A stretch of DNA of 64,000 nucleotides, taken from positions 1 through 64,000 of the forward strand of contig JAQWPT010000022.1 in assembly GCA_029245245.1 (NCBI GenBank), written 5' to 3'. The notes beneath the pieces are model-generated. The model did not search any database and was not told where the DNA came from. It saw only the letters and a list, made by a program, of their open reading frames with translations. Positions 1 through 64,000 of the stretch are shown one piece after another; within the stretch, counting starts at the first letter, position 1, and every line of letters begins with the position of its first letter. The stretch is from Phycisphaerales bacterium (GTDB lineage: Bacteria > Planctomycetota > Phycisphaerae > Phycisphaerales > SM1A02). The translations under genes and the position numbers were made by a program.

Positions 1-153
1 GCCTGGGACGAGAAGGCCGGCGCCTGCGAGACGCTCTACATGATTCCCGAGGACGAACGGCTCAACCATACCGTCGAAGTCGTCGGTGGCGTGCTGGAGC
101 CACGGTGCGCCCAGTTGCTCTCATCCTTCTTCGAAGCTCGACGGAATCGCTGA
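1..153 (+). CDS. C-terminal end of an unidentified protein (cut by window edge)
   Basis: Frame 1 is open from the first base to a TGA at 151-153 and encodes 50 residues beginning AWDEKAGACETLYMIPEDER. Third codon positions are strongly G/C, as in neighbouring genes, so this looks like the tail of a real gene that starts before the window. No family was recognised. It converges on truD and the two ends overlap by 33 bases. The alternative is chance open frame opposite the truD tail, but bases 1-120 would then be empty in an otherwise tightly packed region. Confidence 0.5.
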   Translation, partial: AWDEKAGACETLYMIPEDERLNHTVEVVGGVLEPRCAQLLSSFFEARRNR

Positions 154-1305
154 CTCCGTACCCAGCAGTTCACGCAGGACCGTGGTCGCGTACGCGCCCG
201 GTGGCAGTTCGAACTGCACCATGATGCAGCCGCCATGCTCATCCATCTCCGACTGCGCCGAGGGGTGGTTCAACGGCACCGCCAACGGTCGGCGTGTTCC
301 CTTGGATCGCCCCGCATCGACCAGCAGGGAAACGAGTTCCGGATCGAGCTTGTTCGCCACGGCGTGCTCGAAGGCGGCCATGTCGTCGCTCGGCGCCCGC
401 ATGGCTCGGCCCCACATCGGACCGGTCGGAACAAGGATGCCGTTGTCGATGCGGTCACAGGTATCGGGATCCTCCATGTCCTCGGCCTTGAGCAGGAAGG
501 TGCGACGTGTGGCATGACTCCAGACCAGATCGCCAGGCCCCGGACGCGACCAGTCATCCCGCTCGATGCGTGCTTTCAACACTGCGTTGAAAAGTGCAGC
601 CTGCAGGGAATCGTTCCAGAACCGTCGCAGCCGACCCGATATCGCGCGGCAGGCAACCTCGGGAGTCGTGCCGCGTTCGAGGTCCCGTCGAACCCGGGAT
701 TCGAGTCGACCGCTGCGCCCATCGGCAAGGTGACCGGCCACGCCTGACCAGTCTTCCTGCAGCAGCAGTTTCCCGAGAAGGTGGTTGTCGCCACAGCGAC
801 CGAATCGCTGTGGACCGAATGCATTGGGAACACCCCGCTGGGCCAGCGACTGGAGGCGGCTCCAGATCCCGGTGACCTTCAACGGGTCAATGCTCCGCAC
901 CCGGACCACGAACCGGTTCCCATCGAGGTGCCCGCGCCGCAGTTTGTTTCCATGCCGATCGGTCCAGATCACGTCGATGCGGTCATCGTCGATCCGCCGC
1001 TGTTCCTCACCGCCGGGGAGATGGATCGACAGGGTCTGCTCCGTCACCGCCTGCGTATCCTTGATGCCCGCGAATCCGATGTCGCGGGTCCCGACACCCC
1101 ATGCACGAGCCACGGTCGAGATCAGATCGTCGTGCGAGACGCCGTTCTTCCTGATTCGCACGTAGATGTGCTCACCCTCGCCACAGGGCTCGTACATCGG
1201 AATCTCGTAGACGAAAAAATCCTCGGGGCGCTGTTTCACCAGGCCTCCGGCTCCCTCCTCCACGGGTGGTTGCAGCAATGGATCAAATACGGGTGAACTC
1301 ATCAC
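121..1305 (-). CDS. truD: tRNA pseudouridine(13) synthase TruD
   Basis: TruD isomerises U13 to pseudouridine in tRNA(Glu) and acts alone in the cytoplasm. The 394-residue protein carries the family signature GFAGIKDTQAVTEQ near residues 77-90, with the catalytic Asp at about 83 (Asp80 in E. coli), and an N-terminal VKQRPEDFFVYEIP segment typical of the family. The length is normal. The start can be GTG at 1305 or the adjacent ATG at 1302. The gene lies 6 bases after the stop of the bifunctional-nuclease gene on the same strand, so the two are probably one transcript. Its last 33 bases overlap the tail of the convergent gene at the window edge. Confidence 0.93.
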   Translation of the reverse strand: MMSSPVFDPLLQPPVEEGAGGLVKQRPEDFFVYEIPMYEPCGEGEHIYVRIRKNGVSHDDLISTVARAWGVGTRDIGFAGIKDTQAVTEQTLSIHLPGGEEQRRIDDDRIDVIWTDRHGNKLRRGHLDGNRFVVRVRSIDPLKVTGIWSRLQSLAQRGVPNAFGPQRFGRCGDNHLLGKLLLQEDWSGVAGHLADGRSGRLESRVRRDLERGTTPEVACRAISGRLRRFWNDSLQAALFNAVLKARIERDDWSRPGPGDLVWSHATRRTFLLKAEDMEDPDTCDRIDNGILVPTGPMWGRAMRAPSDDMAAFEHAVANKLDPELVSLLVDAGRSKGTRRPLAVPLNHPSAQSEMDEHGGCIMVQFELPPGAYATTVLRELLGTESAIPSSFEEG

Positions 1306-1311
1306 GACAGG

Positions 1312-1767
1312 TCAATCCCAGTCATGCGGTGGTTGGCCTGATTCACCAGGGGGATCCGGGTCCGGGGCCGCATCCTGCTCCATCTCGTTGAGCACCTGCT
1401 CGCTGACGAAGATCGGCACCCCCTCGGCCACGCCCAGGGCGATTGCATCCGAGGGCCGACAGTCGATGTCGATCTCCTGCCCGCCATGATCGATGCACAG
1501 CATGGCGTAGAAAGTGCCCTCGAAGAGCTCGTGAATGATGATGCGGTCGAGCCGGGCGCCCAACTGGGTGATGAGGGTGGACAACAGGTCGTGCGTCTGA
1601 GGTCGTGGGACCTCCACACCCTTGAGACGGCGTTCGATGGCGAATGCCTCCGGCAGGCCGATGACGATCGGGAACGAGCGATCACCATCGAGCTCCTTGA
1701 GCTCGATGACCTGCATATCCGTCATTTCACGGATGAAGATTCTCGCAAGTTCCATCTGGATGGGCAT
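1312..1767 (-). CDS. Bifunctional nuclease family (BFN/DUF151) protein
   Basis: This 151-residue protein matches the BFN domain: an N-terminal strand MELARIFIREM, then FPIVIGLPEAFAIER, and the hallmark DCRPSDAIALGVAEGVPIFV. Members are described as nucleases acting on RNA and DNA or as small conserved proteins of unclear role. The frame extends upstream to 1842, but the family starts at MPIQMELARIF, which has a GAGGA ribosome-binding site just upstream. The C-terminal tail is acidic and Pro-rich (residues about 135-151). It is the first gene of a two-gene unit with truD and is divergent from metK; the gap between them is 240 bases. Confidence 0.85.
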   Translation of the reverse strand: MPIQMELARIFIREMTDMQVIELKELDGDRSFPIVIGLPEAFAIERRLKGVEVPRPQTHDLLSTLITQLGARLDRIIIHELFEGTFYAMLCIDHGGQEIDIDCRPSDAIALGVAEGVPIFVSEQVLNEMEQDAAPDPDPPGESGQPPHDWD

Positions 1768-2007
1768 GGCGTTCCTCGTCTTCGGACCCCACGGTCTGGC
1801 CCTCCCTCTATCCTCCACCCCAGGGAGCCGGCAGGCAAGCATCCGACGTGCTTTTTTCCTGCTTCTACCCGTGGAGCCCCTGCATCCGGCACGTCCTGCG
1901 GTTGAGCAGGCTGTTGGCTGCCATTACCATGCCGGACTCCGTATCCCATGCACCACCCCAGGCTCCACGAGTTCACCAGCCTCCTTTCCCATCTGACGAG
2001 TACCCCC
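1768..2007. other. Divergent intergenic region, nuclease gene / metK
   Basis: These 240 bases separate the divergent BFN gene and metK. They should hold the promoters of both units. Only weak -10-like sequences were seen and no pair was convincing. No SAM riboswitch fold was recognised upstream of metK by eye. Frames crossing this stretch look like out-of-frame extensions, not genes. Confidence 0.5.
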
Positions 2008-3195
2008 ATGTCCAGCCGAAGCCACCACTTCACTTCAGAATCCGTCTCCATGGGCCATCCCGACAAGATGGCGGACCAGATCTCTGATGCCATCCTCGAC
2101 GCAATGCTCAATGAAGATCCCGCCTCCCGGGTCGCCTGCGAAACCATGGTGACCACCGGCATGGCCGTGATCGCCGGCGAAGTGACCTGCAACGGGTACG
2201 TGGACATTCCCAAGGTTGTCCGGGAAACGGTGCGCCGCATCGGCTACATCAACGCGGAGATGGGCTTCGACTCCGAGAGTTGTGCGGTCCTGGTCTCGCT
2301 TGACAAGCAGTCACCGGACATCGCCCAGGGCGTGAACGAGGGTGACGGCCTGCACAAGGAACAGGGCGCCGGTGACCAGGGACTCATGTTCGGCTTCGCC
2401 TGCAACGAAACGGACTCCCTGATGCCGCTCCCCATCGATCTCAGTCACAAACTCGTGGCACGGCACGCGGAGGTCCGCGAGGCCGGCACCATCCCCCACC
2501 TCCGGCCCGACGCCAAGAGCCAGGTCACGGTTCTCTACGAAGGTCGAACCCCCCGCAGCGTCGATACCGTCGTGCTCTCCACTCAGCACGGACCGGAATG
2601 GAATGATCGCCAGGAAGCGCTCCACGCCGAGGTGACCGAACATATCATCAAGCCGGTCCTCGGAGACTGGTGGAACAAGGACATCACCGTCCACGTGAAC
2701 CCCACCGGCAAGTTCGAAGTTGGCGGACCACTTGGTGACTGCGGCCTGACCGGCCGGAAGATCATCGTCGATACCTACGGAGGGCGAGGCCGCCACGGCG
2801 GAGGCGCCTTCTCCGGCAAGGATCCCTCGAAGGTCGATCGATCGGCTGCCTACATGGCCCGGTACATCGCCAAGAACATCGTGGCCGCAGGACTCGCCGA
2901 CGAATGCGAGGTCCAGTTGTCATACGCCATCGGGGTCCCGGAACCGACGTCGGTGCACCTGGACTGCCAGGGTACGGCCACTGTCGATGAAACCAGGTTG
3001 GCCGAGGCGGTCAACAGCGTCTTCAGTCTTACGCCGGCCGGCATCATTTCGAGCCTGGACCTGCTTCGCCCGATCTACTTGAGTACCGCGGCCCACGGAC
3101 ACTTCGGTCGTGAACCCGGCGAGGCTGGCGATGGCACGTTCAGTTGGGAACGAACCGACAAGGTTGATGCCATCAAGGCCGCCGTCGGCGCCTGA
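2008..3195 (+). CDS. metK: S-adenosylmethionine synthetase
   Basis: MetK makes S-adenosylmethionine from ATP and methionine in the cytoplasm. The 395-residue product has the N-terminal GHPDK ATP motif (residues 16-20), the flexible-loop sequence [16 protein letters not shown], and the C-terminal [19 protein letters not shown] motif that binds phosphate and metal. The frame is open from 1948, but homologues begin about 12 residues before GHPDK, which fits the ATG at 2008 ([20 protein letters not shown]). The stop overlaps the start of the next gene by one base (TGATG), so the methyltransferase gene, which uses SAM, is translationally coupled to the gene that makes SAM. Confidence 0.97.
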
Positions 3196-4520
3196 TGCCC
3201 GACTCGGATGCACCCATGACGGCGACAGCACGCGACGTCGCATGCCGACACCTCGTTGAAATCGCACGCACCTGGCCGGGAATCTTTCCTCGACCCATTC
3301 CCAGCGGTGAGCTGGATGCACGTGATCGCCGACTGGCCGAGGCCATCGTCAACGAGGCACTCGCACGATGGACGACGATCTCCGCGATCGCGGGCCAGGC
3401 TCTCCGCAACCCGTGGGAACGGCTGGATGCAGCAGTCCAGGCCGCCCTGCTCTCGGGCATCGCCCAACTCCTCTTTCTCGACCGGGTGCCGGACCATGCG
3501 GTCGTGGGCGAAACAGTCGAATGGATCAAGCGATCCGGTGGACAGCGCCGCGCGGCAGGACTCGTCAACGCGGTGCTTCGCCGCGTCATCGATCTTCGCG
3601 GCAGACCCATTGAACAGGCCGACGGTCACCGTCGCGACCATGTGCTCCGCAGCAACGGCGGCGGCTGGGAGTTGACCGAGGAGGTGTTCAACGAGGACCC
3701 CCTGCTGGCAATGGCCCAGCAGACCGGCCATGCCCCGTGGTTGCTGGAACACTGGCAGCAATCCATGGGGCGCAAGGATGCATTCAGTACCGCACTGCAC
3801 GGACTGTGCACGCCACCGATCATTCTCCATGGTGCAGGACGGGATGATGACCTGCTCGCCCATGACGTACCCGGGTTCCACCTCCTGAAACCAGATGCAC
3901 GCCTCGAGGATGTTCTGGACCGACACCCGGAAGCCATCGTCCAGGATTCCACCACCGCCCGGGCCATTCCCATGGCCGATGGACTGGAACCTCGGGTGAT
4001 CCTCGATCTTTGCGCGGGGCATGGGACGAAATCCATTCAGCTCGCACGCCGGCACCCTGAGAGCAACGTGCTGGTTTCCGACACCGATGAGCGTCGACTG
4101 GAGGACCTCGAATCTCTCGCGCAGCGTGTCCCCAACATCGAGGCTGTTTCACCCGAGGACGCCCGGCTCCTTCGTGACGAGGTGGAACTCCTCGTCCTGG
4201 ATGTTCCCTGCTCGAATACAGGGGTGCTGCCGAGACGGCGAGAAGCCCGCATTCGCTTTGATGCCGGACGGCTCCAGGATCTTGTCGACCTGCAACGCCA
4301 GATCACAGCCGATGGTCTGGCAACCCTCACCACCAACGCACACATTCTCTACGCGACCTGCAGCCTCGAGCCCCAGGAGAATGAAGAGATGCCGAAATGG
4401 ATCAACAAGTGGCATGGCCATGAACTGGTCCAGGAATCGAGCACCATGCCCGCTGGGCAGCCTGGTGATCCCCCCACGACCTACCGCGATGGTGGCTATG
4501 CCGCCCTCCTGCGGACCTGA
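3195..4520 (+). CDS. RsmB-like rRNA (cytosine-C5) methyltransferase
   Basis: The 441-residue protein has a NusB-like helical domain (about 1-150) followed by a Rossmann methyltransferase domain. SAM-binding motif DLCAGHGTKSIQLARRHP is near residue 270. DVPCSNTGVLPRR and YATCSLEPQENEEM carry the two cysteines used by m5C RNA methyltransferases of the RsmB/Nol1/Nop2 family. The likely target is 16S rRNA C967 or an equivalent base. The ATG at 3195 overlaps the metK stop; ATG at 3216 is an alternative. The middle region (about 150-250) is more divergent than in E. coli RsmB, so the exact rRNA site is inferred. Confidence 0.85.
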   Translation: MPDSDAPMTATARDVACRHLVEIARTWPGIFPRPIPSGELDARDRRLAEAIVNEALARWTTISAIAGQALRNPWERLDAAVQAALLSGIAQLLFLDRVPDHAVVGETVEWIKRSGGQRRAAGLVNAVLRRVIDLRGRPIEQADGHRRDHVLRSNGGGWELTEEVFNEDPLLAMAQQTGHAPWLLEHWQQSMGRKDAFSTALHGLCTPPIILHGAGRDDDLLAHDVPGFHLLKPDARLEDVLDRHPEAIVQDSTTARAIPMADGLEPRVILDLCAGHGTKSIQLARRHPESNVLVSDTDERRLEDLESLAQRVPNIEAVSPEDARLLRDEVELLVLDVPCSNTGVLPRRREARIRFDAGRLQDLVDLQRQITADGLATLTTNAHILYATCSLEPQENEEMPKWINKWHGHELVQESSTMPAGQPGDPPTTYRDGGYAALLRT

Positions 4521-4586
4521 AGGATGGAGTCCTTCCCTTCGAGGCGGCCACTCGATAGACTCCCCCGCTTTCCCGCAGGTTTTCCC

Positions 4587-5048
4587 ATGCTCGAACTCAC
4601 CGATTTCCTGACCCCAGAATGCGTGCTGTACCCACTGAAGGCAGTGGATGCCCGCGGGGCCATCGATGAACTCGTGGCACACCTTGCCGACATCGACCTG
4701 ATCGAGAATCCCACCGCCATCTCCGAAATCGTCTGGAATCGAGAGCAGCAGCGCTCCACCGGCATCGGTGAAGGCATCGCTGTTCCGCATGGAAGATGTG
4801 ATCGCGTCAAGAAGATCGTGGCTGCCATCGGACTGGCCTCGGACCCGATCAACTTCAATGCCGGTGACGGAAAGCCCGTATCACTGATCGTGCTCCTGGT
4901 CTCGCCGACTGAGAACACCTCCGTACACGTGCAGGCACTCGGCGCCATCAGCCGGCGACTCAGCGACGAGCGGGCACGGAATGCCATTCACCAGTCGACC
5001 GACGCCCAGGCCCTGTTCGATCTCCTGTGCAATCAGGCGATCGGCTGA
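4587..5048 (+). CDS. PTS EIIA type-2 / PtsN-like domain protein
   Basis: This 153-residue protein is a single EIIA domain of the fructose/nitrogen-regulatory type. The phosphorylatable His is in GEGIAVPHGR (residue 68), preceded by REQQRSTGIG as in PtsN. Stand-alone domains like this usually regulate rather than transport sugar; no membrane EIIB/EIIC is nearby. The start at 4587 (MLELTDFLTPE) is where family members begin; the frame is open further upstream from 4524, but that stretch has no family match. The gene is 66 bases downstream of the rsmB-like gene. Its stop is immediately adjacent to the stop of the convergent polyferredoxin gene. Confidence 0.85.
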   Translation: MLELTDFLTPECVLYPLKAVDARGAIDELVAHLADIDLIENPTAISEIVWNREQQRSTGIGEGIAVPHGRCDRVKKIVAAIGLASDPINFNAGDGKPVSLIVLLVSPTENTSVHVQALGAISRRLSDERARNAIHQSTDAQALFDLLCNQAIG

Positions 5049-7019
5049 TCACGGCCCGAGTGGCAACTTCAACCGCTCCATGATCGCGTTGGCCCGCTCC
5101 CGCCGGCCGGAGTTCATGTAATGCATCATGGCCTGTCGAAGCACGATGGGACTTGAATCCAGTTGCATGGCCCGCTCGATGGCCATGTCGGCCTCGGCCA
5201 TCTGCTGCTGCATCGCCAACGCCTCGCCCAGCAGCATCCAGGCCTTGCCGTTGGCACCCTGGGACTCCAGGTAGCGGCGCACGTGCTCCGTTCCCTCTTC
5301 CACCTGGTTGCTGCGAACCAGCAACATGGCCAGGCGAAGGCGAGTCTCGTCATCCGCTTCGTCGGACGCCAGGGCACGACGGGCATAGGCCTCCGCCGCC
5401 AGGATGGCACCCTGGCTCACCTGCCATTCCAGCACTCGGATCCGCAACGGCCTCAGGTCTGGATATGCCAGGACCATCGTTTCGACATGGTCCTCCACCG
5501 TGGCCGGCGACACCACCATGTCGTACTCGAGTTCCAATCTTCGAACCCGCAAATGACCGGGAAATCGCTCGATGAGGCCCGGCAGTCGCTCTCCAGCGCC
5601 ATCCATGTCGCCAAGCAGCAGGTACACCTGGATGGCGTCGGCATCGTGGTTCGGATCCGTGGTGATTCCGATGTCACGAGCAAGATTGAATCGAGCCAGG
5701 GACGACTGCGCATGCGCCTGTCCGGACTCCGTGAGCCCGTTGGGACCGACGGAACGCATGGCTCGTGCCGCGGCAAGCGAACCCGCGTGGCCGATCCAGT
5801 TGACCGCACCGGTCTGCACCGTGAATGCCACCAGCAGCAGCGCCACGATGAGAAACACCACGCCGGATGTTCGAAGGCGGCCCTTGAGTTTCATTCGCCA
5901 CCGATGCAGGTGCACGTTGGGACGACTGGCCAACTGCCAGGCCAGGAAGAACAGGTACGTCAGGACCGCCGAGATGCCCATGGCCATCAGCAACGGTATG
6001 GACGCGTAGGCACCCCGGAAACAGAGGAACACGCCGAGGAAGATCGCCGCCAGGGCGATGTCCTCCCAGAGGGTCACATCCCATTTTCTCGGCGTGGGCT
6101 GGGCTCGTGGAGCAGTTCGGGCCGCCGATGCGCCGAATCCGAAGTACAGGGCGTCGTTGGGGCAGGTATCGATGCAGTCCATCGTCTTCATGCAGCCGGC
6201 ATCCGTGACCATTCCGAAGGCGTGCACCTCCTCGTGCACACGAACGTTCGAGGTACAGACCGCCGTGCAGTGGCCACACTGCTGACAGTCGTCCGTCACC
6301 CGGATGCTGCCCGGTGACCAGCGATCCAACGGGGCAAAGAAGCCGCCATAGGGACATCCGTAGGTACAGAATCCCTTGGCACCGAGGAAGTACACGGTGA
6401 CGAACCCGCAGATGAACAGGAAGACGATGCCCACCCACAGGCCGGGAAACGTGGCCCAGAAATCCTTGGTCGTCAGGTGCAGGCCGAGTTCCCAGTGCGC
6501 ATCGGCTCCGGGGAAAAACGGAAGCAGCCGGTGCACCAGCGGCCAGATGAACATGTAGAAGGCGAGGATGAGTGGTGCCCACATCAGCAGTCGCGATCGG
6601 AATGGCTTGGGACGAATCCTGACCTTCCTGAGCATCCACAGGCATGCGTCCTGCAGCAGCACGACGTGGCACCCCCAACCGCAGAACCAGCGACCCATCG
6701 CCAGCGTCGACAGCAGGGCCAGAACGAAGAAGATGAGCCCCGCGTTGATGACGCCGCGCTTGACGAACTCCATGCTCTCGGACGGCTCGATGGGTGTCAC
6801 CGTGGCTCCACCGAACCAGCCGTACTCGCGACCGAGAAGCCAGATGACGACATGCACGATGATCAGGAACTGCACGATGAACAGAACGATGGCACGCCGC
6901 CGCCCCATCCGGGATCGCTTCATCGGAGCGCCCGAAGATCGATCCTGCACAACCGGCAGCGCAATGGTGCCGCCGCCGCTTCCAGAACCCGTCCGTGTCT
7001 TGCCTTGCTTGGCCATCAT
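5049..7019 (-). CDS. NapH/CcoG-like membrane polyferredoxin with C-terminal TPR domain
   Basis: About 656 residues. Membrane helices lie near residues 43-61, 88-106, 145-165, 195-213 and 322-365. Between them are the paired Cys motifs of the NapH/NosR/CcoG family: CGWGC (113-117) and CTYGC (218-222). A ferredoxin stretch follows with CQQCGHCTAVC (245-255) and CMKTMDCIDTC (276-286). The second motif lacks one of the four expected cysteines (Thr279). After residue about 420 come TPR-like helical repeats. Members pass electrons or help mature copper or nitrogen oxide enzymes; the partner is not visible here. The frame extends to a GTG at 7091, but that would run into the terminator hairpin of the upstream gene, so the ATG at 7019 (or 7016) is preferred. 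Confidence 0.82.
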   Translation of the reverse strand: MMAKQGKTRTGSGSGGGTIALPVVQDRSSGAPMKRSRMGRRRAIVLFIVQFLIIVHVVIWLLGREYGWFGGATVTPIEPSESMEFVKRGVINAGLIFFVLALLSTLAMGRWFCGWGCHVVLLQDACLWMLRKVRIRPKPFRSRLLMWAPLILAFYMFIWPLVHRLLPFFPGADAHWELGLHLTTKDFWATFPGLWVGIVFLFICGFVTVYFLGAKGFCTYGCPYGGFFAPLDRWSPGSIRVTDDCQQCGHCTAVCTSNVRVHEEVHAFGMVTDAGCMKTMDCIDTCPNDALYFGFGASAARTAPRAQPTPRKWDVTLWEDIALAAIFLGVFLCFRGAYASIPLLMAMGISAVLTYLFFLAWQLASRPNVHLHRWRMKLKGRLRTSGVVFLIVALLLVAFTVQTGAVNWIGHAGSLAAARAMRSVGPNGLTESGQAHAQSSLARFNLARDIGITTDPNHDADAIQVYLLLGDMDGAGERLPGLIERFPGHLRVRRLELEYDMVVSPATVEDHVETMVLAYPDLRPLRIRVLEWQVSQGAILAAEAYARRALASDEADDETRLRLAMLLVRSNQVEEGTEHVRRYLESQGANGKAWMLLGEALAMQQQMAEADMAIERAMQLDSSPIVLRQAMMHYMNSGRRERANAIMERLKLPLGP

Positions 7020-7087
7020 GTTGATTCCCGCAACAGCATCATTCCGCAGAACCATCGGTCCGTCGAGCCCTGACGTCTGAAAAGGAC

Positions 7088-7115
7088 GCACCGGGCCCTC
7101 GAAAGGGCCCGGTGC
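7088..7115 (-). terminator. Intrinsic terminator of the sigma factor gene
   Basis: On the minus strand there is a perfect 12-bp GC-rich stem (GCACCGGGCCCT / AGGGCCCGGTGC) closed by a TTCG tetraloop and followed by GTCCTTTTC. It begins 25 bases after the sigma factor stop and separates that gene from the polyferredoxin gene. The UUCG loop is an unusually stable tetraloop. Confidence 0.75.
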
Positions 7116-7140
7116 GGGGAATTTTCTGATTCAAGGGGGA

Positions 7141-8169
7141 TCAGTTGGGCGAGATTCGCCAGGAGCCATTCTCGATCTCCTCACGCTCACTGCGAGGCAG
7201 GCATCGAGTCTCCACCGCTTGCCTGAGTTTCAGCAGCGCACGGTTCTGGATCTGGCGGACACGCTCCTTGGTCAGGCCGATGATTTTTCCGACCTGGGCG
7301 AGTGTCAGTGGCTTGCCGTTTCGACCGGCATCGAAGCCGAAGCGATGATGCAGGATCTCCTGCTCGATGTCGGTCAGGTCGGCAGCATTCTCAAGCACGA
7401 TCTGCTTGACCTCGTCGGCCTGTTCCTTCTGATCCTGCTGCCGGCGTTCCTCCGGATAGTTGCTCGATTCAAGCGATGGATCGAACCCCGTCGGGAAACG
7501 CTGCCGGTAGCGAGTCGACTTCATGCCCTGTCGGGAGAATGACTTGAGGATGGCCCGGCAGGCGTAGGTGGAGAACTTGAACCCACGCGATGCATCGAAC
7601 TTGTCGACGGCACGCAACAGGGCCATGTTGCCCTCGCTGATCTGGTCGCCGAAATCGACGTCCTTGAGCCTCACTCGCTTGGCCATGGCCAGTACGAGCG
7701 CAAGGTTCGTCTCGGCGATCTGGTCACGCAACTTCCTGGAGCAGCGGTACCAGCTGATGAGGTCACTGGTCTGCTTCGGTGTCGGCGTGCGATGGCCAAT
7801 GCGTTCCTGGAGTTTGGACACCTGGAACCGCGCGTAGTTGTACTGCAGGAAGATGATCTGTTCCTGGGCCCCGGTCAGCACCACGCTGCTGCGTGTCGAG
7901 GTTCCCTCGGGCCGTTTCCCGATCACGTCGTCGATGAGCGGGCGATACCAGCTGGTATCCGGCAGGGGCACGTCGTCCGCCCTGTCGTAGATCCGGCGCC
8001 GGGCATCCCGGGCATGGAATGCCTCGTCGTCGACGAAGTCCATCGGCGAATCTAGGATCGTCCTTGCCAGGGCGGCGTCGGCGCGGCTGGTTCGGGTGGG
8101 CCTGGATCGCAGGGGAGTACGCTCCTGCGATCGGTTGGTTTCGGCATTCCTTCGTCGGACGGCACTCAT
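7141..8169 (-). CDS. RNA polymerase sigma-70 family factor (regions 2 and 4)
   Basis: The 342-residue protein has a basic, low-complexity N-terminus (1-35). Region 2 follows, with ETNLALVLAMAKRV and ISEGNMALLRAVDKFD and the -10-binding segment KFSTYACRAILKSFSR. Near the C-terminus is a clear region 4 helix-turn-helix, LTLAQVGKIIGLTKERVRQIQNRALLKLRQ. Between them a Gln/Glu-rich linker replaces the usual region 3. It is therefore an RpoD-like alternative sigma rather than the housekeeping factor or a short ECF factor. It stands alone, with no anti-sigma beside it. A strong terminator follows it. Confidence 0.88.
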   Translation of the reverse strand: MSAVRRRNAETNRSQERTPLRSRPTRTSRADAALARTILDSPMDFVDDEAFHARDARRRIYDRADDVPLPDTSWYRPLIDDVIGKRPEGTSTRSSVVLTGAQEQIIFLQYNYARFQVSKLQERIGHRTPTPKQTSDLISWYRCSRKLRDQIAETNLALVLAMAKRVRLKDVDFGDQISEGNMALLRAVDKFDASRGFKFSTYACRAILKSFSRQGMKSTRYRQRFPTGFDPSLESSNYPEERRQQDQKEQADEVKQIVLENAADLTDIEQEILHHRFGFDAGRNGKPLTLAQVGKIIGLTKERVRQIQNRALLKLRQAVETRCLPRSEREEIENGSWRISPN

Positions 8170-8522
8170 GTTGGAGGAGGCCTTTCTTCCGGACCCCTGG
8201 GTTTCATGACCTGGATGGCATCCAGACCATGAGCCTCGGAACCTGCGATGGTGATTTCACGGTGAAATCACCACGAGCGGCTGTTTCTCGCACCTGCAGT
8301 ACGAGCCAAGATCCCCGTCCCAGCCCGGTTTGCCGGGACATCCCACTAACAAGACGAATCCCACGGCGGAATGTTCGTCCAAGGAGCGGAAAAAGAGGCA
8401 GAAGTTGTGAATTCAGAAGGAATTACCCCTCTTGATCGCTCCACAGCCACCATCATCACCGCTCCCGGCGAAATGGCCTTGGGAGCAGCCAAATGGCAGT
8501 GCTGGCAGGCGTTGATCGCCTC
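8170..8522. other. Intergenic region, sigma factor gene / ndk
   Basis: These 353 bases lie upstream of the sigma gene and downstream of ndk, both on the minus strand. They should contain the sigma promoter, but no convincing -35/-10 pair was found. A hairpin (8461-8486) lies near the ndk end. A 60-codon plus-strand frame at 8371-8553 lacks a spaced ribosome-binding site and runs into ndk; it was not accepted. Confidence 0.5.
8461..8486 (-). terminator. Possible terminator hairpin after ndk
   Basis: On the minus strand GCTCCC-AA-GGC, loop CATTTC, GCC-GGGAGC forms a 9-bp stem with a two-base bulge, 36 bases after the ndk stop. No U-tract follows, so termination by this hairpin alone is uncertain. 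Confidence 0.3.
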
Positions 8523-8993
8523 TTATTCCGGGGTGGACCCGGAACAATCGTAGATCCAGCCTTGCTGGGCTCGATCCCAGTCCAAGAGTTCCCCGTCACT
8601 GAAGAACAGGCCGCATTCCGTCTTCGCAGCTTCTGGGCTGTCAGAGCCATGGATCAGGTTGAAGCTGTTGGAGACCCCGAAGTCACCACGAATGGTGCCA
8701 GGATCAGCCTTGGAACCGAAGGTGGCTCCCATCATGGATCGGCAGATGGTGATCGCTCCAATGCCACGGAGGCCAAGGACCAGCACCGGCGATGAGGTCA
8801 TGAACCGCACCAGACCCTCGTAGAAGGGCTTGCCCTCGTGGGCCGCATAGTGCTTCTGGGCGAGTTCGGGGCTGATGAGCATCATCTTGGCCCCCACGAC
8901 CTGGAGACCCTTCTCCTCAAAGCGGGTCATGATGCGGCCCATCAGACCGCGTTGGACGGCGTCGGGCTTGAGGATGATCAAGGTAGTTTCCAT
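8523..8993 (-). CDS. ndk: Nucleoside diphosphate kinase
   Basis: Ndk transfers the gamma phosphate between nucleoside triphosphates and diphosphates through a phosphohistidine. The 156-residue product starts METTLIILKPDAVQRG and has the active-site sequence FNLIHGSDSPEAAKTE with His115. The conserved MMGAT and PGTIRGDFG segments are also present. The frame is open upstream to 9218, but the kinase begins at 8993, where AGGAG lies upstream. At 156 residues it is slightly longer than the usual 140-150 because of a C-terminal extension. It is divergent from the topo VI operon. Confidence 0.96.
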   Translation of the reverse strand: METTLIILKPDAVQRGLMGRIMTRFEEKGLQVVGAKMMLISPELAQKHYAAHEGKPFYEGLVRFMTSSPVLVLGLRGIGAITICRSMMGATFGSKADPGTIRGDFGVSNSFNLIHGSDSPEAAKTECGLFFSDGELLDWDRAQQGWIYDCSGSTPE

Positions 8994-9172
8994 GGGATCT
9001 GGCTCCTGTTGCAGGTCGGGAAGGATACCGACCCACCGGCTTGGACGCCACCCCCCCCCGCTGACGGGCCCGCTTTCACTTGTGCCCGGGACTTGAGCAT
9101 GCCGATCCTTCCAAAGAGCACCAGCCTGCTTCATGCACGCTATCGTGTGTTCCACACGGACGTTCCCACCCG

Positions 9173-10993
9173 ATGGCCACCACCACCCGAAAGAAGAAGA
9201 CCGCCAAGAAGGCGACAAGCAGCGGCAAGGTCTCAGCCGAGACCCTGGCCAAGGGGCAGCGTGAAATCTCCGTCAGCGAGTTCTTCGCCAAGAACCGCCA
9301 CCTGCTTGGATTCGACAACCCCCGCAAGGCCCTGTTGACCGCAGTCAAGGAAGCCGTTGACAACGCACTGGACGCGTGTGAAGAAGCGGGAATTCTCCCC
9401 GAGATCCACATCCGCCTGCTCCAGAAGGACGAGTCCCGCTTCAAGCTCACCATTCGCGACAACGGGCCGGGCATCATCCGGGCCCAGATTGAATCGATCT
9501 TCGGCAAACTGCTCTACGGTTCCAAATTCCACCGCATGAAGATGTCACGCGGCCAGCAGGGAATCGGCATCTCGGCCGCCGGCATGTATGGATTGATGAC
9601 CACCGGCAAGCCGGTGCACATCATCTCCAAGACATCGCGGAGAAAACCGCCCCACGACGTGGTACTCAAGATCGACACGTCCAAGAACCGCGCCGAGGTC
9701 GTCAAGGAAAAGGAAGATCCAAAAAGCGACTCCCTCTTCCCCGGCGGGACCGGAACCCAGGTCGTCATCGAGCTTGAAGGTCGCTACCAGAAGGGACGAC
9801 AGTCGATCGACGAGTACCTGGAACAGACGGCGATCGCCAACCCCCATGCGCAGATCACCTGGGTCACCCCCACCAACGAGACCATCGAGTTTCCCCGGGC
9901 CGTCGATGAACTTCCCGACGAAGCCAAGGAGATCAAGCCGCATCCCAAGGGCATTGAACTCGGCACGCTCATTCAGATGCTTGAGCGAACCGAGTCCAAG
10001 AGCCTCAGCGCATTCCTGCAGGACGAGTTCAGCCGAGTCGGTCAACGCAAGGCCAGCGACCTGGCGAAGATGGCTGACAAGTTGTCAACCAAGACCATTA
10101 CGCCCCGCTCCCGCGTCAGCCAACTTGGACATGCGGAGGCCGAGTGCCTCTACAAGGCGATCCAGGAAGCATCCATCATGGCACCGCCCACGGACTGCCT
10201 GGTCCCCATCGGGTCCCGGGCGCTGCTGGCAGGGCTGCTCAAGGAAGTCCAGGCTGAATTCTTCGCCGCTGCCACACGCCCACCGACGGTCTACCGGGGC
10301 AACCCGTTCCAGATGGAAGTCGCCATCGCCTTCGGGGGCAACCTGTCCTCGGAGGAATCCTCACGCATCCTTCGGTTCGCCAACCGCGTCCCCCTGCTCT
10401 ACCAGCAGTCAGCCTGCAGCTCGTTCAAGGCGGTCGTCGAGACCTCCTGGAAGAACTACGGACTGACCCAGCCGCGAAACAGCCTCCCGGTCGGTCCCCT
10501 GGTTGTCCTCGTGCACATGGCAAGCGTCTGGGTTCCCTTTACGAGTGAATCCAAGGAAGCCATCGCCGACTACGACGAGATCCGCAAGGAGATGAAGCTC
10601 GCCCTGCAGGAGTGCGGGCGAAAACTCGGAACGTACCTGCGACGTCGCAAGCAGATGAAGAAGCAGTCGGAGCGGCGTGGCATCTTCGAACGCTACATCG
10701 GCGAAATTTCCAGCAGTTGCCATGCCATCGTCGGCACTGATCCGAAGAAACTCTATGACGCACTGCTCAAGCAGGCCGCTCGCAAGACCAAGGAAGCGGA
10801 TCAGAAACTCGACCTCGACGGCAAGATCGTCTCCGCTCAGAAACTCGAGCAGGACGATGACGTGATCATCCTCGAGGAACGACAGGTCGCCGTGCATGAA
10901 GACGGCGAGGAAGGTCTCTTCGACAACGACGCCGTGCCGTCCGCCAGAAAGAAGACCAGGAAGAAGAGCAAGAAGAAGAAGAAGTCCTCCTGA
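9173..10993 (+). CDS. top6B: DNA topoisomerase VI subunit B (GHKL ATPase)
   Basis: Topo VI is a type IIB A2B2 enzyme that passes one duplex through another using ATP; subunit B is the ATPase and transducer. The 606-residue protein carries the GHKL motifs in order: KEAVDNALDACEEAG (Bergerat N box), DNGPGI, and SRGQQGIGISAAGMYG (ATP lid). GKLLYGSKFH is characteristic of topo VI-B rather than GyrB or MutL. The last 25 residues are a Lys/Arg-rich tail. The start at 9173 (MATTTRKKK) gives a short basic N-terminus; upstream codons to 9080 have no family match. Subunit A follows after 22 bases, forming a complete operon. Topo VI is typical of archaea and plants and is only sporadic in bacteria. Confidence 0.95.
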   Translation: MATTTRKKKTAKKATSSGKVSAETLAKGQREISVSEFFAKNRHLLGFDNPRKALLTAVKEAVDNALDACEEAGILPEIHIRLLQKDESRFKLTIRDNGPGIIRAQIESIFGKLLYGSKFHRMKMSRGQQGIGISAAGMYGLMTTGKPVHIISKTSRRKPPHDVVLKIDTSKNRAEVVKEKEDPKSDSLFPGGTGTQVVIELEGRYQKGRQSIDEYLEQTAIANPHAQITWVTPTNETIEFPRAVDELPDEAKEIKPHPKGIELGTLIQMLERTESKSLSAFLQDEFSRVGQRKASDLAKMADKLSTKTITPRSRVSQLGHAEAECLYKAIQEASIMAPPTDCLVPIGSRALLAGLLKEVQAEFFAAATRPPTVYRGNPFQMEVAIAFGGNLSSEESSRILRFANRVPLLYQQSACSSFKAVVETSWKNYGLTQPRNSLPVGPLVVLVHMASVWVPFTSESKEAIADYDEIRKEMKLALQECGRKLGTYLRRRKQMKKQSERRGIFERYIGEISSSCHAIVGTDPKKLYDALLKQAARKTKEADQKLDLDGKIVSAQKLEQDDDVIILEERQVAVHEDGEEGLFDNDAVPSARKKTRKKSKKKKKSS

Positions 10994-11015
10994 CCACGAA
11001 GCCGAGCTGATCCCC

Positions 11016-12188
11016 ATGGCCAAGAAGAAGACAACCAGGAAAACGGTCCGGAAGACGAAGAAGAAGTCGACGGTGCGCGGTGGAGTCGTCTCGAAACAGC
11101 GGGACAAGGAGACGATCGGCAAGATCGAATCACTGGCGAGTTCGGTCGCCAAGTCAGGGCTCGCTCAGCGGGAACCGAAGATCGAAATCCCAATCCGCAG
11201 CGTCAACAACATGAAGTACAACCCGAAGAAGCGAATCCTCGAAATGGGTTCCAGCACCCAGCAGCGAGAGCTCTTCAACGCCGGGCAGGCACGAAAGTTC
11301 ATGCAGATGCTGCTGGTCTCCAAGGGCTGCAAGGAACTCATCCAGGCCGAGAAGACCCTCAGCCTCCGCGGCATGTACTACATGGCCCTCCACACGATCG
11401 AGGGGACCAGCGAGAAGACCTTCAACGAGCAGAGTGAATCCGACACCATCCTCGAGGACCTCGAGGTCTCCATCGACGGCCTGCGGGAAGAACTCCATGT
11501 CTTCGCCAAGAAGCGGGGAACCATGGTCGGCAACATCACCGTCATCGACAATGGCGACGAGATCGACTGCCGACGAATGGGAACCGGTGGGTACGCGATT
11601 CCGAGCATCTGCGAACCGAGCGTGATCCAGTTCAAGAACTGCGATGCGGACTTCATTCTTCACGTTGAGAAGGACACTGTCTGGAGCAGATTCAACGAGG
11701 ATCGATTCTGGGAAACGCACAACTGCATCCTGACCGAGGGCTCCGGCCAGCCACCGCGCGGCGTCCGGCGTCTGCTGCACCGGATGCACAAGGAACTCGG
11801 CATTCCCGTCTACTGCCTGCTGGACTGCGACCCGTGGGGCCACTACATCTACAGCGTCATCAAGCAGGGCTCCATCAATCTCGCCTTCGAATCACAGCGC
11901 ATGGCGATCCCGGATGCAAAATTCATTGGAATCCGCGCCGAGGACTACGACCGCTGCAAGTTGACCAGTGATGTGAAGATTGCTTTGAACGATCGGGACA
12001 TCACCCGCGCCAAGCAGATCATGGACTATCCCTGGTTCGCCGAAAAGCGACCTTGGAAGAAGGAAATCAAGACCATGCTCGGCAACGGCTTCAAGATGGA
12101 AGTCGAGTCCCTGATCACCAAGGACATCTCCTACGTCTCCGAGGTCTACGTACCCCAGAGACTCAAGGATGGCGATTTCCTGGATTGA
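11016..12188 (+). CDS. top6A: DNA topoisomerase VI subunit A (Spo11-like)
   Basis: Subunit A cuts both DNA strands through an active-site tyrosine and binds Mg2+ with a Toprim domain. In the 390-residue product the winged-helix catalytic motif reads SLRGMYYM with the Tyr pair at 121-122. Further matches are FNEQSESD, DEIDCRRMGTGGYAIP, the Toprim Glu in HVEKDTVWSRF, and the Asp pair in LLDCDPWGHYIYS. The first 25 residues are Lys/Arg-rich. The start ATG at 11016 is 22 bases after the subunit B stop; a longer frame from 10896 overlaps subunit B and is unlikely. The acidic residue usually two places before the Tyr pair is Gly here. Confidence 0.95.
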   Translation: MAKKKTTRKTVRKTKKKSTVRGGVVSKQRDKETIGKIESLASSVAKSGLAQREPKIEIPIRSVNNMKYNPKKRILEMGSSTQQRELFNAGQARKFMQMLLVSKGCKELIQAEKTLSLRGMYYMALHTIEGTSEKTFNEQSESDTILEDLEVSIDGLREELHVFAKKRGTMVGNITVIDNGDEIDCRRMGTGGYAIPSICEPSVIQFKNCDADFILHVEKDTVWSRFNEDRFWETHNCILTEGSGQPPRGVRRLLHRMHKELGIPVYCLLDCDPWGHYIYSVIKQGSINLAFESQRMAIPDAKFIGIRAEDYDRCKLTSDVKIALNDRDITRAKQIMDYPWFAEKRPWKKEIKTMLGNGFKMEVESLITKDISYVSEVYVPQRLKDGDFLD

Positions 12189-12288
12189 ACGCACCTCCGA
12201 CTCGCCCCCTTCTCCATCCGGTATACACTTCAGAGACCCGATATCCATGTGTGATGACGGGCCCACGTTCCGTGAAGGACGGCACCTC

Positions 12289-12897
12289 ATGACTGAATCA
12301 GTCACTGAATTCGAAGGCCCGAAGCGACTCCTGGTCGCCGACGACGAGCATCTCGTTGCAATGGGCATGAAGAACAATCTCGAGGAACTCGGGTACGAGG
12401 TGATCGGACCGGCGGGCGACGGCCAGGCCGCCATCACCCTCTGCGAGACACTCAAACCCGACATGGCGCTTCTGGACATCCAGATGCCCGGGCTCGATGG
12501 ACTCGCCGCCGCCGAGAAGATCTACCAGGAGATGCAGATCCCCGTCGTGATCTTCTCCGCCTACTCCGATCAGGAGTACGTCGACTCCAGCAATGATGCA
12601 GGTGTGTTCGGATACATCCTCAAGCCCGTGACCCGCGACCAGCTTCGCGTGGGCATCGAGGTCGCCTGGGGCCGGTACCTGGATTCCGCGGACCAGATCG
12701 AGGAGATCAGCGGACTCAAGGAACGCCTTGAACAACGAAAGATCATCGAGCAGGCAAAGTGGATCCTGGTCAAGCGCAAGTCGGTCGAAGAACCGGAAGC
12801 GATGAAGATGCTTCAGAAGCAGGCCCGGAACAACCGTCGTTCGCTGATCGATGTCGCCCGGGCCGTCGTGGAAAGCGACAGCCTGCTCAGCGAATGA
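12289..12897 (+). CDS. Response regulator with ANTAR RNA-binding output domain
   Basis: The 202-residue protein has a receiver domain (about 12-130) with acidic pocket VADDE, phospho-acceptor Asp63 in LLDIQMPGLDG and conserved Lys in GYILKPV. An ANTAR domain follows (about 140-195; EQAKWILVKRKSVEEPEAMK). ANTAR regulators such as AmiR and NasT bind paired RNA hairpins and prevent transcription termination. The start ATG at 12289 has GAAGGAC upstream; ATG at 12247 is an alternative. It lies 100 bases after topo VI-A and converges on a histidine kinase gene, which may or may not be its partner. Target leader hairpins were not identified. Confidence 0.9.
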   Translation: MTESVTEFEGPKRLLVADDEHLVAMGMKNNLEELGYEVIGPAGDGQAAITLCETLKPDMALLDIQMPGLDGLAAAEKIYQEMQIPVVIFSAYSDQEYVDSSNDAGVFGYILKPVTRDQLRVGIEVAWGRYLDSADQIEEISGLKERLEQRKIIEQAKWILVKRKSVEEPEAMKMLQKQARNNRRSLIDVARAVVESDSLLSE

Positions 12898-12916
12898 CCG
12901 GGCCTCTCAGGCCCGG
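12898..12916. terminator. Hairpin between convergent ANTAR regulator and kinase genes
   Basis: A perfect 8-bp stem CCGGGCCT / AGGCCCGG with a CTC loop starts right after the ANTAR regulator stop and covers the last codons of the kinase gene. Its position between convergent genes suits a shared terminator. No strong U-tract is present on either side. Confidence 0.45.
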
Positions 12917-13734
12917 GGCAGCATGATCACGAAATCACTGCCGTCCCCGACAACCGAATCCACTCGAAGGCGACCACCGTGCTCCTCCACGATGCGTCGT
13001 GCCGTGGGCAGGCCAAGGCCAGTGCCACCCTTGCGCTTGGACACGTACGGATGGAAGATCGACTCACGATCCGCCTCCTCGATGCCCGGCCCCGTATCGA
13101 TCACGTGCACCCAGGCTGACTCCGCATCCTGATCGACCTTGAGGATCAATTCACCAGCCTGTCCACCATCCTGGTCCGCAACGCGTCCCATGATCTGTGT
13201 TGCGTTGATCATCAGGTTCAGCAGCGCCTGCTTCAGCAGCCCTTCGTCAACGCGAACCTGCACCGGTTGCTCGGGAACATGCACGCGCAGCACCACCCCC
13301 GCCTGTTCGCACTGGGGGTGGTAGAAGTCGATGAGTTCCTCGACGATGGTTCGAAGGTCGCAGGGATGCGGATCCAGTTTGACCCGTCCCGCGAAATCCA
13401 GGAAGTCCCCGAGAATGTGCCCGAGCCGATCGACCTCACGGGCCAGGGCATCGACTCGGTGAATCAGGCGATCCCGCTGCTGAGGATCGACATCGATCGA
13501 TATCAGATCCTCGTGGAGCAGTTGGGCATTGAGACCGACCGTCGACAATGGATTCCGAATCTCGTGGGCCAGGCCACTGGTCATCGAACCCAATTCGGAC
13601 AGGCGCTGCGAATGCCGCGCCTCCCCCTCAGCCTCACGGGCCCGGTGAACGGCACGACGAAGCATCACGAGCAGCAGCGGGAGGGTTCCCACCACTCCCG
13701 CAACCACTCCGATACCCAGCCAGAACAGGATCAT
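12907..13734 (-). CDS. Membrane-anchored sensor histidine kinase
   Basis: The 275-residue protein has one N-terminal membrane helix (about 1-25) and no sensor domain. A HisKA domain follows with the phospho-acceptor in SGLAHEIRNPLS (His57). The HATPase domain has LLNLMINATQ (N box), DTGPGIEEADRESIF (G1) and GGTGLGLPTARRIVEEHGG (G2). The ATG at 13734 is preferred because AGGAGG lies five bases upstream; ATG at 13752 is also possible. The gene is 44 bases downstream of pnp on the same strand, so it may be read with rpsO-pnp. No response regulator is on the same strand. Confidence 0.88.
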   Translation of the reverse strand: MILFWLGIGVVAGVVGTLPLLLVMLRRAVHRAREAEGEARHSQRLSELGSMTSGLAHEIRNPLSTVGLNAQLLHEDLISIDVDPQQRDRLIHRVDALAREVDRLGHILGDFLDFAGRVKLDPHPCDLRTIVEELIDFYHPQCEQAGVVLRVHVPEQPVQVRVDEGLLKQALLNLMINATQIMGRVADQDGGQAGELILKVDQDAESAWVHVIDTGPGIEEADRESIFHPYVSKRKGGTGLGLPTARRIVEEHGGRLRVDSVVGDGSDFVIMLPRA

Positions 13735-13778
13735 GCCGTCCTCCTGGTCCATACCACAGGCACGTACGCCGGTGTCAC

Positions 13779-15956
13779 TCAGGCCTCGACGGTTTCCTCC
13801 GTCTTGCCAGCACCATCACCCGACTCATCCTTCAGAAGGACCTTGCGGGAGAGCTTGATGCGGCCGGTGTCATCCACGTTGATGACCTTGACCTTGATCA
13901 TGTCGCCGACCTTGACGACATCAGCAACTGACTTGACGAAGCCGTTGTCCAGTTCCGAGATGTGGCACATGCCATCGGTCCCGGGGACCAGCTCGACGAA
14001 TGCGCCGAAGTCCTTCGTGGAAACAACCTTGCCTTCGAAGATCGTCCCGACCTTGATCTCGGCACAGAGTGCCTCGACCTCGCCTTGTGCGGCCAGTCCG
14101 GCTTCTCCACCCAGGGAGGAGATGGTGACGGTGCCGTCGTTGTCGACGTCGACCGTGGCACCAGTGCGTTCCTGGATGCTTCGGATGGTCTTGCCACCAG
14201 GTCCGATGAGCTTGCCGATCTTGTCCGGGTCGATCATGACCTGGATCAGACGCGGTGCGTACAAGGAAATGTCCTCACGCGGCTTGGGGAGGCAGGATTC
14301 CATTCGCTCGATGATATGGATACGGGCCGTGCGGGCCTGCTCGAAGATCGACTCGATCTCCTCGAACCAGAGTCCGCGGGCCTTCAGGTCCAGCTGGATG
14401 CCCGTGATGCCTTCGCGGGTACCGGAGACCTTGAAGTCCATGTCACCGAAGAAGTCCTCTTCGCCGATGATGTCGGTGACGCGAACGATCTTGCCGCTGT
14501 CGTCACTGAATCGACCGACCGAGATGCCCGCACACGTTGCCTTGATCGGCACGCCGGCATCCATGAGAGCCAGGCAACCACCACAGACGGAAGCCATGGA
14601 CGACGAGCCGTTGGACTCGGTGATGTCACTGACCAGTCGAAGGGTGTAGGGGAACGTCTCAAGATCAGGCAGGATGCCCATCAGCGAACGCTCCGCCAGG
14701 GCTCCGTGGCCGATTTCGCGGCGACCGGGTCCCATGATGCGGCCTGCTTCGCCCACGCAGAACGGGGGGAAGTTGTAGTGCAGGTAGAACTTCTTGGCGT
14801 ACTCGGGCATCAGTCCATCGACGATCTGCTCGTCGCGACCGGTTCCCAGGACGCAGGAGACGAGACTCTGGGTCTCACCACGCTGGAACATGGCCGAGCC
14901 GTGGGCCCGGGCGAAGAGTGAGACTTCCGACTCGATGGCACGGGTCTCGTCGATCGCCCGACCATCGGCACGGATGCCTTCCTCGACAACGAGGGCCCGG
15001 GTGGTCTTCTTCTCGAGCTTTCGGAAGGCCTCGCGTGCGTGGCCCTGCCGCTTCTCGGCGGCCTTGTACTCGCCGTAGGACGAATCAGTGGGAAGCGAGA
15101 AGCATTCCTCGATCATTCGCTTGCGAAGTTCGCCGATCTTCTCGTTGCGTTCCTGCTTGCCCTTGATGCGACGCAGTTCCTTCATCTCGGAACCGGCGTA
15201 CTTGACGACGTCATCCCAGACGTCCTGCGGGGGCACGCTCAGTTCGCCCTGTCGCTTCTCGGGGGAGCCGACCTTCTTCATCAGTTCGACCTGCATTTCG
15301 AGGATCGGCTTGATGCCCTCCTCGTAGCCGAACTCGATGGCCTTGAGCATGTCGGCTTCGGTGATCTCGGCCGCTCCGACCTCGATCATGTTCACGCCGT
15401 CGCTGTGACCCGAAAGCACCAGGTCGAGATCGGAGTATTCCATCTGGGCCTGGGTGGGGTTGAGGACGAACTGCTCGCCATCGTCGGTGACGATGCGACC
15501 GACACGGACCGTGGCCACCGGACCCTCGAAGGGTGCGTCGGTAAGGCACAGTGCGGCGGAGGCGCCGGTGCAGGCGAGGACGTCGGTGTCGTTCTGCCCG
15601 TCATGGCTCATGACCCAGCACTGGATCTGGACTTCGTCGATGAAGCCGTCGGGGAACAGCGGACGGATCGGTCGGTCGATCATCCGCATGGTGAGGATTT
15701 CCTTCTCTACGGGAGCGCCTTCGCGCTTGCGGAACCCACCGGGGAACTTGCCGGCGGCGGCAACGCGTTCACGGTAGTCGCACTGGAGGGGGAAGAAATC
15801 GAGTCCGGGCCGGGGGTCGGCTCGCATGGCGGTGCAGAGCACCGCGGAGTCGGCGTACCGGGCGATGATGGCGCCGCTGGCCAGCTTCGCGACCGTGCCG
15901 GTCTCGAAGCGGAGCATGCGTCCACCGATTTCACGTTCTACATAGATATCGTTCAT
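13779..15956 (-). CDS. pnp: Polyribonucleotide nucleotidyltransferase
   Basis: PNPase degrades RNA 3'-5' with phosphate and is a degradosome component. The 725-residue product has the two RNase PH-like halves (CDYRERVAAAGKFPGGF in the first; FNLPPFCVGE-like HYNFPPFCVGEAGRI and GDMDFKVSGTREGITGIQLDLK in the second). A KH domain (IGPGGKTIRSIQERTGA) and a C-terminal S1 domain (GKVVSTKDFGAFVELVPGTDGM) follow. The true start is MNDIYVERE at 15956; the frame continues upstream to 16103 without family similarity. rpsO precedes it by 174 bases, the classic rpsO-pnp arrangement. Confidence 0.97.
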   Translation of the reverse strand: MNDIYVEREIGGRMLRFETGTVAKLASGAIIARYADSAVLCTAMRADPRPGLDFFPLQCDYRERVAAAGKFPGGFRKREGAPVEKEILTMRMIDRPIRPLFPDGFIDEVQIQCWVMSHDGQNDTDVLACTGASAALCLTDAPFEGPVATVRVGRIVTDDGEQFVLNPTQAQMEYSDLDLVLSGHSDGVNMIEVGAAEITEADMLKAIEFGYEEGIKPILEMQVELMKKVGSPEKRQGELSVPPQDVWDDVVKYAGSEMKELRRIKGKQERNEKIGELRKRMIEECFSLPTDSSYGEYKAAEKRQGHAREAFRKLEKKTTRALVVEEGIRADGRAIDETRAIESEVSLFARAHGSAMFQRGETQSLVSCVLGTGRDEQIVDGLMPEYAKKFYLHYNFPPFCVGEAGRIMGPGRREIGHGALAERSLMGILPDLETFPYTLRLVSDITESNGSSSMASVCGGCLALMDAGVPIKATCAGISVGRFSDDSGKIVRVTDIIGEEDFFGDMDFKVSGTREGITGIQLDLKARGLWFEEIESIFEQARTARIHIIERMESCLPKPREDISLYAPRLIQVMIDPDKIGKLIGPGGKTIRSIQERTGATVDVDNDGTVTISSLGGEAGLAAQGEVEALCAEIKVGTIFEGKVVSTKDFGAFVELVPGTDGMCHISELDNGFVKSVADVVKVGDMIKVKVINVDDTGRIKLSRKVLLKDESGDGAGKTEETVEA

Positions 15957-16090
15957 TGATCTGCCTTTTTCGTCGTTGTGGGGATGGCGCCTTCTCGGCA
16001 CGATTCCCGTTGTGGAACCCGGGGCCGCGTTCCAACGAGAGGCAGAAGACGGGGGGCAGCACCTTGCAGGTACCGCTGCCGCTCGTCGAC

Positions 16091-16110
16091 TGCCGCCCAT
16101 CACGGCGGCA
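16091..16110 (-). other. Hairpin in the rpsO-pnp intergenic region
   Basis: A 7-bp perfect stem TGCCGCC / GGCGGCA with a 6-base loop lies 21 bases after the rpsO stop. In E. coli this interval holds a terminator and RNase III processing hairpins that control pnp. No U-tract follows here, so a processing or stability role is as likely as termination. Confidence 0.35.
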
Positions 16111-16130
16111 TCCCGGTGATATCGAGTCGA

Positions 16131-16400
16131 TTACTTCCTGAGGCCCAAACGCTTGATGAGGGCTCGGTAGGATTCCGGCTTGGTACGCGACAGGTATCGC
16201 AACAGGCGATTCCGACTGCCCACCATCTGGAGCAGACCACGCCGGGAAGCGTGGTCCTTCTTGTTGCTCTTGAGGTGCTCGTTCAACTCCTCGATCCTGG
16301 TCGTCAAAATGGCGACCTGAACCTCGGGTGAACCGCTGTCGGTGTCGTGCCGGCGGTAATCGTTGATGATCTTGCTTTTGTCTTCAACCGTCAGGGTCAT
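16131..16400 (-). CDS. rpsO: 30S ribosomal protein S15
   Basis: S15 binds 16S rRNA early in 30S assembly. The 89-residue protein has the family sequence throughout: [10 protein letters not shown]-like [38 protein letters not shown] and a basic C-terminus. The length is exactly typical. A good promoter lies 57-85 bases upstream, leaving a leader of about 50 bases. pnp follows. Confidence 0.98.
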
Positions 16401-16456
16401 TCCGTCTCCGTCACATGTCGTCTCATGTTCTTGCTCGTTGTTCTATCGAAACGGTG

Positions 16457-16485
16457 ATTCTAGCGAGCGCATACCCCCCTGTCCA
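16457..16485 (-). promoter_or_regulatory. Predicted sigma-70-type promoter of rpsO-pnp
   Basis: On the minus strand TGGACA (16480-16485) and TAGAAT (16457-16462) are separated by exactly 17 bases. Each matches the consensus hexamer at five of six positions. Transcription would start near 16450. Confidence 0.6.
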
Positions 16486-16539
16486 TGATCCATCCTCTCT
16501 GGAGACCATGAAACCGGTGCTTACCCCCCCCAGCAGCCC

Positions 16540-17781
16540 TCAATGGGCTTCCGCTGCCGCCACGGGTGTCCCAGTGAGTTTCCCGAGCCATTCTCGGACC
16601 CTGCCACAGCCCTCGGCGATCTCCTCCTCGGAGGTGGCGAAACTCATCCGGACATGCCGCCGTCCGGGGCCGAGAAAATCGTTTCCAGGTACGACGGCCA
16701 CGCCGGCTTCCTCCAGGATCGCCGAAGCGAAATCAAGAGCCGTTTCCAGGTGCACGCCACCGGGACTGGTGCGACCGAACGTGAAGGAGATGTCCGGGAA
16801 GATGTAGAAGGCCCCGGTGGGACGCGGGCAGCGTACGCCCTCCCACTGCCGGACCAGGCCGTGGATCAGTTCCGCCCGACCGGCGAAGATCCGCCGCATT
16901 CCATCGACCTCCGCCCGCCCATCGCCCAGAGCCGCCACGACGGCCGGCATGGTGAAGGAGGTGATCGACGAGGTCATCTGGGACTGCATGGTGTTCATGG
17001 CCTTGATCACCGCCCCCCCGTCTCCGGGAGCGCAGGCGTACCCGATCCGCCAACCGGTCATCGCAAAGGTCTTGCTGAGCCCGTTGATCGTCACGGTGCG
17101 ATTGCGCATCGATTCAATCGAACCGACCGACAAGGCGGGATCGTCCCCGTAGACGAGCTGCTCGTAGATCTCATCACTGATGACCGTCACCTGTTCGTGG
17201 CGTTCCAATACGGCGACGAGGGCGCGGATCTCGTCGGGCGTGTACATGGTTCCACATGGATTGGATGGGCTGTTCAGGAGCATCGCTCGCGTTCGGGGCG
17301 TAATCGCCGCCTCGAGCTGCTCGGGCGTGATCTTGAAGTCCGCGGCGGCATCGGCGGCGACCTCGACCATCGTTCCCCCCGCCAGTTCGATCATCGGCTT
17401 GTAGGACACCCAGGCCGGGGTGGGCAGGATGACCTCATCACCCGGATCAACCAGGGCCTGCAGGGCAAGGTAGACGGTGAACTTCGCGCCATTGTTGATC
17501 GTGATGTGACCGGCGGTGCAGTCGATCCCGTTCTCCTCACGAAGCTTGTTCGCCACGGCTTCGCGGGCCGCCGGGGTGCCCGGGGTGGGCGCGTAGTGCG
17601 TCTGGCCATCGTGCAGGGCGTCGATGGCGGCGTCACAGATCAGGCTCGGAGTGGTGAAATCGGGCTCACCGGCTCCAAAGCCGATGACGTCCTCGCCCCG
17701 TGCCTTCATCTCGCGAACCTTGGCCGTGATGGCCAGGGTCGAGGAGGGTGGAATACTGCTGGCTCGTTGGGAGATGTTCAT
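16540..17781 (-). CDS. Class I pyridoxal-phosphate aminotransferase (AspC/AAT-I type)
   Basis: The 413-residue protein is a fold-type I aminotransferase of the bacterial aspartate aminotransferase Ib group. It has GFGAGEPDFTTP near residue 34, the SPSNPCGTMY segment around 171-180, ISDEIYEQLVY near 201, and the PLP lysine in GLSKTFAMTGWRIGY (Lys237). The likely reaction is aspartate plus 2-oxoglutarate to oxaloacetate plus glutamate. The start is the ATG at 17781 (MNISQRASSIPPS); the frame runs on upstream inside the divergent prfB gene and is not coding there. The 80-base gap to prfB must carry both promoters. Confidence 0.92.
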   Translation of the reverse strand: MNISQRASSIPPSSTLAITAKVREMKARGEDVIGFGAGEPDFTTPSLICDAAIDALHDGQTHYAPTPGTPAAREAVANKLREENGIDCTAGHITINNGAKFTVYLALQALVDPGDEVILPTPAWVSYKPMIELAGGTMVEVAADAAADFKITPEQLEAAITPRTRAMLLNSPSNPCGTMYTPDEIRALVAVLERHEQVTVISDEIYEQLVYGDDPALSVGSIESMRNRTVTINGLSKTFAMTGWRIGYACAPGDGGAVIKAMNTMQSQMTSSITSFTMPAVVAALGDGRAEVDGMRRIFAGRAELIHGLVRQWEGVRCPRPTGAFYIFPDISFTFGRTSPGGVHLETALDFASAILEEAGVAVVPGNDFLGPGRRHVRMSFATSEEEIAEGCGRVREWLGKLTGTPVAAAEAH

Positions 17782-17842
17782 GGCCGGAAGTGTACTTGCA
17801 AGAATGGGGCCTGGGCTGGCAGATGAACGGAATCCCACTCGA

Positions 17843-17848
17843 TACAAT
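17843..17848 (+). promoter_or_regulatory. Candidate -10 element of prfB
   Basis: TACAAT within CGATACAATCC lies 13 bases before the prfB ATG. No clear -35 hexamer is seen at 16-18 bases. If used, the transcript would have almost no leader, which fits the lack of a ribosome-binding site before the ATG. Confidence 0.35.
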
Positions 17849-17861
17849 CCGTCCACGCACC

Positions 17862-18969
17862 ATGCACTACGAAGCACATCAACCGGTGATCGACGACCTT
17901 GAGGCGCGGATCTTGACCATCCGCGACTCTCTTTAACTACGATGACAAGATCGCCAAGCGGGACGCCCTTCAGGAAGAGATGAACGAGATCTCCTTCTGG
18001 GAACGCCCGGAGGCGGCCCAGAAGACCATCGCCCAGTTCAAACTCCTCAAGGCCCAGACCGACGGGCTCGGTCAGGTGATTGAATCGTTCGAGGATGCCC
18101 AGGTCGGATACGAACTGGCCCGCGACGAGGGGGACAAGGAACTGCTTACCGAGGTCGATGAACAACTCTTCGGCATCGTGGGCAAGATGGAGAAGGTCGA
18201 ACTCCAGTCGCTGCTCAACGGCAAGCACGATCACCGTGACTGCTACGTGTCGATCCAGTCCGGTGACGGCGGAACCGAAGCGGATGACTGGGCCGCAATG
18301 CTCGACCGGATGTACCGCGCGTTCTGGGATGCCAGTGGCTGGAAATACGACCAGATCAGCCAGGTGCATGGAACCGAGGTCGGCATCAGCGGTGTGACCT
18401 ACCACCTCAAGGCCCCCATGGCCTTCGGCAACATGAACTGTGAACGTGGGACCCATCGCCTTGCCCGCGTCAGTCCCTTCAACTCGCAGGGCAAGCGTCA
18501 GACCAGTTTTGCGACCGTGGATGTCATTCCCGAGTTCGAGGAGTCCAATCTCGAGATCGACGAAAACGAACTTGAGATCACGACCTTTGCTCGCTCATCG
18601 GGCCCCGGTGGCCAGAACGTCAACAAGGTCGCCTCCGCGGTGCGTATCGTGCACAAGCCCACGGGCATCATGGTGGTGTCCTCGACCTACCGTGAACAGC
18701 CGCAGAACCGCCGTCAGGCCATGACCGTCCTGCATGCGAAACTGGAGCAGATCGAGGAAGAAAGGCGGCAGGCCGAACTTGATGCCGCCACCGGGGGCAA
18801 GGTGGACCGGGGCTGGGGCACCCAGATCCGCAGTTACGTGATCTACGACAATCGCGTCAAGGACCATCGCACCGGGCACGAGGTGGGAAACCCCCAGACC
18901 GTGCTCGACGGCAATCTCAACGACTTCATCGATGCCGAGTTGAGAAGACGCCGTTCTGAACGCGATTGA
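17862..18969 (+). CDS. prfB: Peptide chain release factor 2 (programmed +1 frameshift)
   Basis: RF2 releases peptides at UGA and UAA. A 24-codon first frame (MHYEAHQPVIDD to IRDSL) ends at TAA (17934-17936). The rest continues in the +1 frame from 17935 (NYDDKIAKRDALQ), giving 368 residues in all. The break falls at the known prfB autoregulatory site: CTT then a stop then C. The slippery codon is present. The stop is UAA rather than the usual UGA, and no AGGGGG-like sequence precedes it. Downstream, RVSPFNSQGKRQTS holds the stop-codon-reading SPF, and SSGPGGQNVNK holds the catalytic GGQ. Without the shift, the first internal ATG would be at 17980. Confidence 0.93.
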
Positions 18970-19035
18970 AATGAGGAAGTACCTCAAGTTCAACTGACAG
19001 GTTCAGCCAACTCCTGCTGACTTCCTGTGAGGTGA

Positions 19036-19998
19036 TCAACTGCCTGCAAACGGAAGCCGGGACAGGTCGACATTCCCACCGGTGAGGATCATTCCCACGC
19101 GGTCGCCGGGTATCTCGTTGAACGCCTCGGACAGTGCCACTGCAAGCACCGTCGCGCAGCTGGGCTCGATGATGATCTTCATCCGTTCCCAGATCAGGCG
19201 CATCGCCGCGACCACCTGGTCGTCGTCGACGGTGATGATTCCCGCGAGGTGATCGCGGAGGATGGGCCAGGTCAACTCGCCGAGGCTCGTCAGCAGTCCG
19301 TCGCAGATCGTGTTCGGGCCCAGCTGGGGAATCAATGCACCCGCCGCCAGCGAACGGGCCGCGTCATCGGCCCCGGCCGGCTCCGCGCCCACCAGTTTCG
19401 CCTCCGGGCACAGTGCGGACATGCTCAGGCAGGAGCCACTCATCAATCCCCCGCCGCCAACGGGCACGATCAACGCATCCAATGGGCCGACCTCCTCGAC
19501 GAGTTCCTTGGCGGCGGTTCCCTGTCCCGCGATCACATCGGGATTGTCATACGGATGCACCAGGGTGGCGCCGGTGTCCTCGATGACCTTGGCGCACGTC
19601 GTCTCCCGGGCTTCCAGGGTCGGTTCGCAGGGAACGACCGTGGCGCCGTAACCCTCAACGGCCTTGCGCTTCACGTCCGGTGCGCTGGTGGGCATGACGA
19701 TCCACGCCGGAATCCCACGTTGTTTCGCCGCCAGAGCCAGGGCCTGGGCGTGGTTGCCGCTGGAATGCGTGCAGACACCGTGGGACGCCGTCTCGTCGTC
19801 GAGTTTCAGGACCGCATTGGTCGCGCCACGGAACTTGAAGGCCCCCACCCGCTGCATGTTCTCGCATTTGAAGAAGAGCGATCGGCCAGCCATCGCATCA
19901 AGCGTCCGACTGGTCAGTACCGGGGTGCGGTGCACCCGGTCGCCGATGCGCTCATGGGCCGCCTGGATATCCTCGAAGTTCGCCGCGTAGGCACTCAC
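19036..19998 (-). CDS. Threonine/serine dehydratase-like PLP enzyme (no ACT domain)
   Basis: The 320-residue protein is fold-type II: GAFKFRGATNAV holds the PLP lysine (Lys55), THSSGNHAQALALAA binds the substrate carboxylate, and PVGGGGLMSG binds the cofactor phosphate. It is a single catalytic domain with no C-terminal regulatory ACT domain, like catabolic threonine dehydratases and serine racemases; sequence alone does not decide between them. The start is GTG at 19998, which overlaps the stop of the dehydrogenase gene by GTGA. It ends the rpmI-rplT run and converges on prfB. Confidence 0.85.
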   Translation of the reverse strand: MSAYAANFEDIQAAHERIGDRVHRTPVLTSRTLDAMAGRSLFFKCENMQRVGAFKFRGATNAVLKLDDETASHGVCTHSSGNHAQALALAAKQRGIPAWIVMPTSAPDVKRKAVEGYGATVVPCEPTLEARETTCAKVIEDTGATLVHPYDNPDVIAGQGTAAKELVEEVGPLDALIVPVGGGGLMSGSCLSMSALCPEAKLVGAEPAGADDAARSLAAGALIPQLGPNTICDGLLTSLGELTWPILRDHLAGIITVDDDQVVAAMRLIWERMKIIIEPSCATVLAVALSEAFNEIPGDRVGMILTGGNVDLSRLPFAGS

Positions 19999-21203
19999 GC
20001 TTCACCGAAGACCCGCTGGTACGAGAGGTACAGCCCGGCCCGTGTGAGATCCACGCCCGCCTCGTCGGCCAGGGCCATGGCCTGCTTCACGTTGTCGGCC
20101 ACGGTCTTTTCGGTGAACGCCTTGGCCTCGGCGACCTTCGCCCTGGTCTGGATGTTCTCCTCGTTGGAAATCTCGGAGACCAGTTCCACGTAGGCGGCGA
20201 TCGCGCCGCCGGGATTGGCGATGAAGTCGGGAATGACCGTCACCCCACGGCTGGCCAGTTCCATCCGGGCATCCATCGTGCACGGGTTGTTCGCGCCCTC
20301 GACCACCGCCGAGGCTGCGATCGTGTCGACGTTGTCGCTCGTGATCACGTACTGGACAGCACAGGGGAACAGCACGTCCACGGACTGGACAAGCACGTCG
20401 TCGAGATCGGTGCAGATGTGCGGACCATTTTCGAGTTCCGTGCGAGCCCCCTCGAAGTCCATCGAAATGATGGCTTCCGCCAGGGAGCCGTCGAATTCCG
20501 TCTCGATCCGCCAGCAGCCGCCAATGCGGGGGTCCGCGATGTAGCGGACCGTCATGCCATGTTCGGTGGCGTAGCGGCAGACCGCGGCCCCCATCGCACC
20601 CACACCCTGGACGGCGATGGTGGCGCTGGAAGGCGAACGGCCGGTCTCTTCGAGCATGGTGCGGGCAGCGACCGCCACGCCAAGGCCCGCGATGCCCTCG
20701 ACGTCGTAGTCGGTACCACCCATCTCCACCGGCTTGCCGGTGAAGCACCGCGTGGAATCCAGTTCGTCGCAGCACCACGTGCAGTGGTCCGGGTGTGCCC
20801 CGATGTCGTATCCGAAGCCACCCCATGGTCCACCGTTCTCGTGCAGGACCGGCGCCACCAGCTTCGCGAAGCGACGATAGCGCTGCTCGAACCCTTCGGA
20901 GGACGGGTCGTCCTTCATTCCCGACTTGGCTCCACCGGTTCCGATCCCGGCCGCTGCATTCTTGAGGGTCTGCGTCCTGGCAAGCATGCGGAGTTCGTCC
21001 ATGGACATGTGCTCATGGATGCGGGTTCCGCCCTTGCCGACACGACCCAGCGGTCCGTCCTTGCAACTGAGCGTGCTCCAGACGACAACCCAGCCTTCCA
21101 CGCCCATCTCCGGGTCACGGATGGTCAGTTCCAGTTCCGGCTCCATGGCGTTGAAGCGGCTCTCGTAGCTCTGCAGTGCGTCTTCGAATGCGATTCGATC
21201 CAT
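19995..21203 (-). CDS. Glu/Leu/Phe/Val dehydrogenase family protein
   Basis: These enzymes oxidatively deaminate an amino acid with NAD(P)+. In this 402-residue protein the substrate-binding and catalytic lysines of the family can be placed in VGKGGTRIHEH, QTLKNAAAG and GTGGAKSGM, and the catalytic Asp in GYDIGAHPD. The Rossmann domain has AVQGVGAMGAAVCRYATEHG near residue 200. ANNPCTMDA and FIANPGGAIAAYVEL follow. The flanks of the active-site motifs differ from ordinary glutamate dehydrogenases, so the substrate is uncertain. It is coupled to the dehydratase by a 4-base overlap, suggesting joint amino-acid catabolism. Confidence 0.82.
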   Translation of the reverse strand: MDRIAFEDALQSYESRFNAMEPELELTIRDPEMGVEGWVVVWSTLSCKDGPLGRVGKGGTRIHEHMSMDELRMLARTQTLKNAAAGIGTGGAKSGMKDDPSSEGFEQRYRRFAKLVAPVLHENGGPWGGFGYDIGAHPDHCTWCCDELDSTRCFTGKPVEMGGTDYDVEGIAGLGVAVAARTMLEETGRSPSSATIAVQGVGAMGAAVCRYATEHGMTVRYIADPRIGGCWRIETEFDGSLAEAIISMDFEGARTELENGPHICTDLDDVLVQSVDVLFPCAVQYVITSDNVDTIAASAVVEGANNPCTMDARMELASRGVTVIPDFIANPGGAIAAYVELVSEISNEENIQTRAKVAEAKAFTEKTVADNVKQAMALADEAGVDLTRAGLYLSYQRVFGEA

Positions 21204-21215
21204 TTCGGGTCGCCC

Positions 21216-21845
21216 TCAGTTGACAGGTACGGCCTGGAGGTGCACCGACCAGGCCGGGGGGATGTTTACTTTGATGAGCGAGCGTCGCCCATTGTGCTCA
21301 CGCTCGAGTTTCGAAAGATAGTCACCATGATCGCGAAGCGTGTTGCGACCACCCTTGCCGACGAACGGGGCCTTCAGGGGTCGCATGCCCACGTACTCGA
21401 AGTAGGTCAGCCAGCCACCGCCGGCGAGAGCCCCGAGCATGATGTCGAAGATCTTCTGGGTCACACTCAGGGGGAAGTTGTTGAAGGGCAGTCCGCAGAC
21501 CACTGCGTGGTACGGTCCATCAAGCCGGGCTTCTTCGATCGGGCACTGGTGCACCTGCACCACCTGTTCCGGGTTGGCACGGCGATACGGTGCAAGCAGG
21601 TTCTCTTCCAGGTCGCCGGCGAATGCCTCGCTGATCTCGACCGCGTCCAGGCGATCACCGTCCTCCATGCCAGCCAGGATGTGGCGGGTGAAGGCTCCGG
21701 TACCTGAACCAACCTCGAGAAACCGCCGAGGCCCCTCAAGAACATCGAGATTGGAGGTCATCGATCTCGCCAGTGAGCGCGAGGAGGGGGCGATGGCACC
21801 GGTCGTGCGGTAGTTCCGTACGGCTTCGCCGAGGAATCCAAGCAT
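21216..21845 (-). CDS. SAM-dependent methyltransferase, PmtA-like
   Basis: The 209-residue protein begins with RNYRTTGAIAPSSRSLAR, typical of rhizobial-type phospholipid N-methyltransferases and related rRNA-dimethylase-fold enzymes. It then has SAM motif FLEVGSGTGAFTRHIL and the post-I acidic residue in DAVEISEAF. The motif IV position reads VVCGLPFNNFP, close to the SGLPxxNFP of PmtA. A role in making methylated phosphatidylethanolamine is the leading guess; no membrane helix is present. It starts 26 bases after rplT and ends 12 bases before the dehydrogenase gene. Confidence 0.75.
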   Translation of the reverse strand: MLGFLGEAVRNYRTTGAIAPSSRSLARSMTSNLDVLEGPRRFLEVGSGTGAFTRHILAGMEDGDRLDAVEISEAFAGDLEENLLAPYRRANPEQVVQVHQCPIEEARLDGPYHAVVCGLPFNNFPLSVTQKIFDIMLGALAGGGWLTYFEYVGMRPLKAPFVGKGGRNTLRDHGDYLSKLEREHNGRRSLIKVNIPPAWSVHLQAVPVN

Positions 21846-21871
21846 GAGGCGTCTTCCAGGGGAAGGAGGGC

Positions 21872-22243
21872 TCAGTTGGCAGCCGAGGCGGTCGTCGCGG
21901 CTTCGGCCTGCTCGACAAGCGTGTCGAAGGTCGCGGGATCCTCGATGGCGATCTGGCTGAGCATCTTCCTGTTCAGTCCGATCCCGGCCCGACCGAGGCC
22001 GTTGATGAACCGGCTGTAACGGGTATTCCGCATGCGGCAGGCCGCGGAGATGCGAACGATCCAGAGCCGACGGAAATCACGTCGACGTGCCCGACGATCC
22101 CGGTAGGCATTCTGCCCGGCCCGGAGAAGGGCGACCTTGGCCTGCTGCTTGTGACGGCTCTTGGTACCCCAGTAGCCTCGTGCGGCTCGGAGCACTCGAC
22201 GGCGTGCCTTGTTTCGGGCGGCGCCTTTGCGTACGCGTGGCAT
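21872..22243 (-). CDS. rplT: 50S ribosomal protein L20
   Basis: L20 is needed for early 50S assembly. The product has MPRVRKGAARNKARRRVLRAA at its start and the conserved RRRDFRRLWIVRISAACRMRNTRYSRFI block. Length is 123 residues with a short Ala/Thr-rich C-terminal extension. The ATG at 22243 is used by the family; ATG at 22252 would add MDA. An 82-base gap separates it from rpmI. Confidence 0.97.
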   Translation of the reverse strand: MPRVRKGAARNKARRRVLRAARGYWGTKSRHKQQAKVALLRAGQNAYRDRRARRRDFRRLWIVRISAACRMRNTRYSRFINGLGRAGIGLNRKMLSQIAIEDPATFDTLVEQAEAATTASAAN

Positions 22244-22325
22244 TGCATCCACTCCACTTCGTGTTGCCCTGGTCGGGGTCCCGTGTCATACGGAAACTCG
22301 TACCCGCCAGAAACGTCTGGTCGAT

Positions 22326-22574
22326 TCAGTCCGAGGAAGAATCCGTGCTCGCCTTGCGGGCACGCCTTCCGCCAGTCACCCGGGTATGCAGCATGCGGGC
22401 GATCCGTCTGAGATCGCTGGCGTGCGCGTAGTTGGACTCGCGGTAGGAACGGATCAAGTCGCCGGTCTTGTGACTGCGACGATGGCGTCCATAGGCATGG
22501 CCCATCTTGACCTTGCCGGTCTTGGTCATCCGGATCCGCTTGAGCAGTCCCTTGTTGGGCTTGTTCTTGGGCAC
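22326..22574 (-). CDS. rpmI: 50S ribosomal protein L35
   Basis: The 82-residue protein begins MPKNKPNKGLLKRIRMTKTGKVK and contains HRRSHKTGDLIRS, matching L35. The last 20 residues are a Ser/Asp-ended extension beyond the usual 65-residue length. rplT follows as in most bacteria, but infC, normally just upstream, is absent and an ECF-sigma partner gene is there instead. Confidence 0.95.
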   Translation of the reverse strand: MPKNKPNKGLLKRIRMTKTGKVKMGHAYGRHRRSHKTGDLIRSYRESNYAHASDLRRIARMLHTRVTGGRRARKASTDSSSD

Positions 22575-22637
22575 TGGGTCTGTCCTGCCACTGGGGCGTT
22601 GAACCTGGTTTCACCCGGAAATCGGGCGAAGGGGAAA

Positions 22638-22665
22638 AGGATACCAGCCCCCCGGACTGTGTCAA
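22638..22665 (-). promoter_or_regulatory. Predicted promoter of rpmI-rplT
   Basis: On the minus strand a perfect TTGACA (22660-22665) is followed after 16 bases by TATCCT (22638-22643). Transcription would start near 22631, leaving a leader of about 57 bases. Confidence 0.6.
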
Positions 22666-22697
22666 CGGAGGGCGGCATGTGGGTCCTGGGGACCTCT

Positions 22698-23597
22698 TCA
22701 GTGTGTCAGGAAGGCGTCAGGCTGGCCCAACTCACGCCAGTTCTCAGCCGGAAGCCGCAGGTCATCATCCCCGTAGAAGTAGCTGGGAAGCTGCTCGGAG
22801 TGCCCGTCGGAGAACAGAACGTTCGGTGACCAGGAAATGGTGGTCTGGCTCTGGATCCTCAGGCTCTTGCGTGCTTCATCGATGGTGATGATGCTGATGT
22901 GCTCGAGCGTGGGATTGCTGTCGCCCATGAGGATCGACGTGCCGGGGCCCTGGAGGCTGAACTCATGATGGGACGGTTGCGTCTGGTAGCTGTAGCCGCT
23001 GCTGTCACCGGGATTGCCCAGTGCGGACTCCTCGAGGAATTCTCCCTGCACGAGCGGATGGAGGTCCAGTCGCTGGGGGGCTTCGCCGAAGACCGGCGCG
23101 AACTGGTCGACCGGAGCGCTGGGCAACGCGTTGTCATTCGACGATGCGTAGTCGAAGAGTCCCTGGCCGATCATCGCGAGATTCTGGCTGGAATGCTGCT
23201 GCATCGCGCTTCGCTTGCCGGCATTCATGATGGGAAAGATCACGGCCACGCCGAGAATGAGGATCGCAGCCACCGCCACGAGTTCGATCGGGCCGAACCG
23301 GCCACGGCCACGGCCGGCACCGGTATCGGAGAACTTCATTCGATCGCTCTGCTCCGACTCGAATCGGTCGATCCGGGCCATGGTGGCATGTGTAAGCGTC
23401 TCGCGTTCACCCTCGTCAAGCGGTTCCGATGGGTACCCCTCGAGCATGCCCAGCATTCCGGCAAGGCGTTGCAACCTCGCTCGCTGGGTGTCGTCGAGTC
23501 CGTTCACCGCATCGGGGTCAAAGCCCGATTCCACGAGTTTCTCAAGTAAGGCGGCATCGGCCTCGTTGATCGACGGCATGTGTTCATCACGCTTCAT
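22698..23597 (-). CDS. ECF-sigma partner: membrane protein with pilin-like segment
   Basis: The 299-residue protein starts with about 100 cytoplasmic, helix-rich, acidic residues. At 101 it reads FGPIELVAVAAILILG, resembling the type IV pilin N-terminal helix (FxxxEL). The sequence after it (GKRSAMQQHSSQNLAMIGQGLFDYASSND) also follows the pattern of planctomycete DUF1559/H-X9-DG pseudopilins. The residue before F101 is Arg, so prepilin peptidase should not cleave it. Near the C-terminus VLFSDGHSEQLP resembles the DG motif of that family. Its ATG overlaps the ECF sigma stop by ATGA. Inference: an anti-sigma factor with an outward pilin-like domain; anti-sigma binding itself is not shown by sequence. 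Confidence 0.65.
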   Translation of the reverse strand: MKRDEHMPSINEADAALLEKLVESGFDPDAVNGLDDTQRARLQRLAGMLGMLEGYPSEPLDEGERETLTHATMARIDRFESEQSDRMKFSDTGAGRGRGRFGPIELVAVAAILILGVAVIFPIMNAGKRSAMQQHSSQNLAMIGQGLFDYASSNDNALPSAPVDQFAPVFGEAPQRLDLHPLVQGEFLEESALGNPGDSSGYSYQTQPSHHEFSLQGPGTSILMGDSNPTLEHISIITIDEARKSLRIQSQTTISWSPNVLFSDGHSEQLPSYFYGDDDLRLPAENWRELGQPDAFLTH

Positions 23598-24274
23598 TCT
23601 GTTCCCTCCTCGGCATCAGGTTCCTCCGAACCGATGCTGCGGCCGAAGGCCGCCACCGCGGAATGCAGACGGCTCTTGACAGTCCCCAGGGGGATCTCGA
23701 GCGTGTCGGCAATCTGGGTGTAACTCATTTTCTGGTAGTAACTCAGCAGCAGGATCTCACGGAAGTTGTCGGGCATGTCATCGACGACTCGCTTGACCCT
23801 GGCTCGTGACTCGGTGTCCATCATGCCTTCCCACGGCTGATCGACACCGGAATCCAGCAGGTCCGCGAAGGACTGTCCCTCGCCGCTGGAATCAATCGTG
23901 GCTGACAGGGAGAGCGCCTTCCGACGAGCATTGCGCCGGTGGTAATCGCGTCCCTTGTTGACCGCGATGGTGTAGAGCCATGGCTTGAACCGACGTGACA
24001 GGTCGAAACTCGCCGCAGACTGGTGCACCTGCAGGAACGCGTCCTGAAACACGTCCTCGGCCGCGGCACGGGATCCGGTCAACTTCGTCAGAAACTGGAC
24101 CAGTTCGTCAGAGTACCGCTGCACGATGGTTGCAAACGCCTCACGGTCCCCTTCAAGATAGGCTCCGAAGAGGTCTTCGTCCGATCGATGTTCCACGCTG
24201 ATCTCCGCTTCCTCACTGGACACCCGGGTGGACTCGGTTCCACGCCGCCGTCGACTCCAAGGAAGAGAAATCAT
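23594..24274 (-). CDS. ECF-type RNA polymerase sigma factor
   Basis: The 226-residue protein has sigma region 2 (FATIVQRYSDELVQFL, AEDVFQDAFLQVHQ, FKPWLYTIAVNKGRDYHRR) and region 4 (LPDNF-like MPDNFREILLLSYYQKMSY, then TLEIPLGTVKSRLHSAV). These match ECF factors that respond through a membrane anti-sigma partner. The start is placed at ATG 24274 (MISLPWSRRRRG); the frame goes on to 24340, and a GTG nearer the domain is possible. The stop overlaps the pilin-like partner gene, so the two should be co-translated. Confidence 0.88.
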   Translation of the reverse strand: MISLPWSRRRRGTESTRVSSEEAEISVEHRSDEDLFGAYLEGDREAFATIVQRYSDELVQFLTKLTGSRAAAEDVFQDAFLQVHQSAASFDLSRRFKPWLYTIAVNKGRDYHRRNARRKALSLSATIDSSGEGQSFADLLDSGVDQPWEGMMDTESRARVKRVVDDMPDNFREILLLSYYQKMSYTQIADTLEIPLGTVKSRLHSAVAAFGRSIGSEEPDAEEGTE

Positions 24275-24536
24275 ACCCAAGCCGGCAAGGTGAGGCCGAC
24301 TGGGCATGCAGACCGCGATGGATGCGTCAATGACAGTCATCCACCTGATACCGGCCTCCCATGGGTCAGGTTCGTGGTGAACCTCGATCCACGTGAAAAA
24401 ACCGAGGCCACCAGGTCATACCCCCTCTCAAGACCCCTGCAGGGGCCCTTGGCCAGGCGACCAATGACCCGAAAGATGCCATCCCAAGGTAGGATGCCGC
24501 CCTTTCCAGCCTCAAGCCGAAGGATAGACCCCACCC
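24275..24536. other. Divergent intergenic region, ECF sigma / hpnH
   Basis: These 262 bases lie between the divergent ECF sigma gene and hpnH. A TAGGAT -10-like hexamer sits near 24493 on the plus strand without a clear -35. No other structure was seen. Confidence 0.4.
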
Positions 24537-25676
24537 ATGGGTGTACCGATCTCACAGATGTGGACCGTGGCAAGTTACGTGCTTGGGCAGAAGCTCAAGC
24601 GCCGCAGGCGATACCCCCTGGTCCTGATGCTCGAACCCCTGTTCCGATGCAACCTTGCGTGCGCCGGATGCGGGAAGATCCAATACCCCGCCCACATCCT
24701 CAAGCAGGATCTTCCCCTGGAGGATGCATTGCGCGCCGTTGACGAGTGCGCTGCACCGATGGTGTCGATCCCCGGTGGCGAACCGCTCCTCTACCCACAC
24801 ATCCGGGAACTCGTCGAGGGCCTGGTCAAGCGGCGCAAGTACATCTACCTGTGCACCAACGCATTGCTGCTCAAGGAGAAACTGGATGCCGGGTGGTTCA
24901 AACCCAGCAAGTACCTGAGCTTCTCCGTGCACATGGACGGACGTCGTGACGAACACGACTTCGCAGTCTGCCGCGACGGCACCTACGACAAGGCGATCGT
25001 CGGAATACGCATGGCGGTCGAGCAGGGATTCCGCGTGACCACGAACACGACTCTGTTCGAGGGCACCGATCCCAACGCGGTACGAGAGTTCTTCGACCAG
25101 ATGATGGATGTCGGTGTCGAGGGAATGATGGTCAGTCCGGGCTATGCCTACGACAAGGCGCCCGACCAGACCAACTTCCTGCACCGCAAGACCACCAACA
25201 ACCTCTTCGAGATGATTCTTTCCAACCGCAAGAAGCGCTGGAAGTTCAACCAGTCCCCCCTGTTCCTCGAGTTCCTCATGGGCAAGCGTGAGTACGAGTG
25301 CACACCATGGGGCAACCCCACCTACAACATCTTCGGATGGCAGAAGCCCTGCTACCTCCTCCAGGAAGGCTACGTCGACACGTTCCAGGAACTGCTCGAC
25401 GACACCGAGTGGGACAACTACGGGCACGCCTCGGGCAATCCCCAGTGCCGAGACTGCATGGTCCATTGCGGCTATGAGCCGACGGCAGTCGACCACACCT
25501 TCAGTTCCTTCGGGGGCATCTGGGGCAACATCAAGGCCATGCTCTTCAATCGCTACGCGAACCCGGCCGCCGACAAGCAGCTCGAAGAAGAACGTGGAAA
25601 GCCTCATGGGCCGATGGCACACCTCGTCCAACTGGGCTACAGCCCGGATCTGAAGGACAAGGCGGGAGCGGCGTGA
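24537..25676 (+). CDS. hpnH: Hopanoid biosynthesis radical SAM protein HpnH
   Basis: HpnH adds an adenosyl group to diploptene, the first step in making extended hopanoids (bacteriohopanepolyols). The 379-residue product has the radical-SAM cluster motif CNLACAGC (Cys38, 42, 45), the GGEPLLYPHI segment, YIYLCTNALLL and SVHMDGRRDEHD, and the C-terminal cysteine-rich part CRDCMVHCGYEPTAV. Length is as expected. The ATG at 24537 has AAGGA upstream. The squalene-hopene cyclase is not in this window. It overlaps the next gene by 4 bases (GTGA). Confidence 0.93.
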   Translation: MGVPISQMWTVASYVLGQKLKRRRRYPLVLMLEPLFRCNLACAGCGKIQYPAHILKQDLPLEDALRAVDECAAPMVSIPGGEPLLYPHIRELVEGLVKRRKYIYLCTNALLLKEKLDAGWFKPSKYLSFSVHMDGRRDEHDFAVCRDGTYDKAIVGIRMAVEQGFRVTTNTTLFEGTDPNAVREFFDQMMDVGVEGMMVSPGYAYDKAPDQTNFLHRKTTNNLFEMILSNRKKRWKFNQSPLFLEFLMGKREYECTPWGNPTYNIFGWQKPCYLLQEGYVDTFQELLDDTEWDNYGHASGNPQCRDCMVHCGYEPTAVDHTFSSFGGIWGNIKAMLFNRYANPAADKQLEEERGKPHGPMAHLVQLGYSPDLKDKAGAA

Positions 25677-26065
25677 TCCGTGCGACGGGCCGGCTCATGC
25701 ACCTGGTCCTTGTCTCAGTCACCATGGTGGCCTGTCAGCAGGATCCAGTGCCCGCCGGGGATCACACGCTCACACTGCTCTACCTGCCGGAATGCCCGAA
25801 TGCGGCCATGATGCGAATGAACGCCAACTCTGCACTGGCATCACTGCACGGCGAACACCTTCAACTGGTGAACGTCGATCTCAACACCCTGCCCGGGAAC
25901 GATCGCCGTCTTGGATGGGGTTCGCCGACCCTGCTCCTTGGTGACTCGGACCTCTTCGACACCGAGCCAGTCCCGGGGGCGGGCATCTCCTGCCGTCAAT
26001 GGGATCCCGTTCCGTCCTCCTCGGACATCGCCCGGAAGATCAAGGCAAGGGAGACGGCACCATGA
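25673..26065 (+). CDS. Thioredoxin-fold-like lipoprotein
   Basis: The 130-residue protein has a signal peptide and a lipobox-like VTMVAC (Cys about residue 21). The body reads LTLLYLPECPNAAMM, then RRLGWGSPTLLLGDSDLFD and ISCRQW. This pattern (one Cys after the first strand, GSPTLL, then a late Cys) resembles small thioredoxin-like DF-family or mercury-resistance-type proteins. It lacks a CxxC pair (CPNA). The start is GTG overlapping the hpnH stop; the stop overlaps the M50 protease start by ATGA. Function unknown. Confidence 0.6.
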   Translation: MIRATGRLMHLVLVSVTMVACQQDPVPAGDHTLTLLYLPECPNAAMMRMNANSALASLHGEHLQLVNVDLNTLPGNDRRLGWGSPTLLLGDSDLFDTEPVPGAGISCRQWDPVPSSSDIARKIKARETAP

Positions 26066-26739
26066 GCGGCTGGTGGGTGCAGACAGCCTGGAACCTCAGC
26101 CCCGCCTACCTGGTGAGCTGGATCTTCTGGGTGCTCTTCAGCATCACGCTGCACGAACTGGCCCACGGGTGGGCGGCCCTGTACGAAGGTGACCAGACAC
26201 CGCGTGAACTGAATCGCATGACGGCCAATCCCCTGGTGCAGATGGGCAGCACATCGCTGATCGCCTTCTTCATCATCGGGATCGCCTGGGGCATGATGCC
26301 GGTGAACCCCTCCCGCTTCAGGCATCGGCGACTCGGCGAAGCCATCGTGGCCTTCGCTGGTCCGCTGGTGAACATCATCCTGGCCTTCGTGTCCCTGACC
26401 ATCCTGGGCATCGTGATCGCCTTTGGGCCGGCATCTACCGGAAACTGGTTGCAGGCCATTGAGACGTTCCTGCTCGTTGGCGGCTTCCTGAACCTGATCC
26501 TGTTCGCATTCAACCTGCTGCCGATCCCACCCCTGGACGGCTCACGCATCCTCGCCGCCTGTTCATGGCAGTTGAGGCACTTCTACAACCAGCCCCATTC
26601 CCAGGTGATGGCCCTGTTCGCACTCTTTGCCCTCTTCTTCCTCGGTGGGGGCAGGTTCATCTTCACCGGCTCCATGGAGCTGGCCGGAGCATACGCAGGC
26701 CTGGTGGCCCGGCTCCTGGGGGCAGACATCCCCTCCTGA
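26062..26739 (+). CDS. Site-2-protease-like M50 membrane metalloprotease
   Basis: The 225-residue protein has about five membrane helices. The zinc motif is HELAHG (His31, Glu32, His35) in the first helix, and the third-ligand region is NLLPIPPLDGSRIL, as in the small RseP/YwhC-type family without PDZ domains. It probably cleaves a peptide inside the membrane; the substrate is unknown. Its ATG overlaps the preceding lipoprotein stop by four bases, so hpnH, the lipoprotein and this gene form a tightly coupled trio. The start at 26062 replaces a longer out-of-family frame from 25999. Confidence 0.88.
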   Translation: MSGWWVQTAWNLSPAYLVSWIFWVLFSITLHELAHGWAALYEGDQTPRELNRMTANPLVQMGSTSLIAFFIIGIAWGMMPVNPSRFRHRRLGEAIVAFAGPLVNIILAFVSLTILGIVIAFGPASTGNWLQAIETFLLVGGFLNLILFAFNLLPIPPLDGSRILAACSWQLRHFYNQPHSQVMALFALFALFFLGGGRFIFTGSMELAGAYAGLVARLLGADIPS

Positions 26740-26754
26740 GGGGCCGGAAACCCC

Positions 26755-26783
26755 TTGTAGACCGCCCCGGGGACAGTTACAAT
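26755..26783 (+). promoter_or_regulatory. Predicted promoter of rpsP-trmD-rplS
   Basis: TTGTAG (26755-26760) and TACAAT (26778-26783) are separated by exactly 17 bases. Transcription would start near 26790, leaving a leader of about 135 bases before rpsP. Confidence 0.6.
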
Positions 26784-26924
26784 CCTTCGTTCGTCCACCC
26801 GGCGAAGCACGATCCCCACGGGTTGCTCCACCCACGGCTTGCGAGCAACCTCCCGGGGTGCCGTTGAGCACTCGACATGCGTCGAGACTCTTCGATCCGG
26901 GTGCCAGCAAGGAGCAGGCCGATC

Positions 26925-27200
26925 ATGGTCGTATTGCGTCTGAAGCGAATGGGACGGCGCCACCGTCCCTTCTACCGTGTCAATGCCATGGACAAGCGCG
27001 CACCGCGCGATGGTCGTGTCATCGAAGAACTGGGCTGGTTCGACCCCGTCAAGGGCGACGACCAGTACTCCCTCAAGAACGACCGGATCGAGTACTGGCT
27101 GAGCGTCGGCGCCCAGCCATCCGACACGGTCCGCACCCTCCTGAAACGCGCCGGAATCGATCCGACTCCGGGCAAGAAGAAGGCCGCTGCTGGTTCCTGA
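26925..27200 (+). CDS. rpsP: 30S ribosomal protein S16
   Basis: The 91-residue product reads MVVLRLKRMGRRHRPFYRVN, then GRVIEELGWFDP and YWLSVGAQPSDTVRTLLKRAG, the full S16 pattern. The start at 26925 has GGAG upstream; the upstream part of the frame (from 26877) is not conserved. trmD and rplS follow in the usual order, but rimM, normally between rpsP and trmD, is absent. Confidence 0.97.
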   Translation: MVVLRLKRMGRRHRPFYRVNAMDKRAPRDGRVIEELGWFDPVKGDDQYSLKNDRIEYWLSVGAQPSDTVRTLLKRAGIDPTPGKKKAAAGS

Positions 27201-27222
27201 GGAACCAGGCGGAATGCACACC

Positions 27223-27927
27223 ATGCGCATCGACGTGCTGACACTCTTTCCCGAAATGTTCACGGGCGTGCTCGACTCGAGCATTCAGGCCCGCGCCGCT
27301 GAAAGCGGACGCGTCACCTGTCACGTCCACGACATCCGGGAATGGGCTGACAACAAGCACGACAAGGTGGACGATCGCCCCTTCGGCGGCGGCCCCGGCA
27401 TGGTCATGATGTGCCAACCGCTCTGGAACGCCGTCAAGGACGTCGAAGCCCGTGATGCGACAACCCCTCGTCGCATCCTGCTGACCCCCCAGGGGCGACG
27501 CCTCGACCAGGAAATGGCGGAGGAACTCGCAACCGAGGATCGGCTCCTGCTGATCGCCGGACATTACGAAGGCATCGATGAACGCGTGGTCGACGAACTG
27601 GCCCCGCTTGAAATCAGCATCGGGGACTTCGTCCTCACCGGCGGCGAACTGCCGGCCATGGTGCTCATTGATGCGGTCACGAGACTGCAGGAGGGCGTGC
27701 TCGGCCACGAGGACTCGGCCCGCGAAGATTCCTTCGGGCTTTGCGACGAGGATCACGGCCGACTGCTCGACTCCCCCCACTACACCCGACCCCGCACATG
27801 GCGGGATCGTACCGTGCCCGAGGTACTGCTCAGCGGCGACCACCAGGCGGTCGCCGACTGGCGCTTCGAGCAGATGAAGGAACGAACACGAACACGACGT
27901 CCCGACCTGCTGACCCCCTCCCAGTGA
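27223..27927 (+). CDS. trmD: tRNA (guanine37-N1)-methyltransferase
   Basis: TrmD methylates G37 next to the anticodon to prevent frameshifting; it is a SPOUT-fold homodimer. The 234-residue protein has MRIDVLTLFPEMF, the SAM-knot sequences LLIAGHYEGIDERVVD and SIGDFVLTGGELPAMVLIDAV, and RPRTWRDRTVPEVLLSGDH. The start may be ATG 27223 or 27214. It lies 22 bases after rpsP. Confidence 0.97.
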   Translation: MRIDVLTLFPEMFTGVLDSSIQARAAESGRVTCHVHDIREWADNKHDKVDDRPFGGGPGMVMMCQPLWNAVKDVEARDATTPRRILLTPQGRRLDQEMAEELATEDRLLLIAGHYEGIDERVVDELAPLEISIGDFVLTGGELPAMVLIDAVTRLQEGVLGHEDSAREDSFGLCDEDHGRLLDSPHYTRPRTWRDRTVPEVLLSGDHQAVADWRFEQMKERTRTRRPDLLTPSQ

Positions 27928-27979
27928 GGGAGGTGCCGTCGAGGGCGAATGCATGGGGCACAGGCCCCGGAGAGAAGAC

Positions 27980-28357
27980 ATGAACAGGCAACAGACCATC
28001 GAATCCGTCACCAGCGATCAGCTCAAGGCCGACGACCACTTCCCGGCCTTCAGCGTCGGCGACACGCTCGACGTCCACGTTCGGATCATCGAGGGTGAGA
28101 AGGAACGCATCCAGGTGTACCAGGGTGTGCTCATCGCCCAGAAGGGTCGCGGCATCAATCGCACCATCACGGTGCGACGCATCGTCGCCAACGAAGGCGT
28201 GGAGCGGATCTTCCCGCTGCACTCCCCTCGCATCGCGAAGATCGATGTCGTCCGTCGTGGTGACGCCCGTCGTTCGAAGCTGTACTTCCTCCGCGAGCGT
28301 GTCGGCAAGAGCCGCCGCCTGCGGGATCAGCGCCGCGGACTGAAGCACACCAGCTGA
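27980..28357 (+). CDS. rplS: 50S ribosomal protein L19
   Basis: The 125-residue protein contains FSVGDTLDVHVRIIEGEKERIQVYQG, GINRTITVRRI and FPLHSPRIAKIDVVRRGDARRSKLYFLRE, all diagnostic of L19. The ATG at 27980 has GGAGAG upstream. It closes the rpsP operon and is followed by a hairpin. Confidence 0.97.
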   Translation: MNRQQTIESVTSDQLKADDHFPAFSVGDTLDVHVRIIEGEKERIQVYQGVLIAQKGRGINRTITVRRIVANEGVERIFPLHSPRIAKIDVVRRGDARRSKLYFLRERVGKSRRLRDQRRGLKHTS

Positions 28358-28365
28358 GTGACCGG

Positions 28366-28383
28366 GGCAGGCATCAGCCTGCC
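28366..28383. terminator. Terminator hairpin between rplS and the convergent small gene
   Basis: A perfect 7-bp stem GGCAGGC / GCCTGCC with an ATCA loop starts 8 bases after the rplS stop. It also covers the last codons and stop of the convergent small gene, so it may serve both. No long U-tract follows. Confidence 0.5.
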
Positions 28384-28610
28384 TGTCGTCGCCAGTCATC
28401 CGTGAAGTCGGTGGCTTCCTTGCGCCGGGCCTTCAGGCGTGGCACACTCTCGTCCATCCCGGTCGAAGCCACCTTGGGCTGTGCCCATGAGGGCACCGTC
28501 GGCGCTGGGTGCGAGGCGTTGATGCGTTGTGATCTGGCCTGGGCGATCTTGTCTTCAAGACGCTTGATCGTGGCACGAATCTCGTCTGTTCGGTCTGATG
28601 CGTTGGTCAT
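28374..28610 (-). CDS. Small hypothetical protein (78 aa)
   Basis: The frame from ATG 28610 has AGAGGA at good spacing and encodes 78 charged residues with a predicted coiled coil at the start (RTDEIRATIKRLEDKIAQAR). A short, conserved-looking end reads VPRLKARRKEATDFTDDWRR. No membrane segment or family was recognised. It lies 139 bases downstream of the SWIM-like gene on the same strand. Confidence 0.6.
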   Translation of the reverse strand: MTNASDRTDEIRATIKRLEDKIAQARSQRINASHPAPTVPSWAQPKVASTGMDESVPRLKARRKEATDFTDDWRRQAG

Positions 28611-28749
28611 CCCCGGTTCCTCTCTGGGCTTGGTGTCACGATCCGTATCGGACACCCGGCATGGGCAATCAAGCACATGCCGCGGCAAATCCACGGGTTG
28701 ATTGCATCCAGAAGTCACAGACCGCACAGATGGACCAGGGGAGCCCTGA

Positions 28750-29634
28750 TCAGTCCCGCTCTCCCTCCAGGAGGCGGCGGGACGTGTCCCCGATCTGGTC
28801 GTAGATGGTCGCAAGCAGGCCGGCCAGGGGGAACTTTCCATCCATGGGGGCGGAGCCCAGTCGACGCAACAGCGCATGGGGAATGTGCTGAGCGGGAGAA
28901 CGCGGAGGCAACTGATCCAGGCTCGAACTTCGCCAGAAATGATCGATCGACTCGGACAGTGGAGCAGGCGGTTCCAGCTCACCCTGAAGTCTCAGGGGTG
29001 GGTGCGCTACCGATCCTTCACTGAGGCGGATGGAGCGACGCTGCCGGATTCGATATACGACTTCCTCGACGGTCTTGCCTCGCACCTGGAGAATCGCCAG
29101 GGGTTCAACGACCAATCGCTCCGCCATCAACCAGGCCACCGACGCGGCACGCCGGCGGGCGCTGCCACTTGGTGCATTCGTGCGGATACCCACGACTTCA
29201 TCGCGACCAGGCACGAGATCGACGTTGCAGGACAGAAACAATTGGAGCAGGTTCGGAGGAAACTCGCCTTCCATGAAGCGAGCCGTATAGACCGCTTCCG
29301 CAGCCATGGCCTCGACGACCTTGAGCCAACTGTCATCGTCGAGCATCGGGACACTCAGGGTCAATCGCCGGCCGCTTTCGCCTTCCTCGCTGACACTGGC
29401 GGACACGAAACCCGATCCAAGTTCCATGCTTCGCACCCGTCCCGACTGCGCCGCCTCCAGGCCCCATTCCATGGCCTCATCCCCGAGGTGGTGCGACATG
29501 GCGTCGAGCCAGGTGCCGGCCAGTGAGTGTTCCTGCAACTGGTCGGGAGGCAGGCGCAGCTTGCCACCCCGTCCCGCCCGCCGAAGCGGACGAGTCCCGG
29601 ATGCGATCGGCTTGCGGTCCATGCTCCTGGTCAT
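28750..29634 (-). CDS. SWIM-family-like partner of the SNF2 helicase, zinc ligands lost
   Basis: The 294-residue protein follows the layout of bacterial SWIM zinc-finger proteins that accompany SNF2 helicases. It has an early GRVRSMELGSGFVSASV strand pair (about 66-82), an AEAVYTARFMEGEFPPNLLQ helix pair (112-131), then VDLVP and, after the finger, EPLAILQVRGKT (177-188). The finger itself normally reads CxC...CxH. Here the aligned stretch, residues 151-165 (RTNAPSGSARRRAAS), contains no Cys or His. The ATG overlaps the helicase stop by ATGA. Assignment rests on recalled family pattern plus context. Confidence 0.6.
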   Translation of the reverse strand: MTRSMDRKPIASGTRPLRRAGRGGKLRLPPDQLQEHSLAGTWLDAMSHHLGDEAMEWGLEAAQSGRVRSMELGSGFVSASVSEEGESGRRLTLSVPMLDDDSWLKVVEAMAAEAVYTARFMEGEFPPNLLQLFLSCNVDLVPGRDEVVGIRTNAPSGSARRRAASVAWLMAERLVVEPLAILQVRGKTVEEVVYRIRQRRSIRLSEGSVAHPPLRLQGELEPPAPLSESIDHFWRSSSLDQLPPRSPAQHIPHALLRRLGSAPMDGKFPLAGLLATIYDQIGDTSRRLLEGERD

Positions 29635-32600
29635 GCGTCGAACTCCATTGCCGAAGGATTCAACTGGAGGACTTCACGCAACTGCATGGTGGACATCTCG
29701 GTCAGCCAGGAGTCCCCAACACCGATGATGTGCTCCGCAAGCGCCGTCTTGTCCTCGAGCATCTGGTCGATCCGCTCCTCGAGGGTGCCCTGGCAGACGA
29801 ACTTGTGCACGTGCACCGTCCGTTCCTGGCCGATGCGGTAGGCGCGATCCGTGGCCTGTCGTTCCACGGCGGGATTCCACCAGCGATCGTAGTGAAAGAC
29901 ATGGTTTGCGGCCGTCAGGTTCAGGCCCAGTCCGCCAGCCTTCAATGACAGGACGAAGACCGGAGCCGACCCGTCTGCCAGTTGGAATCGATCGATCATC
30001 TTCTGCCGACGAGGCACGGGGGTTCCCCCGTGCAGGAACATGGTCTCGCAGCCGAGATCATGTTCGATCATGCCCGAAAGCAGGCGGCCCATGCGACGGT
30101 ACTGCGTAAAGACCAGGGCCTGCTCGCCGGTTGCGAGCACCTCTTCCAGGAGGGTCATCAGTCGGCGAGCCTTGCCCGAGCGACTCGACAACTGGCGGAG
30201 ATCCGTCCCGTCGGGTGACACGATCCGGTTCAACTCCTCCTGGCCGCTCATCTGGGCGGGGTGATTGCAGATCTGCTTGAGCTGACCCAGCAGTGAGAGG
30301 ATCAAGCCTCGGCGCTGGATGCCGCTGCTGCGATCCACGTCATCGATCATCTGCTTCACGACCTTCTCGTATTGCTCGCATTGCTCGGTGGTCAGCGTGG
30401 CGTATTCCTTGGTCTCCACGCATCCCGGCAGATCCGAGATCACGGATCGATCCGTCTTCAACCGCCGGAGAATGAACGGTTGCACGAGCCGGCGCAGATG
30501 ATCCGCCTGCTTGCTGTCACGCTGCCGCTCGATGGGCCGGGCGAACCGCCGGCGGAAGTCGCCGGCTTCGCCGAGGTAGCCCGGATTGCAGAACTCCATG
30601 ATCGACCACAACTCGGTAAGCCGGTTCTCGACCGGAGTACCCGTCAGAGCGATTCGACGGGAGGCCTTGAGCCCCCGGATCGCCACGGTCTGCTTCGTCG
30701 GGGGATTCTTGATGTACTGCGCCTCGTCGAGCACCACCCGGTGCCAGTCGATGGGATTGAAACTATCGAGATCACGGACGATCAGGGCATAGGTCGTGAT
30801 CACCACGTCGACGCCCTTGATCGTTTCAGCGAACTCCTCTCCCGTCGGCCGGGTCGGACCATGCTGCACGTGCACCTTCAGCTCGCATGCGAACCGCTCC
30901 AGTTCACGGGCCCAGTTCCCCATGACCGAGGTCGGCACGACCAGGAGGCTCGGGGCCAGGCTGTCTCCGTGGCGGCGCTCATGCTGCAACAGGGCGATCA
31001 ACTGGACCGTCTTTCCAAGCCCCATGTCATCCGCAAGACACGCGCCAAGACCGAATCGGTCGAGGAAACTCAGCCAACTGACACCGGTCAACTGGTAGGG
31101 CCGCAGGGTCCCGACGAATCGCTCGGGCTGTTCGACCATTGTCATTGAAGCCGTGTCGTCACCGGGATCACCGAAGAGCTGACCGACCCAGCCAGTGGCA
31201 TCGACGCCCCAGATGGGAAGCCCCGTTTCGTGGTCGGACTGCCCCGAGGCCAGGCGAATCGCCTCGGCCAGGGACATCTCGGTGGATTCCTTGTTGGCGA
31301 AGAAGGCCAGAGCCGTCCGAACCTGCTCGGGATCGATCTGCACCCAGCGGTCGTGCAGCCAGACGATCGAGGAGTTCTGCTTTGCCAGCAGTTCAAGTTC
31401 CTTGATCGTCAATGACGTTCGACCCGCAGTGATCTGCCAGCGATAGTTGATCAGGCTCTGGAGACCGAGCAGTGATCGCTCGGTCTCCGGGTCGAGTTCG
31501 GATTCCTCGGGTGAATCGATCTGCAATCGCATCCCGACCAGATGGTCTTCCGCTCCCCACCAGTCGGGAACGATCACGCCGAATCCTGACTCCTCCAGCA
31601 GGGGCCGGTATTCCTCGAGGAACGTGCATGCCTCGCTCGTCGAGATGTCGATGCCGCAGGGCGTGGCCTCGCTCAGCAGCGGTTCAAGCGGCGGGTACAG
31701 GCGTGCGGCCCGACCGAGTTCTCCGATGAGCAATTCCCGCGCATCGAGATCGGGATCACTGCAGAGCCGCTGCACATCGGAGGTCTGCTGCCAGATGTCC
31801 TCCGCCTCCAAACGCTCGGTTGAACGGTCACAGGTTTCCAACGCAATCCTGATTCGCCACGAGGGAAGGACTGCTCCCCCATCATGCTCGGGAGACTCCA
31901 GCACAAGGCAGCCTCGGAGTACCCGATCCCGGTCGATCTCATCGAGTCGGCCGATCCAGCGACGGACATCGAGAAAGAGCTGGTGCCCGAAATCTCCGTT
32001 GACCCCGATGGCATCACTCGTGTGGAGCAGGCCCCGCAACCAGGCGACGTGGGGATCGGTGTCCTCCCAATCCTCCAGGGACTCGATGAAGTCGTCATCG
32101 ATCAGGGTTCGACGAATCGACGCTTCCGCCATGGCCCCGGTCATTTCCTCGAAGAGGAACTGGGGATCCTCCTCACCTCCGACCACGGATCGCAGGACCG
32201 GTGGCATCCCGTGAATGAGGCCCACGAGGTGGCTCGTGGTCTCCTCATCGAGGAGCCAGGGTTTCCATGCTGCCGTCAGGTGCCCGTCGTTGTCCGTACG
32301 AAGGGTGGGAATGAAACGCTGATCAGAAAGCAGTTCAAGAATGAAGCGAGCCAACGAAGCGACGTACGGGATCGAATGACCACATTGGATCCGAGCGGCA
32401 TGAACGACATGATCGAGTTCGAGCATGCTGCCAAGTGGATCTTCTCCGGAAAGCCGGAGGGTGGGAATGTTGAACTCCCCCAGCCATGCATCCTGTTGAT
32501 GATCCACGCCACCGACCACGCTGCCGAGGCGGTCGCTTGGCCACGGCCCCAGCAGGTCCCTGGGCAATCGGAGTCGAATGGAATCCTCTCCGGCAAATCG

Positions 32601-32834
32601 GGTTGCGCTCAACCCGCATGTCTCCAGAAGGACCGCCTTCAACTCCGACGCGGACAAGGCGTAGACATGTTCACGTTCCTGGACGAGGGTCTGTTCCACC
32701 ACGGCGCAACCACCATCACCGTCGGGTGATGATGCGCTGCCATCATGAACGGGAATCAGCACGAATCGCTCGGCCGATTCTCCCCACACATGCACGGAGC
32801 CGTTATGCCAGTTGGCATGAAGTACAACAAGCAT
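29631..32834 (-). CDS. SNF2/HepA-family DNA-dependent ATPase (helicase-like)
   Basis: This 1067-residue protein has a long N-terminal region (about 1-580) typical of bacterial SNF2 proteins that pair with SWIM partners. The ATPase core follows, with CLADDMGLGKTVQLIALL (Walker A), VVLDEAQYIKNP (DEAQ box), LTGTPVENRLTELWS (motif III), and in the second lobe QALVFTQYRRMG, LSLKAGGLGLNLTAANHVFHYDRWWNPAVE and RAYRIGQERTVHVHKFV. It should translocate on DNA and remodel protein-DNA or RNA polymerase complexes. The ATG at 32834 lies 45 bases after tRNA-Lys on the same strand. Confidence 0.93.
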   Translation of the reverse strand: MLVVLHANWHNGSVHVWGESAERFVLIPVHDGSASSPDGDGGCAVVEQTLVQEREHVYALSASELKAVLLETCGLSATRFAGEDSIRLRLPRDLLGPWPSDRLGSVVGGVDHQQDAWLGEFNIPTLRLSGEDPLGSMLELDHVVHAARIQCGHSIPYVASLARFILELLSDQRFIPTLRTDNDGHLTAAWKPWLLDEETTSHLVGLIHGMPPVLRSVVGGEEDPQFLFEEMTGAMAEASIRRTLIDDDFIESLEDWEDTDPHVAWLRGLLHTSDAIGVNGDFGHQLFLDVRRWIGRLDEIDRDRVLRGCLVLESPEHDGGAVLPSWRIRIALETCDRSTERLEAEDIWQQTSDVQRLCSDPDLDARELLIGELGRAARLYPPLEPLLSEATPCGIDISTSEACTFLEEYRPLLEESGFGVIVPDWWGAEDHLVGMRLQIDSPEESELDPETERSLLGLQSLINYRWQITAGRTSLTIKELELLAKQNSSIVWLHDRWVQIDPEQVRTALAFFANKESTEMSLAEAIRLASGQSDHETGLPIWGVDATGWVGQLFGDPGDDTASMTMVEQPERFVGTLRPYQLTGVSWLSFLDRFGLGACLADDMGLGKTVQLIALLQHERRHGDSLAPSLLVVPTSVMGNWARELERFACELKVHVQHGPTRPTGEEFAETIKGVDVVITTYALIVRDLDSFNPIDWHRVVLDEAQYIKNPPTKQTVAIRGLKASRRIALTGTPVENRLTELWSIMEFCNPGYLGEAGDFRRRFARPIERQRDSKQADHLRRLVQPFILRRLKTDRSVISDLPGCVETKEYATLTTEQCEQYEKVVKQMIDDVDRSSGIQRRGLILSLLGQLKQICNHPAQMSGQEELNRIVSPDGTDLRQLSSRSGKARRLMTLLEEVLATGEQALVFTQYRRMGRLLSGMIEHDLGCETMFLHGGTPVPRRQKMIDRFQLADGSAPVFVLSLKAGGLGLNLTAANHVFHYDRWWNPAVERQATDRAYRIGQERTVHVHKFVCQGTLEERIDQMLEDKTALAEHIIGVGDSWLTEMSTMQLREVLQLNPSAMEFDA

Positions 32835-32879
32835 GGATATGCCGACCTTCTCCCTTCCCTGTCGAGGCGGCTTGACGAC

Positions 32880-32952
32880 TGATCGCGCTGGGGCTCGAAC
32901 CCAGGACCTACCGCTTAAAAGGCGGTTGCTCTACCAACTGAGCTACGCGATC
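32880..32952 (-). tRNA. tRNA-Lys (anticodon TTT)
   Basis: The minus strand folds as a full cloverleaf: acceptor GATCGCG/CGCGATC with discriminator A, D arm with AGCTCAGTTGGTAGAGC, anticodon stem ACCGC/GCGGT with loop CTTTTAA (anticodon TTT), and T arm CTGGGTTCGAGCCCCAG. CCA is not encoded. A TACAAT -10 element lies 12 bases upstream. Confidence 0.97.
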
Positions 32953-32963
32953 TCGAATGGACG

Positions 32964-32969
32964 ATTGTA
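32964..32969 (-). promoter_or_regulatory. Candidate -10 element of tRNA-Lys
   Basis: On the minus strand GGTACAATCG places TACAAT 12 bases before the mature tRNA 5' end, the right distance for a short leader. The -35 region is not obvious. Confidence 0.4.
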
Positions 32970-33239
32970 CCGCTTCCCAGCCCAATCACCGCGTTCCTTG
33001 CCTGCAGAAAGGCATCATGGATGTGCCCACAGTTCCTCCACAGGCCCTCCATGATCCCAAGAGTGGCTCAACCCCAGCCCGTGGCCCACTTGGTACCTCA
33101 AGCCAAGCCCCCAACTCGTCCGATAAAGGCCTTGGCGGGACCGTACAGCGACCCGCATCCGAATGACTGGAAGTCGTTCATTCAGAAGGACTTGCGAGTC
33201 CCCCGGCGGAGCCGAGGACACGCCAGGGGCTGGTCTGTG

Positions 33240-34307
33240 ATGGGATTCTGCACGCTGAAGTGCCTTGGATTGCTGCCTGTGGCCCTGCTGCTTGCGGGAT
33301 GCAGCACATCTGCCCAGCGAAGTTCCCAGGCAGATTCGCCCTCAACGAGGCATATGAGCCTCTACGGACCCTCCACCACCAGCACTCCACAGCGGCCCAC
33401 CTCCCAGGGAGGGCTCCAGCAGGTGAGTTTCGTCGTGGATGGGGACTGCACCGATCCGTGCCTCGATCGACACGGACGCACCCTCGCCTTCGCCTCCAAC
33501 CAGCATGGCCCGACCCATGACATCTACATCCGACCGGTCCAGGGCACCACGGTCACCCGCATCACCACCGATGCCGGGGAAGACGTGATGCCGACCTTCT
33601 CGCCCGACGGTACGAAACTTGCGTTCGCATCCAACCGGGCCGGTCAGTACGACATCTACATTGTCGACCTCGCTGGCGGACATCCCACTCGGATCACCAA
33701 CGATCTGGCCGACGAGTACCACCCCTCCTGGTCCCCCGATGGCCGCATGCTGGCCTGGAGTCGGACCAACCCGAACTCGCAGCGGAATGAACTGTGGGTG
33801 CTCGACCTGCAGCAGCCCGGGCGAACCATGTTCATCGAGTACGGGACCATGCCCGAGTGGTCCCCGGATCCTGCCGAGGCCGTGCTGGTCTTCCAGCGGG
33901 CGCGGCAGCGTGGGAGCAGGCTCTACAGCCTCTGGACGATCGAACTCGTGGAAGGGCAGCCGGGGCGACCGACGGAAATCGTATCCGCCTCCAACGCCGC
34001 CACGATCAACCCCACATGGTCACCCGATGGGCGATCCGTCGCCTTTGCAACAGTCACGATCGACCAGAATCTTCCTGATGCCGATGCCCTGGATGTCTGG
34101 AGAGTGCAGCGGGACGGCACGAATCTCCAGCACATGACCATGGATCCCGGTGACGAATACCTTCCATCGTGGTCCCCGGACGGACGGCTCTACTTCGTAT
34201 CGTCACGCAGCGGCAACGCCAACATCTGGTCCATCGCCGCCGCTGAAACCACGAACACGACGAACACATCGACCCGGTTTGCCGACGCGGCTCCGGACGA
34301 ACCTTGA
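33240..34307 (+). CDS. TolB-like beta-propeller lipoprotein (PD40 repeats)
   Basis: The 355-residue protein has a lipoprotein signal peptide (PVALLLAGC, Cys about residue 19). It then has several PD40 repeats of the TolB type: FSPDGTKLAFASNRAGQYDIYI, WSPDGRMLAWSR, WSPDGRSVAFA and WSPDGRLYFVSSRSGNANIW. These fold as a beta propeller that usually binds protein partners in the periplasm. Pal and TolA are not adjacent. The start at 33240 gives a normal signal peptide; the frame runs upstream to 33021 without one. The region 32953-33239 before it holds only the tRNA promoter, with nothing else recognised. Confidence 0.8.
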   Translation: MGFCTLKCLGLLPVALLLAGCSTSAQRSSQADSPSTRHMSLYGPSTTSTPQRPTSQGGLQQVSFVVDGDCTDPCLDRHGRTLAFASNQHGPTHDIYIRPVQGTTVTRITTDAGEDVMPTFSPDGTKLAFASNRAGQYDIYIVDLAGGHPTRITNDLADEYHPSWSPDGRMLAWSRTNPNSQRNELWVLDLQQPGRTMFIEYGTMPEWSPDPAEAVLVFQRARQRGSRLYSLWTIELVEGQPGRPTEIVSASNAATINPTWSPDGRSVAFATVTIDQNLPDADALDVWRVQRDGTNLQHMTMDPGDEYLPSWSPDGRLYFVSSRSGNANIWSIAAAETTNTTNTSTRFADAAPDEP

Positions 34308-34389
34308 CGGATCTTCCGGGCAGTCCCCAGCGGGGACTACACCGGACTTTGTAGTGCGGCGGAGACCGCATGATTACGGGCAGGACGCC

Positions 34390-35160
34390 ATGACAAGTGC
34401 ACAGACCATGCAACCGAACGAGCATCGATCGGGCCACCCACTCGTACTGGGCCTGACCGCTCTGCTCATCCTCGCCATCGGCTTCGGCTGCCAGAACAGA
34501 CACCAGGGACGCCTTGAACGCCCCTCAAGCCTGCTGGCTCCGTACGACACCCCACAACTGTGGGCCATCGCGCCGCTGGCGAACGAATCGGGGACCACCG
34601 CGGTCGATCGCATGACCATCACGGACCTGCTCTCGGAGCAGCTCCAGCAGGTTGACGGCGTCAACACCATCCCAGTCAACCGTGTACTGCTGGCCATGCA
34701 ACGACTGGGCCTCAACGCGGTCACCACACCGCAGGATGCGAGAAACCTGATCGTGGTCCTCGGTGTCGACGGACTTGTCGTCGGCACCATCACCGCCTGG
34801 GACCCGTACCAGCCACCCAAGCTGGGTCTTGCGGTTCAACTCTTCACGACAGCGTCGATGCCGGCCACGAACGCGGCATTCGATCCAAATACCGCTCGCC
34901 GGGCCACCGGCGAGACCGTCTCGAATCCTTCGACAGCCGCCCCGATCGCCCAGGCTGCGGGCATCTGGGATGCCTCGAACCACCAGACACTGGCATCATT
35001 GAAATCCTTCACTCGAGGCCGAACACGGCTTGATTCCGCCTACGGCCCCGACCTCTACCTGGTTGACATGGATCTGTACACGCAGTTCGTCGCGCACCGA
35101 CTCGTGGAAAAACTGCTCAGGAATGAGCATTCCCGGCTCGTAGCGGCACCAGAACCGTGA
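34390..35160 (+). CDS. Predicted envelope lipoprotein, function unknown
   Basis: This 256-residue protein has an N-terminal hydrophobic segment ending LAIGFGC (Cys about 36), a weak lipobox. The mature part includes LWAIAPLANESGTTAVDRMTITDLLSEQLQQV, resembling the N-terminal domain pattern of proteins such as TolB N-domain, CsgG or GNA1162, which often start 'laVlPfeN'. LIVVLGVDGLVVGTITAWDPY follows. The start ATG at 34390 has CAGGA upstream. It lies 82 bases after the PD40 lipoprotein gene and may act with it at the outer membrane. Confidence 0.65.
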   Translation: MTSAQTMQPNEHRSGHPLVLGLTALLILAIGFGCQNRHQGRLERPSSLLAPYDTPQLWAIAPLANESGTTAVDRMTITDLLSEQLQQVDGVNTIPVNRVLLAMQRLGLNAVTTPQDARNLIVVLGVDGLVVGTITAWDPYQPPKLGLAVQLFTTASMPATNAAFDPNTARRATGETVSNPSTAAPIAQAAGIWDASNHQTLASLKSFTRGRTRLDSAYGPDLYLVDMDLYTQFVAHRLVEKLLRNEHSRLVAAPEP

Positions 35161-35204
35161 AACGGAGGTCTTTCTCGGAACCTCCGCTTCAGTGAGGACC
35201 AAGG

Positions 35205-35450
35205 ATGGCCGACACCGACTCAGGAACCAGTTCACGTCCCAGCAACGAGCGGGCTCAGCATCGCCTGATGCTGATGAAGGGGGAACACAGCTGGCAGATC
35301 CGCTGGGACAGCGGTGACGAGGATCTCCTCGTCTCGGTCGTCTCGGATCTTGCCGCCGATGAACAAGTCGAATTCGACTGGTTCGATGCCGCGATGGTGC
35401 GACACCAGGTTGCCAGCGTCATGCCTCCCGCTCCCGAAGAACCCGAATGA
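35205..35450 (+). CDS. Small hypothetical protein (81 aa)
   Basis: The frame has AAGG before its ATG and encodes an acidic 81-residue protein. The core HSWQIRWDSGDEDLLVSVVSDLAADEQVEFDWFDAAMVRHQV looks like a small alpha/beta domain. No signal peptide, membrane helix or known family was recognised. It sits 44 bases after the lipoprotein gene and 48 bases before the Xer recombinase start. Confidence 0.6.
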   Translation: MADTDSGTSSRPSNERAQHRLMLMKGEHSWQIRWDSGDEDLLVSVVSDLAADEQVEFDWFDAAMVRHQVASVMPPAPEEPE

Positions 35451-35498
35451 ACCCGAATGAACGAACGACCACACCCGAATGATTCGAGGATGAACCAC

Positions 35499-36515
35499 AT
35501 GAAGAAGAATGAAACCACCCTGCCGATCGTCTCCGGCTTTCTCGAGTACCTGCTCGATGAACGCCACTTCAGCCCATACACCGCCCGATGCTACGGCGTG
35601 GATCTTCGCCAGTACGTCGAGTACCTCGTGGATGAACATTCCATGCCCCTCGACATCGAAGTCGAAACCATGGCGTGGTCACGTACCCGCGGCGCCACGC
35701 AGGCGGACGTCGTGGCCACCGTCGGCCCTCCGACCCTGACTGCGATCATGATCGAGGCCGACGTGACACGCATTCGCGGCTTTCTCACACACCTGAGCGA
35801 ATCGAACTACTCCGCCGCAACCATGGCCAGGAAGATCGCAACGCTCCGTTCCTTCCACAAGTGGCTGGAACAGCGTGGAACCATCTCGAGCAACCCCATG
35901 CTGCTGATTCGAACGCCAAAGCAGGCCAAGCGACTGCCCAAGGCGATCAGTGTCGAGAACGTCGAGCGACTGCTCTCGGCACCGGACACGAGCACGACTC
36001 TGGGATCCAGGGACCGAGCCATGCTGGAAACCCTGTATTCCACGGGCATCCGTGTCAGCGAACTGGTCGGGATCGATCTCGGTGACATCGACGAAGCCGG
36101 ACAGGCCCTCGTCGTACGCGGCAAGGGACGCAAGGAACGCATCGTACCCCTGGGCTCCCACGCGATGACTGCGATCACCCACTACCTGGCCATGCGTCGC
36201 AACAACAACGACGAGTCGCTGGATTCCAGCACGCCCATGTTCATCAACAAGCAGAACACCCGGATCTCGACTCGATCCGTACGGCGCAAGGTCAGCAAGT
36301 ACCTCGAGATCGTCGGACTTGATCCCGAGATCAGCCCCCACACCCTGCGGCACAGCTTTGCAACGCACCTCCTGGACAACGGAGCCGACCTTCGTGCCGT
36401 GCAGGAACTGCTCGGACACCAGTCGCTCTCGACAACCCAGGTCTACACGCACCTGACCACGCAGCGGATGCGGGACGCGTACGATCAGGCCCACCCACGG
36501 GCCGAGGCCGGCTGA
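35499..36515 (+). CDS. Tyrosine recombinase of the XerC/XerD family
   Basis: Xer recombinases resolve chromosome dimers at dif. All catalytic residues are present in the 338-residue protein: Arg185 (STGIRVSELVG), Lys209 (RGKGRKERIVPLG), His281 and Arg284 (HTLRHSFATHLL), His307 (LGHQSLSTTQ) and nucleophile Tyr316 (VYTHL). The N-terminal SAM-like DNA-binding domain holds an extra stretch of about 40 residues (46-90) compared with the usual 298-residue protein. ATG 35499 has GAGG at good spacing; ATGs at 35490 and 35457 are alternatives. XerC versus XerD cannot be decided by eye. Confidence 0.9.
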   Translation: MKKNETTLPIVSGFLEYLLDERHFSPYTARCYGVDLRQYVEYLVDEHSMPLDIEVETMAWSRTRGATQADVVATVGPPTLTAIMIEADVTRIRGFLTHLSESNYSAATMARKIATLRSFHKWLEQRGTISSNPMLLIRTPKQAKRLPKAISVENVERLLSAPDTSTTLGSRDRAMLETLYSTGIRVSELVGIDLGDIDEAGQALVVRGKGRKERIVPLGSHAMTAITHYLAMRRNNNDESLDSSTPMFINKQNTRISTRSVRRKVSKYLEIVGLDPEISPHTLRHSFATHLLDNGADLRAVQELLGHQSLSTTQVYTHLTTQRMRDAYDQAHPRAEAG

Positions 36516-36546
36516 ACCGGGTTCACGGTTCTTCTTCGTTCATTCA

Positions 36547-36578
36547 CAGGGGGAGGTCCCGTCAAGGGCCTTCCCCTG
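36547..36578. terminator. Likely bidirectional terminator, xer / glycosyltransferase
   Basis: CAGGGGGAGG and CCTTCCCCTG form a 10-bp stem with one G-U pair around a 12-base loop, between the convergent xer and glycosyltransferase genes. On the plus strand TTGCATTG follows. It covers the last codons of the glycosyltransferase gene. Confidence 0.4.
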
Positions 36579-37773
36579 TTGCATTGCGGTCGTCAACACT
36601 CGTGAACAGGACCATGGCACCGCGCTGCAGGTCCGCCACCTCGTACGTGTTGCCTCGCCACTGGATCTGACCACCACGGCCGCCACCAAGCACGACACGG
36701 AGGGCGACCAGCGTGGCCAGGATCGTATTCAGCGGCACCATGACCGCCATGGCGACGCTGGTGCCGAATCGACGGGCCACGAGCCCCGACAGCAGCACCG
36801 CCCAGGCGGAGAATCCGATGCCGATCCATCCGATGGGTGTGGACAAGACGCCCACCGACAGCGCGATGAACGGTGACAGATCGAGCCCGGCAACGATGAG
36901 TACCAGCAGGGCCAGCAGCCATCGGGGACACCAGGAAGGACGCTTGGCCATGCCGCGCTCGATGCCACTGATGAAGTCCGAAAACCGGTCGTACCAGGAA
37001 ATGTGAAGACAGGATGCCGCAAAGGCCGTGCAGGAACCTCCGCCATGCTTCTTGATCATCACCCCCACTCCGACATCATCGATCACCTCCATGCGCAGTG
37101 CTTCACACCCACCGGCGGCTTCAAACACATCACGTCGGACGAGATTGAAGGCCCCGACACCCATGGCCGCATTGGATCCGGGATCCCGCACGGCCCAGAG
37201 GCGTACAAGCAGGATCAGAACCCGCTGCAGCGGAGCCAGACACAACTGCAATCCAAGACTCCGGCTGCGGATGGCGGGAATGCCCGCCAGGTGCACGACC
37301 TCGAGTGATCGGGCCAGGTCAACAGCTTCCCGTACGGTGCCGGGTGCAACGTGCACGTCCGCATCACTCAGGAGGACCCATTCGCCCCGCGCACGCTGCA
37401 TTCCGACCTGCATCGCGTGCACCTTGCCAAGCCACTGCTCAGGCAGTTCCTCAACGTGCACGACCTGGACACGGGGATCGGTTGACGCCAGGTGATCGAA
37501 GATCAGCCCTGTCGAATCCGTGGAGCGGTCATCGATGAGAATGAACTCCAGGTGCGGATCTGGATCCTCAAGTCGACTGCGGATCGCCGCCTCGACCACG
37601 GACTGTTCATTCCGAGCCGGAATGATCACCGAAACCAGTGGATCATCGGTGCGGGTGACTCGACGGCATCCCTGCAGGGAAGGAAGCACCCGCAATGTCA
37701 GCAGCAGCAGCAAGGACTGGACGACCCAGAACAGGAGCCCGAGGGCGAGCAGGATGGATACGAGTATCAACAT
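36562..37773 (-). CDS. Family 2 glycosyltransferase, membrane-bound
   Basis: The 403-residue protein has an N-terminal membrane helix and a GT2 domain: VSVIIPARNEQSVVE, LIDDRSTDST, WLGKVHAMQVG, LLSDADVHVAPG and a later WYDRFSDFISGIERG. At least three membrane helices follow in the C-terminal third. The pattern is close to hopene-associated HpnB and carotenoid glycosyltransferases such as CrtQ. The acceptor may be a hopanoid, carotenoid or other lipid; this is inferred. It is the last gene of the long nusA strand run, 48 bases after the lipoprotein gene. A second GT2 gene lies at 57741-58949. Confidence 0.82.
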   Translation of the reverse strand: MLILVSILLALGLLFWVVQSLLLLLTLRVLPSLQGCRRVTRTDDPLVSVIIPARNEQSVVEAAIRSRLEDPDPHLEFILIDDRSTDSTGLIFDHLASTDPRVQVVHVEELPEQWLGKVHAMQVGMQRARGEWVLLSDADVHVAPGTVREAVDLARSLEVVHLAGIPAIRSRSLGLQLCLAPLQRVLILLVRLWAVRDPGSNAAMGVGAFNLVRRDVFEAAGGCEALRMEVIDDVGVGVMIKKHGGGSCTAFAASCLHISWYDRFSDFISGIERGMAKRPSWCPRWLLALLVLIVAGLDLSPFIALSVGVLSTPIGWIGIGFSAWAVLLSGLVARRFGTSVAMAVMVPLNTILATLVALRVVLGGGRGGQIQWRGNTYEVADLQRGAMVLFTSVDDRNATGEGP

Positions 37774-37821
37774 GCGGGATCCGCCCCCACGGCTTCCCAG
37801 GTGTCGTCTTCATCAGGGGAG

Positions 37822-38307
37822 TCAGGACCCTTCCTCGGAATCGGAATCAGGATCGCTGCGCATCCTGTCACGAATTTCCTGTGGGGGCGGAAAGCCTGCC
37901 AGGAACCGACGGACTTCGGCGAAGTACCGTTCGGCCTCGAACTGCAGGTGGGTCGGAACCGCTGGCCCCATGTTGTCGAAGTGGACAAGGTTGCCCGGGC
38001 CAGGCAGCAGGGTGATCTGGAAATGCCATGTCTCGTTCTGGTGAAGCGGGTTGGTCCGTGGGCGGTGAAGCACCCGTTCCAGCCGACGCTCGATGTCGAT
38101 GCGTCGATCCACATCGTCGACATGGACGATGTTCTCCATGACGGTCCATCGTTTCGTGTAGTCCTGGTGGTTGTAATCCGGATGTTCCGCCGCAGCCTGA
38201 AGAGCACGCCAGACCTGGTAGGTGTCATGGTCGCCGAACTCGGCTTCGACACCGCATGCACCGAGAGCAAGAGTCATGACAACAAGGAGAATGTGTCGCA
38301 GGAACAT
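37822..38307 (-). CDS. Hypothetical lipoprotein (161 aa)
   Basis: It has a lipoprotein signal (LLVVMTLALGAC, Cys18) and a mature region with QVWRALQAAAEHPDYNHQDYTKRWTVMENIVHVDDVDRRIDIERRLERVLHRP. The tail is acidic. No family was recognised. It lies 35 bases after acyP and 48 bases before the glycosyltransferase gene, inside the long minus-strand run. Confidence 0.65.
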   Translation of the reverse strand: MFLRHILLVVMTLALGACGVEAEFGDHDTYQVWRALQAAAEHPDYNHQDYTKRWTVMENIVHVDDVDRRIDIERRLERVLHRPRTNPLHQNETWHFQITLLPGPGNLVHFDNMGPAVPTHLQFEAERYFAEVRRFLAGFPPPQEIRDRMRSDPDSDSEEGS

Positions 38308-38342
38308 GGTGGCATCCTAGCCGAGCAGGCCGATGGCGGTCT

Positions 38343-38624
38343 TCATGTCGCGATCCGGAAGTTCTCGAACTCGCCCGAGGGGTCCGCCAGAGAACAGTCA
38401 TGGCCGGTGATGTTGTCCCGCATCCGATGAAGAATCGAGTCGATGAAGGCGTCCAGGTCGACCGTGGCGCCCTCGACGACACAGCAAACCGTCCCATCGG
38501 GCTCGTTGCGGACCCACCCGGTCACGGGAAATCCCTCGGCCAGGGTGGATACCGTGACTCGGAAGCCGACTCGCTGCACACGCCCATGGAAGATGACTCT
38601 TCGTCGCACGAGGTCCGGAGTCAT
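38343..38624 (-). CDS. acyP: Acylphosphatase
   Basis: This 93-residue protein hydrolyses acyl phosphates. It has the active-site loop FHGRVQRVGFRVTV with the catalytic Arg, and GWVRNEPDGTVCCVVEG with the catalytic Asn. Length and fold pattern are normal. Its ATG overlaps the yebC stop by ATGA. Confidence 0.93.
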   Translation of the reverse strand: MTPDLVRRRVIFHGRVQRVGFRVTVSTLAEGFPVTGWVRNEPDGTVCCVVEGATVDLDAFIDSILHRMRDNITGHDCSLADPSGEFENFRIAT

Positions 38625-39364
38625 TCCTCCATCGCCTCCTCGGGAATGTCAGCGTTCGTGTAGACCTTCTGCACGTCGTCGCTTTCCTCGATCGCGTCGA
38701 TCATCCGAAGAACCTTCCGGCCGGATTCCACGTTGCACTCCACCATCGTGTCCGGCACCATCGTCACCTCGGCAGATGTCAGTTCGATGTCCGCGGCCTC
38801 GATGGCTTCCTTGAGAGGGATGAAATCAGCTGGTGACCCCGTCACCTCCCACATGCCGTCTTCGCTGCTGATGTCGTCGGCCCCGGCTTCCATGGCGATC
38901 TCCATCAACTGGTCCTCATCCACTTTCGTTCCTTCAACGAGGATGACGGTCAGAGTCTGGAACCCGAACGACACGGCTCCCTGCTTGGCAAGGTTCCCAC
39001 CATGCTTTTCGAAGGCACGACGAAGTTCCGGTGCTGTGCGCTGCACGTTGTCGGTCAGGCAGTCGACGATGACCGCCACGCCCCCGGGTCCGTAGCCCTC
39101 GTACCGGATTTCCTCGTAGCTGGCCCCGTCGCTGCCCTCGCCACTGGCCTTCTTGATGGCCTTCTCGATGGTGTCCTTGGCCATGTTGACGCTCTTGGCG
39201 TCCTCGATGGCATACCGCAGCTTCAGGTTCATCTCGGGGTCGGGGCCCGCCTGCTTCACAGCGGCCATGATGGCCCGGCTGCATTTGGACCACGCCTTGC
39301 CCTTGACCGCATCCTGGCGAGCCTTCCGATGCTTGATGTTCGCCCACTTGCTGTGTCCAGCCAT
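38621..39364 (-). CDS. yebC: YebC/PmpR (TACO1) family protein
   Basis: The 247-residue protein opens MAGHSKWANIKHRKARQDA and has YEEIRYEGYGPGGVAVIVDCLTDNVQRTAPELRRAFEKHGGNL, the family signature. Members are described as transcription regulators or as factors that relieve ribosome stalling at proline runs. It lies 24 bases after the TPR gene and overlaps acyP. Its placement downstream of translation-factor genes fits a translation role. Confidence 0.95.
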   Translation of the reverse strand: MAGHSKWANIKHRKARQDAVKGKAWSKCSRAIMAAVKQAGPDPEMNLKLRYAIEDAKSVNMAKDTIEKAIKKASGEGSDGASYEEIRYEGYGPGGVAVIVDCLTDNVQRTAPELRRAFEKHGGNLAKQGAVSFGFQTLTVILVEGTKVDEDQLMEIAMEAGADDISSEDGMWEVTGSPADFIPLKEAIEAADIELTSAEVTMVPDTMVECNVESGRKVLRMIDAIEESDDVQKVYTNADIPEEAMEE

Positions 39365-39388
39365 GATTCCACGTTTCCTTGCACTTGA

Positions 39389-40951
39389 TCACTTGATGAA
39401 CGAGATTCTTTTCGCGACAGGAGGCGAAGCACCCTGCTCGACCGCGGTGAGCTTGTCAACGAGCTGCTGGAGGAGAGCCCCGTACTCGCGATCATACAAC
39501 TCGCGAGTGTCCGCGACACGGAATTGCCAGATCATGCCCTGCAGCATCCCGAGATTCCGCATTGTGATCTCCTGAAACGCCGGGCTGTTGAGCCGATGCA
39601 GCGCCGCCATCCAGGATTCGACAGCATCATCGCGACGACCGGATCGCCAGAGAGCATCTCCAAGATGGTCAAGCACCACCGGGTCGGGTTCCTCGAATCG
39701 CTCAATGGACGCTTCAAGCAGTTCGACGGCTCCTTCCGCATGAGCATCACTGCGAAAGTGACCCTGCATGTACCGGAGCCACCCCGCGGTATCCAGAACC
39801 TGCGCGAGTGAATCCGCATCACCAGCCCGGGCATCCACCAGGGACGATTCGATCATCTGGACCATCTTCGGCGTGACCGCATCGTGCTCCATCGATGCGT
39901 ACCCAAGGTTGTTGCGGGCAAGAACATGATTCGGTTCGTGCACGAGTACTTCCGCGAACAGCGCGTTCGCACCCGGCTGGTTTCCCAAGGTGGCGTAGTC
40001 GACTCCCGCCTCGTACAGCGCCGATGCCACGGTGGTGTCCTTCCGCCAGTCCGGCGGAAGACCCCGAAGCGAACCACGCTCGTGCAAGGCTGCGATGAGC
40101 TCGATGGTGCCCAGGCCTGAGCCACCATGGATCGCATCAAGCAGGATGAATCGAGTCTTCAAGTTCGAGGAAATCCATGGACCATGCTCGCCCTCGAGTG
40201 TTCCTTGCAGCAGTCGCGATCGTGCTGCTTCACGTGCGCTCCTGAGGTCACCGATCGTGTACAGGTCCTGAATCAGCCGCATCCAGTACTTGCCGTCCTG
40301 CACATCACCGGTCGCCTTCATCGCCATCTCGACCAGCAGGCTGTCGATCTCATTCCGAAGCGCCCGCACCATGTCGACGTTGCCCACTCTGCTGAGAGAC
40401 TGGAGCAGCGACACGTCCTGAATGACGGTTTCGTCATTGACGGGAAGGAACCCATCCAGCAGAAGACGGCGACGAAGCAGATGCTCGGCCGATCGATCGG
40501 GCAACCCGAGTTCGGCTTCGAGCAGTCCGCACTTGAGCAGCAGATCGGCGTCATCGTTGCCTGCAAGTGCCTTGTGCCAGGATTCAACCGCCAGGCGATG
40601 GTTCCCGATGCGGTACTGCAGGTCACCCAGTTCTTCCCATGCAGCGATGTTCCCGGGATCGAGAACCGTAGCACGCTGGTACAGGCGATCCGACTCCGGA
40701 AGGTTGTCCCGTGATTCAGCCTCGCGGGCAAGGATGTAGAAGCGAGCGCTCCGATTCTGCAGTCGCTGCGGGATGACCTGCTCATCCTCGAGCGTGCCGT
40801 CGACAAATCCCAGCGACAGCATGTCGGCGAATGTCAACTTCATCAGGTTCGGATCAATGCGATGGGGCTCATGCTCGAAGGCCAACGCAGGCATGCCTGC
40901 CGCATACGCGCCCACCAGCAATGCCAGAATCGTCAATGGCGTACGTCTCAC
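39389..40951 (-). CDS. Secreted TPR-repeat protein
   Basis: The 520-residue protein has a cleavable signal peptide (TILALLVGAYAAGMPALA) and repeated helical pairs. Examples are ESDRLYQRATVLDPGNIAAWEELGDLQYRIGNHRLAVESWHKAL, ALYEAGVDYATLGNQPGANALFAEVLVHEPNHVLARNNLGYA and VLDHLGDALWRSGRRDDAVESWMAAL. It is probably a periplasmic scaffold; the partner is unknown. Its ATG overlaps the stop of the lysine-tailed protein by ATGA. The region between about 200 and 300 is less repeat-like. Confidence 0.78.
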   Translation of the reverse strand: MRRTPLTILALLVGAYAAGMPALAFEHEPHRIDPNLMKLTFADMLSLGFVDGTLEDEQVIPQRLQNRSARFYILAREAESRDNLPESDRLYQRATVLDPGNIAAWEELGDLQYRIGNHRLAVESWHKALAGNDDADLLLKCGLLEAELGLPDRSAEHLLRRRLLLDGFLPVNDETVIQDVSLLQSLSRVGNVDMVRALRNEIDSLLVEMAMKATGDVQDGKYWMRLIQDLYTIGDLRSAREAARSRLLQGTLEGEHGPWISSNLKTRFILLDAIHGGSGLGTIELIAALHERGSLRGLPPDWRKDTTVASALYEAGVDYATLGNQPGANALFAEVLVHEPNHVLARNNLGYASMEHDAVTPKMVQMIESSLVDARAGDADSLAQVLDTAGWLRYMQGHFRSDAHAEGAVELLEASIERFEEPDPVVLDHLGDALWRSGRRDDAVESWMAALHRLNSPAFQEITMRNLGMLQGMIWQFRVADTRELYDREYGALLQQLVDKLTAVEQGASPPVAKRISFIK

Positions 40952-42003
40952 CGTCGCTTCGGAGTCTTCTTCCGCACCTTCTTCTTGGCCGTCTTCTTGG
41001 CCGTCTTCTTCCTGGCGACCTTCTTCCTGGCAACCTTCTTCTTGGCAACCTTCTTCTTGGCCGTCTTCTTCTTGGCAACCTTCTTCTTGGCAACCTTCTT
41101 CTTGGCGACCTTCTTCTTGGTCGTCTTCTTGGCGGCCTTCTTCCTGGCCGTCTTTTTCTGCTCCTTCAGCTTGGCCGCTTTCTTTTCTTCCTTCAACTTG
41201 GCCGCCTTCTTCTCTTCGGCCCTTCGCGCCGCCTCCGCCTTTGCAGCAGCCTTGGCCGCACGCTTGCGAGCAGCTTCTTCACGTTCCAGTCGCCGCTCCT
41301 TCGCCTCAGCCACCCGCTCCTTCTGCCGCTCCTTGATCCGCTGGTCGCGATGCTTCTGGGCCGCCTTCTCACGACGCTGGCGGTTCTGGATGATCCGGCG
41401 CGATTCAGAATCAACCCATCCCTGGAATCGAGACTGCGCACCCTCGCCCTGCTCGGCGCCGATCTGCCTGGTCAACCACTTGGACACGTCGTCAGCACTG
41501 CAATCCGGCTCGATGACTTCCGCCTCCTCCAGCAGGACCAGCAACTGGTCATCCACGGGAATGGCATGAACATCGAAGCATCGCGAAAGCACGCGAGCCG
41601 ACACGAAAGGCACGATGCCGTCCAGTGACTCGATGTAGTCCCGGATCTCCGCCTTCTTCTGCTGCACGACGGCATCAAGCGTGACGTCGTGCTCTCGAAG
41701 ATAGATCGCATTCAGTGAAGCCCGGAGTCGGCTGGCCCGCTCGTCGGCATGCTCCGTCGTATCACCGATCATCTCGATGATCTCGTTGGGCATGCTCACC
41801 CGCAATTCGTTGTAGTCCTCCATCGAGGACAGGAGCTTTCCATAGCTGGCGGTTGCCCGCGAGCTGGTGGATTCCCACAACAGGAAGGAATAGACAAGCA
41901 CCCCCACAAGGTCATCGCCTTCGGGCTCCTTGCGTGGTTTTCCCATCGTCAACTTCCGGAGAAGTGTGCTGAGTTTCTTTGCGTGCTTCGAGGAGTTCTT
42001 CAC
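40948..42003 (-). CDS. HhH-GPD-like protein with histone-H1-like lysine tail
   Basis: The 351-residue protein has three parts. Residues about 30-180 look like a helix-hairpin-helix DNA glycosylase fold: LDGIVPFVSARVL (127-139) then IPVDDQLLVLLEEAEVI. This aligns without gaps to the EndoIII stretch running from its hairpin to the catalytic Asp. Asp151 matches that Asp, but the AP-lyase Lys is Phe and no Cys4 iron-sulfur site is present. Residues about 200-280 are a charged helix rich in Arg, Glu and Ala. The last 69 residues are AKKKV/ARKKT repeats. The start is GTG 42003, which overlaps the rbfA stop (GTGA); ATG at 41946 is an alternative. Fold assignment is by eye. Confidence 0.65.
   Translation of the reverse strand: MKNSSKHAKKLSTLLRKLTMGKPRKEPEGDDLVGVLVYSFLLWESTSSRATASYGKLLSSMEDYNELRVSMPNEIIEMIGDTTEHADERASRLRASLNAIYLREHDVTLDAVVQQKKAEIRDYIESLDGIVPFVSARVLSRCFDVHAIPVDDQLLVLLEEAEVIEPDCSADDVSKWLTRQIGAEQGEGAQSRFQGWVDSESRRIIQNRQRREKAAQKHRDQRIKERQKERVAEAKERRLEREEAARKRAAKAAAKAEAARRAEEKKAAKLKEEKKAAKLKEQKKTARKKAAKKTTKKKVAKKKVAKKKVAKKKTAKKKVAKKKVARKKVARKKTAKKTAKKKVRKKTPKRR
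40975..41155. repeat. 15-bp tandem repeats coding for AKKKV units
   Basis: On the minus strand a degenerate 15-base unit (coding for Ala-Lys-Lys-Lys-Val or close variants) repeats at least eight times. It encodes the lysine tail of the preceding feature. The variants differ mostly at third bases and in V/T and K/R swaps, as in histone H1-like bacterial tails. Confidence 0.85.
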
Positions 42004-42425
42004 GATGTGGGCTCCTGGCCTTGCTCGTGGGACTGATCTGGTGACTGATCCTGTGGCGGCTGACGACTGGTGTTCAGTTCGTCGTCGCGACGCCGACCTT
42101 CGTTGATGGCGGACAGGACTTCTGCCTGCTTCTTGAGTGATTGATCGAGTCGGAAACTGAGCCGGGGCATCCGTCGCAGCGAAACCTTCGATGCAACCGT
42201 CCTCCGGATCCAGGCCGAGGCATGCTCGATACCCTTGATCGACAACTGGCCATGCTCCTCGGGAAGCACGGAACACCAGACGATCGCCTCGGCGTAATCA
42301 GGCGACACATCGACCTTCGTGACGGACACGAGACCTCGAACACGCGGATCGTTCAGTCCACGCGACAGGATGTCCTGCACGGACCGTCTTAATACGGACT
42401 CGATCTGATGTGAATGCGTACTCAT
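42000..42425 (-). CDS. rbfA: Ribosome-binding factor A
   Basis: RbfA helps mature the 5' end of 16S rRNA in the 30S subunit. The 141-residue protein has IESVLRRSVQDILSRGLNDPRVRGLVSVTKVDVSPDYAEAIVW and RRMPRLSFRLDQSL, the KH-type RbfA pattern. It ends in a Gln/Ser/Glu-rich tail. The start at 42425 (MSTHSHQIE) fits the family. It is 29 bases after infB, the conserved nusA-infB-rbfA order. Confidence 0.92.
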   Translation of the reverse strand: MSTHSHQIESVLRRSVQDILSRGLNDPRVRGLVSVTKVDVSPDYAEAIVWCSVLPEEHGQLSIKGIEHASAWIRRTVASKVSLRRMPRLSFRLDQSLKKQAEVLSAINEGRRRDDELNTSRQPPQDQSPDQSHEQGQEPTS

Positions 42426-42454
42426 GAAACAAGTCGACCCTTCATCCCGACAGA

Positions 42455-45157
42455 TCAGGCCCCGGGCTGCTCTTGGTGCACCTTGTAGCACTCGAGCACA
42501 TCGCCGACCTTGATGTCGTCATATTTGTCGATGAGCATGCCGCATTCCTGGCCCGACTTGACTTCCTTCGCGTCGTCCTTGAATCGCTTGAGCTGGGCCA
42601 GCTTGCGATCGCTCTCGATGACGATCTCGTTTCGAGTCACGCGGATCAATGCCTGACGCTCGATGGTGCCCTCGGTGACGTAGCAACCGGCCACCATGCC
42701 CACCTTCGTGATCTTGAACGCCTCCCGGACCTCGGCATGGCCGAGGATCTCGATGCGCTGGATCGGGTCGAGCAGGCCGAGGACGGCCTTCTGCACGTCA
42801 TCGGTGATGTCATAGATCACGTCATAGAAGCGAAGATCGACGCCGGTTCTCTCGGCCGCCTTGCGGACAGCGCCCGATGAGGTGACATTGAACCCGATGA
42901 TGATCGCACCGGCCGCCTCGGCAAGGGCGACATCGGAATCGTTGACGCCACCGACGGAACTGTGCTTCACGGAGATCGTCACCTCGTCCGTCGTGCACTT
43001 CTCCAGCGAGGCCTTGATGGTCTCGGCGGAACCCTGGCAGTCGGACTTGAGGATGATCGGCAGTTCCTTGCGGGATGCGCCTTCGAGTTTCTCGAAGATG
43101 TTGTCGAGCGTGATCTTCTCCTTTGCAAGATCGCGTTCACGCTCCGCCTGGATCCGCTCCTGGGCAGCTGCTTCCGCCATCCGGAGATTCTTGACGACGT
43201 AGAACTTGTCACCGGCATCCGGCAACGAGTTGATGCCCGAAACAGCCACCGGAGTGGAGGGTGCGGCGGACGTGTCACGCTCGCCGCGATCGTTCATGAT
43301 GTCGCGGACCCGGCCGTAGCCGCGACCCACCACGATGCAATCGCCCTTGGAAAGCATTCCCTGCTGAACCAGGCCGGTGATGACGGCTCCTCGCCCTTCT
43401 TCCATTCGTGATTCCAGCACCGTGCCCTCAGCCGGTCCACCAAAGTCGGCCTTCAGGTCCAGCAACTGGGCCTGGTAGTCGAGAATCTCCAGCAGGTCGG
43501 TGATCCCGGAGTTCTCGATGGCACTGGTTCGGATGACCTCGGTAGCGCCACCCCACTCGACGGGGTTGAGTTCATGCTCGGCGAGTTGGCCGAAGATACG
43601 CTGGATGTTGGCATCCGTAGCCTCCGCCTTGTCGATCTTGTTCAGCGCCACCACGATCGGTACGCCTGCGGCCTTGGCATGACTGATGGACTCGACCGTC
43701 TGTGGCATGACGCCGTCGTCTGCGGCAACCACGAGCACGACGATGTCCGTCACCTTTGCGCCGCGGGCACGCATTTCCGTGAAGGCCTCATGGCCGGGAG
43801 TATCGATGAAGGTGACTTCACGCTCCGTGTCGCCGATGCGAACAGGAACGCGGAAGGCGCTGGTGGCCTGGGTGATCCCACCGGCCTCGCCTTCGGCGAC
43901 TTTTTCACTGCGAATGCGATCCAGCAGCGATGTCTTGCCATGATCGACGTGGCCGAGGATGGTGATTACCGGTGAGCGGGGCTGCTCATCATGCATTTCC
44001 CGATCGACGAAACCACTGGCAATCTCCTCTTCACTCGTCTGGTTGGCGATCACCTGCAGATCAACACCGAACCCGAGCATCACCTCGACCGCGAGGCTCG
44101 TTTCGAGCGTGCTGTTGATGGTCACATCGTGCTCGTCCATGACAAGTTGCCGGACGATGTCCCGGCCCTTGATGCCCGTGGCGGAGGAAATCCCCTTGAT
44201 CGTGATCGGTTCGGACATCTCGACCGGCTCACCGCTGTCACGAATGCTCGGGGCACGCTGACCGGCGCCTCCTGCAGTCCGCTTGAGGTTGTCGCGTCGT
44301 GCGGCCTTGAAGAAGCCACCTGCTCGAGAAAGCCTGCGCTCACGCTCCAGGAGATCCTGCTGACGCCAGTTGGCCTGGCGACTGGCATCCTGCTGGCTCC
44401 CTCGGCCGGTCGTGGGACGGGCTGGTTCCTGTCGAGCCGCACCGCTTCGCCGCTTGTTGCGACGGGATGATCGTTTGTCGTCGGTCGGCAGCGGACCGGG
44501 AGGGGCCGCACCAGGACCAGTCGGACCACCGGGCCGCGGACCGGCACCAGGTCGGGGGCCACCGCGGCCGGGACCATCGCCACGAGAGGCGGACCGTGGC
44601 TTGGGAACGATGTCCGGCGTCTCCACGCGAATGACCTTCGGTCCGGCCAGTTTCGTCTTCACGGGCTGTTCCAGTTTGCGGCCTCGCGGCGCATTTTCCG
44701 GTGCTGGAGCAACCGTTGAATCCGCCACTGCGGCAGCTGGGGGGTCAGCTGGTGTCGGAGGTGTGGACGCAGGGGCAATCGGGGAAACCTGGGGGGCTGG
44801 AACCGGGGACACGGGCGGGGTCGAGTCGGATGCCGGAGGCGCCTCAGGGACCTCTTCAGCCACGGCCGGGGTCTCGGGCTCATCCTTGACGGGCTTCTTG
44901 CGAGCCTTCTTCTTCGCCTTCTTCCGGGCCTTGTCGACGTCTACCGGCGCCGCGGTCTGAACCGCGGTGGCGACATTGCTTTCACTGGAAGCGAACCACT
45001 CGCGAATCGTCGCAGCAAGTCCCGCTGACAATGTCGACATGTGATTCGTGACCGAGGGGATTCCCTCGTCATCGCACTTCTTGACGATGTCCTTGGACGT
45101 CACGCCAAGTTCCTTGGCGATCTGGTGAACCCTGGTTGTCCCGACTTTCTTCGCCAC
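42455..45157 (-). CDS. infB: Translation initiation factor IF-2
   Basis: IF2 is the GTPase that delivers initiator tRNA to the 30S subunit. The 900-residue product has an N-terminal IF2N domain ([19 protein letters not shown]). A long Lys/Pro/Gly/Arg-rich disordered region (about 60-310) follows, then the G domain: [12 protein letters not shown] (G1), [15 protein letters not shown] (G3) and ALNKIDK (G4), and the C-terminal domains. It lies 36 bases after nusA. Confidence 0.98.
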
Positions 45158-45193
45158 GCACTACTCCACTTCAAGGGACGACAAACTTCGTCG

Positions 45194-46678
45194 TCAGGAA
45201 TCTTCCCGAGCCGGTTCCACATCTGGAGTGGAATCCGATTCGGCGGTTTCTTCTGTATTCGTCTCGCCGGAATCCTCATTCGTCGACGCCTCAGCGTCCT
45301 CGCTGCCCGCATCGGTATCAGCGTCAGCAGCAGGCTCGACCGGACCACCACCGAGAATCGAATCCGCGATGGATTCGACCGGACCACCGCCGAGAATCGA
45401 ATCCGCGGCGGACTCGGCACCAGCATCGGTCTGGCTGGCGAGCAGGGCATCCGCTGCTGCGGCCTCCTCGGCTCGTCGCCGTTCCTCTTCTTCCTTTTCC
45501 TTCTGCTGCTGCTCGGCTACGACCTTGGACATGGCCGCGGACTCCACCAATACGGCGTCGGCGACAGCCTGGGACATCTCGACCTCGTTCAACAGCACTT
45601 CGACACCGACTTCCTCGACGTCGAAGACGCTGATGATTCCCAGTGCACCCATGCGGTCGAGCATGGAATCGGACACGCCCTCTACGGTGCGTACGGTCTG
45701 TTCCAGGGTCTCGAGGCTCTTGGCGAACTCGTTGGGCGTCAGGATGTCGATGTCCCAACCGGTCAGGCGAGCGGCAAGGCGGACATTCTGACCACGACGG
45801 CCGATCGCAAGCGACAGTTGGTCGTCGCGCACGATGATCGTGGCACGACCCAACTCGAAACAGAGACTGACTTCCTCGACCTCCGCCGGCTTCAGCGCGT
45901 TGGAGATGAGAACCTGGCTGGACTCGTTCCACCGGACGATGTCGATCTTCTCTCCGCCAAGTTCGTCGACGATATTGCGAATCCGACTGCCTCGGACACC
46001 GACACAGGCCCCGACCGCATCGACCTTGGAATCGATCGAGGAGACGGCGATCTTGGTTCGGAAGCCCGGCTCGCGAGCCATGGCCTTGATCTCGATGATG
46101 TGCTCCGACACCTCGGGCACCTCGGCCTCGAAGAGCCGGCGGATGAAGTCCGGATGACTGCGGGACAGGACCACCTTGACCCGGCTGCCCTCTTCACGGA
46201 CGTCACGGATCAGGCAACGAACGCGATCGCCCGGATGGAAGACTTCTCCCGGAATCTGCTCACTGCGAGGCATGAACCCCTCGGCTCGATCGACCTGGAC
46301 GACCAGGGCCCCGCCTTCGTAGCGGTGCGCCGTACCTGTGACCACATCCCCGAGCCGCTTGGAAAACTCGTCGAACAGGCTGGCCCGCTCGTCCTCGCGG
46401 AACCGCTGGATCATGACCTGCTTGGCGGTCTGGGCGGGAATGCGGCCGAGTTCCTCGATCGGGATTTCCTCGATCGTGCCGTCATCGTTGTTCCGCCACA
46501 GGCGGAGCGCGCCGGAGATCGGCTCGATCTCGCAACCGAACTCCTCCGTATCCAGCGAGTTGAAATGCTTCCTCGCCGCACTCACCATCGCCTGCTCGAG
46601 ATCACCGATGAGCAACTCTCGATCGATGTTCCGCTCGCGGGAAATGGTGTCAATGATTCGAATCGTCTCTTGATTCAT
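45194..46678 (-). CDS. nusA: Transcription termination/antitermination factor NusA
   Basis: NusA binds RNA polymerase and RNA to control pausing and termination. In the 494-residue protein the N-terminal domain (MNQETIRIIDTISRERNIDRE) is followed by an S1 domain (GTAHRYEGGALVVQVDRAEGFMPRSEQIPGE). Two KH domains follow (GACVGVRGSRIRNIVDELGGEKIDIVRW; LAIGRRGQNVRLAARLTGWDIDI), then a HhH segment and an acidic tail. The tail contains a 13-residue duplication. ATG 46678 is preferred because AGGAAG lies upstream; ATG 46690 is possible. rimP, usually upstream, is absent. Confidence 0.97.
   Translation of the reverse strand: MNQETIRIIDTISRERNIDRELLIGDLEQAMVSAARKHFNSLDTEEFGCEIEPISGALRLWRNNDDGTIEEIPIEELGRIPAQTAKQVMIQRFREDERASLFDEFSKRLGDVVTGTAHRYEGGALVVQVDRAEGFMPRSEQIPGEVFHPGDRVRCLIRDVREEGSRVKVVLSRSHPDFIRRLFEAEVPEVSEHIIEIKAMAREPGFRTKIAVSSIDSKVDAVGACVGVRGSRIRNIVDELGGEKIDIVRWNESSQVLISNALKPAEVEEVSLCFELGRATIIVRDDQLSLAIGRRGQNVRLAARLTGWDIDILTPNEFAKSLETLEQTVRTVEGVSDSMLDRMGALGIISVFDVEEVGVEVLLNEVEMSQAVADAVLVESAAMSKVVAEQQQKEKEEEERRRAEEAAAADALLASQTDAGAESAADSILGGGPVESIADSILGGGPVEPAADADTDAGSEDAEASTNEDSGETNTEETAESDSTPDVEPAREDS
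45336..45413. repeat. 39-bp direct duplication in the nusA tail
   Basis: Two adjacent 39-base units (45336-45374 and 45375-45413) differ at only a few bases. On the minus strand they encode SILGGGPVE repeated 13 residues apart in the acidic C-terminal region of NusA. Confidence 0.85.
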
Positions 46679-47128
46679 CGTCTTCCTCATTCGCCGGGTA
46701 GCAGCCCGTTGCCCCCGCCTGAAACTCCGCCACTCGCACCCGGTTCCGGTTCAACGAACAAACCACGGAAACTCCCGAAACAGGGAGGCTCCGTGGCCCG
46801 CGTCGTCAGACACTTCCCGGGGGAAGCGTGCTGAGCACCGCCCAAAATGGGTGGATACTCAGAACAAGGGCGTACCCTCGTCATGCGACAACGCGCAGAC
46901 CCCATGCGAGTTGGACCCACATGGCAGACGACACGACGTGACAGCCTCAACTGCCATGACAAGCCGACCAAAGGTGAAGGAAGCTGACCATCAGGAGTGC
47001 TCCGTCACGAAATCCGAGCCACCGGGCCCGGGAACTTCCAATCCAATTGAAGAACGATATCCACCCACCGCCCTTGCTGCAACCAGAACAGCCTCTCAAC
47101 CCCTTTGAATAGTGCTTTGAGGGCCCTC
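46679..47128. other. Leader/intergenic region upstream of nusA
   Basis: These 450 bases lie between the nusA start and the fliM stop, both on the minus strand. No convincing gene was found; a 94-codon minus-strand frame ending at 46687 has no recognisable family. The stretch must carry the promoter of the nusA run, but no clear hexamer pair was seen. One strong hairpin is listed separately. Confidence 0.5.
46763..46796 (-). promoter_or_regulatory. Terminator-like hairpin in the nusA leader
   Basis: On the minus strand CCACGGAGCCTCCC and GGGAGTTTCCGTGG pair over 14 positions with one mismatch and one G-U, around a 6-base loop. TTTGTTCGTT follows. It lies about 85 bases before the nusA start, the shape and place expected of an attenuator. 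Confidence 0.45.
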
Positions 47129-48145
47129 TCAGGCTCGCTCGCCACCGCGAAGCGACCTCAACACCCGGACAACCCGGGAGCCCTGGTGCTGGCCCAGTGC
47201 GGCAAGGTACTTGGGGCGACCTTCCACCAGCAGCGTCACTGGTGACTCGGCCTGCCGGCCGGTGAGGATCAGATCCCCTACCCCCAACCCCTTCAGATCC
47301 GAAAGTGTCATCGTCGTTTCCGCGAGTGTGGCATTGACCTCGATCCCCGTGTCGGCGATGTGCCGGGACAGCTGATCGACATGGTGGAGGTTACGGCCCT
47401 CGCTGCCGGAGAAGGTCCAGGCCCTTCGGCCGAGCTCCTCCATCAACGGCTCGATGACATTGAACGGAACACACAGGCTCATGCGATCGGTCTTGCCGAC
47501 CATGTGCACGTTGAATTCGAAGGCGATCACGACCTCGTTGGGAGGAACGATCTGAACGATCTGCGGATTTGATTCGATGTCACCAAGCGTGAAACTCACG
47601 GGGCAGATGGTCGACCATGCGTCCGACAGCGGATTCATCGCCCGGTGCAGTACCGAACGGGCGAGCCGTTCCTCGATCTGGGTCAAGGGTCGACCCGGGA
47701 TGCGAGGAGCCTGCGCGTCTCCACCCATGAGCCGATCGATCATTGAATAGAAGATTTCGGGTGAGAGTTCCAGGCAGACCGAGCCGTCCAGGGTATCGGG
47801 CTTGACGAGCCCGAAGCAGGTCGGATCAGCCAGGGCCGCGGTGTACTCGGCATAGGTCATCTGCTCGACCCGGCCGATCTCGATTTCCACGATGGTCCGC
47901 AGCAGACCCGTCCACTGGCTGCCGACGTTGCGGGCGAATGGTTCGTGCAGCGTCTTGAGCGATCGAATCTGGTCCTTGCTGATCCGCTCGGGCCGCTTGA
48001 AGTCGTAGGAGGAGATGGGGGGGCAGATATCGGTGCCGCGATCCAGGCAGAAAACCTTGGATGGAGCCACCCCCAGCGGCACGGTCCCATCGGAAACCGC
48101 CGTCTTGAGTGCGTCGACCTGGCTGCGATTCAGTGCGTCGTTCAC
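47129..48145 (-). CDS. fliM: Flagellar motor switch protein FliM
   Basis: FliM is the CheY-P-binding C-ring protein of the flagellar motor. The 338-residue protein has ILSKDQ-like ISKDQIRSLKTLHEPFARNVG, then YAEYTAALADPTCF and FYSMIDRLMGGDAQ, RPLTQIEERLARSVLHRAM, and a C-terminal SpoA domain (VEVNATLAETTMTLSDLKGLGVGDLI-like). The likely start is GTG 48145, which has GGGAG upstream; the frame extends ten codons to 48175. No other flagellar gene is in the window. It is divergent from dsbD. Confidence 0.88.
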   Translation of the reverse strand: MNDALNRSQVDALKTAVSDGTVPLGVAPSKVFCLDRGTDICPPISSYDFKRPERISKDQIRSLKTLHEPFARNVGSQWTGLLRTIVEIEIGRVEQMTYAEYTAALADPTCFGLVKPDTLDGSVCLELSPEIFYSMIDRLMGGDAQAPRIPGRPLTQIEERLARSVLHRAMNPLSDAWSTICPVSFTLGDIESNPQIVQIVPPNEVVIAFEFNVHMVGKTDRMSLCVPFNVIEPLMEELGRRAWTFSGSEGRNLHHVDQLSRHIADTGIEVNATLAETTMTLSDLKGLGVGDLILTGRQAESPVTLLVEGRPKYLAALGQHQGSRVVRVLRSLRGGERA

Positions 48146-48253
48146 GCAGGACTCCCCATTTTGGCCCGGCAGCAAGAAATCCGGCCCGCAAAGCGTTTAT
48201 CGGAGGATGAAGGAGAACCACTTGAAGCCCAGTGGCTATCCTGCCGCTTCCAG

Positions 48254-50236
48254 ATGACCCGACGAACCGCCCTCATCCTGCTTACAGCCGCCTCCGCGGC
48301 GATACCCGCCCTGGCTGGCCCTTCCTCCACCAACCCGCGGCTGCCGGGATTTCGCCCACCGATCCCCAAGCCCCAGGCGGAGGCCGTCCAGTACTACGAC
48401 TCCCGCGACTCGGTCACATTCTCAGCCGTAGCCGCCCAGGAAACCGTGGTGCCCGGTGAAGACATGGTGGTCGCGGCCATCTTCGATCACGAGCCGGGAT
48501 GGCACATCCATACCGATGAGCCCGTGATTCCGCCGGAACTGGGTGAAGCCGAGGACTACATCGACACCGAACTCCACTTCGAGCTCACCGGGTCCAAGGG
48601 CATCACGGTGCACGAACCGTTCATCCAGTGGCCGGACGAGCACGTGGTCGAGGTCGCCTTTGGAGGCACGCCGGTCGATTACGCGGTCTACGAAGGCCTC
48701 GCCATTGCCTACATCCCGGTGACCATCGCCGCCGATGCGAAGCCCGGCGAAGTGGATCTGATGATCCGCCCCGTGTTCCAGGCCTGTGACGACACGGTCT
48801 GTCTTGCTCCCAGCCCGAAGCCCGGCAGCTCCGACTGGGAATCGTACGGGGTGCTGGTGGAATTCAACGTCGTTCCATTGAACGAGCGTACGACGAGCAC
48901 CCCACCGGATCCGGCCATCTTCGGCTCGTTCGATCCAGGGGTCTTCGCCCGCATCCACTCCGGTGAAGCCCCTCCCGACATCGTCGCGTTCGACACCTTC
49001 GGCCTGGACTTCAACATCGATGCCAGTGGCTGGGGGCTGCTGTTGCTGCTGCTGGTGGCGGCGTTCGGCGGCTTCCTGCTGAACCTCACCCCCTGCGTGC
49101 TGCCCGTGATCCCCCTGAAAATCATGGCCCTCAGCGGAGCCAGTGAACACCGAAGCCGCACCCTGCTGCTGGGCATCATGATGCTGCTGGGCATCATCTG
49201 CTTCTGGCTCGTGCTTGGTGGACTGATCGCGGGCGCAGCGATCACCGCCATCAATCAACTCTTCCAATACCCGGCGTTCACCATCGCCGTGGGCCTGTTC
49301 ATCGGACTGATGGCCATCGGCATGTGCGGCCTGTTCACGATCCGGCTGCCCGGCAAGCTGTACATGGTCAATCCCAAGCACGACACGATCCACGGATCCT
49401 TTCTCTTCGGGATCATGACCGCGATTCTGTCCACCCCGTGCACGGCGCCGTTCATGGGCGCAGCGGCCGCATGGGCGACCACCGAATCACCGGCGATCAC
49501 GATGCTCGTGTTCGCCGCCATCGGCCTTGGCATGGGTCTGCCCTACCTGGTGCTGGCCGCCTTCCCGCAACTGACGAACAAGATGCCCCGGGCCGGAGCC
49601 GCCAGCGAACTGATCAAGCAGGTCATGGGCCTGCTGATGCTCTCGGCCGCCGCCTACTTCGTCGGGGTCGGACTCAGTGGTGTCCTTGCCGAACCACCCC
49701 AGCCCCCCGGACGAACCTACCTCTGGATCGTGGCCGGCATCCTGATGGCAGCGGGCCTGTGGCTGAGCTGCCGCACCTTCCAGATCTCCAGATCCTGGAC
49801 CCAACGATCGATCTTTGGTGCCATCGGAGCCCTGCTGGTCGCCATCGGAGTTGTCGGAGGAATCGAGCTGACCGACAAAGGCCCCATTTCATGGGTGTAC
49901 TACACCCCTCAGCGACTTCAGGAATCTCTGGGTGAAGGTGACGTGGTCGTCATCGAGTTCACCGCGGAATGGTGCCTCAACTGCAAGGCGCTTGAACAGA
50001 CCGTGCTTGCAAGCGACGAGGTGGTTGCCCTCTTCAAGCAGGACCAGGCCGTCCCGATGAAGGTGGACCTGACCGGAAACAACATCGTGGGCAATGATCT
50101 GCTCGCGGAGGTCGGTGGCCTCCGCATCCCCCTGTTGATCGTGCTTGCTCCCGATGGACGCGAAGTGTTCCGCGGCGACTTCTACACCATCGACCAGGTG
50201 GTTGATGCCGTGAACGACGCTCGAGGTGACACGTGA
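48254..50236 (+). CDS. dsbD: Thiol:disulfide interchange protein DsbD
   Basis: DsbD carries reducing power across the inner membrane to periplasmic proteins. The 660-residue protein has a signal peptide (LILLTAASAAIPALAG). A DsbD-alpha-like domain follows (about 40-230; Cys pair in FQACDDTVCLAP). The membrane domain has about eight helices with its redox cysteines in NLTPCVLPVIP and LSTPCTAPFMG. The C-terminal thioredoxin domain has TAEWCLNCKALE. All six redox cysteines are present. It overlaps the LOG gene by GTGA. Confidence 0.93.
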   Translation: MTRRTALILLTAASAAIPALAGPSSTNPRLPGFRPPIPKPQAEAVQYYDSRDSVTFSAVAAQETVVPGEDMVVAAIFDHEPGWHIHTDEPVIPPELGEAEDYIDTELHFELTGSKGITVHEPFIQWPDEHVVEVAFGGTPVDYAVYEGLAIAYIPVTIAADAKPGEVDLMIRPVFQACDDTVCLAPSPKPGSSDWESYGVLVEFNVVPLNERTTSTPPDPAIFGSFDPGVFARIHSGEAPPDIVAFDTFGLDFNIDASGWGLLLLLLVAAFGGFLLNLTPCVLPVIPLKIMALSGASEHRSRTLLLGIMMLLGIICFWLVLGGLIAGAAITAINQLFQYPAFTIAVGLFIGLMAIGMCGLFTIRLPGKLYMVNPKHDTIHGSFLFGIMTAILSTPCTAPFMGAAAAWATTESPAITMLVFAAIGLGMGLPYLVLAAFPQLTNKMPRAGAASELIKQVMGLLMLSAAAYFVGVGLSGVLAEPPQPPGRTYLWIVAGILMAAGLWLSCRTFQISRSWTQRSIFGAIGALLVAIGVVGGIELTDKGPISWVYYTPQRLQESLGEGDVVVIEFTAEWCLNCKALEQTVLASDEVVALFKQDQAVPMKVDLTGNNIVGNDLLAEVGGLRIPLLIVLAPDGREVFRGDFYTIDQVVDAVNDARGDT

Positions 50237-50826
50237 GCATCACGGCTGCCAGCGTCTACTGCTCCTCGTCGAACCGCATCGACCCCGCGCACTTCCAGGT
50301 CGCCACCGCCCTTGGTACGCGGATGGCCCGCGAAGGAATCAGCCTCGTCTACGGCGGCGGACACGTCGGCCTCATGGGCGCCACCGCCAACGCGGTCCGG
50401 ACCGGTGGTGGCCACACCATCGGAGTCACCACGCGCTTCTTCCACGAAGTCGAGCAGGCTGACCCGAATGCCGACGAACTCGTCATCCTCGAGACCATGC
50501 AGGAACGGCGGATGAAACTCATCGAACTCGGCGACGCCACCATCGTGCTGGCCGGTGGACTGGGCACCCTCGTGGAACTCATGGTGGTGCTCGAACAGCG
50601 GGTGATCGGGAACGTCGAGGGGCCCATCGCCATCGTCAACACCAACGGCTGGTGCAACCCCATGCTCAAGCAGCTTGAGGAAGGCGTCGAGCATGGTTTT
50701 CTCCGAGCCGCCGCCTGCGAGCTCTACGAGGTGGTTCCCGACGCAGATGCGGCGATCGACCACGTCCTTTCGACCAGGCCGCTGCGGGGTGGGGCCAGCC
50801 GGTTCCTTCCCTCCGGAAGCGAGTAA
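50233..50826 (+). CDS. LOG-family nucleotide phosphoribohydrolase
   Basis: The 197-residue protein has VYCSSSNRI, VYGGGHVGLMGATANAV and MQERRMKLIELGDATIVLAGGLGTLVEL, the pattern of LOG/YvdD proteins. These release a base from nucleoside 5'-monophosphates (cytokinin riboside phosphates in plants). The catalytic Arg and Glu are present. The usual PGGxGT reads AGGLGT. The GTG start overlaps the dsbD stop. The real bacterial substrate is unknown. Confidence 0.87.
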   Translation: MSITAASVYCSSSNRIDPAHFQVATALGTRMAREGISLVYGGGHVGLMGATANAVRTGGGHTIGVTTRFFHEVEQADPNADELVILETMQERRMKLIELGDATIVLAGGLGTLVELMVVLEQRVIGNVEGPIAIVNTNGWCNPMLKQLEEGVEHGFLRAAACELYEVVPDADAAIDHVLSTRPLRGGASRFLPSGSE

Positions 50827-50835
50827 AATCCATTC

Positions 50836-51675
50836 ATGCATTCCATCGGTCTCATCGCCGGCCAAGGCCGGCTGCCGATTCTCGTCGCCCAGGGCATGCG
50901 AGCAGAGGGACGACGCGTCTGCTGCGTCGCGTTCAGCGGCCACTACGACGCCGAGCTGCCCCGCTACTGCGACGAGTTCAAGACCGTCGGCGTCTATCGC
51001 ATCGGGTCGTGGGTCCGTCGACTGCGACGGTGGGATGCACGGGAAGCCGTGATGGTCGGGCGGGTCGCAAAGACACGCATGCACGACCCCCTGCGGCTGG
51101 TTCGCGAACTTCCCGACTGGCGAGCCGTGTGGCTGTGGTATCGTCGTCTTCGACACGATCGTCGTGACCAGGCGGTGCTCGCCGCGGTCATTGATGAACT
51201 CCATCGTGGGGGAATCGATCTCGTGGACTCCACCACCTACATCCCGGACCACATGGCGAGCGCGGGTGTCATGGGTGGCGTCGAGCCAACCCCGCAACAG
51301 CACGGAGACATCGAGTTCGCCTGGTCGATGCTCCAGCAGACGGCGGACATGGACATCGGTCAGTCCATGGCCGTCCGAGATCGGGATGTCATCGCCGTCG
51401 AAGCCGTCGAAGGTTCCGACCGGATGATCCAGCGGGCTGGAGAACTCTGTCGCAGTCGGGGCTGGACCTTTCTCAAGACAGCCGGATCGCAGCACGATGC
51501 CCGCGCAGACGTGCCGTCCGTTGGCGTCTCGACCATTCACGCCCTGGCCAGAGCAGGCGCTGGGTGCATGGCCCTTGGAGTGGGACGAGTGATCCTGATT
51601 GATCGAGCGGACGTCCTGGCCGCCGCCGACGAGGCGGGAATCGCCGTCGTCGGAATCGACACCACGAGCACATGA
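50836..51675 (+). CDS. lpxI: UDP-2,3-diacylglucosamine pyrophosphatase LpxI
   Basis: LpxI makes lipid X in the lipid A pathway, replacing LpxH. The 279-residue protein starts IGLIAGQGRLPILVAQGMR and contains AVEAVEGSDRMIQRAGELC and VPSVGVSTIHALARAGAGCMAL, characteristic of the LpxI (DUF1009) family. This implies lipid A synthesis and an outer membrane. The stop overlaps the next gene by ATGA. Confidence 0.9.
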   Translation: MHSIGLIAGQGRLPILVAQGMRAEGRRVCCVAFSGHYDAELPRYCDEFKTVGVYRIGSWVRRLRRWDAREAVMVGRVAKTRMHDPLRLVRELPDWRAVWLWYRRLRHDRRDQAVLAAVIDELHRGGIDLVDSTTYIPDHMASAGVMGGVEPTPQQHGDIEFAWSMLQQTADMDIGQSMAVRDRDVIAVEAVEGSDRMIQRAGELCRSRGWTFLKTAGSQHDARADVPSVGVSTIHALARAGAGCMALGVGRVILIDRADVLAAADEAGIAVVGIDTTST

Positions 51676-52277
51676 ACGACGGCCCCGACTACGTCTCCAG
51701 AGCCGGCATCAAGCTTGCCCACGCCCTTGACGAGTTCAAACTGGATGTCCGGGGGATGCACTGCGCCGACTTCGGCTGCAACATCGGCGGATTCACCGAC
51801 TGCCTGCTGCAGCGTGGTGCCCGGAACGTGATCGCCCTGGATACGGGATACGGGGTTCTGGACTGGAAACTCCGGAACGATCCAAGGGTCCTGGTTCGGG
51901 AACGGACCAACGTGCTCCACGCCGAATCGCCCGAAGAGCCCGTGGATCTGGTGGTCATCGACGTGGGATGGACCCCACAGCAGCGTGCCCTGCCCGTGGC
52001 CCTCTCGTGGCTGGGCGATGCCGGCCGGATCGTCACCCTCGTCAAGCCCCATTACGAACTGGATCCACTGCGAAAGAAGGAACACCTCGTCGATGGTCGG
52101 CTTGAGGACGACATGGCGAACACCGTCCTCGAGGAGGTCATCGAGTCGATCCCCGCACTGGGAGCCAGCGTGATCGGATGGTCACGCTCCCCGATACGGG
52201 GGGGAAAAAGCAGCCGAAAATCCGGTACCGGAAACGCTGAATTTCTCCTCCATCTGGAGCCACTGGGGACGAACTGA
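51672..52277 (+). CDS. TlyA/FtsJ-like RNA methyltransferase (no S4 domain)
   Basis: The 201-residue protein opens YVSRAGIKLAHALDEF and has DFGCNIGGFTDCLLQRGARNVIALDTGYG and RERTNVLH, matching the methyltransferase half of TlyA-type 2'-O-methyltransferases. KPHYELD and the C-terminal SPIRGGKSSRKSGTGNAEFLLHL also match. The N-terminal S4 RNA-binding domain of full-length TlyA is absent. The target, probably rRNA, is unknown. It overlaps lpxI. Confidence 0.82.
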   Translation: MNDGPDYVSRAGIKLAHALDEFKLDVRGMHCADFGCNIGGFTDCLLQRGARNVIALDTGYGVLDWKLRNDPRVLVRERTNVLHAESPEEPVDLVVIDVGWTPQQRALPVALSWLGDAGRIVTLVKPHYELDPLRKKEHLVDGRLEDDMANTVLEEVIESIPALGASVIGWSRSPIRGGKSSRKSGTGNAEFLLHLEPLGTN

Positions 52278-52304
52278 ATCTCCCTGATCCGTGTCCATTT
52301 CGGA

Positions 52305-52310
52305 TACAAT
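52305..52310 (+). promoter_or_regulatory. Candidate -10 element of gyrA
   Basis: TACAAT within CGGATACAATGG lies 60 bases before the gyrA ATG. The -35 region at 16-18 bases is weak. Confidence 0.35.
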
Positions 52311-52369
52311 GGCTGGACTCGGAACCACCCTGATTTCCTCCCCGGTTCCAGCCCTCGACGGACACGATC

Positions 52370-54979
52370 ATGACCGACTCCGACACACCGAAGACTCCGG
52401 ACGACTCGCACGATGACGGATCGATCGAGCAGCCGATGATCGGCACGATCGTCGAGCAGCAGATCAACGACGAGCTGCACGAAAGCTACCTCACCTACGC
52501 GATGTCGACGATCACGGACCGGGCCCTGCCCGATGTCCGTGACGGCATGAAGCCGTCCCAGCGCCGCATCCTCGTGGCCATGAACGACCTGAACCTGTCA
52601 CCGGGACGCAAGCACCGGAAGTGCGCGAAGATCGCCGGCGATACGTCGGGCAACTACCACCCGCACGGTGAATCCGTGATCTACCCCACGCTTGTCAACA
52701 TGGGGCAGGACTGGAAGATGCGGGTCCCGATGATCGACAAGCAGGGGAACTTCGGTTCCATCGATGGTGACCCCCCCGCCGCCATGCGGTACACCGAAGC
52801 GCGGATGACTCATGCCACCGTCGAGATGCTCGATGACATCAAGTACGACACGGTCGACTTCGTCCCGAACTACGACGACACCCGTCTCGAACCGACCGTG
52901 CTTCCCGCCAAGTTCCCCTACCTGCTCATCAACGGTTCCAGTGGCATCGCCGTGGGCATGGCCTGCTCCATTCCTCCGCACAACGTGCAGGAGATGTGCA
53001 GCGCGATCATCGCCGTGCTCGATGATCCGGAACTTCCCTTCGAACAGCTGCTGGAACTCGTTCCCGGTCCTGATTTTCCCACCGGGGGCATCATCATCGG
53101 CCGCCGCGGCGTCGCCCAGGCCTACGCCACCGGTCGCGGACGGATCTTCGTCCGCGGGCGGGTGACCCAGGAGACCTCCGGCAATCGCGACACGATCGTG
53201 ATCAACGAGATTCCGTACCAGGTGATGCAGAACGCGCTCATCGAGAAGATCGTCGACGCCGCCAAGAATGGTCGCATCGACGGCATCTCCGATATCAAGA
53301 ACTTCTCCGGCAAGAAGCACCGCACTCGCATCGTCGTCTACCTCAAGCGTGACGCCGATCCGGACGTGGTTGAGCGGCAGTTGTATCGCTTCACACCATT
53401 GCAGTCGACGATCTCGATCATCAACATCGCCCTGGACAAGCGGCGTCCCCGCACGATGGCGCTCAAGCAGATGATCCAGTGCTGGATCGATCACCGCCGC
53501 GTCGTCATCCGCCGCCGGACCGAGTACCTGCTGCGAGAAGCCCGCAAGCAGGCTCACCGCCTCGAGGGACTGATCTACGCGGTCTGCGACATCGACGAAG
53601 TGATTGCACTGATCCGCAGCAGCCGTACCAGGGAAGACGCGATCAATCGCCTCACTGAGCGTCGATTCCAGATCTCCCCCGACCACGAGTATGCACCCCA
53701 CGTGCCCTCGACGTTGATCGAACTGTCCAACGCCGGCGACGGCGCCGCGATGAGCCGCGTCCAGGCCGAGGCCATCGGTGCGATGCGACTGATCCAACTC
53801 GTCGGGCTCGAAATCGAAAAACTCACCGGCGAATACGCGGAGCTTCTGGCGAAGATCGAGGACTACCTGGCGATCCTCGGCAGCGAAGGACGCGTCCGGG
53901 AAATGATCCGCGAAGACTGCATCGAACTCGGCGAACGATTCTCCACCCCGAGGCTCACTGGATTCGAGGAGGCGGAAGCCGAGGAATACGATCTCGGCGA
54001 GCTCATCACCGAGCACGACGTCGTGGTCACCATTTCCCACCAGGGCTACGTCAAGCGACTCCCCCTGACGACCTATCGCGAACAGGCTCGCGGTGGCCGA
54101 GGCATCAAGAGCGGCAACGTCCGCGAGGACGACTTCACGGAACACCTGTTCACGGGGTCGACCCACGACGACATCCTCTGCTTCACGAACACCGGCCGCG
54201 TCTTCCGGCAGAAGACCTACCAGATTCCGGAGATGTCCCGTGGCAGCCGCGGGCGTGCCATCGTGAACCTGCTGCGGCTTCGAGAGAACGAAATGATCGT
54301 CGCGTTCCTCAATGTGCAGGATTTCGAGAAGGGCGAGGACTTCCTCCTCTTCGCCACTTCGCGAGGCCGCGTGAAGCGAACCGCGCTCCGCGACTACCGC
54401 AACATCCGAAACAGCGGCATCAACGCGATCAATCTCAACGACGGCGACGACCTCATCGGCATCATCCAGACCAAGGGCAACGATCACGTGCTGCTTGCAA
54501 CCGAGCAGGGCATGTCGATCCGGTTCAATGAAAACGATGCACGCGTGATGGGACGCACCGCGGCCGGCGTCAAGGGGATCGACCTCGCCGAGGACGACGC
54601 GGTCATCGGCATCGTCGCCGCCAGCGAAAATGCCGACCTCATGACCGTGACCGAGAACGGGTACGGCAAACGAACGAGCATGGAGGAGTACCTCGTCAAG
54701 AGCGAGGACGGATCCACTCGTCCCCAGAGCCGTGGCGGCAAGGGGCGACGTGACATCCGCACCGAAAAGCGAAACGGACGCGTGGTCTCCATCCGATCCG
54801 TCCAGAAGGACGACAGCCTCATGTTCATCAGTTCCGGCGGAATGATCGTCCGGATCCCCGCCAAGTCGATCAGCCGCATCGGACGAAACACGATGGGGGT
54901 CCGCCTCGTCAACCTCAAGGATGGCGATCGCGTGATCTCAGCAGCCCGCGTGCTGGAATCCGGCGACGAGGAAGACTGA
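52370..54979 (+). CDS. gyrA: DNA gyrase subunit A
   Basis: Gyrase introduces negative supercoils; GyrA is the breakage-rejoining subunit. The 869-residue product has [16 protein letters not shown], the quinolone region [15 protein letters not shown] and the active-site Tyr141 in [11 protein letters not shown]. The C-terminal domain has six beta-pinwheel blades and a GyrA-box-like [11 protein letters not shown], which favours gyrase over topo IV. Ser102 matches E. coli Ser83; Pro106 sits at the Asp87 position. gyrB is not in the window. Confidence 0.96.
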
Positions 54980-55063
54980 ACCGACCCGGTGGGCCGCTCC
55001 GGGCACGTGGTATGCTATGGAGCCGAAAAAAACGAATGCACCACGATGGGTGGAGGAACGACG

Positions 55064-55414
55064 ATGCCGCTGAACACCTGGTCTGAAAACATCATGATCG
55101 CAGAGCTCTCCGATGAGCCCATGTTCTCCGAGGACATGGACGGGCTGTTGCAGCGACTCGAGGAAGCGGTCAAGAGCGAGGAGTCCATCCCCAATGTGGT
55201 GGTCGACCTCAAGTCCGTGGCAACAGTCAACTCCTCGAACCTCGGGGCCCTCTTGAAACTGCGTACCACGCTCGGCCAGAACGACCGGCGACTCCTGATC
55301 TGTTCCATCACCGACGGCGTGTGGACCGCCCTGCTCGCGACCGGCCTTGATCGCGTCTTCGCCTTCAGTGAAAACGTGACCACCGCCCTGGCCACGCTCC
55401 AGATGGAGACGTGA
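55064..55414 (+). CDS. STAS-domain protein (anti-sigma-factor antagonist-like)
   Basis: The 116-residue protein is a single STAS domain: VVVDLKSVATVNSSNLGALLKLRTTL, then LLICSITDGVWTALLATGLDRVF. The Ser pair at NSSN is where SpoIIAA-type proteins are phosphorylated. No kinase or anti-sigma partner is adjacent. ATG 55064 is preferred because GGAGG lies nine bases upstream. It is 25 bases before exbD. Confidence 0.82.
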   Translation: MPLNTWSENIMIAELSDEPMFSEDMDGLLQRLEEAVKSEESIPNVVVDLKSVATVNSSNLGALLKLRTTLGQNDRRLLICSITDGVWTALLATGLDRVFAFSENVTTALATLQMET

Positions 55415-55439
55415 ACGCCTGCGACCGGGAGGACCGGCC

Positions 55440-55922
55440 ATGCTGACGCTTCGAAGACCTGATCCAGAGACGCGCATCGAACTGATGCCGCTGATCGATG
55501 TGATCTTCCTCATTCTCACCTTCTTCATCTACGCCATGGTGCTCATGGTGCAGATCGATGTCATGCCCGTGCCGATGGAGTCCTACATCAGCGGAGAATC
55601 CGCCGAGCCGGTTCCCGCCACGAGCATCACGATCGATCTCGACGGAAGCATCTACGTCGGGCAGACGCCCACCGTTCTGGAAGACGTACCGGCCGCCATC
55701 GACGAAGTGCTCAAGGCCAAGCCCGACACATCGATCTACCTGGTCATGGCCGCCGGCGAGGGCGACATCGACCGTGGACCGATCCTCACCACGCTGTGGG
55801 ACCACCTGCGGAACTCCGGCCTTGAAATCATGCTGGTTGGAGCCGCCACGGAGCACGACAACCCGGCACCACCCGCGGCAGCCATCACTCCGCCGCCGAC
55901 CACGAACGCCGCGAATCCATGA
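55440..55922 (+). CDS. ExbD/TolR-family biopolymer transport protein
   Basis: The 160-residue protein has one membrane helix preceded by IELMPLIDVIFLILTFF, with the proton-channel Asp at about residue 20. The periplasmic domain follows. The tail after 140 is Pro/Ala-rich. It should work with an ExbB/TolQ proton channel, which is not next to it. It overlaps the tonB-like gene by ATGA. Confidence 0.88.
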   Translation: MLTLRRPDPETRIELMPLIDVIFLILTFFIYAMVLMVQIDVMPVPMESYISGESAEPVPATSITIDLDGSIYVGQTPTVLEDVPAAIDEVLKAKPDTSIYLVMAAGEGDIDRGPILTTLWDHLRNSGLEIMLVGAATEHDNPAPPAAAITPPPTTNAANP

Positions 55923-56947
55923 ACATGCCCCGCCACAAGTTGATTCTCTGGGGATCCCTCGTCGCATCGATCTTCATCCACCTGTTCCTCCTGCTGCCGG
56001 CGATGCTCGCCGTTGCCGAGGCGGATTCCAACTTGACGGATTTCGAGCACGAACTCGACGAGCACATGGAAGAGCAGGAACTTCCGGATCAGGAACGCCT
56101 CGGCCTGGACCAGTCAACCACATCGAGCATGACCTGGGTCGGCTACGACACGTACAAGGAACACCTCGCCCAACTCTCCGAATTCGACCAGGCGCAGTTC
56201 AACGAAGCCTCTTCACCCGATTCATCCACCCCCAGCGACCAGCAGGCCACGCCAGCGGAGCAACCCGGTACGCCTTCCAACGCGGGGGGACAGCCGGCGA
56301 AGCAGTCCACCCCGAGCACGACGCAGTCCGGCGGTGGCAGCGGTCCCATCGATGGCCTCGGTGACGACGGCGGAGGGATTCCAACCACGGGCAAGGGGCC
56401 GCTGGCCGATGCACCCACCGGCAAGGCGGACAAGACCGGGGAGAAGCCCGCCAAGAAGCCCGGCAAGCAGGAACCCAAGCCGACCAGGCCCGCCAAGGAA
56501 GCCGCGCCGCAGAAACCGGGCGATCAACCAAGTTCTGGCGGTGGTTCCCCGTCGACGCCGCCATCGGATGCGCCCGAGCCCCCGCAACCGGATGCCGCCG
56601 ACAAGTCCTCGGACGCGACGTCCACCATCACGGTGCCGAGGGAAAAGTGGATCAGCGGTCACCCCGTTGCGTCACAGGGCCTGGAACTGCTCCCGAGGAA
56701 GCCGAGGTTCACGACACTTCAGACGACCCAGCGCGCACGAAACATGCAGGTGACCCTCCGCTTCGACAAGGACGGCAAGCCGGCCACGGCCGAGATCCTC
56801 AAGAGCAGCGGCAATGTCGGCATCGATGCGGCGATCCTCGCCAGCCTCTACCGGTGGCGGGCCACAGGCACCCGGCTGGATGCACTGACCAAGAAGAAAA
56901 CCCTCGACATCACCCTGGAACTGATCATGTCCCCGCGACGGGACTGA
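55919..56947 (+). CDS. TonB-family energy-transducing protein
   Basis: The 342-residue protein has an N-terminal membrane helix (LILWGSLVASIFIHLFLLLPAML). An acidic region and a long Pro/Ser/Gly/Lys-rich spacer (about 100-230) follow. The C-terminal TonB-like domain (about 265-342) has MQVTLRFDKDGKPATAEILKSSGNVGIDAAILASLYRWR. The spacer is as expected for crossing the periplasm. It is coupled to exbD. Its last 23 bases overlap the end of surE on the opposite strand. Confidence 0.82.
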   Translation: MNMPRHKLILWGSLVASIFIHLFLLLPAMLAVAEADSNLTDFEHELDEHMEEQELPDQERLGLDQSTTSSMTWVGYDTYKEHLAQLSEFDQAQFNEASSPDSSTPSDQQATPAEQPGTPSNAGGQPAKQSTPSTTQSGGGSGPIDGLGDDGGGIPTTGKGPLADAPTGKADKTGEKPAKKPGKQEPKPTRPAKEAAPQKPGDQPSSGGGSPSTPPSDAPEPPQPDAADKSSDATSTITVPREKWISGHPVASQGLELLPRKPRFTTLQTTQRARNMQVTLRFDKDGKPATAEILKSSGNVGIDAAILASLYRWRATGTRLDALTKKKTLDITLELIMSPRRD

Positions 56948-57731
56948 CTTCGAGTCGATCCTTCCACTGATCGATGCGAGTCGAGTCCGTCATGTCGAAT
57001 GACAACGGCGTGATCGTGGCCGCACCTTCGAAGATGGCCTCGACGTCCGATCCCTCGGTGGTATGCAGGAAGTTCAACCCGCTCCCGGCCGCCCAGTAGT
57101 ACCGCTGGCCCGCCGGGCTGTCACGTCGCTCGTAGTGTTCCGCCAGCGGCGCCGTGTTCATGGGCACGACGCGAACCGCGGGAATCGCCGCCTCGGGGTC
57201 CTCGGTCCTGGGGAGATTCAGGTTGATCACGTCGTGGGGCAGCAGCGGATGCTCGAGGACGCGGTCGATGATCGCGCGGGCGTGCTCGGCGGCACGTGTC
57301 CACTGGATGGAGTTTCGATCCCGAATGAGCAGGCTCACCGCGATCGACGGCACCCCGAGGAATGCGGATTCCATCGCTGCCGCCACCGTGCCCGAGTAGA
57401 GCACGTTGATCCCGATGTTCGCGCCACTGTTCATGCCGGAGATCGTGAGATCCGGTTTCGAACCGGCACCGAACCGTTCTTCCCACAGCGTGGTCAGCGT
57501 GAGCTTGACGCAATCAGCAGGTCGACCGTCGATCGCCGTGCCGGAGAAACCGGCCGCCACCTCGACCTCTTCCACGAAGAGCGGGTCGTGGTAGGTGATG
57601 CCATGGCTCGTCGCCGACTGCACCGTCAAGGGCGCAATGGGCACGAGTTCGCCGAGACCCGACAACGCCGAGTGCAGCGCCGCGAACCCGGGTGCATGGA
57701 TACCGTCATCATTCGTCAGCAGGATCCGCAT
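56925..57731 (-). CDS. surE: 5'-nucleotidase SurE
   Basis: SurE is a metal-dependent phosphatase for nucleotides and short polyphosphate, linked to stationary-phase survival. The 268-residue protein has MRILLTNDDGIHAPG (metal Asp pair), SGMNSGANIGINVLYSGTVAAAMES and INLNLP. Length is normal. It lies 9 bases after the glycosyltransferase gene on the same strand. Confidence 0.96.
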   Translation of the reverse strand: MRILLTNDDGIHAPGFAALHSALSGLGELVPIAPLTVQSATSHGITYHDPLFVEEVEVAAGFSGTAIDGRPADCVKLTLTTLWEERFGAGSKPDLTISGMNSGANIGINVLYSGTVAAAMESAFLGVPSIAVSLLIRDRNSIQWTRAAEHARAIIDRVLEHPLLPHDVINLNLPRTEDPEAAIPAVRVVPMNTAPLAEHYERRDSPAGQRYYWAAGSGLNFLHTTEGSDVEAIFEGAATITPLSFDMTDSTRIDQWKDRLEVSPVAGT

Positions 57732-57740
57732 GTCGCTCCT

Positions 57741-58949
57741 CTACCTCGCTTCCAACACGTACTGTCGACCGCCCCAGACAACCGGCTCGCCACGCAGAAG
57801 AACCTCTGCGGCACGACGCAGGATACCCCGGACTTCCAGGCAACCCAGTGGATGCAGGAAGATGGTGCGGATCGGCTGATGCCCCATGCGGCACATCCAG
57901 GCCAGGGCCAGGGATTGCGCCAGCAGACCACCACCGGACGTGCACGCCAGCGCCAACCCCGGACCGGGTTCACCCTGGATCGCCGACACGACGCCCAGCG
58001 CCAGGCCGATGACCATGCACAGGGGCATGATCACCCCCGTCAACAGCAACCGGAAGGCGAGTTTGCGAAGCCGCCCGGGCTTTCGCCGGCAGGACTCGAT
58101 GAAGATGCGCAGCCAGCCGCGGCGGAATGATTCCAACGACGAATACATCGAGCAGGTGAAGAGGCCATCGGCCATGAGAATGTTGCCTCGCCCCCCCTTC
58201 CAGTTGATCTGCCGCGCAAAGGCGATGTCCTCGAGCAGATCGTCCTTCACCGCGGCATGTCCACCAATGCGTTCGTACCACGGTCGATCGAACAACATGA
58301 ACTGCCCGTTTGCGAACGGGCGAGGATGTTTCGCATTGTTGACCATGTCCGGCGGGTACAGCGAGAGAAGGGCCATGGCCGCCACGGGCTGGGATCGATA
58401 CTCGAAATCATGCTCGTAGGTAAGGGTGCTCAGCAGGCTCAGCAGGCTGAGATCCCCGGATCGCAGCAGCGCCACCGCCGACCGGATCACGTCCGGACCG
58501 GCACTGGTGTCGGCATCCATGAACAGCAGCAGGTCGCCGGTGGCGTGCTCGACTCCGACGCGGGCCGCGTTGCATTTGCCGGCCCAGTCTTGCGGGCAGG
58601 AATCGTTCTCGATGATCTGCAGACGCTCACCGCCGGGATCCAGTGCTCGCAGCCTGGCGGCGGTCTCGTCGGTGCAACGGTCAAGCACGAAGATGGGCTG
58701 CAGGGCCGGGTACTTCTGTTCCAGCAGGGAACGGGCGCACCGCTCGATGACGCGTTCCTCGTTGTGGGCGGGAATGATCACGCTCACGGAGGGCCATCCG
58801 CCATCCGGTGCAGGAAGATCGACGCCCCGCCGGATCGTCGGCCTCGTCGACGCGACGCGTCCAACACGCACGAGCACGATCAACCACCATGCCGCCGAGG
58901 GCACGGCGACCGACAGGAGGACCCAGGAAAGGATGGTCAATACGGTCAT
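57741..58949 (-). CDS. Family 2 glycosyltransferase (CrtQ/HpnB-like)
   Basis: The 402-residue protein has an N-terminal membrane helix, then VSVIIPAHNEERVIERCARSLL, VLDRCTDET, QDWAGKCNAARVG and LLLFMDADTSAGPDV. Two or three C-terminal membrane helices follow. The overall layout parallels the GT2 at 36562-37773, but the two share only family-level motifs. It resembles the 4,4'-diaponeurosporenoate glycosyltransferase group; the acceptor is unknown. It is divergent from nnrE. Confidence 0.82.
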   Translation of the reverse strand: MTVLTILSWVLLSVAVPSAAWWLIVLVRVGRVASTRPTIRRGVDLPAPDGGWPSVSVIIPAHNEERVIERCARSLLEQKYPALQPIFVLDRCTDETAARLRALDPGGERLQIIENDSCPQDWAGKCNAARVGVEHATGDLLLFMDADTSAGPDVIRSAVALLRSGDLSLLSLLSTLTYEHDFEYRSQPVAAMALLSLYPPDMVNNAKHPRPFANGQFMLFDRPWYERIGGHAAVKDDLLEDIAFARQINWKGGRGNILMADGLFTCSMYSSLESFRRGWLRIFIESCRRKPGRLRKLAFRLLLTGVIMPLCMVIGLALGVVSAIQGEPGPGLALACTSGGGLLAQSLALAWMCRMGHQPIRTIFLHPLGCLEVRGILRRAAEVLLRGEPVVWGGRQYVLEAR

Positions 58950-59021
58950 GGGACGGCGCGCAGTGTACCCCCCTTCGCACGAAGACGTTCCCCTGGCAGG
59001 GACGGGTAGACTGAAGGGCCG

Positions 59022-59705
59022 ATGCCCTGCGAGGATCCGATTCTGGTCTATTCACGTGAAGCCGTGCGCCGCGTCGATGCCGAGGCGATTGCGCACTACG
59101 GCATCCCCGGCATCGTGCTCATGGAGAACGCGGCTCGTGGCGCCGCCGATCTGGCGCACGGCATGCTGACAGCACTGGATCGTCCCGCTCGCATTCTCGT
59201 CGCATGCGGGACAGGCAACAACGGGGGTGACGGGTGGGCCGCTGCGCGGCACCTGTCCAACCGGGGACACGATGTGCGCATCGCGGCCCTCGGCCCATCG
59301 CGGGAAGACTCGGATGCCGCCGTCAACGCGCGCATCGCCGAGGTGATGCGGCTGCCCGTGGAAACCAATGCCGAACTGGATGCCTCCGGAGCCGACCTCG
59401 TGATCGACGCCCTCCTGGGAACTGGGCTTGATCGCGACGTCTCCGGCCGTGCCCGGGACTGGATCGAGGCGATCAATGCGCAATCCACGCCGGTGCTGGC
59501 CCTGGACCTGCCCTCGGGACTGGATGCGGACACCGGCCGACCCCTGGGAACCGCGATCAAGGCCGACTGCACCGCGACCTTCGTGGGATGGAAGCACGGA
59601 TTTCTCGAAGAGGAGGCCACCGCCTGGCTGGGCCGGGTCGAGGTCATCGACATCGGAGTTCCCCTCCTCCTGAAGGAACGGCATGGCCACCTCATGATGC
59701 CCTGA
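59022..59705 (+). CDS. nnrE: NAD(P)H-hydrate epimerase
   Basis: NnrE interconverts R- and S-NAD(P)HX so that damaged cofactor can be repaired. The 227-residue protein has YGIPGIVLMENAARGA, CGTGNNGGDGWAAARHL and LDLPSGLDADTG. It is the YjeF N-terminal domain alone; the ADP/ATP-dependent dehydratase domain (NnrD) often fused to it is missing. AAGGG lies before the ATG. Confidence 0.92.
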   Translation: MPCEDPILVYSREAVRRVDAEAIAHYGIPGIVLMENAARGAADLAHGMLTALDRPARILVACGTGNNGGDGWAAARHLSNRGHDVRIAALGPSREDSDAAVNARIAEVMRLPVETNAELDASGADLVIDALLGTGLDRDVSGRARDWIEAINAQSTPVLALDLPSGLDADTGRPLGTAIKADCTATFVGWKHGFLEEEATAWLGRVEVIDIGVPLLLKERHGHLMMP

Positions 59706-59752
59706 ACCTCCAACCCCGGACTGTCCTATCATCCAGCACGGCTCTCCTCACC

Positions 59753-61588
59753 ATGTACCAGTCACTCCTTACGAATCGATACCTGACGTCACGGGTCATT
59801 CCGCTGCTGGCGGTCGCTGCCGTCGCGCTCTGCGTGGCCCTGGTCATCGTGGTCGTCTCGGTCATGTCGGGATTCCTCGAGCAGTTCCGTGCCGCGGGGC
59901 GAACGCTCATCGGGGATGTCATCGTGCACGCCTCGCTGCACGGGGTCCCGTACTACGAAGACCTGATCGACCGTATCGAGCGAAACCCCCTGGCCGACTC
60001 CGCCACGCCTGTCGTCGAAACGTGGGGTGTGCTCCGCATGCCCTACGACGAAACCACGGCCGTGCAGATCTGGGGGATCGAACCCGCAAGTTTCGATCGT
60101 GTGACCGACTTCGCCGACACCCTGTATTGGGATGAACTGCCCAAGGGCGTGGATCGGTACCTGCGTGCCGAGGCCATCGAACGAATCGGTCCTGCACTGG
60201 TGGAGACGCTCACCTTCCAACAGCAGGTCGCGATCCTGCTCGACCGGGCGCCAGCCGATTCAGATCGCAGCCGCGAGGAACTCGCCCTGCAGGTTCCAAC
60301 GGTCCCGGAGAAGGACTGGATCACCCTGCTGCAGATGCTTGGCCGCTACGACCCGGAGCAACTGGAGGAGATTCTCGACGAACACCAGTGGGCGATGATT
60401 CTCGAAGCCGACGACTGGCTCATTGATGGCGCCAACATCAAGCGAGACGGACTCGCCATGACCAGGCATGGTCGCCCCGCCATCATCGCCGGCATGCACC
60501 TGTCCAAGGGGAACATGCGGACCACGGGAGGAGCCTACGAGGTCCAGGGCAACGGTCGATGGTGGCTTCCGCGATTTGACGGAACCCTGACGACCATTCG
60601 CGTCGACCGCGAGGGCGGCGTCAGTGATCCCGAGAACATCATCCTTCCCTTCGCCAACGAGTTCCTCAGCAACGTCCGGCTCGTCGACAAGCAGCGTGTC
60701 TTCATCCCGCTGGAAACGGCCCAGGAACAGACCGGGCTCTTCGAGGCACCCACCATCGACGGTGGCATCGATCCCGCCCGGGCCACGCAGGTCCTGATCC
60801 GGGCCGCCGAAGGCTTCACGCCCGAGGAACTGCTCGCTGAGATCGTGCCGATCTACGAGGCCTTCTACGAGGCACGTGTGAACGACATCGACGATCCCGA
60901 GACATTCCCCCCGCCGGCCTTCGTAACCATCCAGACCTGGGAGGAGATGCAGGCGGACTTCATCGGACCGGTGGAGAAGGAACGCATGCTCATGTGGATC
61001 CTCTTCTCGATCGTCTACATCGTCTGCGCCGCACTCGTGCTGGCGATCATGTGGTCGATCGTGCAGGAGAAGACCCGGGACATCGGGATCCTCCGCAGCA
61101 TCGGCGCCACCCGCCGCGGCATCATCGGCATCTACCTGCTCTACGGACTTGTCATCGGCATCATCGGCGGAGTGCTCGGGTTCTTCCTCGGCTGGCTGAT
61201 CACCTACTACATCGACGACATCCACGACATGCTCGGGGCACCGCCGATGTGGCTGGGCATCGCGTTGCTGGCGGCCGCCGTGGCGGTCATCGTCTGGGCC
61301 ATCATCCGCGTCCGCAGCGGGGACCTGCTGCCGACCGTGCTGGGCACCTTCATCTCCATCCCTCTGGTACTCCTGGGCCTCGTGATCGTCTGGGCCGCAG
61401 CCACCGGCCAGGGGTTCGTCATGTGGGATGCGAACACGTACTACTTCCCCGATGTCCCCAACTCCGTCGACCTGGTGGTGGCCTTCATCACGCTGGTGGG
61501 CGGCATCGTCTTCAGCGTCCTCGGAGCATTCATCCCCGCGGCCAAGGCCGCTGACATGGATCCCATCAAGGCATTGCGTTATGAGTGA
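59753..61588 (+). CDS. LolC/LolE-like lipoprotein-release ABC permease
   Basis: The 611-residue protein has one N-terminal membrane helix, a large periplasmic domain (about 45-410) and three C-terminal helices. These include the FtsX/LolC core around MWSIVQEKTRDIGILRSIGATRRGI and end in [19 protein letters not shown]. It is longer than E. coli LolC (about 400 residues) because of extra periplasmic sequence. It overlaps lolD by 8 bases, so the two form one exporter that releases lipoproteins from the inner membrane. Confidence 0.87.
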   Translation: MYQSLLTNRYLTSRVIPLLAVAAVALCVALVIVVVSVMSGFLEQFRAAGRTLIGDVIVHASLHGVPYYEDLIDRIERNPLADSATPVVETWGVLRMPYDETTAVQIWGIEPASFDRVTDFADTLYWDELPKGVDRYLRAEAIERIGPALVETLTFQQQVAILLDRAPADSDRSREELALQVPTVPEKDWITLLQMLGRYDPEQLEEILDEHQWAMILEADDWLIDGANIKRDGLAMTRHGRPAIIAGMHLSKGNMRTTGGAYEVQGNGRWWLPRFDGTLTTIRVDREGGVSDPENIILPFANEFLSNVRLVDKQRVFIPLETAQEQTGLFEAPTIDGGIDPARATQVLIRAAEGFTPEELLAEIVPIYEAFYEARVNDIDDPETFPPPAFVTIQTWEEMQADFIGPVEKERMLMWILFSIVYIVCAALVLAIMWSIVQEKTRDIGILRSIGATRRGIIGIYLLYGLVIGIIGGVLGFFLGWLITYYIDDIHDMLGAPPMWLGIALLAAAVAVIVWAIIRVRSGDLLPTVLGTFISIPLVLLGLVIVWAAATGQGFVMWDANTYYFPDVPNSVDLVVAFITLVGGIVFSVLGAFIPAAKAADMDPIKALRYE

Positions 61589-62285
61589 GCAGGACCATCC
61601 CATCCTGGTCGCCACCGACCTGCACAAGACCTACCGGCTCGGGCAGGTGGACGTACCGGTCCTCAAGGGTGCCTCGCTGCAGGTAGAGCAGGGAGAATGG
61701 GTCGCCGTGCTCGGTTCCTCGGGATCGGGCAAGAGCACGCTTCTGCACCTGCTGGGCGACCTGGATCGCCCGGACGCGGGCCGAGGCGAGATCCGCTTCA
61801 AGAATCAGTCCCTGCACAAGCATTCACGCCGGCAACGCAATGCCTATCGCAATCGCAGCATCGGCTTCGTCTTCCAGTTCTACCACCTGCTGCCGGAACT
61901 GACGGTGCTTGAAAACTCGCTTCTGCCAACCATGGTGGCCCCCGCTGCACCCGGTGCCCCGGATCGAGCCGAGGGCCTCCTGGAACGGTTCGGACTCGGT
62001 CACCGGCTCCAGCACCGGCCGCGGGAACTCTCCGGTGGTGAACGACAGCGCGTGGCCATCGCCCGGGCGCTGGTCAACGGACCGGAAGTGCTCCTGGCCG
62101 ATGAACCCACCGGCAATCTCGACGAACGCACCGGCGCGGGCATCCTGGAACTGCTTCAGCAGGAACATGAGAAAGGCCTGGGCATCGTGATGGTCACTCA
62201 TGACCGTCGCATCGCCGACATGGCCGACCGGATCGTTGAACTGCACGACGGTCGCGTCGAGAATGCCGCCGCCGTCAGTCGTTGA
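61581..62285 (+). CDS. lolD: LolD-like lipoprotein-release ABC ATPase
   Basis: The 234-residue protein has Walker [17 protein letters not shown]-loop [15 protein letters not shown], signature [15 protein letters not shown], Walker [12 protein letters not shown] and the H-loop VMVTHD. The PELTVLEN segment is typical of the LolD/MacB group. Its start overlaps the permease gene. Its end overlaps the convergent gene by 11 bases. Confidence 0.93.
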
Positions 62286-63213
62286 CCCGGTACCAGCGTG
62301 CCGTGTACTCGGCAAGTTCCTCCGGTGTCGAGTCGAACGCCTCGGTGAACGCGATGCGCCAGTCACGCCCCGCCTTGACCGCCTTGATCCACACCAACAG
62401 CGTTTCGGGTTGCTCCAGCAGTCGCTCCATGAGCAGGCCTGCCCGGGCATCGTCGATCGCCCCCCCCGTCCAGTCCTGTTCATGGGCAAGCAGTTCGTGC
62501 AGTTCCCGGCCCGCGCGGACCGAATCGATCGCCTCTCGCCGGCCAGGACCCGTGCCTGGTGGTGTCGACATCCACGCCACCGCCGTCATGAATCCCTGTT
62601 CAGCCCATGTCGGAAGTGAACGATCCGTATCAATGCCGTACAGCCAGGCCTGGGCCATGGCTCGACTCAACTGGTGATCAAAGTGTCCACGTGGTGCGGC
62701 GGCATTGGCTGCAATCAGCAGTGTCGAACCTTCGAGGTGCAACCGGGCGGCAAGCGGACCTGGAGCAAAGCTCTCGAACTGTTGCGCCTCGAGCAGTTCG
62801 AACCGATCCCGTGATCCCATCAGGATGATCCCGAGACGAGACGGGAAGGGCTCATCGTTGATCGAACCACCGAATCGCTCCACCAGGCGGTGCACCTGCC
62901 CATCGAGGATGGTGCCCAGTCGCGTCCGTTCCTCCTGGGACAGGTCGCCGGCGACCAGGAAGTATCGGGTCCGGCTGACGGCCCCTGGTTCCGACCTCGC
63001 ATCCATGGCCTGCAGAACCTCGGCAAACCGGGATGCCGCAGCGGCCTGGGCCGCCTGGCGAGCCTGAGAGCCCGGTTTGGGCCATGCCACGGATTCTTCC
63101 TCTGCCGACACCTGGACCACCACCTTGAGCCCCGGATCAGCCCAGGCACCGACACCGGCCGACCCCAGCACCAGCCCCACACCCGCCAGAATGGCACGAA
63201 AATTGAACTTCAT
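62275..63213 (-). CDS. Secreted peptidase-MA-like protein, probably inactive
   Basis: The 312-residue protein has a signal peptide (FRAILAGVGLVLGSAGVGAWA). A C-terminal region resembles gluzincin peptidase-MA proteins: the HExxH position reads HQLSR (180-184) and the third-ligand region reads LPTWAEQGFM (200-209, normally PxWxxEG). The Glu and second His of HExxH are replaced, so zinc chemistry is unlikely. The start is ATG 63213; the upstream frame to 63468 overlaps clpC on the other strand and is not coding. Confidence 0.6.
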   Translation of the reverse strand: MKFNFRAILAGVGLVLGSAGVGAWADPGLKVVVQVSAEEESVAWPKPGSQARQAAQAAAASRFAEVLQAMDARSEPGAVSRTRYFLVAGDLSQEERTRLGTILDGQVHRLVERFGGSINDEPFPSRLGIILMGSRDRFELLEAQQFESFAPGPLAARLHLEGSTLLIAANAAAPRGHFDHQLSRAMAQAWLYGIDTDRSLPTWAEQGFMTAVAWMSTPPGTGPGRREAIDSVRAGRELHELLAHEQDWTGGAIDDARAGLLMERLLEQPETLLVWIKAVKAGRDWRIAFTEAFDSTPEELAEYTARWYRVND

Positions 63214-63397
63214 GGCTTCTTTGACTCTCCTGGAATCAGTGTAGAGCGGAATTCGACTCATCACGCCCCCTCGTGGGGCCGAATACACTGGTACGACCCT
63301 TGCAACCCTTGGATTCGGGGGAGCGTGCCTTCGCAGTTGGAGGCAGCAAGGACAGGCAAAATGGCACCCACACAGGGTGAAGATCCGGAGCAGGGAC

Positions 63398-64000
63398 ATG
63401 TTCGAACGTCTGACCGATCGTGCACGCAAGGTCATGGCATTGGCCAACCAGGAAGCCCAACGTTTCAATCACGAGTACATCGGCACGGAGCACATCCTCC
63501 TTGGCCTCGTGAAGGAAGGGTCCGGTGTCGGTGCCAACGTCCTGAAGAATCTCGACATCGATCTCCGCAAGGTCCGCCTCGAAGTCGAAAAACTCGTGAA
63601 GTCCGGACCGGAAATGGTCACCATGGGCAAGCTTCCACAGACGCCTCGCGCCAAGAAGGTGCTTGAGTACGCGATCGAGGAAGCCCGCAACCTGAACCAC
63701 AATTACGTGGGTACCGAGCATCTCCTGCTGGGCCTGCTTCGTGAACAGGACGGCGTTGCCGCGCAGGTCCTGATGAACCTCGGCGTCAAGCTCGAGGAGG
63801 TCCGCGAGGAAGTCCTGAACCTGCTCGGCGCCGGCGTCGATGCGGAAGAAGGCGAAGAACTGGGTGAATCACCCGGTGGCGAACAGCAGGAATCACCTCG
63901 TCGAGGCAAGAGCAAGACCCCTGCCCTGGACAGCTTCGGACGCGACCTGACAGAACTGGCCAAGGCCAGCGACCTCGACCCGGTCATCGGCCGCAGCGAG
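63398..64000 (+). CDS. clpC: ATP-dependent Clp protease ATPase ClpC (start only)
   Basis: ClpC unfolds proteins for ClpP. The first 201 residues are present and the gene runs off the window. The two Clp_N repeats are clear: MALANQEAQRFNHEYIGTEH (with ILLGLVKEG) and AIEEARNLNHNYVGTEH (with LLLGLL). PALDSFGRDLTELA and DPVIGRSE follow, leading into the first AAA+ domain. GGAG lies 8 bases before the ATG. No CtsR or CIRCE operator was seen in the 184-base upstream gap. Confidence 0.95.
   Translation, partial: MFERLTDRARKVMALANQEAQRFNHEYIGTEHILLGLVKEGSGVGANVLKNLDIDLRKVRLEVEKLVKSGPEMVTMGKLPQTPRAKKVLEYAIEEARNLNHNYVGTEHLLLGLLREQDGVAAQVLMNLGVKLEEVREEVLNLLGAGVDAEEGEELGESPGGEQQESPRRGKSKTPALDSFGRDLTELAKASDLDPVIGRSE

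Follow-up and report, generated by a model that had tools for sequence, protein, structure and literature searches.

A Conserved mRNA Hairpin Probably Takes the Place of the Internal Shine–Dalgarno Sequence at the prfB Frameshift Site of Phycisphaerae

The window analyzed here comprises 64,000 nucleotides of a Phycisphaerales genome (GenBank assembly GCA_029245245.1, contig JAQWPT010000022.1, positions 1 to 64,000) and contains prfB, the gene for release factor 2 (RF2), on the plus strand. The first open reading frame (ORF1, 17862–17936) begins with ATG at 17862, spans 24 codons and ends with TAA at 17934–17936; its product reads MHYEAHQPVIDDLEARILTIRDSL. The ATG start and the length of 24 codons are kept in nearly all relatives. 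The main reading frame lies in +1 relative to ORF1 and extends from AAC at 17935 to the TGA at 18967–18969 (17935–18969). The shifted product is a typical RF2: it has the SPF and GGQ motifs and scores 381.9 bits with TIGR00020 (cut-off 370). The 2.69 Mb genome carries one copy of prfB and encodes an RF1 with a PAT motif elsewhere. An aminotransferase-like gene with a start near 17781 on the minus strand diverges from prfB, with about 80 bp between the two start codons (17779–17862). We found no Shine–Dalgarno (SD) sequence before the prfB start codon in this leader.

The two frames meet at CTT TAA C, codons 24 and 25 of prfB. The slippery sequence CTTT occupies 17931–17934 (CTT at 17931–17933), and the stop is followed by a C at 17937, which provides a weak termination context. 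The locus thus combines an early stop in ORF1, RF2 in the +1 frame, CUUU, a C after the stop, and a stop codon that RF2 can read, for which the family accepts UGA or UAA. By these sequence features (gene, site, frame and stop) it belongs to the prfB programmed frameshift family.

For comparison, we parsed related loci, of which 80 came from GTDB genomes and 30 were retrieved by searching whole genomes. Three sets of frameshift genes were used: 88 close frameshifted relatives with distinct sequences, 171 prfB genes with the frameshift that a protein search identified in the class Phycisphaerae (83 of them distant relatives), and 46 frameshift sites from Planctomycetota outside this class. Another 60 loci obtained via covariance model R1 were excluded from the unbiased counts. 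CTT TRA C occurs at the same codon in 88/88 close relatives, with CTT and the following C invariant, and the stop is TGA in 65 and TAA in 23. This survey, which the original prediction had proposed, together with the +1 position of RF2 bears out its central claim of a programmed RF2 frameshift at a UAA stop. In-frame prfB genes that lack the site are found in two relatives (L109, L111) and in more distant ones (L115–L121, L133). Relatives with UGA or with in-frame prfB had been named beforehand as grounds for rejecting the idea. Both occur and the finding stands: UGA is the commoner state among close frameshifted relatives, and all three members sampled from the window's genus carry TAA. One record (L079) is titled Vicinamibacteraceae (Acidobacteriota), and its RF2 groups inside Phycisphaerales; this is probably a mislabelled genome bin.

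The interrupted frame could in principle reflect an assembly indel, or RF2 could be made without frameshifting from the ATG at 17980, which does lie in the +1 frame. However, initiation at this codon would remove the conserved N-terminus, and the RF2 frame offers no earlier ATG, GTG or TTG downstream of the stop TGA at 17914–17916, so that full-length RF2 requires the shift. An indel is likewise difficult to reconcile with the retention of CTTTRAC in all 88 close frameshifted relatives. We consider this explanation extremely unlikely.

With the frameshift in place, we turned to its stimulator. An internal SD sequence about 3 nt upstream of CUU is a typical, if not strictly defining, feature of prfB sites. 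At the site in the window this element is absent by anti-SD duplex energy: the 16 bases upstream of CTT give +0.4 kcal/mol, compared to −10.6 kcal/mol for prfB from E. coli MG1655, in agreement with the original prediction. At the 46 sites outside the class, which contain purine tracts (for example AAGGACTCT or AGGGGGTCC), the median duplex energy is −5.1 kcal/mol. A first 16S-tail pattern matched a protein gene rather than rRNA in the window genome, and a longer pattern found no match there; we therefore turned to six relatives, all of which have an intact anti-SD at the 16S tail.

The bases in front of the shift site had been given as CCGCGACTCT and read as a missing stimulator. The letters are correct, but they belong to a hairpin, as its 3′ arm, and to the conserved spacer that follows, and this structured element occupies the place where an SD would act. 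The inverted repeat CGCGGAT CTTGACC ATCCGCG, followed by ACTCT CTT TAA C, forms a perfect 7-bp stem (5′ arm 17905–17911, 3′ arm 17919–17925) with a 7-nt loop (17912–17918). The loop is variable in sequence and fixed in length wherever the canonical stem is present. The predicted energy of the hairpin is −10.4 kcal/mol, and folding the longer leader to minimum energy yields it as well. Its base is separated from CTT by 5 bases (ACTCT, 17926–17930, including the E-site codon TCT at 17928–17930), which places a stable hairpin next to the E site, as expected of upstream hairpins that stimulate +1 shifting. The minimum free energy of the whole region gave a z-score of −0.10, which is not informative, since flanking sequence dilutes the signal of the hairpin, and Rfam covariance models had no match at E ≤ 1 in 17500–18500. 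We also considered an extension of the stem by GAG (17901–17903) pairing with CTC (17927–17929) across a G–A mismatch. This extension fits the 88 close relatives and was rejected, as it is not conserved class-wide.

The hairpin is a property of the class. All seven pairs occur at the same offset in 141 of the 171 class genes, and at least six of the seven in 156 of 171; elsewhere in the phylum the latter count is 1 of 46. Among the 83 distant class relatives, 68 have at least six pairs. Outside the class, L251 (genome G508, family f85), from another part of the phylum, forms a perfect stem of 7 bp, CCCGGAT/ATCCGGG, at an unchanged offset, which may reflect kinship with the class or an independent gain. 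In several families, amounting to 18 of the 171 class loci (for example L170, L171, L296 and L301), TGG replaces TCT as the E-site codon, giving ACTGG CTT.

This breadth also bears on the idea that GAGG on the 5′ side of the stem (17901–17904) pairs with 16S rRNA, the hairpin serving only to bring it near the shift site. Among close relatives the idea appears attractive, since GAG is present in 87 of 88. In other families, however, CAG, CGG, AAG, GCG, TCG, ACG, AGC or CAC stands in its place while the hairpin is intact. We regard such a bridged SD as improbable.

Selection on the stem can be read from its two variable pairs. The pair −29/−11 occurs as CG, GC, GU, AU, UA and UG, that is, as all six standard types, and the pair −26/−14 as GC, AU, GU and CG. 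Both are at third codon positions, so most of these changes are silent in the protein. In an unfiltered set of 133 distinct sequences we counted 83 doubly changed cells, compared to 36 ± 7 after shuffling (maximum 49), and 92.5% were paired versus 84% in shuffled sets. A second alignment of 51 diverse sequences, for which only sequences with at least five pairs were kept, contained 34 doubly changed cells versus 13.4 ± 2.2 and had a covariation score of 0.291 versus 0.109, with 0 of 500 shuffles as high. In this alignment, structures slid along the sequence were paired at 16–47%, compared to 96% for the real stem. These shuffles ignore the relatedness of the sequences.

Synonymous constraint is concentrated in the same codons. 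Codons 14–16, 18 and 20–24, which cover the stem and the shift site, hold ranks 1–7, 9 and 13 among 205 conserved codons of prfB, with codons 15 and 16 of the 5′ arm at ranks 4 and 2. Codons 17 and 19, whose third bases are in the loop, rank an ordinary 138 and 90. The most constrained codon of the gene is codon 23, the TCT of the spacer, with 82 TCT and 6 TCC in the 88 relatives. The stem is also more stable than synonymous recodings (p < 0.05) in 74 of 88 genes, with a median z of −2.75. For in-frame genes this is true of 3 out of 10, two of which (L109, L111) are close kin of frameshifted genes.

One might ask whether conservation of the protein motif ARI..IRDSL alone could create these pairs as a by-product of the available codons. 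The amino acids do contribute: in-frame genes with similar residues retain 4–5 of the 7 pairs, which leaves an excess of 2–3 pairs. On the other hand, constraint peaks at third codon positions, above that of other conserved codons of prfB. Families f11 and f18 each contain both G–C and C–G states, produced by coordinated synonymous switches from GCG...CGC/CGT to GCC...CGG, and the in-frame gene L118 encodes RIASIRDSL with codons that leave the stem incomplete. An origin in the protein sequence alone thus seems very unlikely.

It is also conceivable that the inverted repeat is a DNA element, such as an operator, which happens to lie in prfB, and that frameshifting proceeds unaided. The position near the 5′ end of the gene, with the next upstream gene transcribed divergently, would suit this function. 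Yet at the fully synonymous pair −29/−11 we find G–U 24 times and A–C never, which indicates that the sense RNA, rather than a DNA palindrome, is under selection (at −26/−14 the ratio of G–U to A–C is 11:4, which is not significant). Moreover, the distance from the repeat to the shift site is constant, and the full stem is lost in in-frame prfB relatives although their proteins are similar. We assign very little probability to a DNA element.

The best explanation for these observations is a functional, autoregulatory +1 frameshift in prfB with an mRNA hairpin as stimulator in place of the internal SD, a reading to which we give a probability of about 0.8. As regards the stimulator, sequence comparison marks this prfB as a new variant of the RF2 frameshift. 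While CUU occupies the P site and the UAA in the A site awaits a release factor, the 7-bp hairpin would form again immediately beyond the E site, with the base of its stem 5 nt upstream of CUU, close to the position of the SD duplex in E. coli. The refolded hairpin may push against or pull the mRNA, help to expel the E-site tRNA, or both. When release factor is scarce, tRNA-Leu would slip from CUU to UUU and RF2 would be made in the +1 frame. When RF2 is plentiful (or possibly RF1, the stop being UAA), the 24-residue peptide would be released instead. Two precedents guide this proposal. On 70S ribosomes, a designed upstream hairpin stimulated the +1 shift at CUUUGA about 60% as strongly as the SD, an effect that was seen only without RF2 and was proportional to stem stability (PMC6321510). 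The 5′ stem-loop of T4 gene 60 has been proposed to pull the mRNA while zipping up (PMC5009743). By analogy, we infer that refolding destabilizes the E site or strains the mRNA and thereby favors slippage.

The 3′ arm of the stem differs between families in a manner that relates to the SD. Arms ending in CGCG or CGUG, as in the window, in family f9 and in part of f11 and f18, leave no SD. Arms ending in CGGGA provide a weak SD from the same bases (median −4.0 kcal/mol). Much of the class keeps this weak GGGA (−4 kcal/mol), so in these members the hairpin and the SD may work jointly. Three class members (L128, L129, L131) have no hairpin and contain AAGGA upstream of CTT, which appears to be a reversal or an alternative stimulator. 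Family f16 (L135, L137, L138, L313) has other hairpins, for example GAGCGT-CTGACG-ACGCTC, placed several bases further upstream and followed by an SD-like GGGA. The sequences of these hairpin-less lineages and of the shifted f16 hairpins suggest that stimulators can be exchanged.

The original prediction also emphasized the stop codon. UAA at prfB as such is less of a novelty than had been thought: in a survey of 12,753 genomes, TAA was reported at 1.4% and TGA at 98.6% of the prfB frameshift sites (8,164 genomes) (PMC12421855). The UAA sites of that survey are CTT TAA, the same as in the window. However, the survey describes TAA as not broadly fixed in clades and the SD as almost universal, and its main text mentions neither Planctomycetes nor hairpins (PMC12421855), whereas in our data several clades have fixed TAA and the SD is missing. 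Beyond the window's genus, TAA is fixed in other clades too, one of seven rows. The maximum-likelihood RF2 tree requires seven changes between TGA and TAA, with at least four forced by strongly supported branches. Of 103 genes with a 3′ arm ending in CGCG or CGUG, 26 have TAA, against 1 of the 68 others (Fisher 8e-6, kinship ignored), and all 46 sites elsewhere in the phylum use TGA. What is new about UAA here is its recurrence and fixation in subclades of one lineage.

The expectation that UAA would change the feedback logic is correct only in part. RF2 reads UAA, so autoregulation by RF2 persists; RF1, which also reads this codon, may enter as an added input. The distribution of arms and stops may be summarized by a tentative scenario, to which we give somewhat less than even odds. 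In the class as a whole the SD would have been exchanged for an mRNA hairpin via an intermediate whose 3′ arm (ATCCGGGA) served both as arm and as weak SD. Some lineages would then have lost the SD, and within these UAA would have repeatedly replaced UGA, so that a switch sensing RF2 would have come to sense RF1 and RF2 together. The UAA subclades provide a test of whether RF1 can enter RF2 autoregulation. As to stop usage, 38 of the 40 coding-like ORFs in the window (1–64000, rough calls) end with TGA, one with TAA and one with TAG. Loss of the prfB motif has been reported to accompany high usage of RF2-specific stops (PMC12421855); the window genome has kept the motif despite this count.

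The main point of interest is the clade-wide hairpin, more than UAA. Our literature search returned no report of a natural prfB hairpin, nothing on prfB in Phycisphaerae, and nothing on RF2 together with planctomycetes and SD; with the poor coverage of subscription journals, this novelty is provisional. The canonical prfB of the E. coli type (AGGGGG UAU CUU UGA C) shares with the site described here the gene, the position near codon 25, the CUUU slip, the C after the stop and RF2 in the +1 frame. It differs in that the Phycisphaerae site has an upstream hairpin instead of the SD and, in several subclades, UAA for UGA. The near-universal SD has been taken as one molecular mechanism of RF2 regulation in nearly all bacteria (PMC12421855), and a natural, clade-wide replacement by a hairpin would contradict this generality. 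Natural stem-loops 5′ of a recoding site are known from T4 gene 60 and barley yellow dwarf virus (PMC5009743). In contrast to bacterial RF2, these other genes represent bypassing and viral frameshifting, respectively. The closest parallel is the engineered SD-mimic hairpin, which likewise sits beside the E site and promotes a +1 shift at a CUUU stop on 70S ribosomes (PMC6321510). That hairpin was designed with 12 bp; the Phycisphaerae hairpin is natural, has 7 bp and is conserved by selection. It may be seen as the natural counterpart of the synthetic result, and it offers many independent variants for asking how a duplex next to the E site, formed by any strands, drives +1 slippage.
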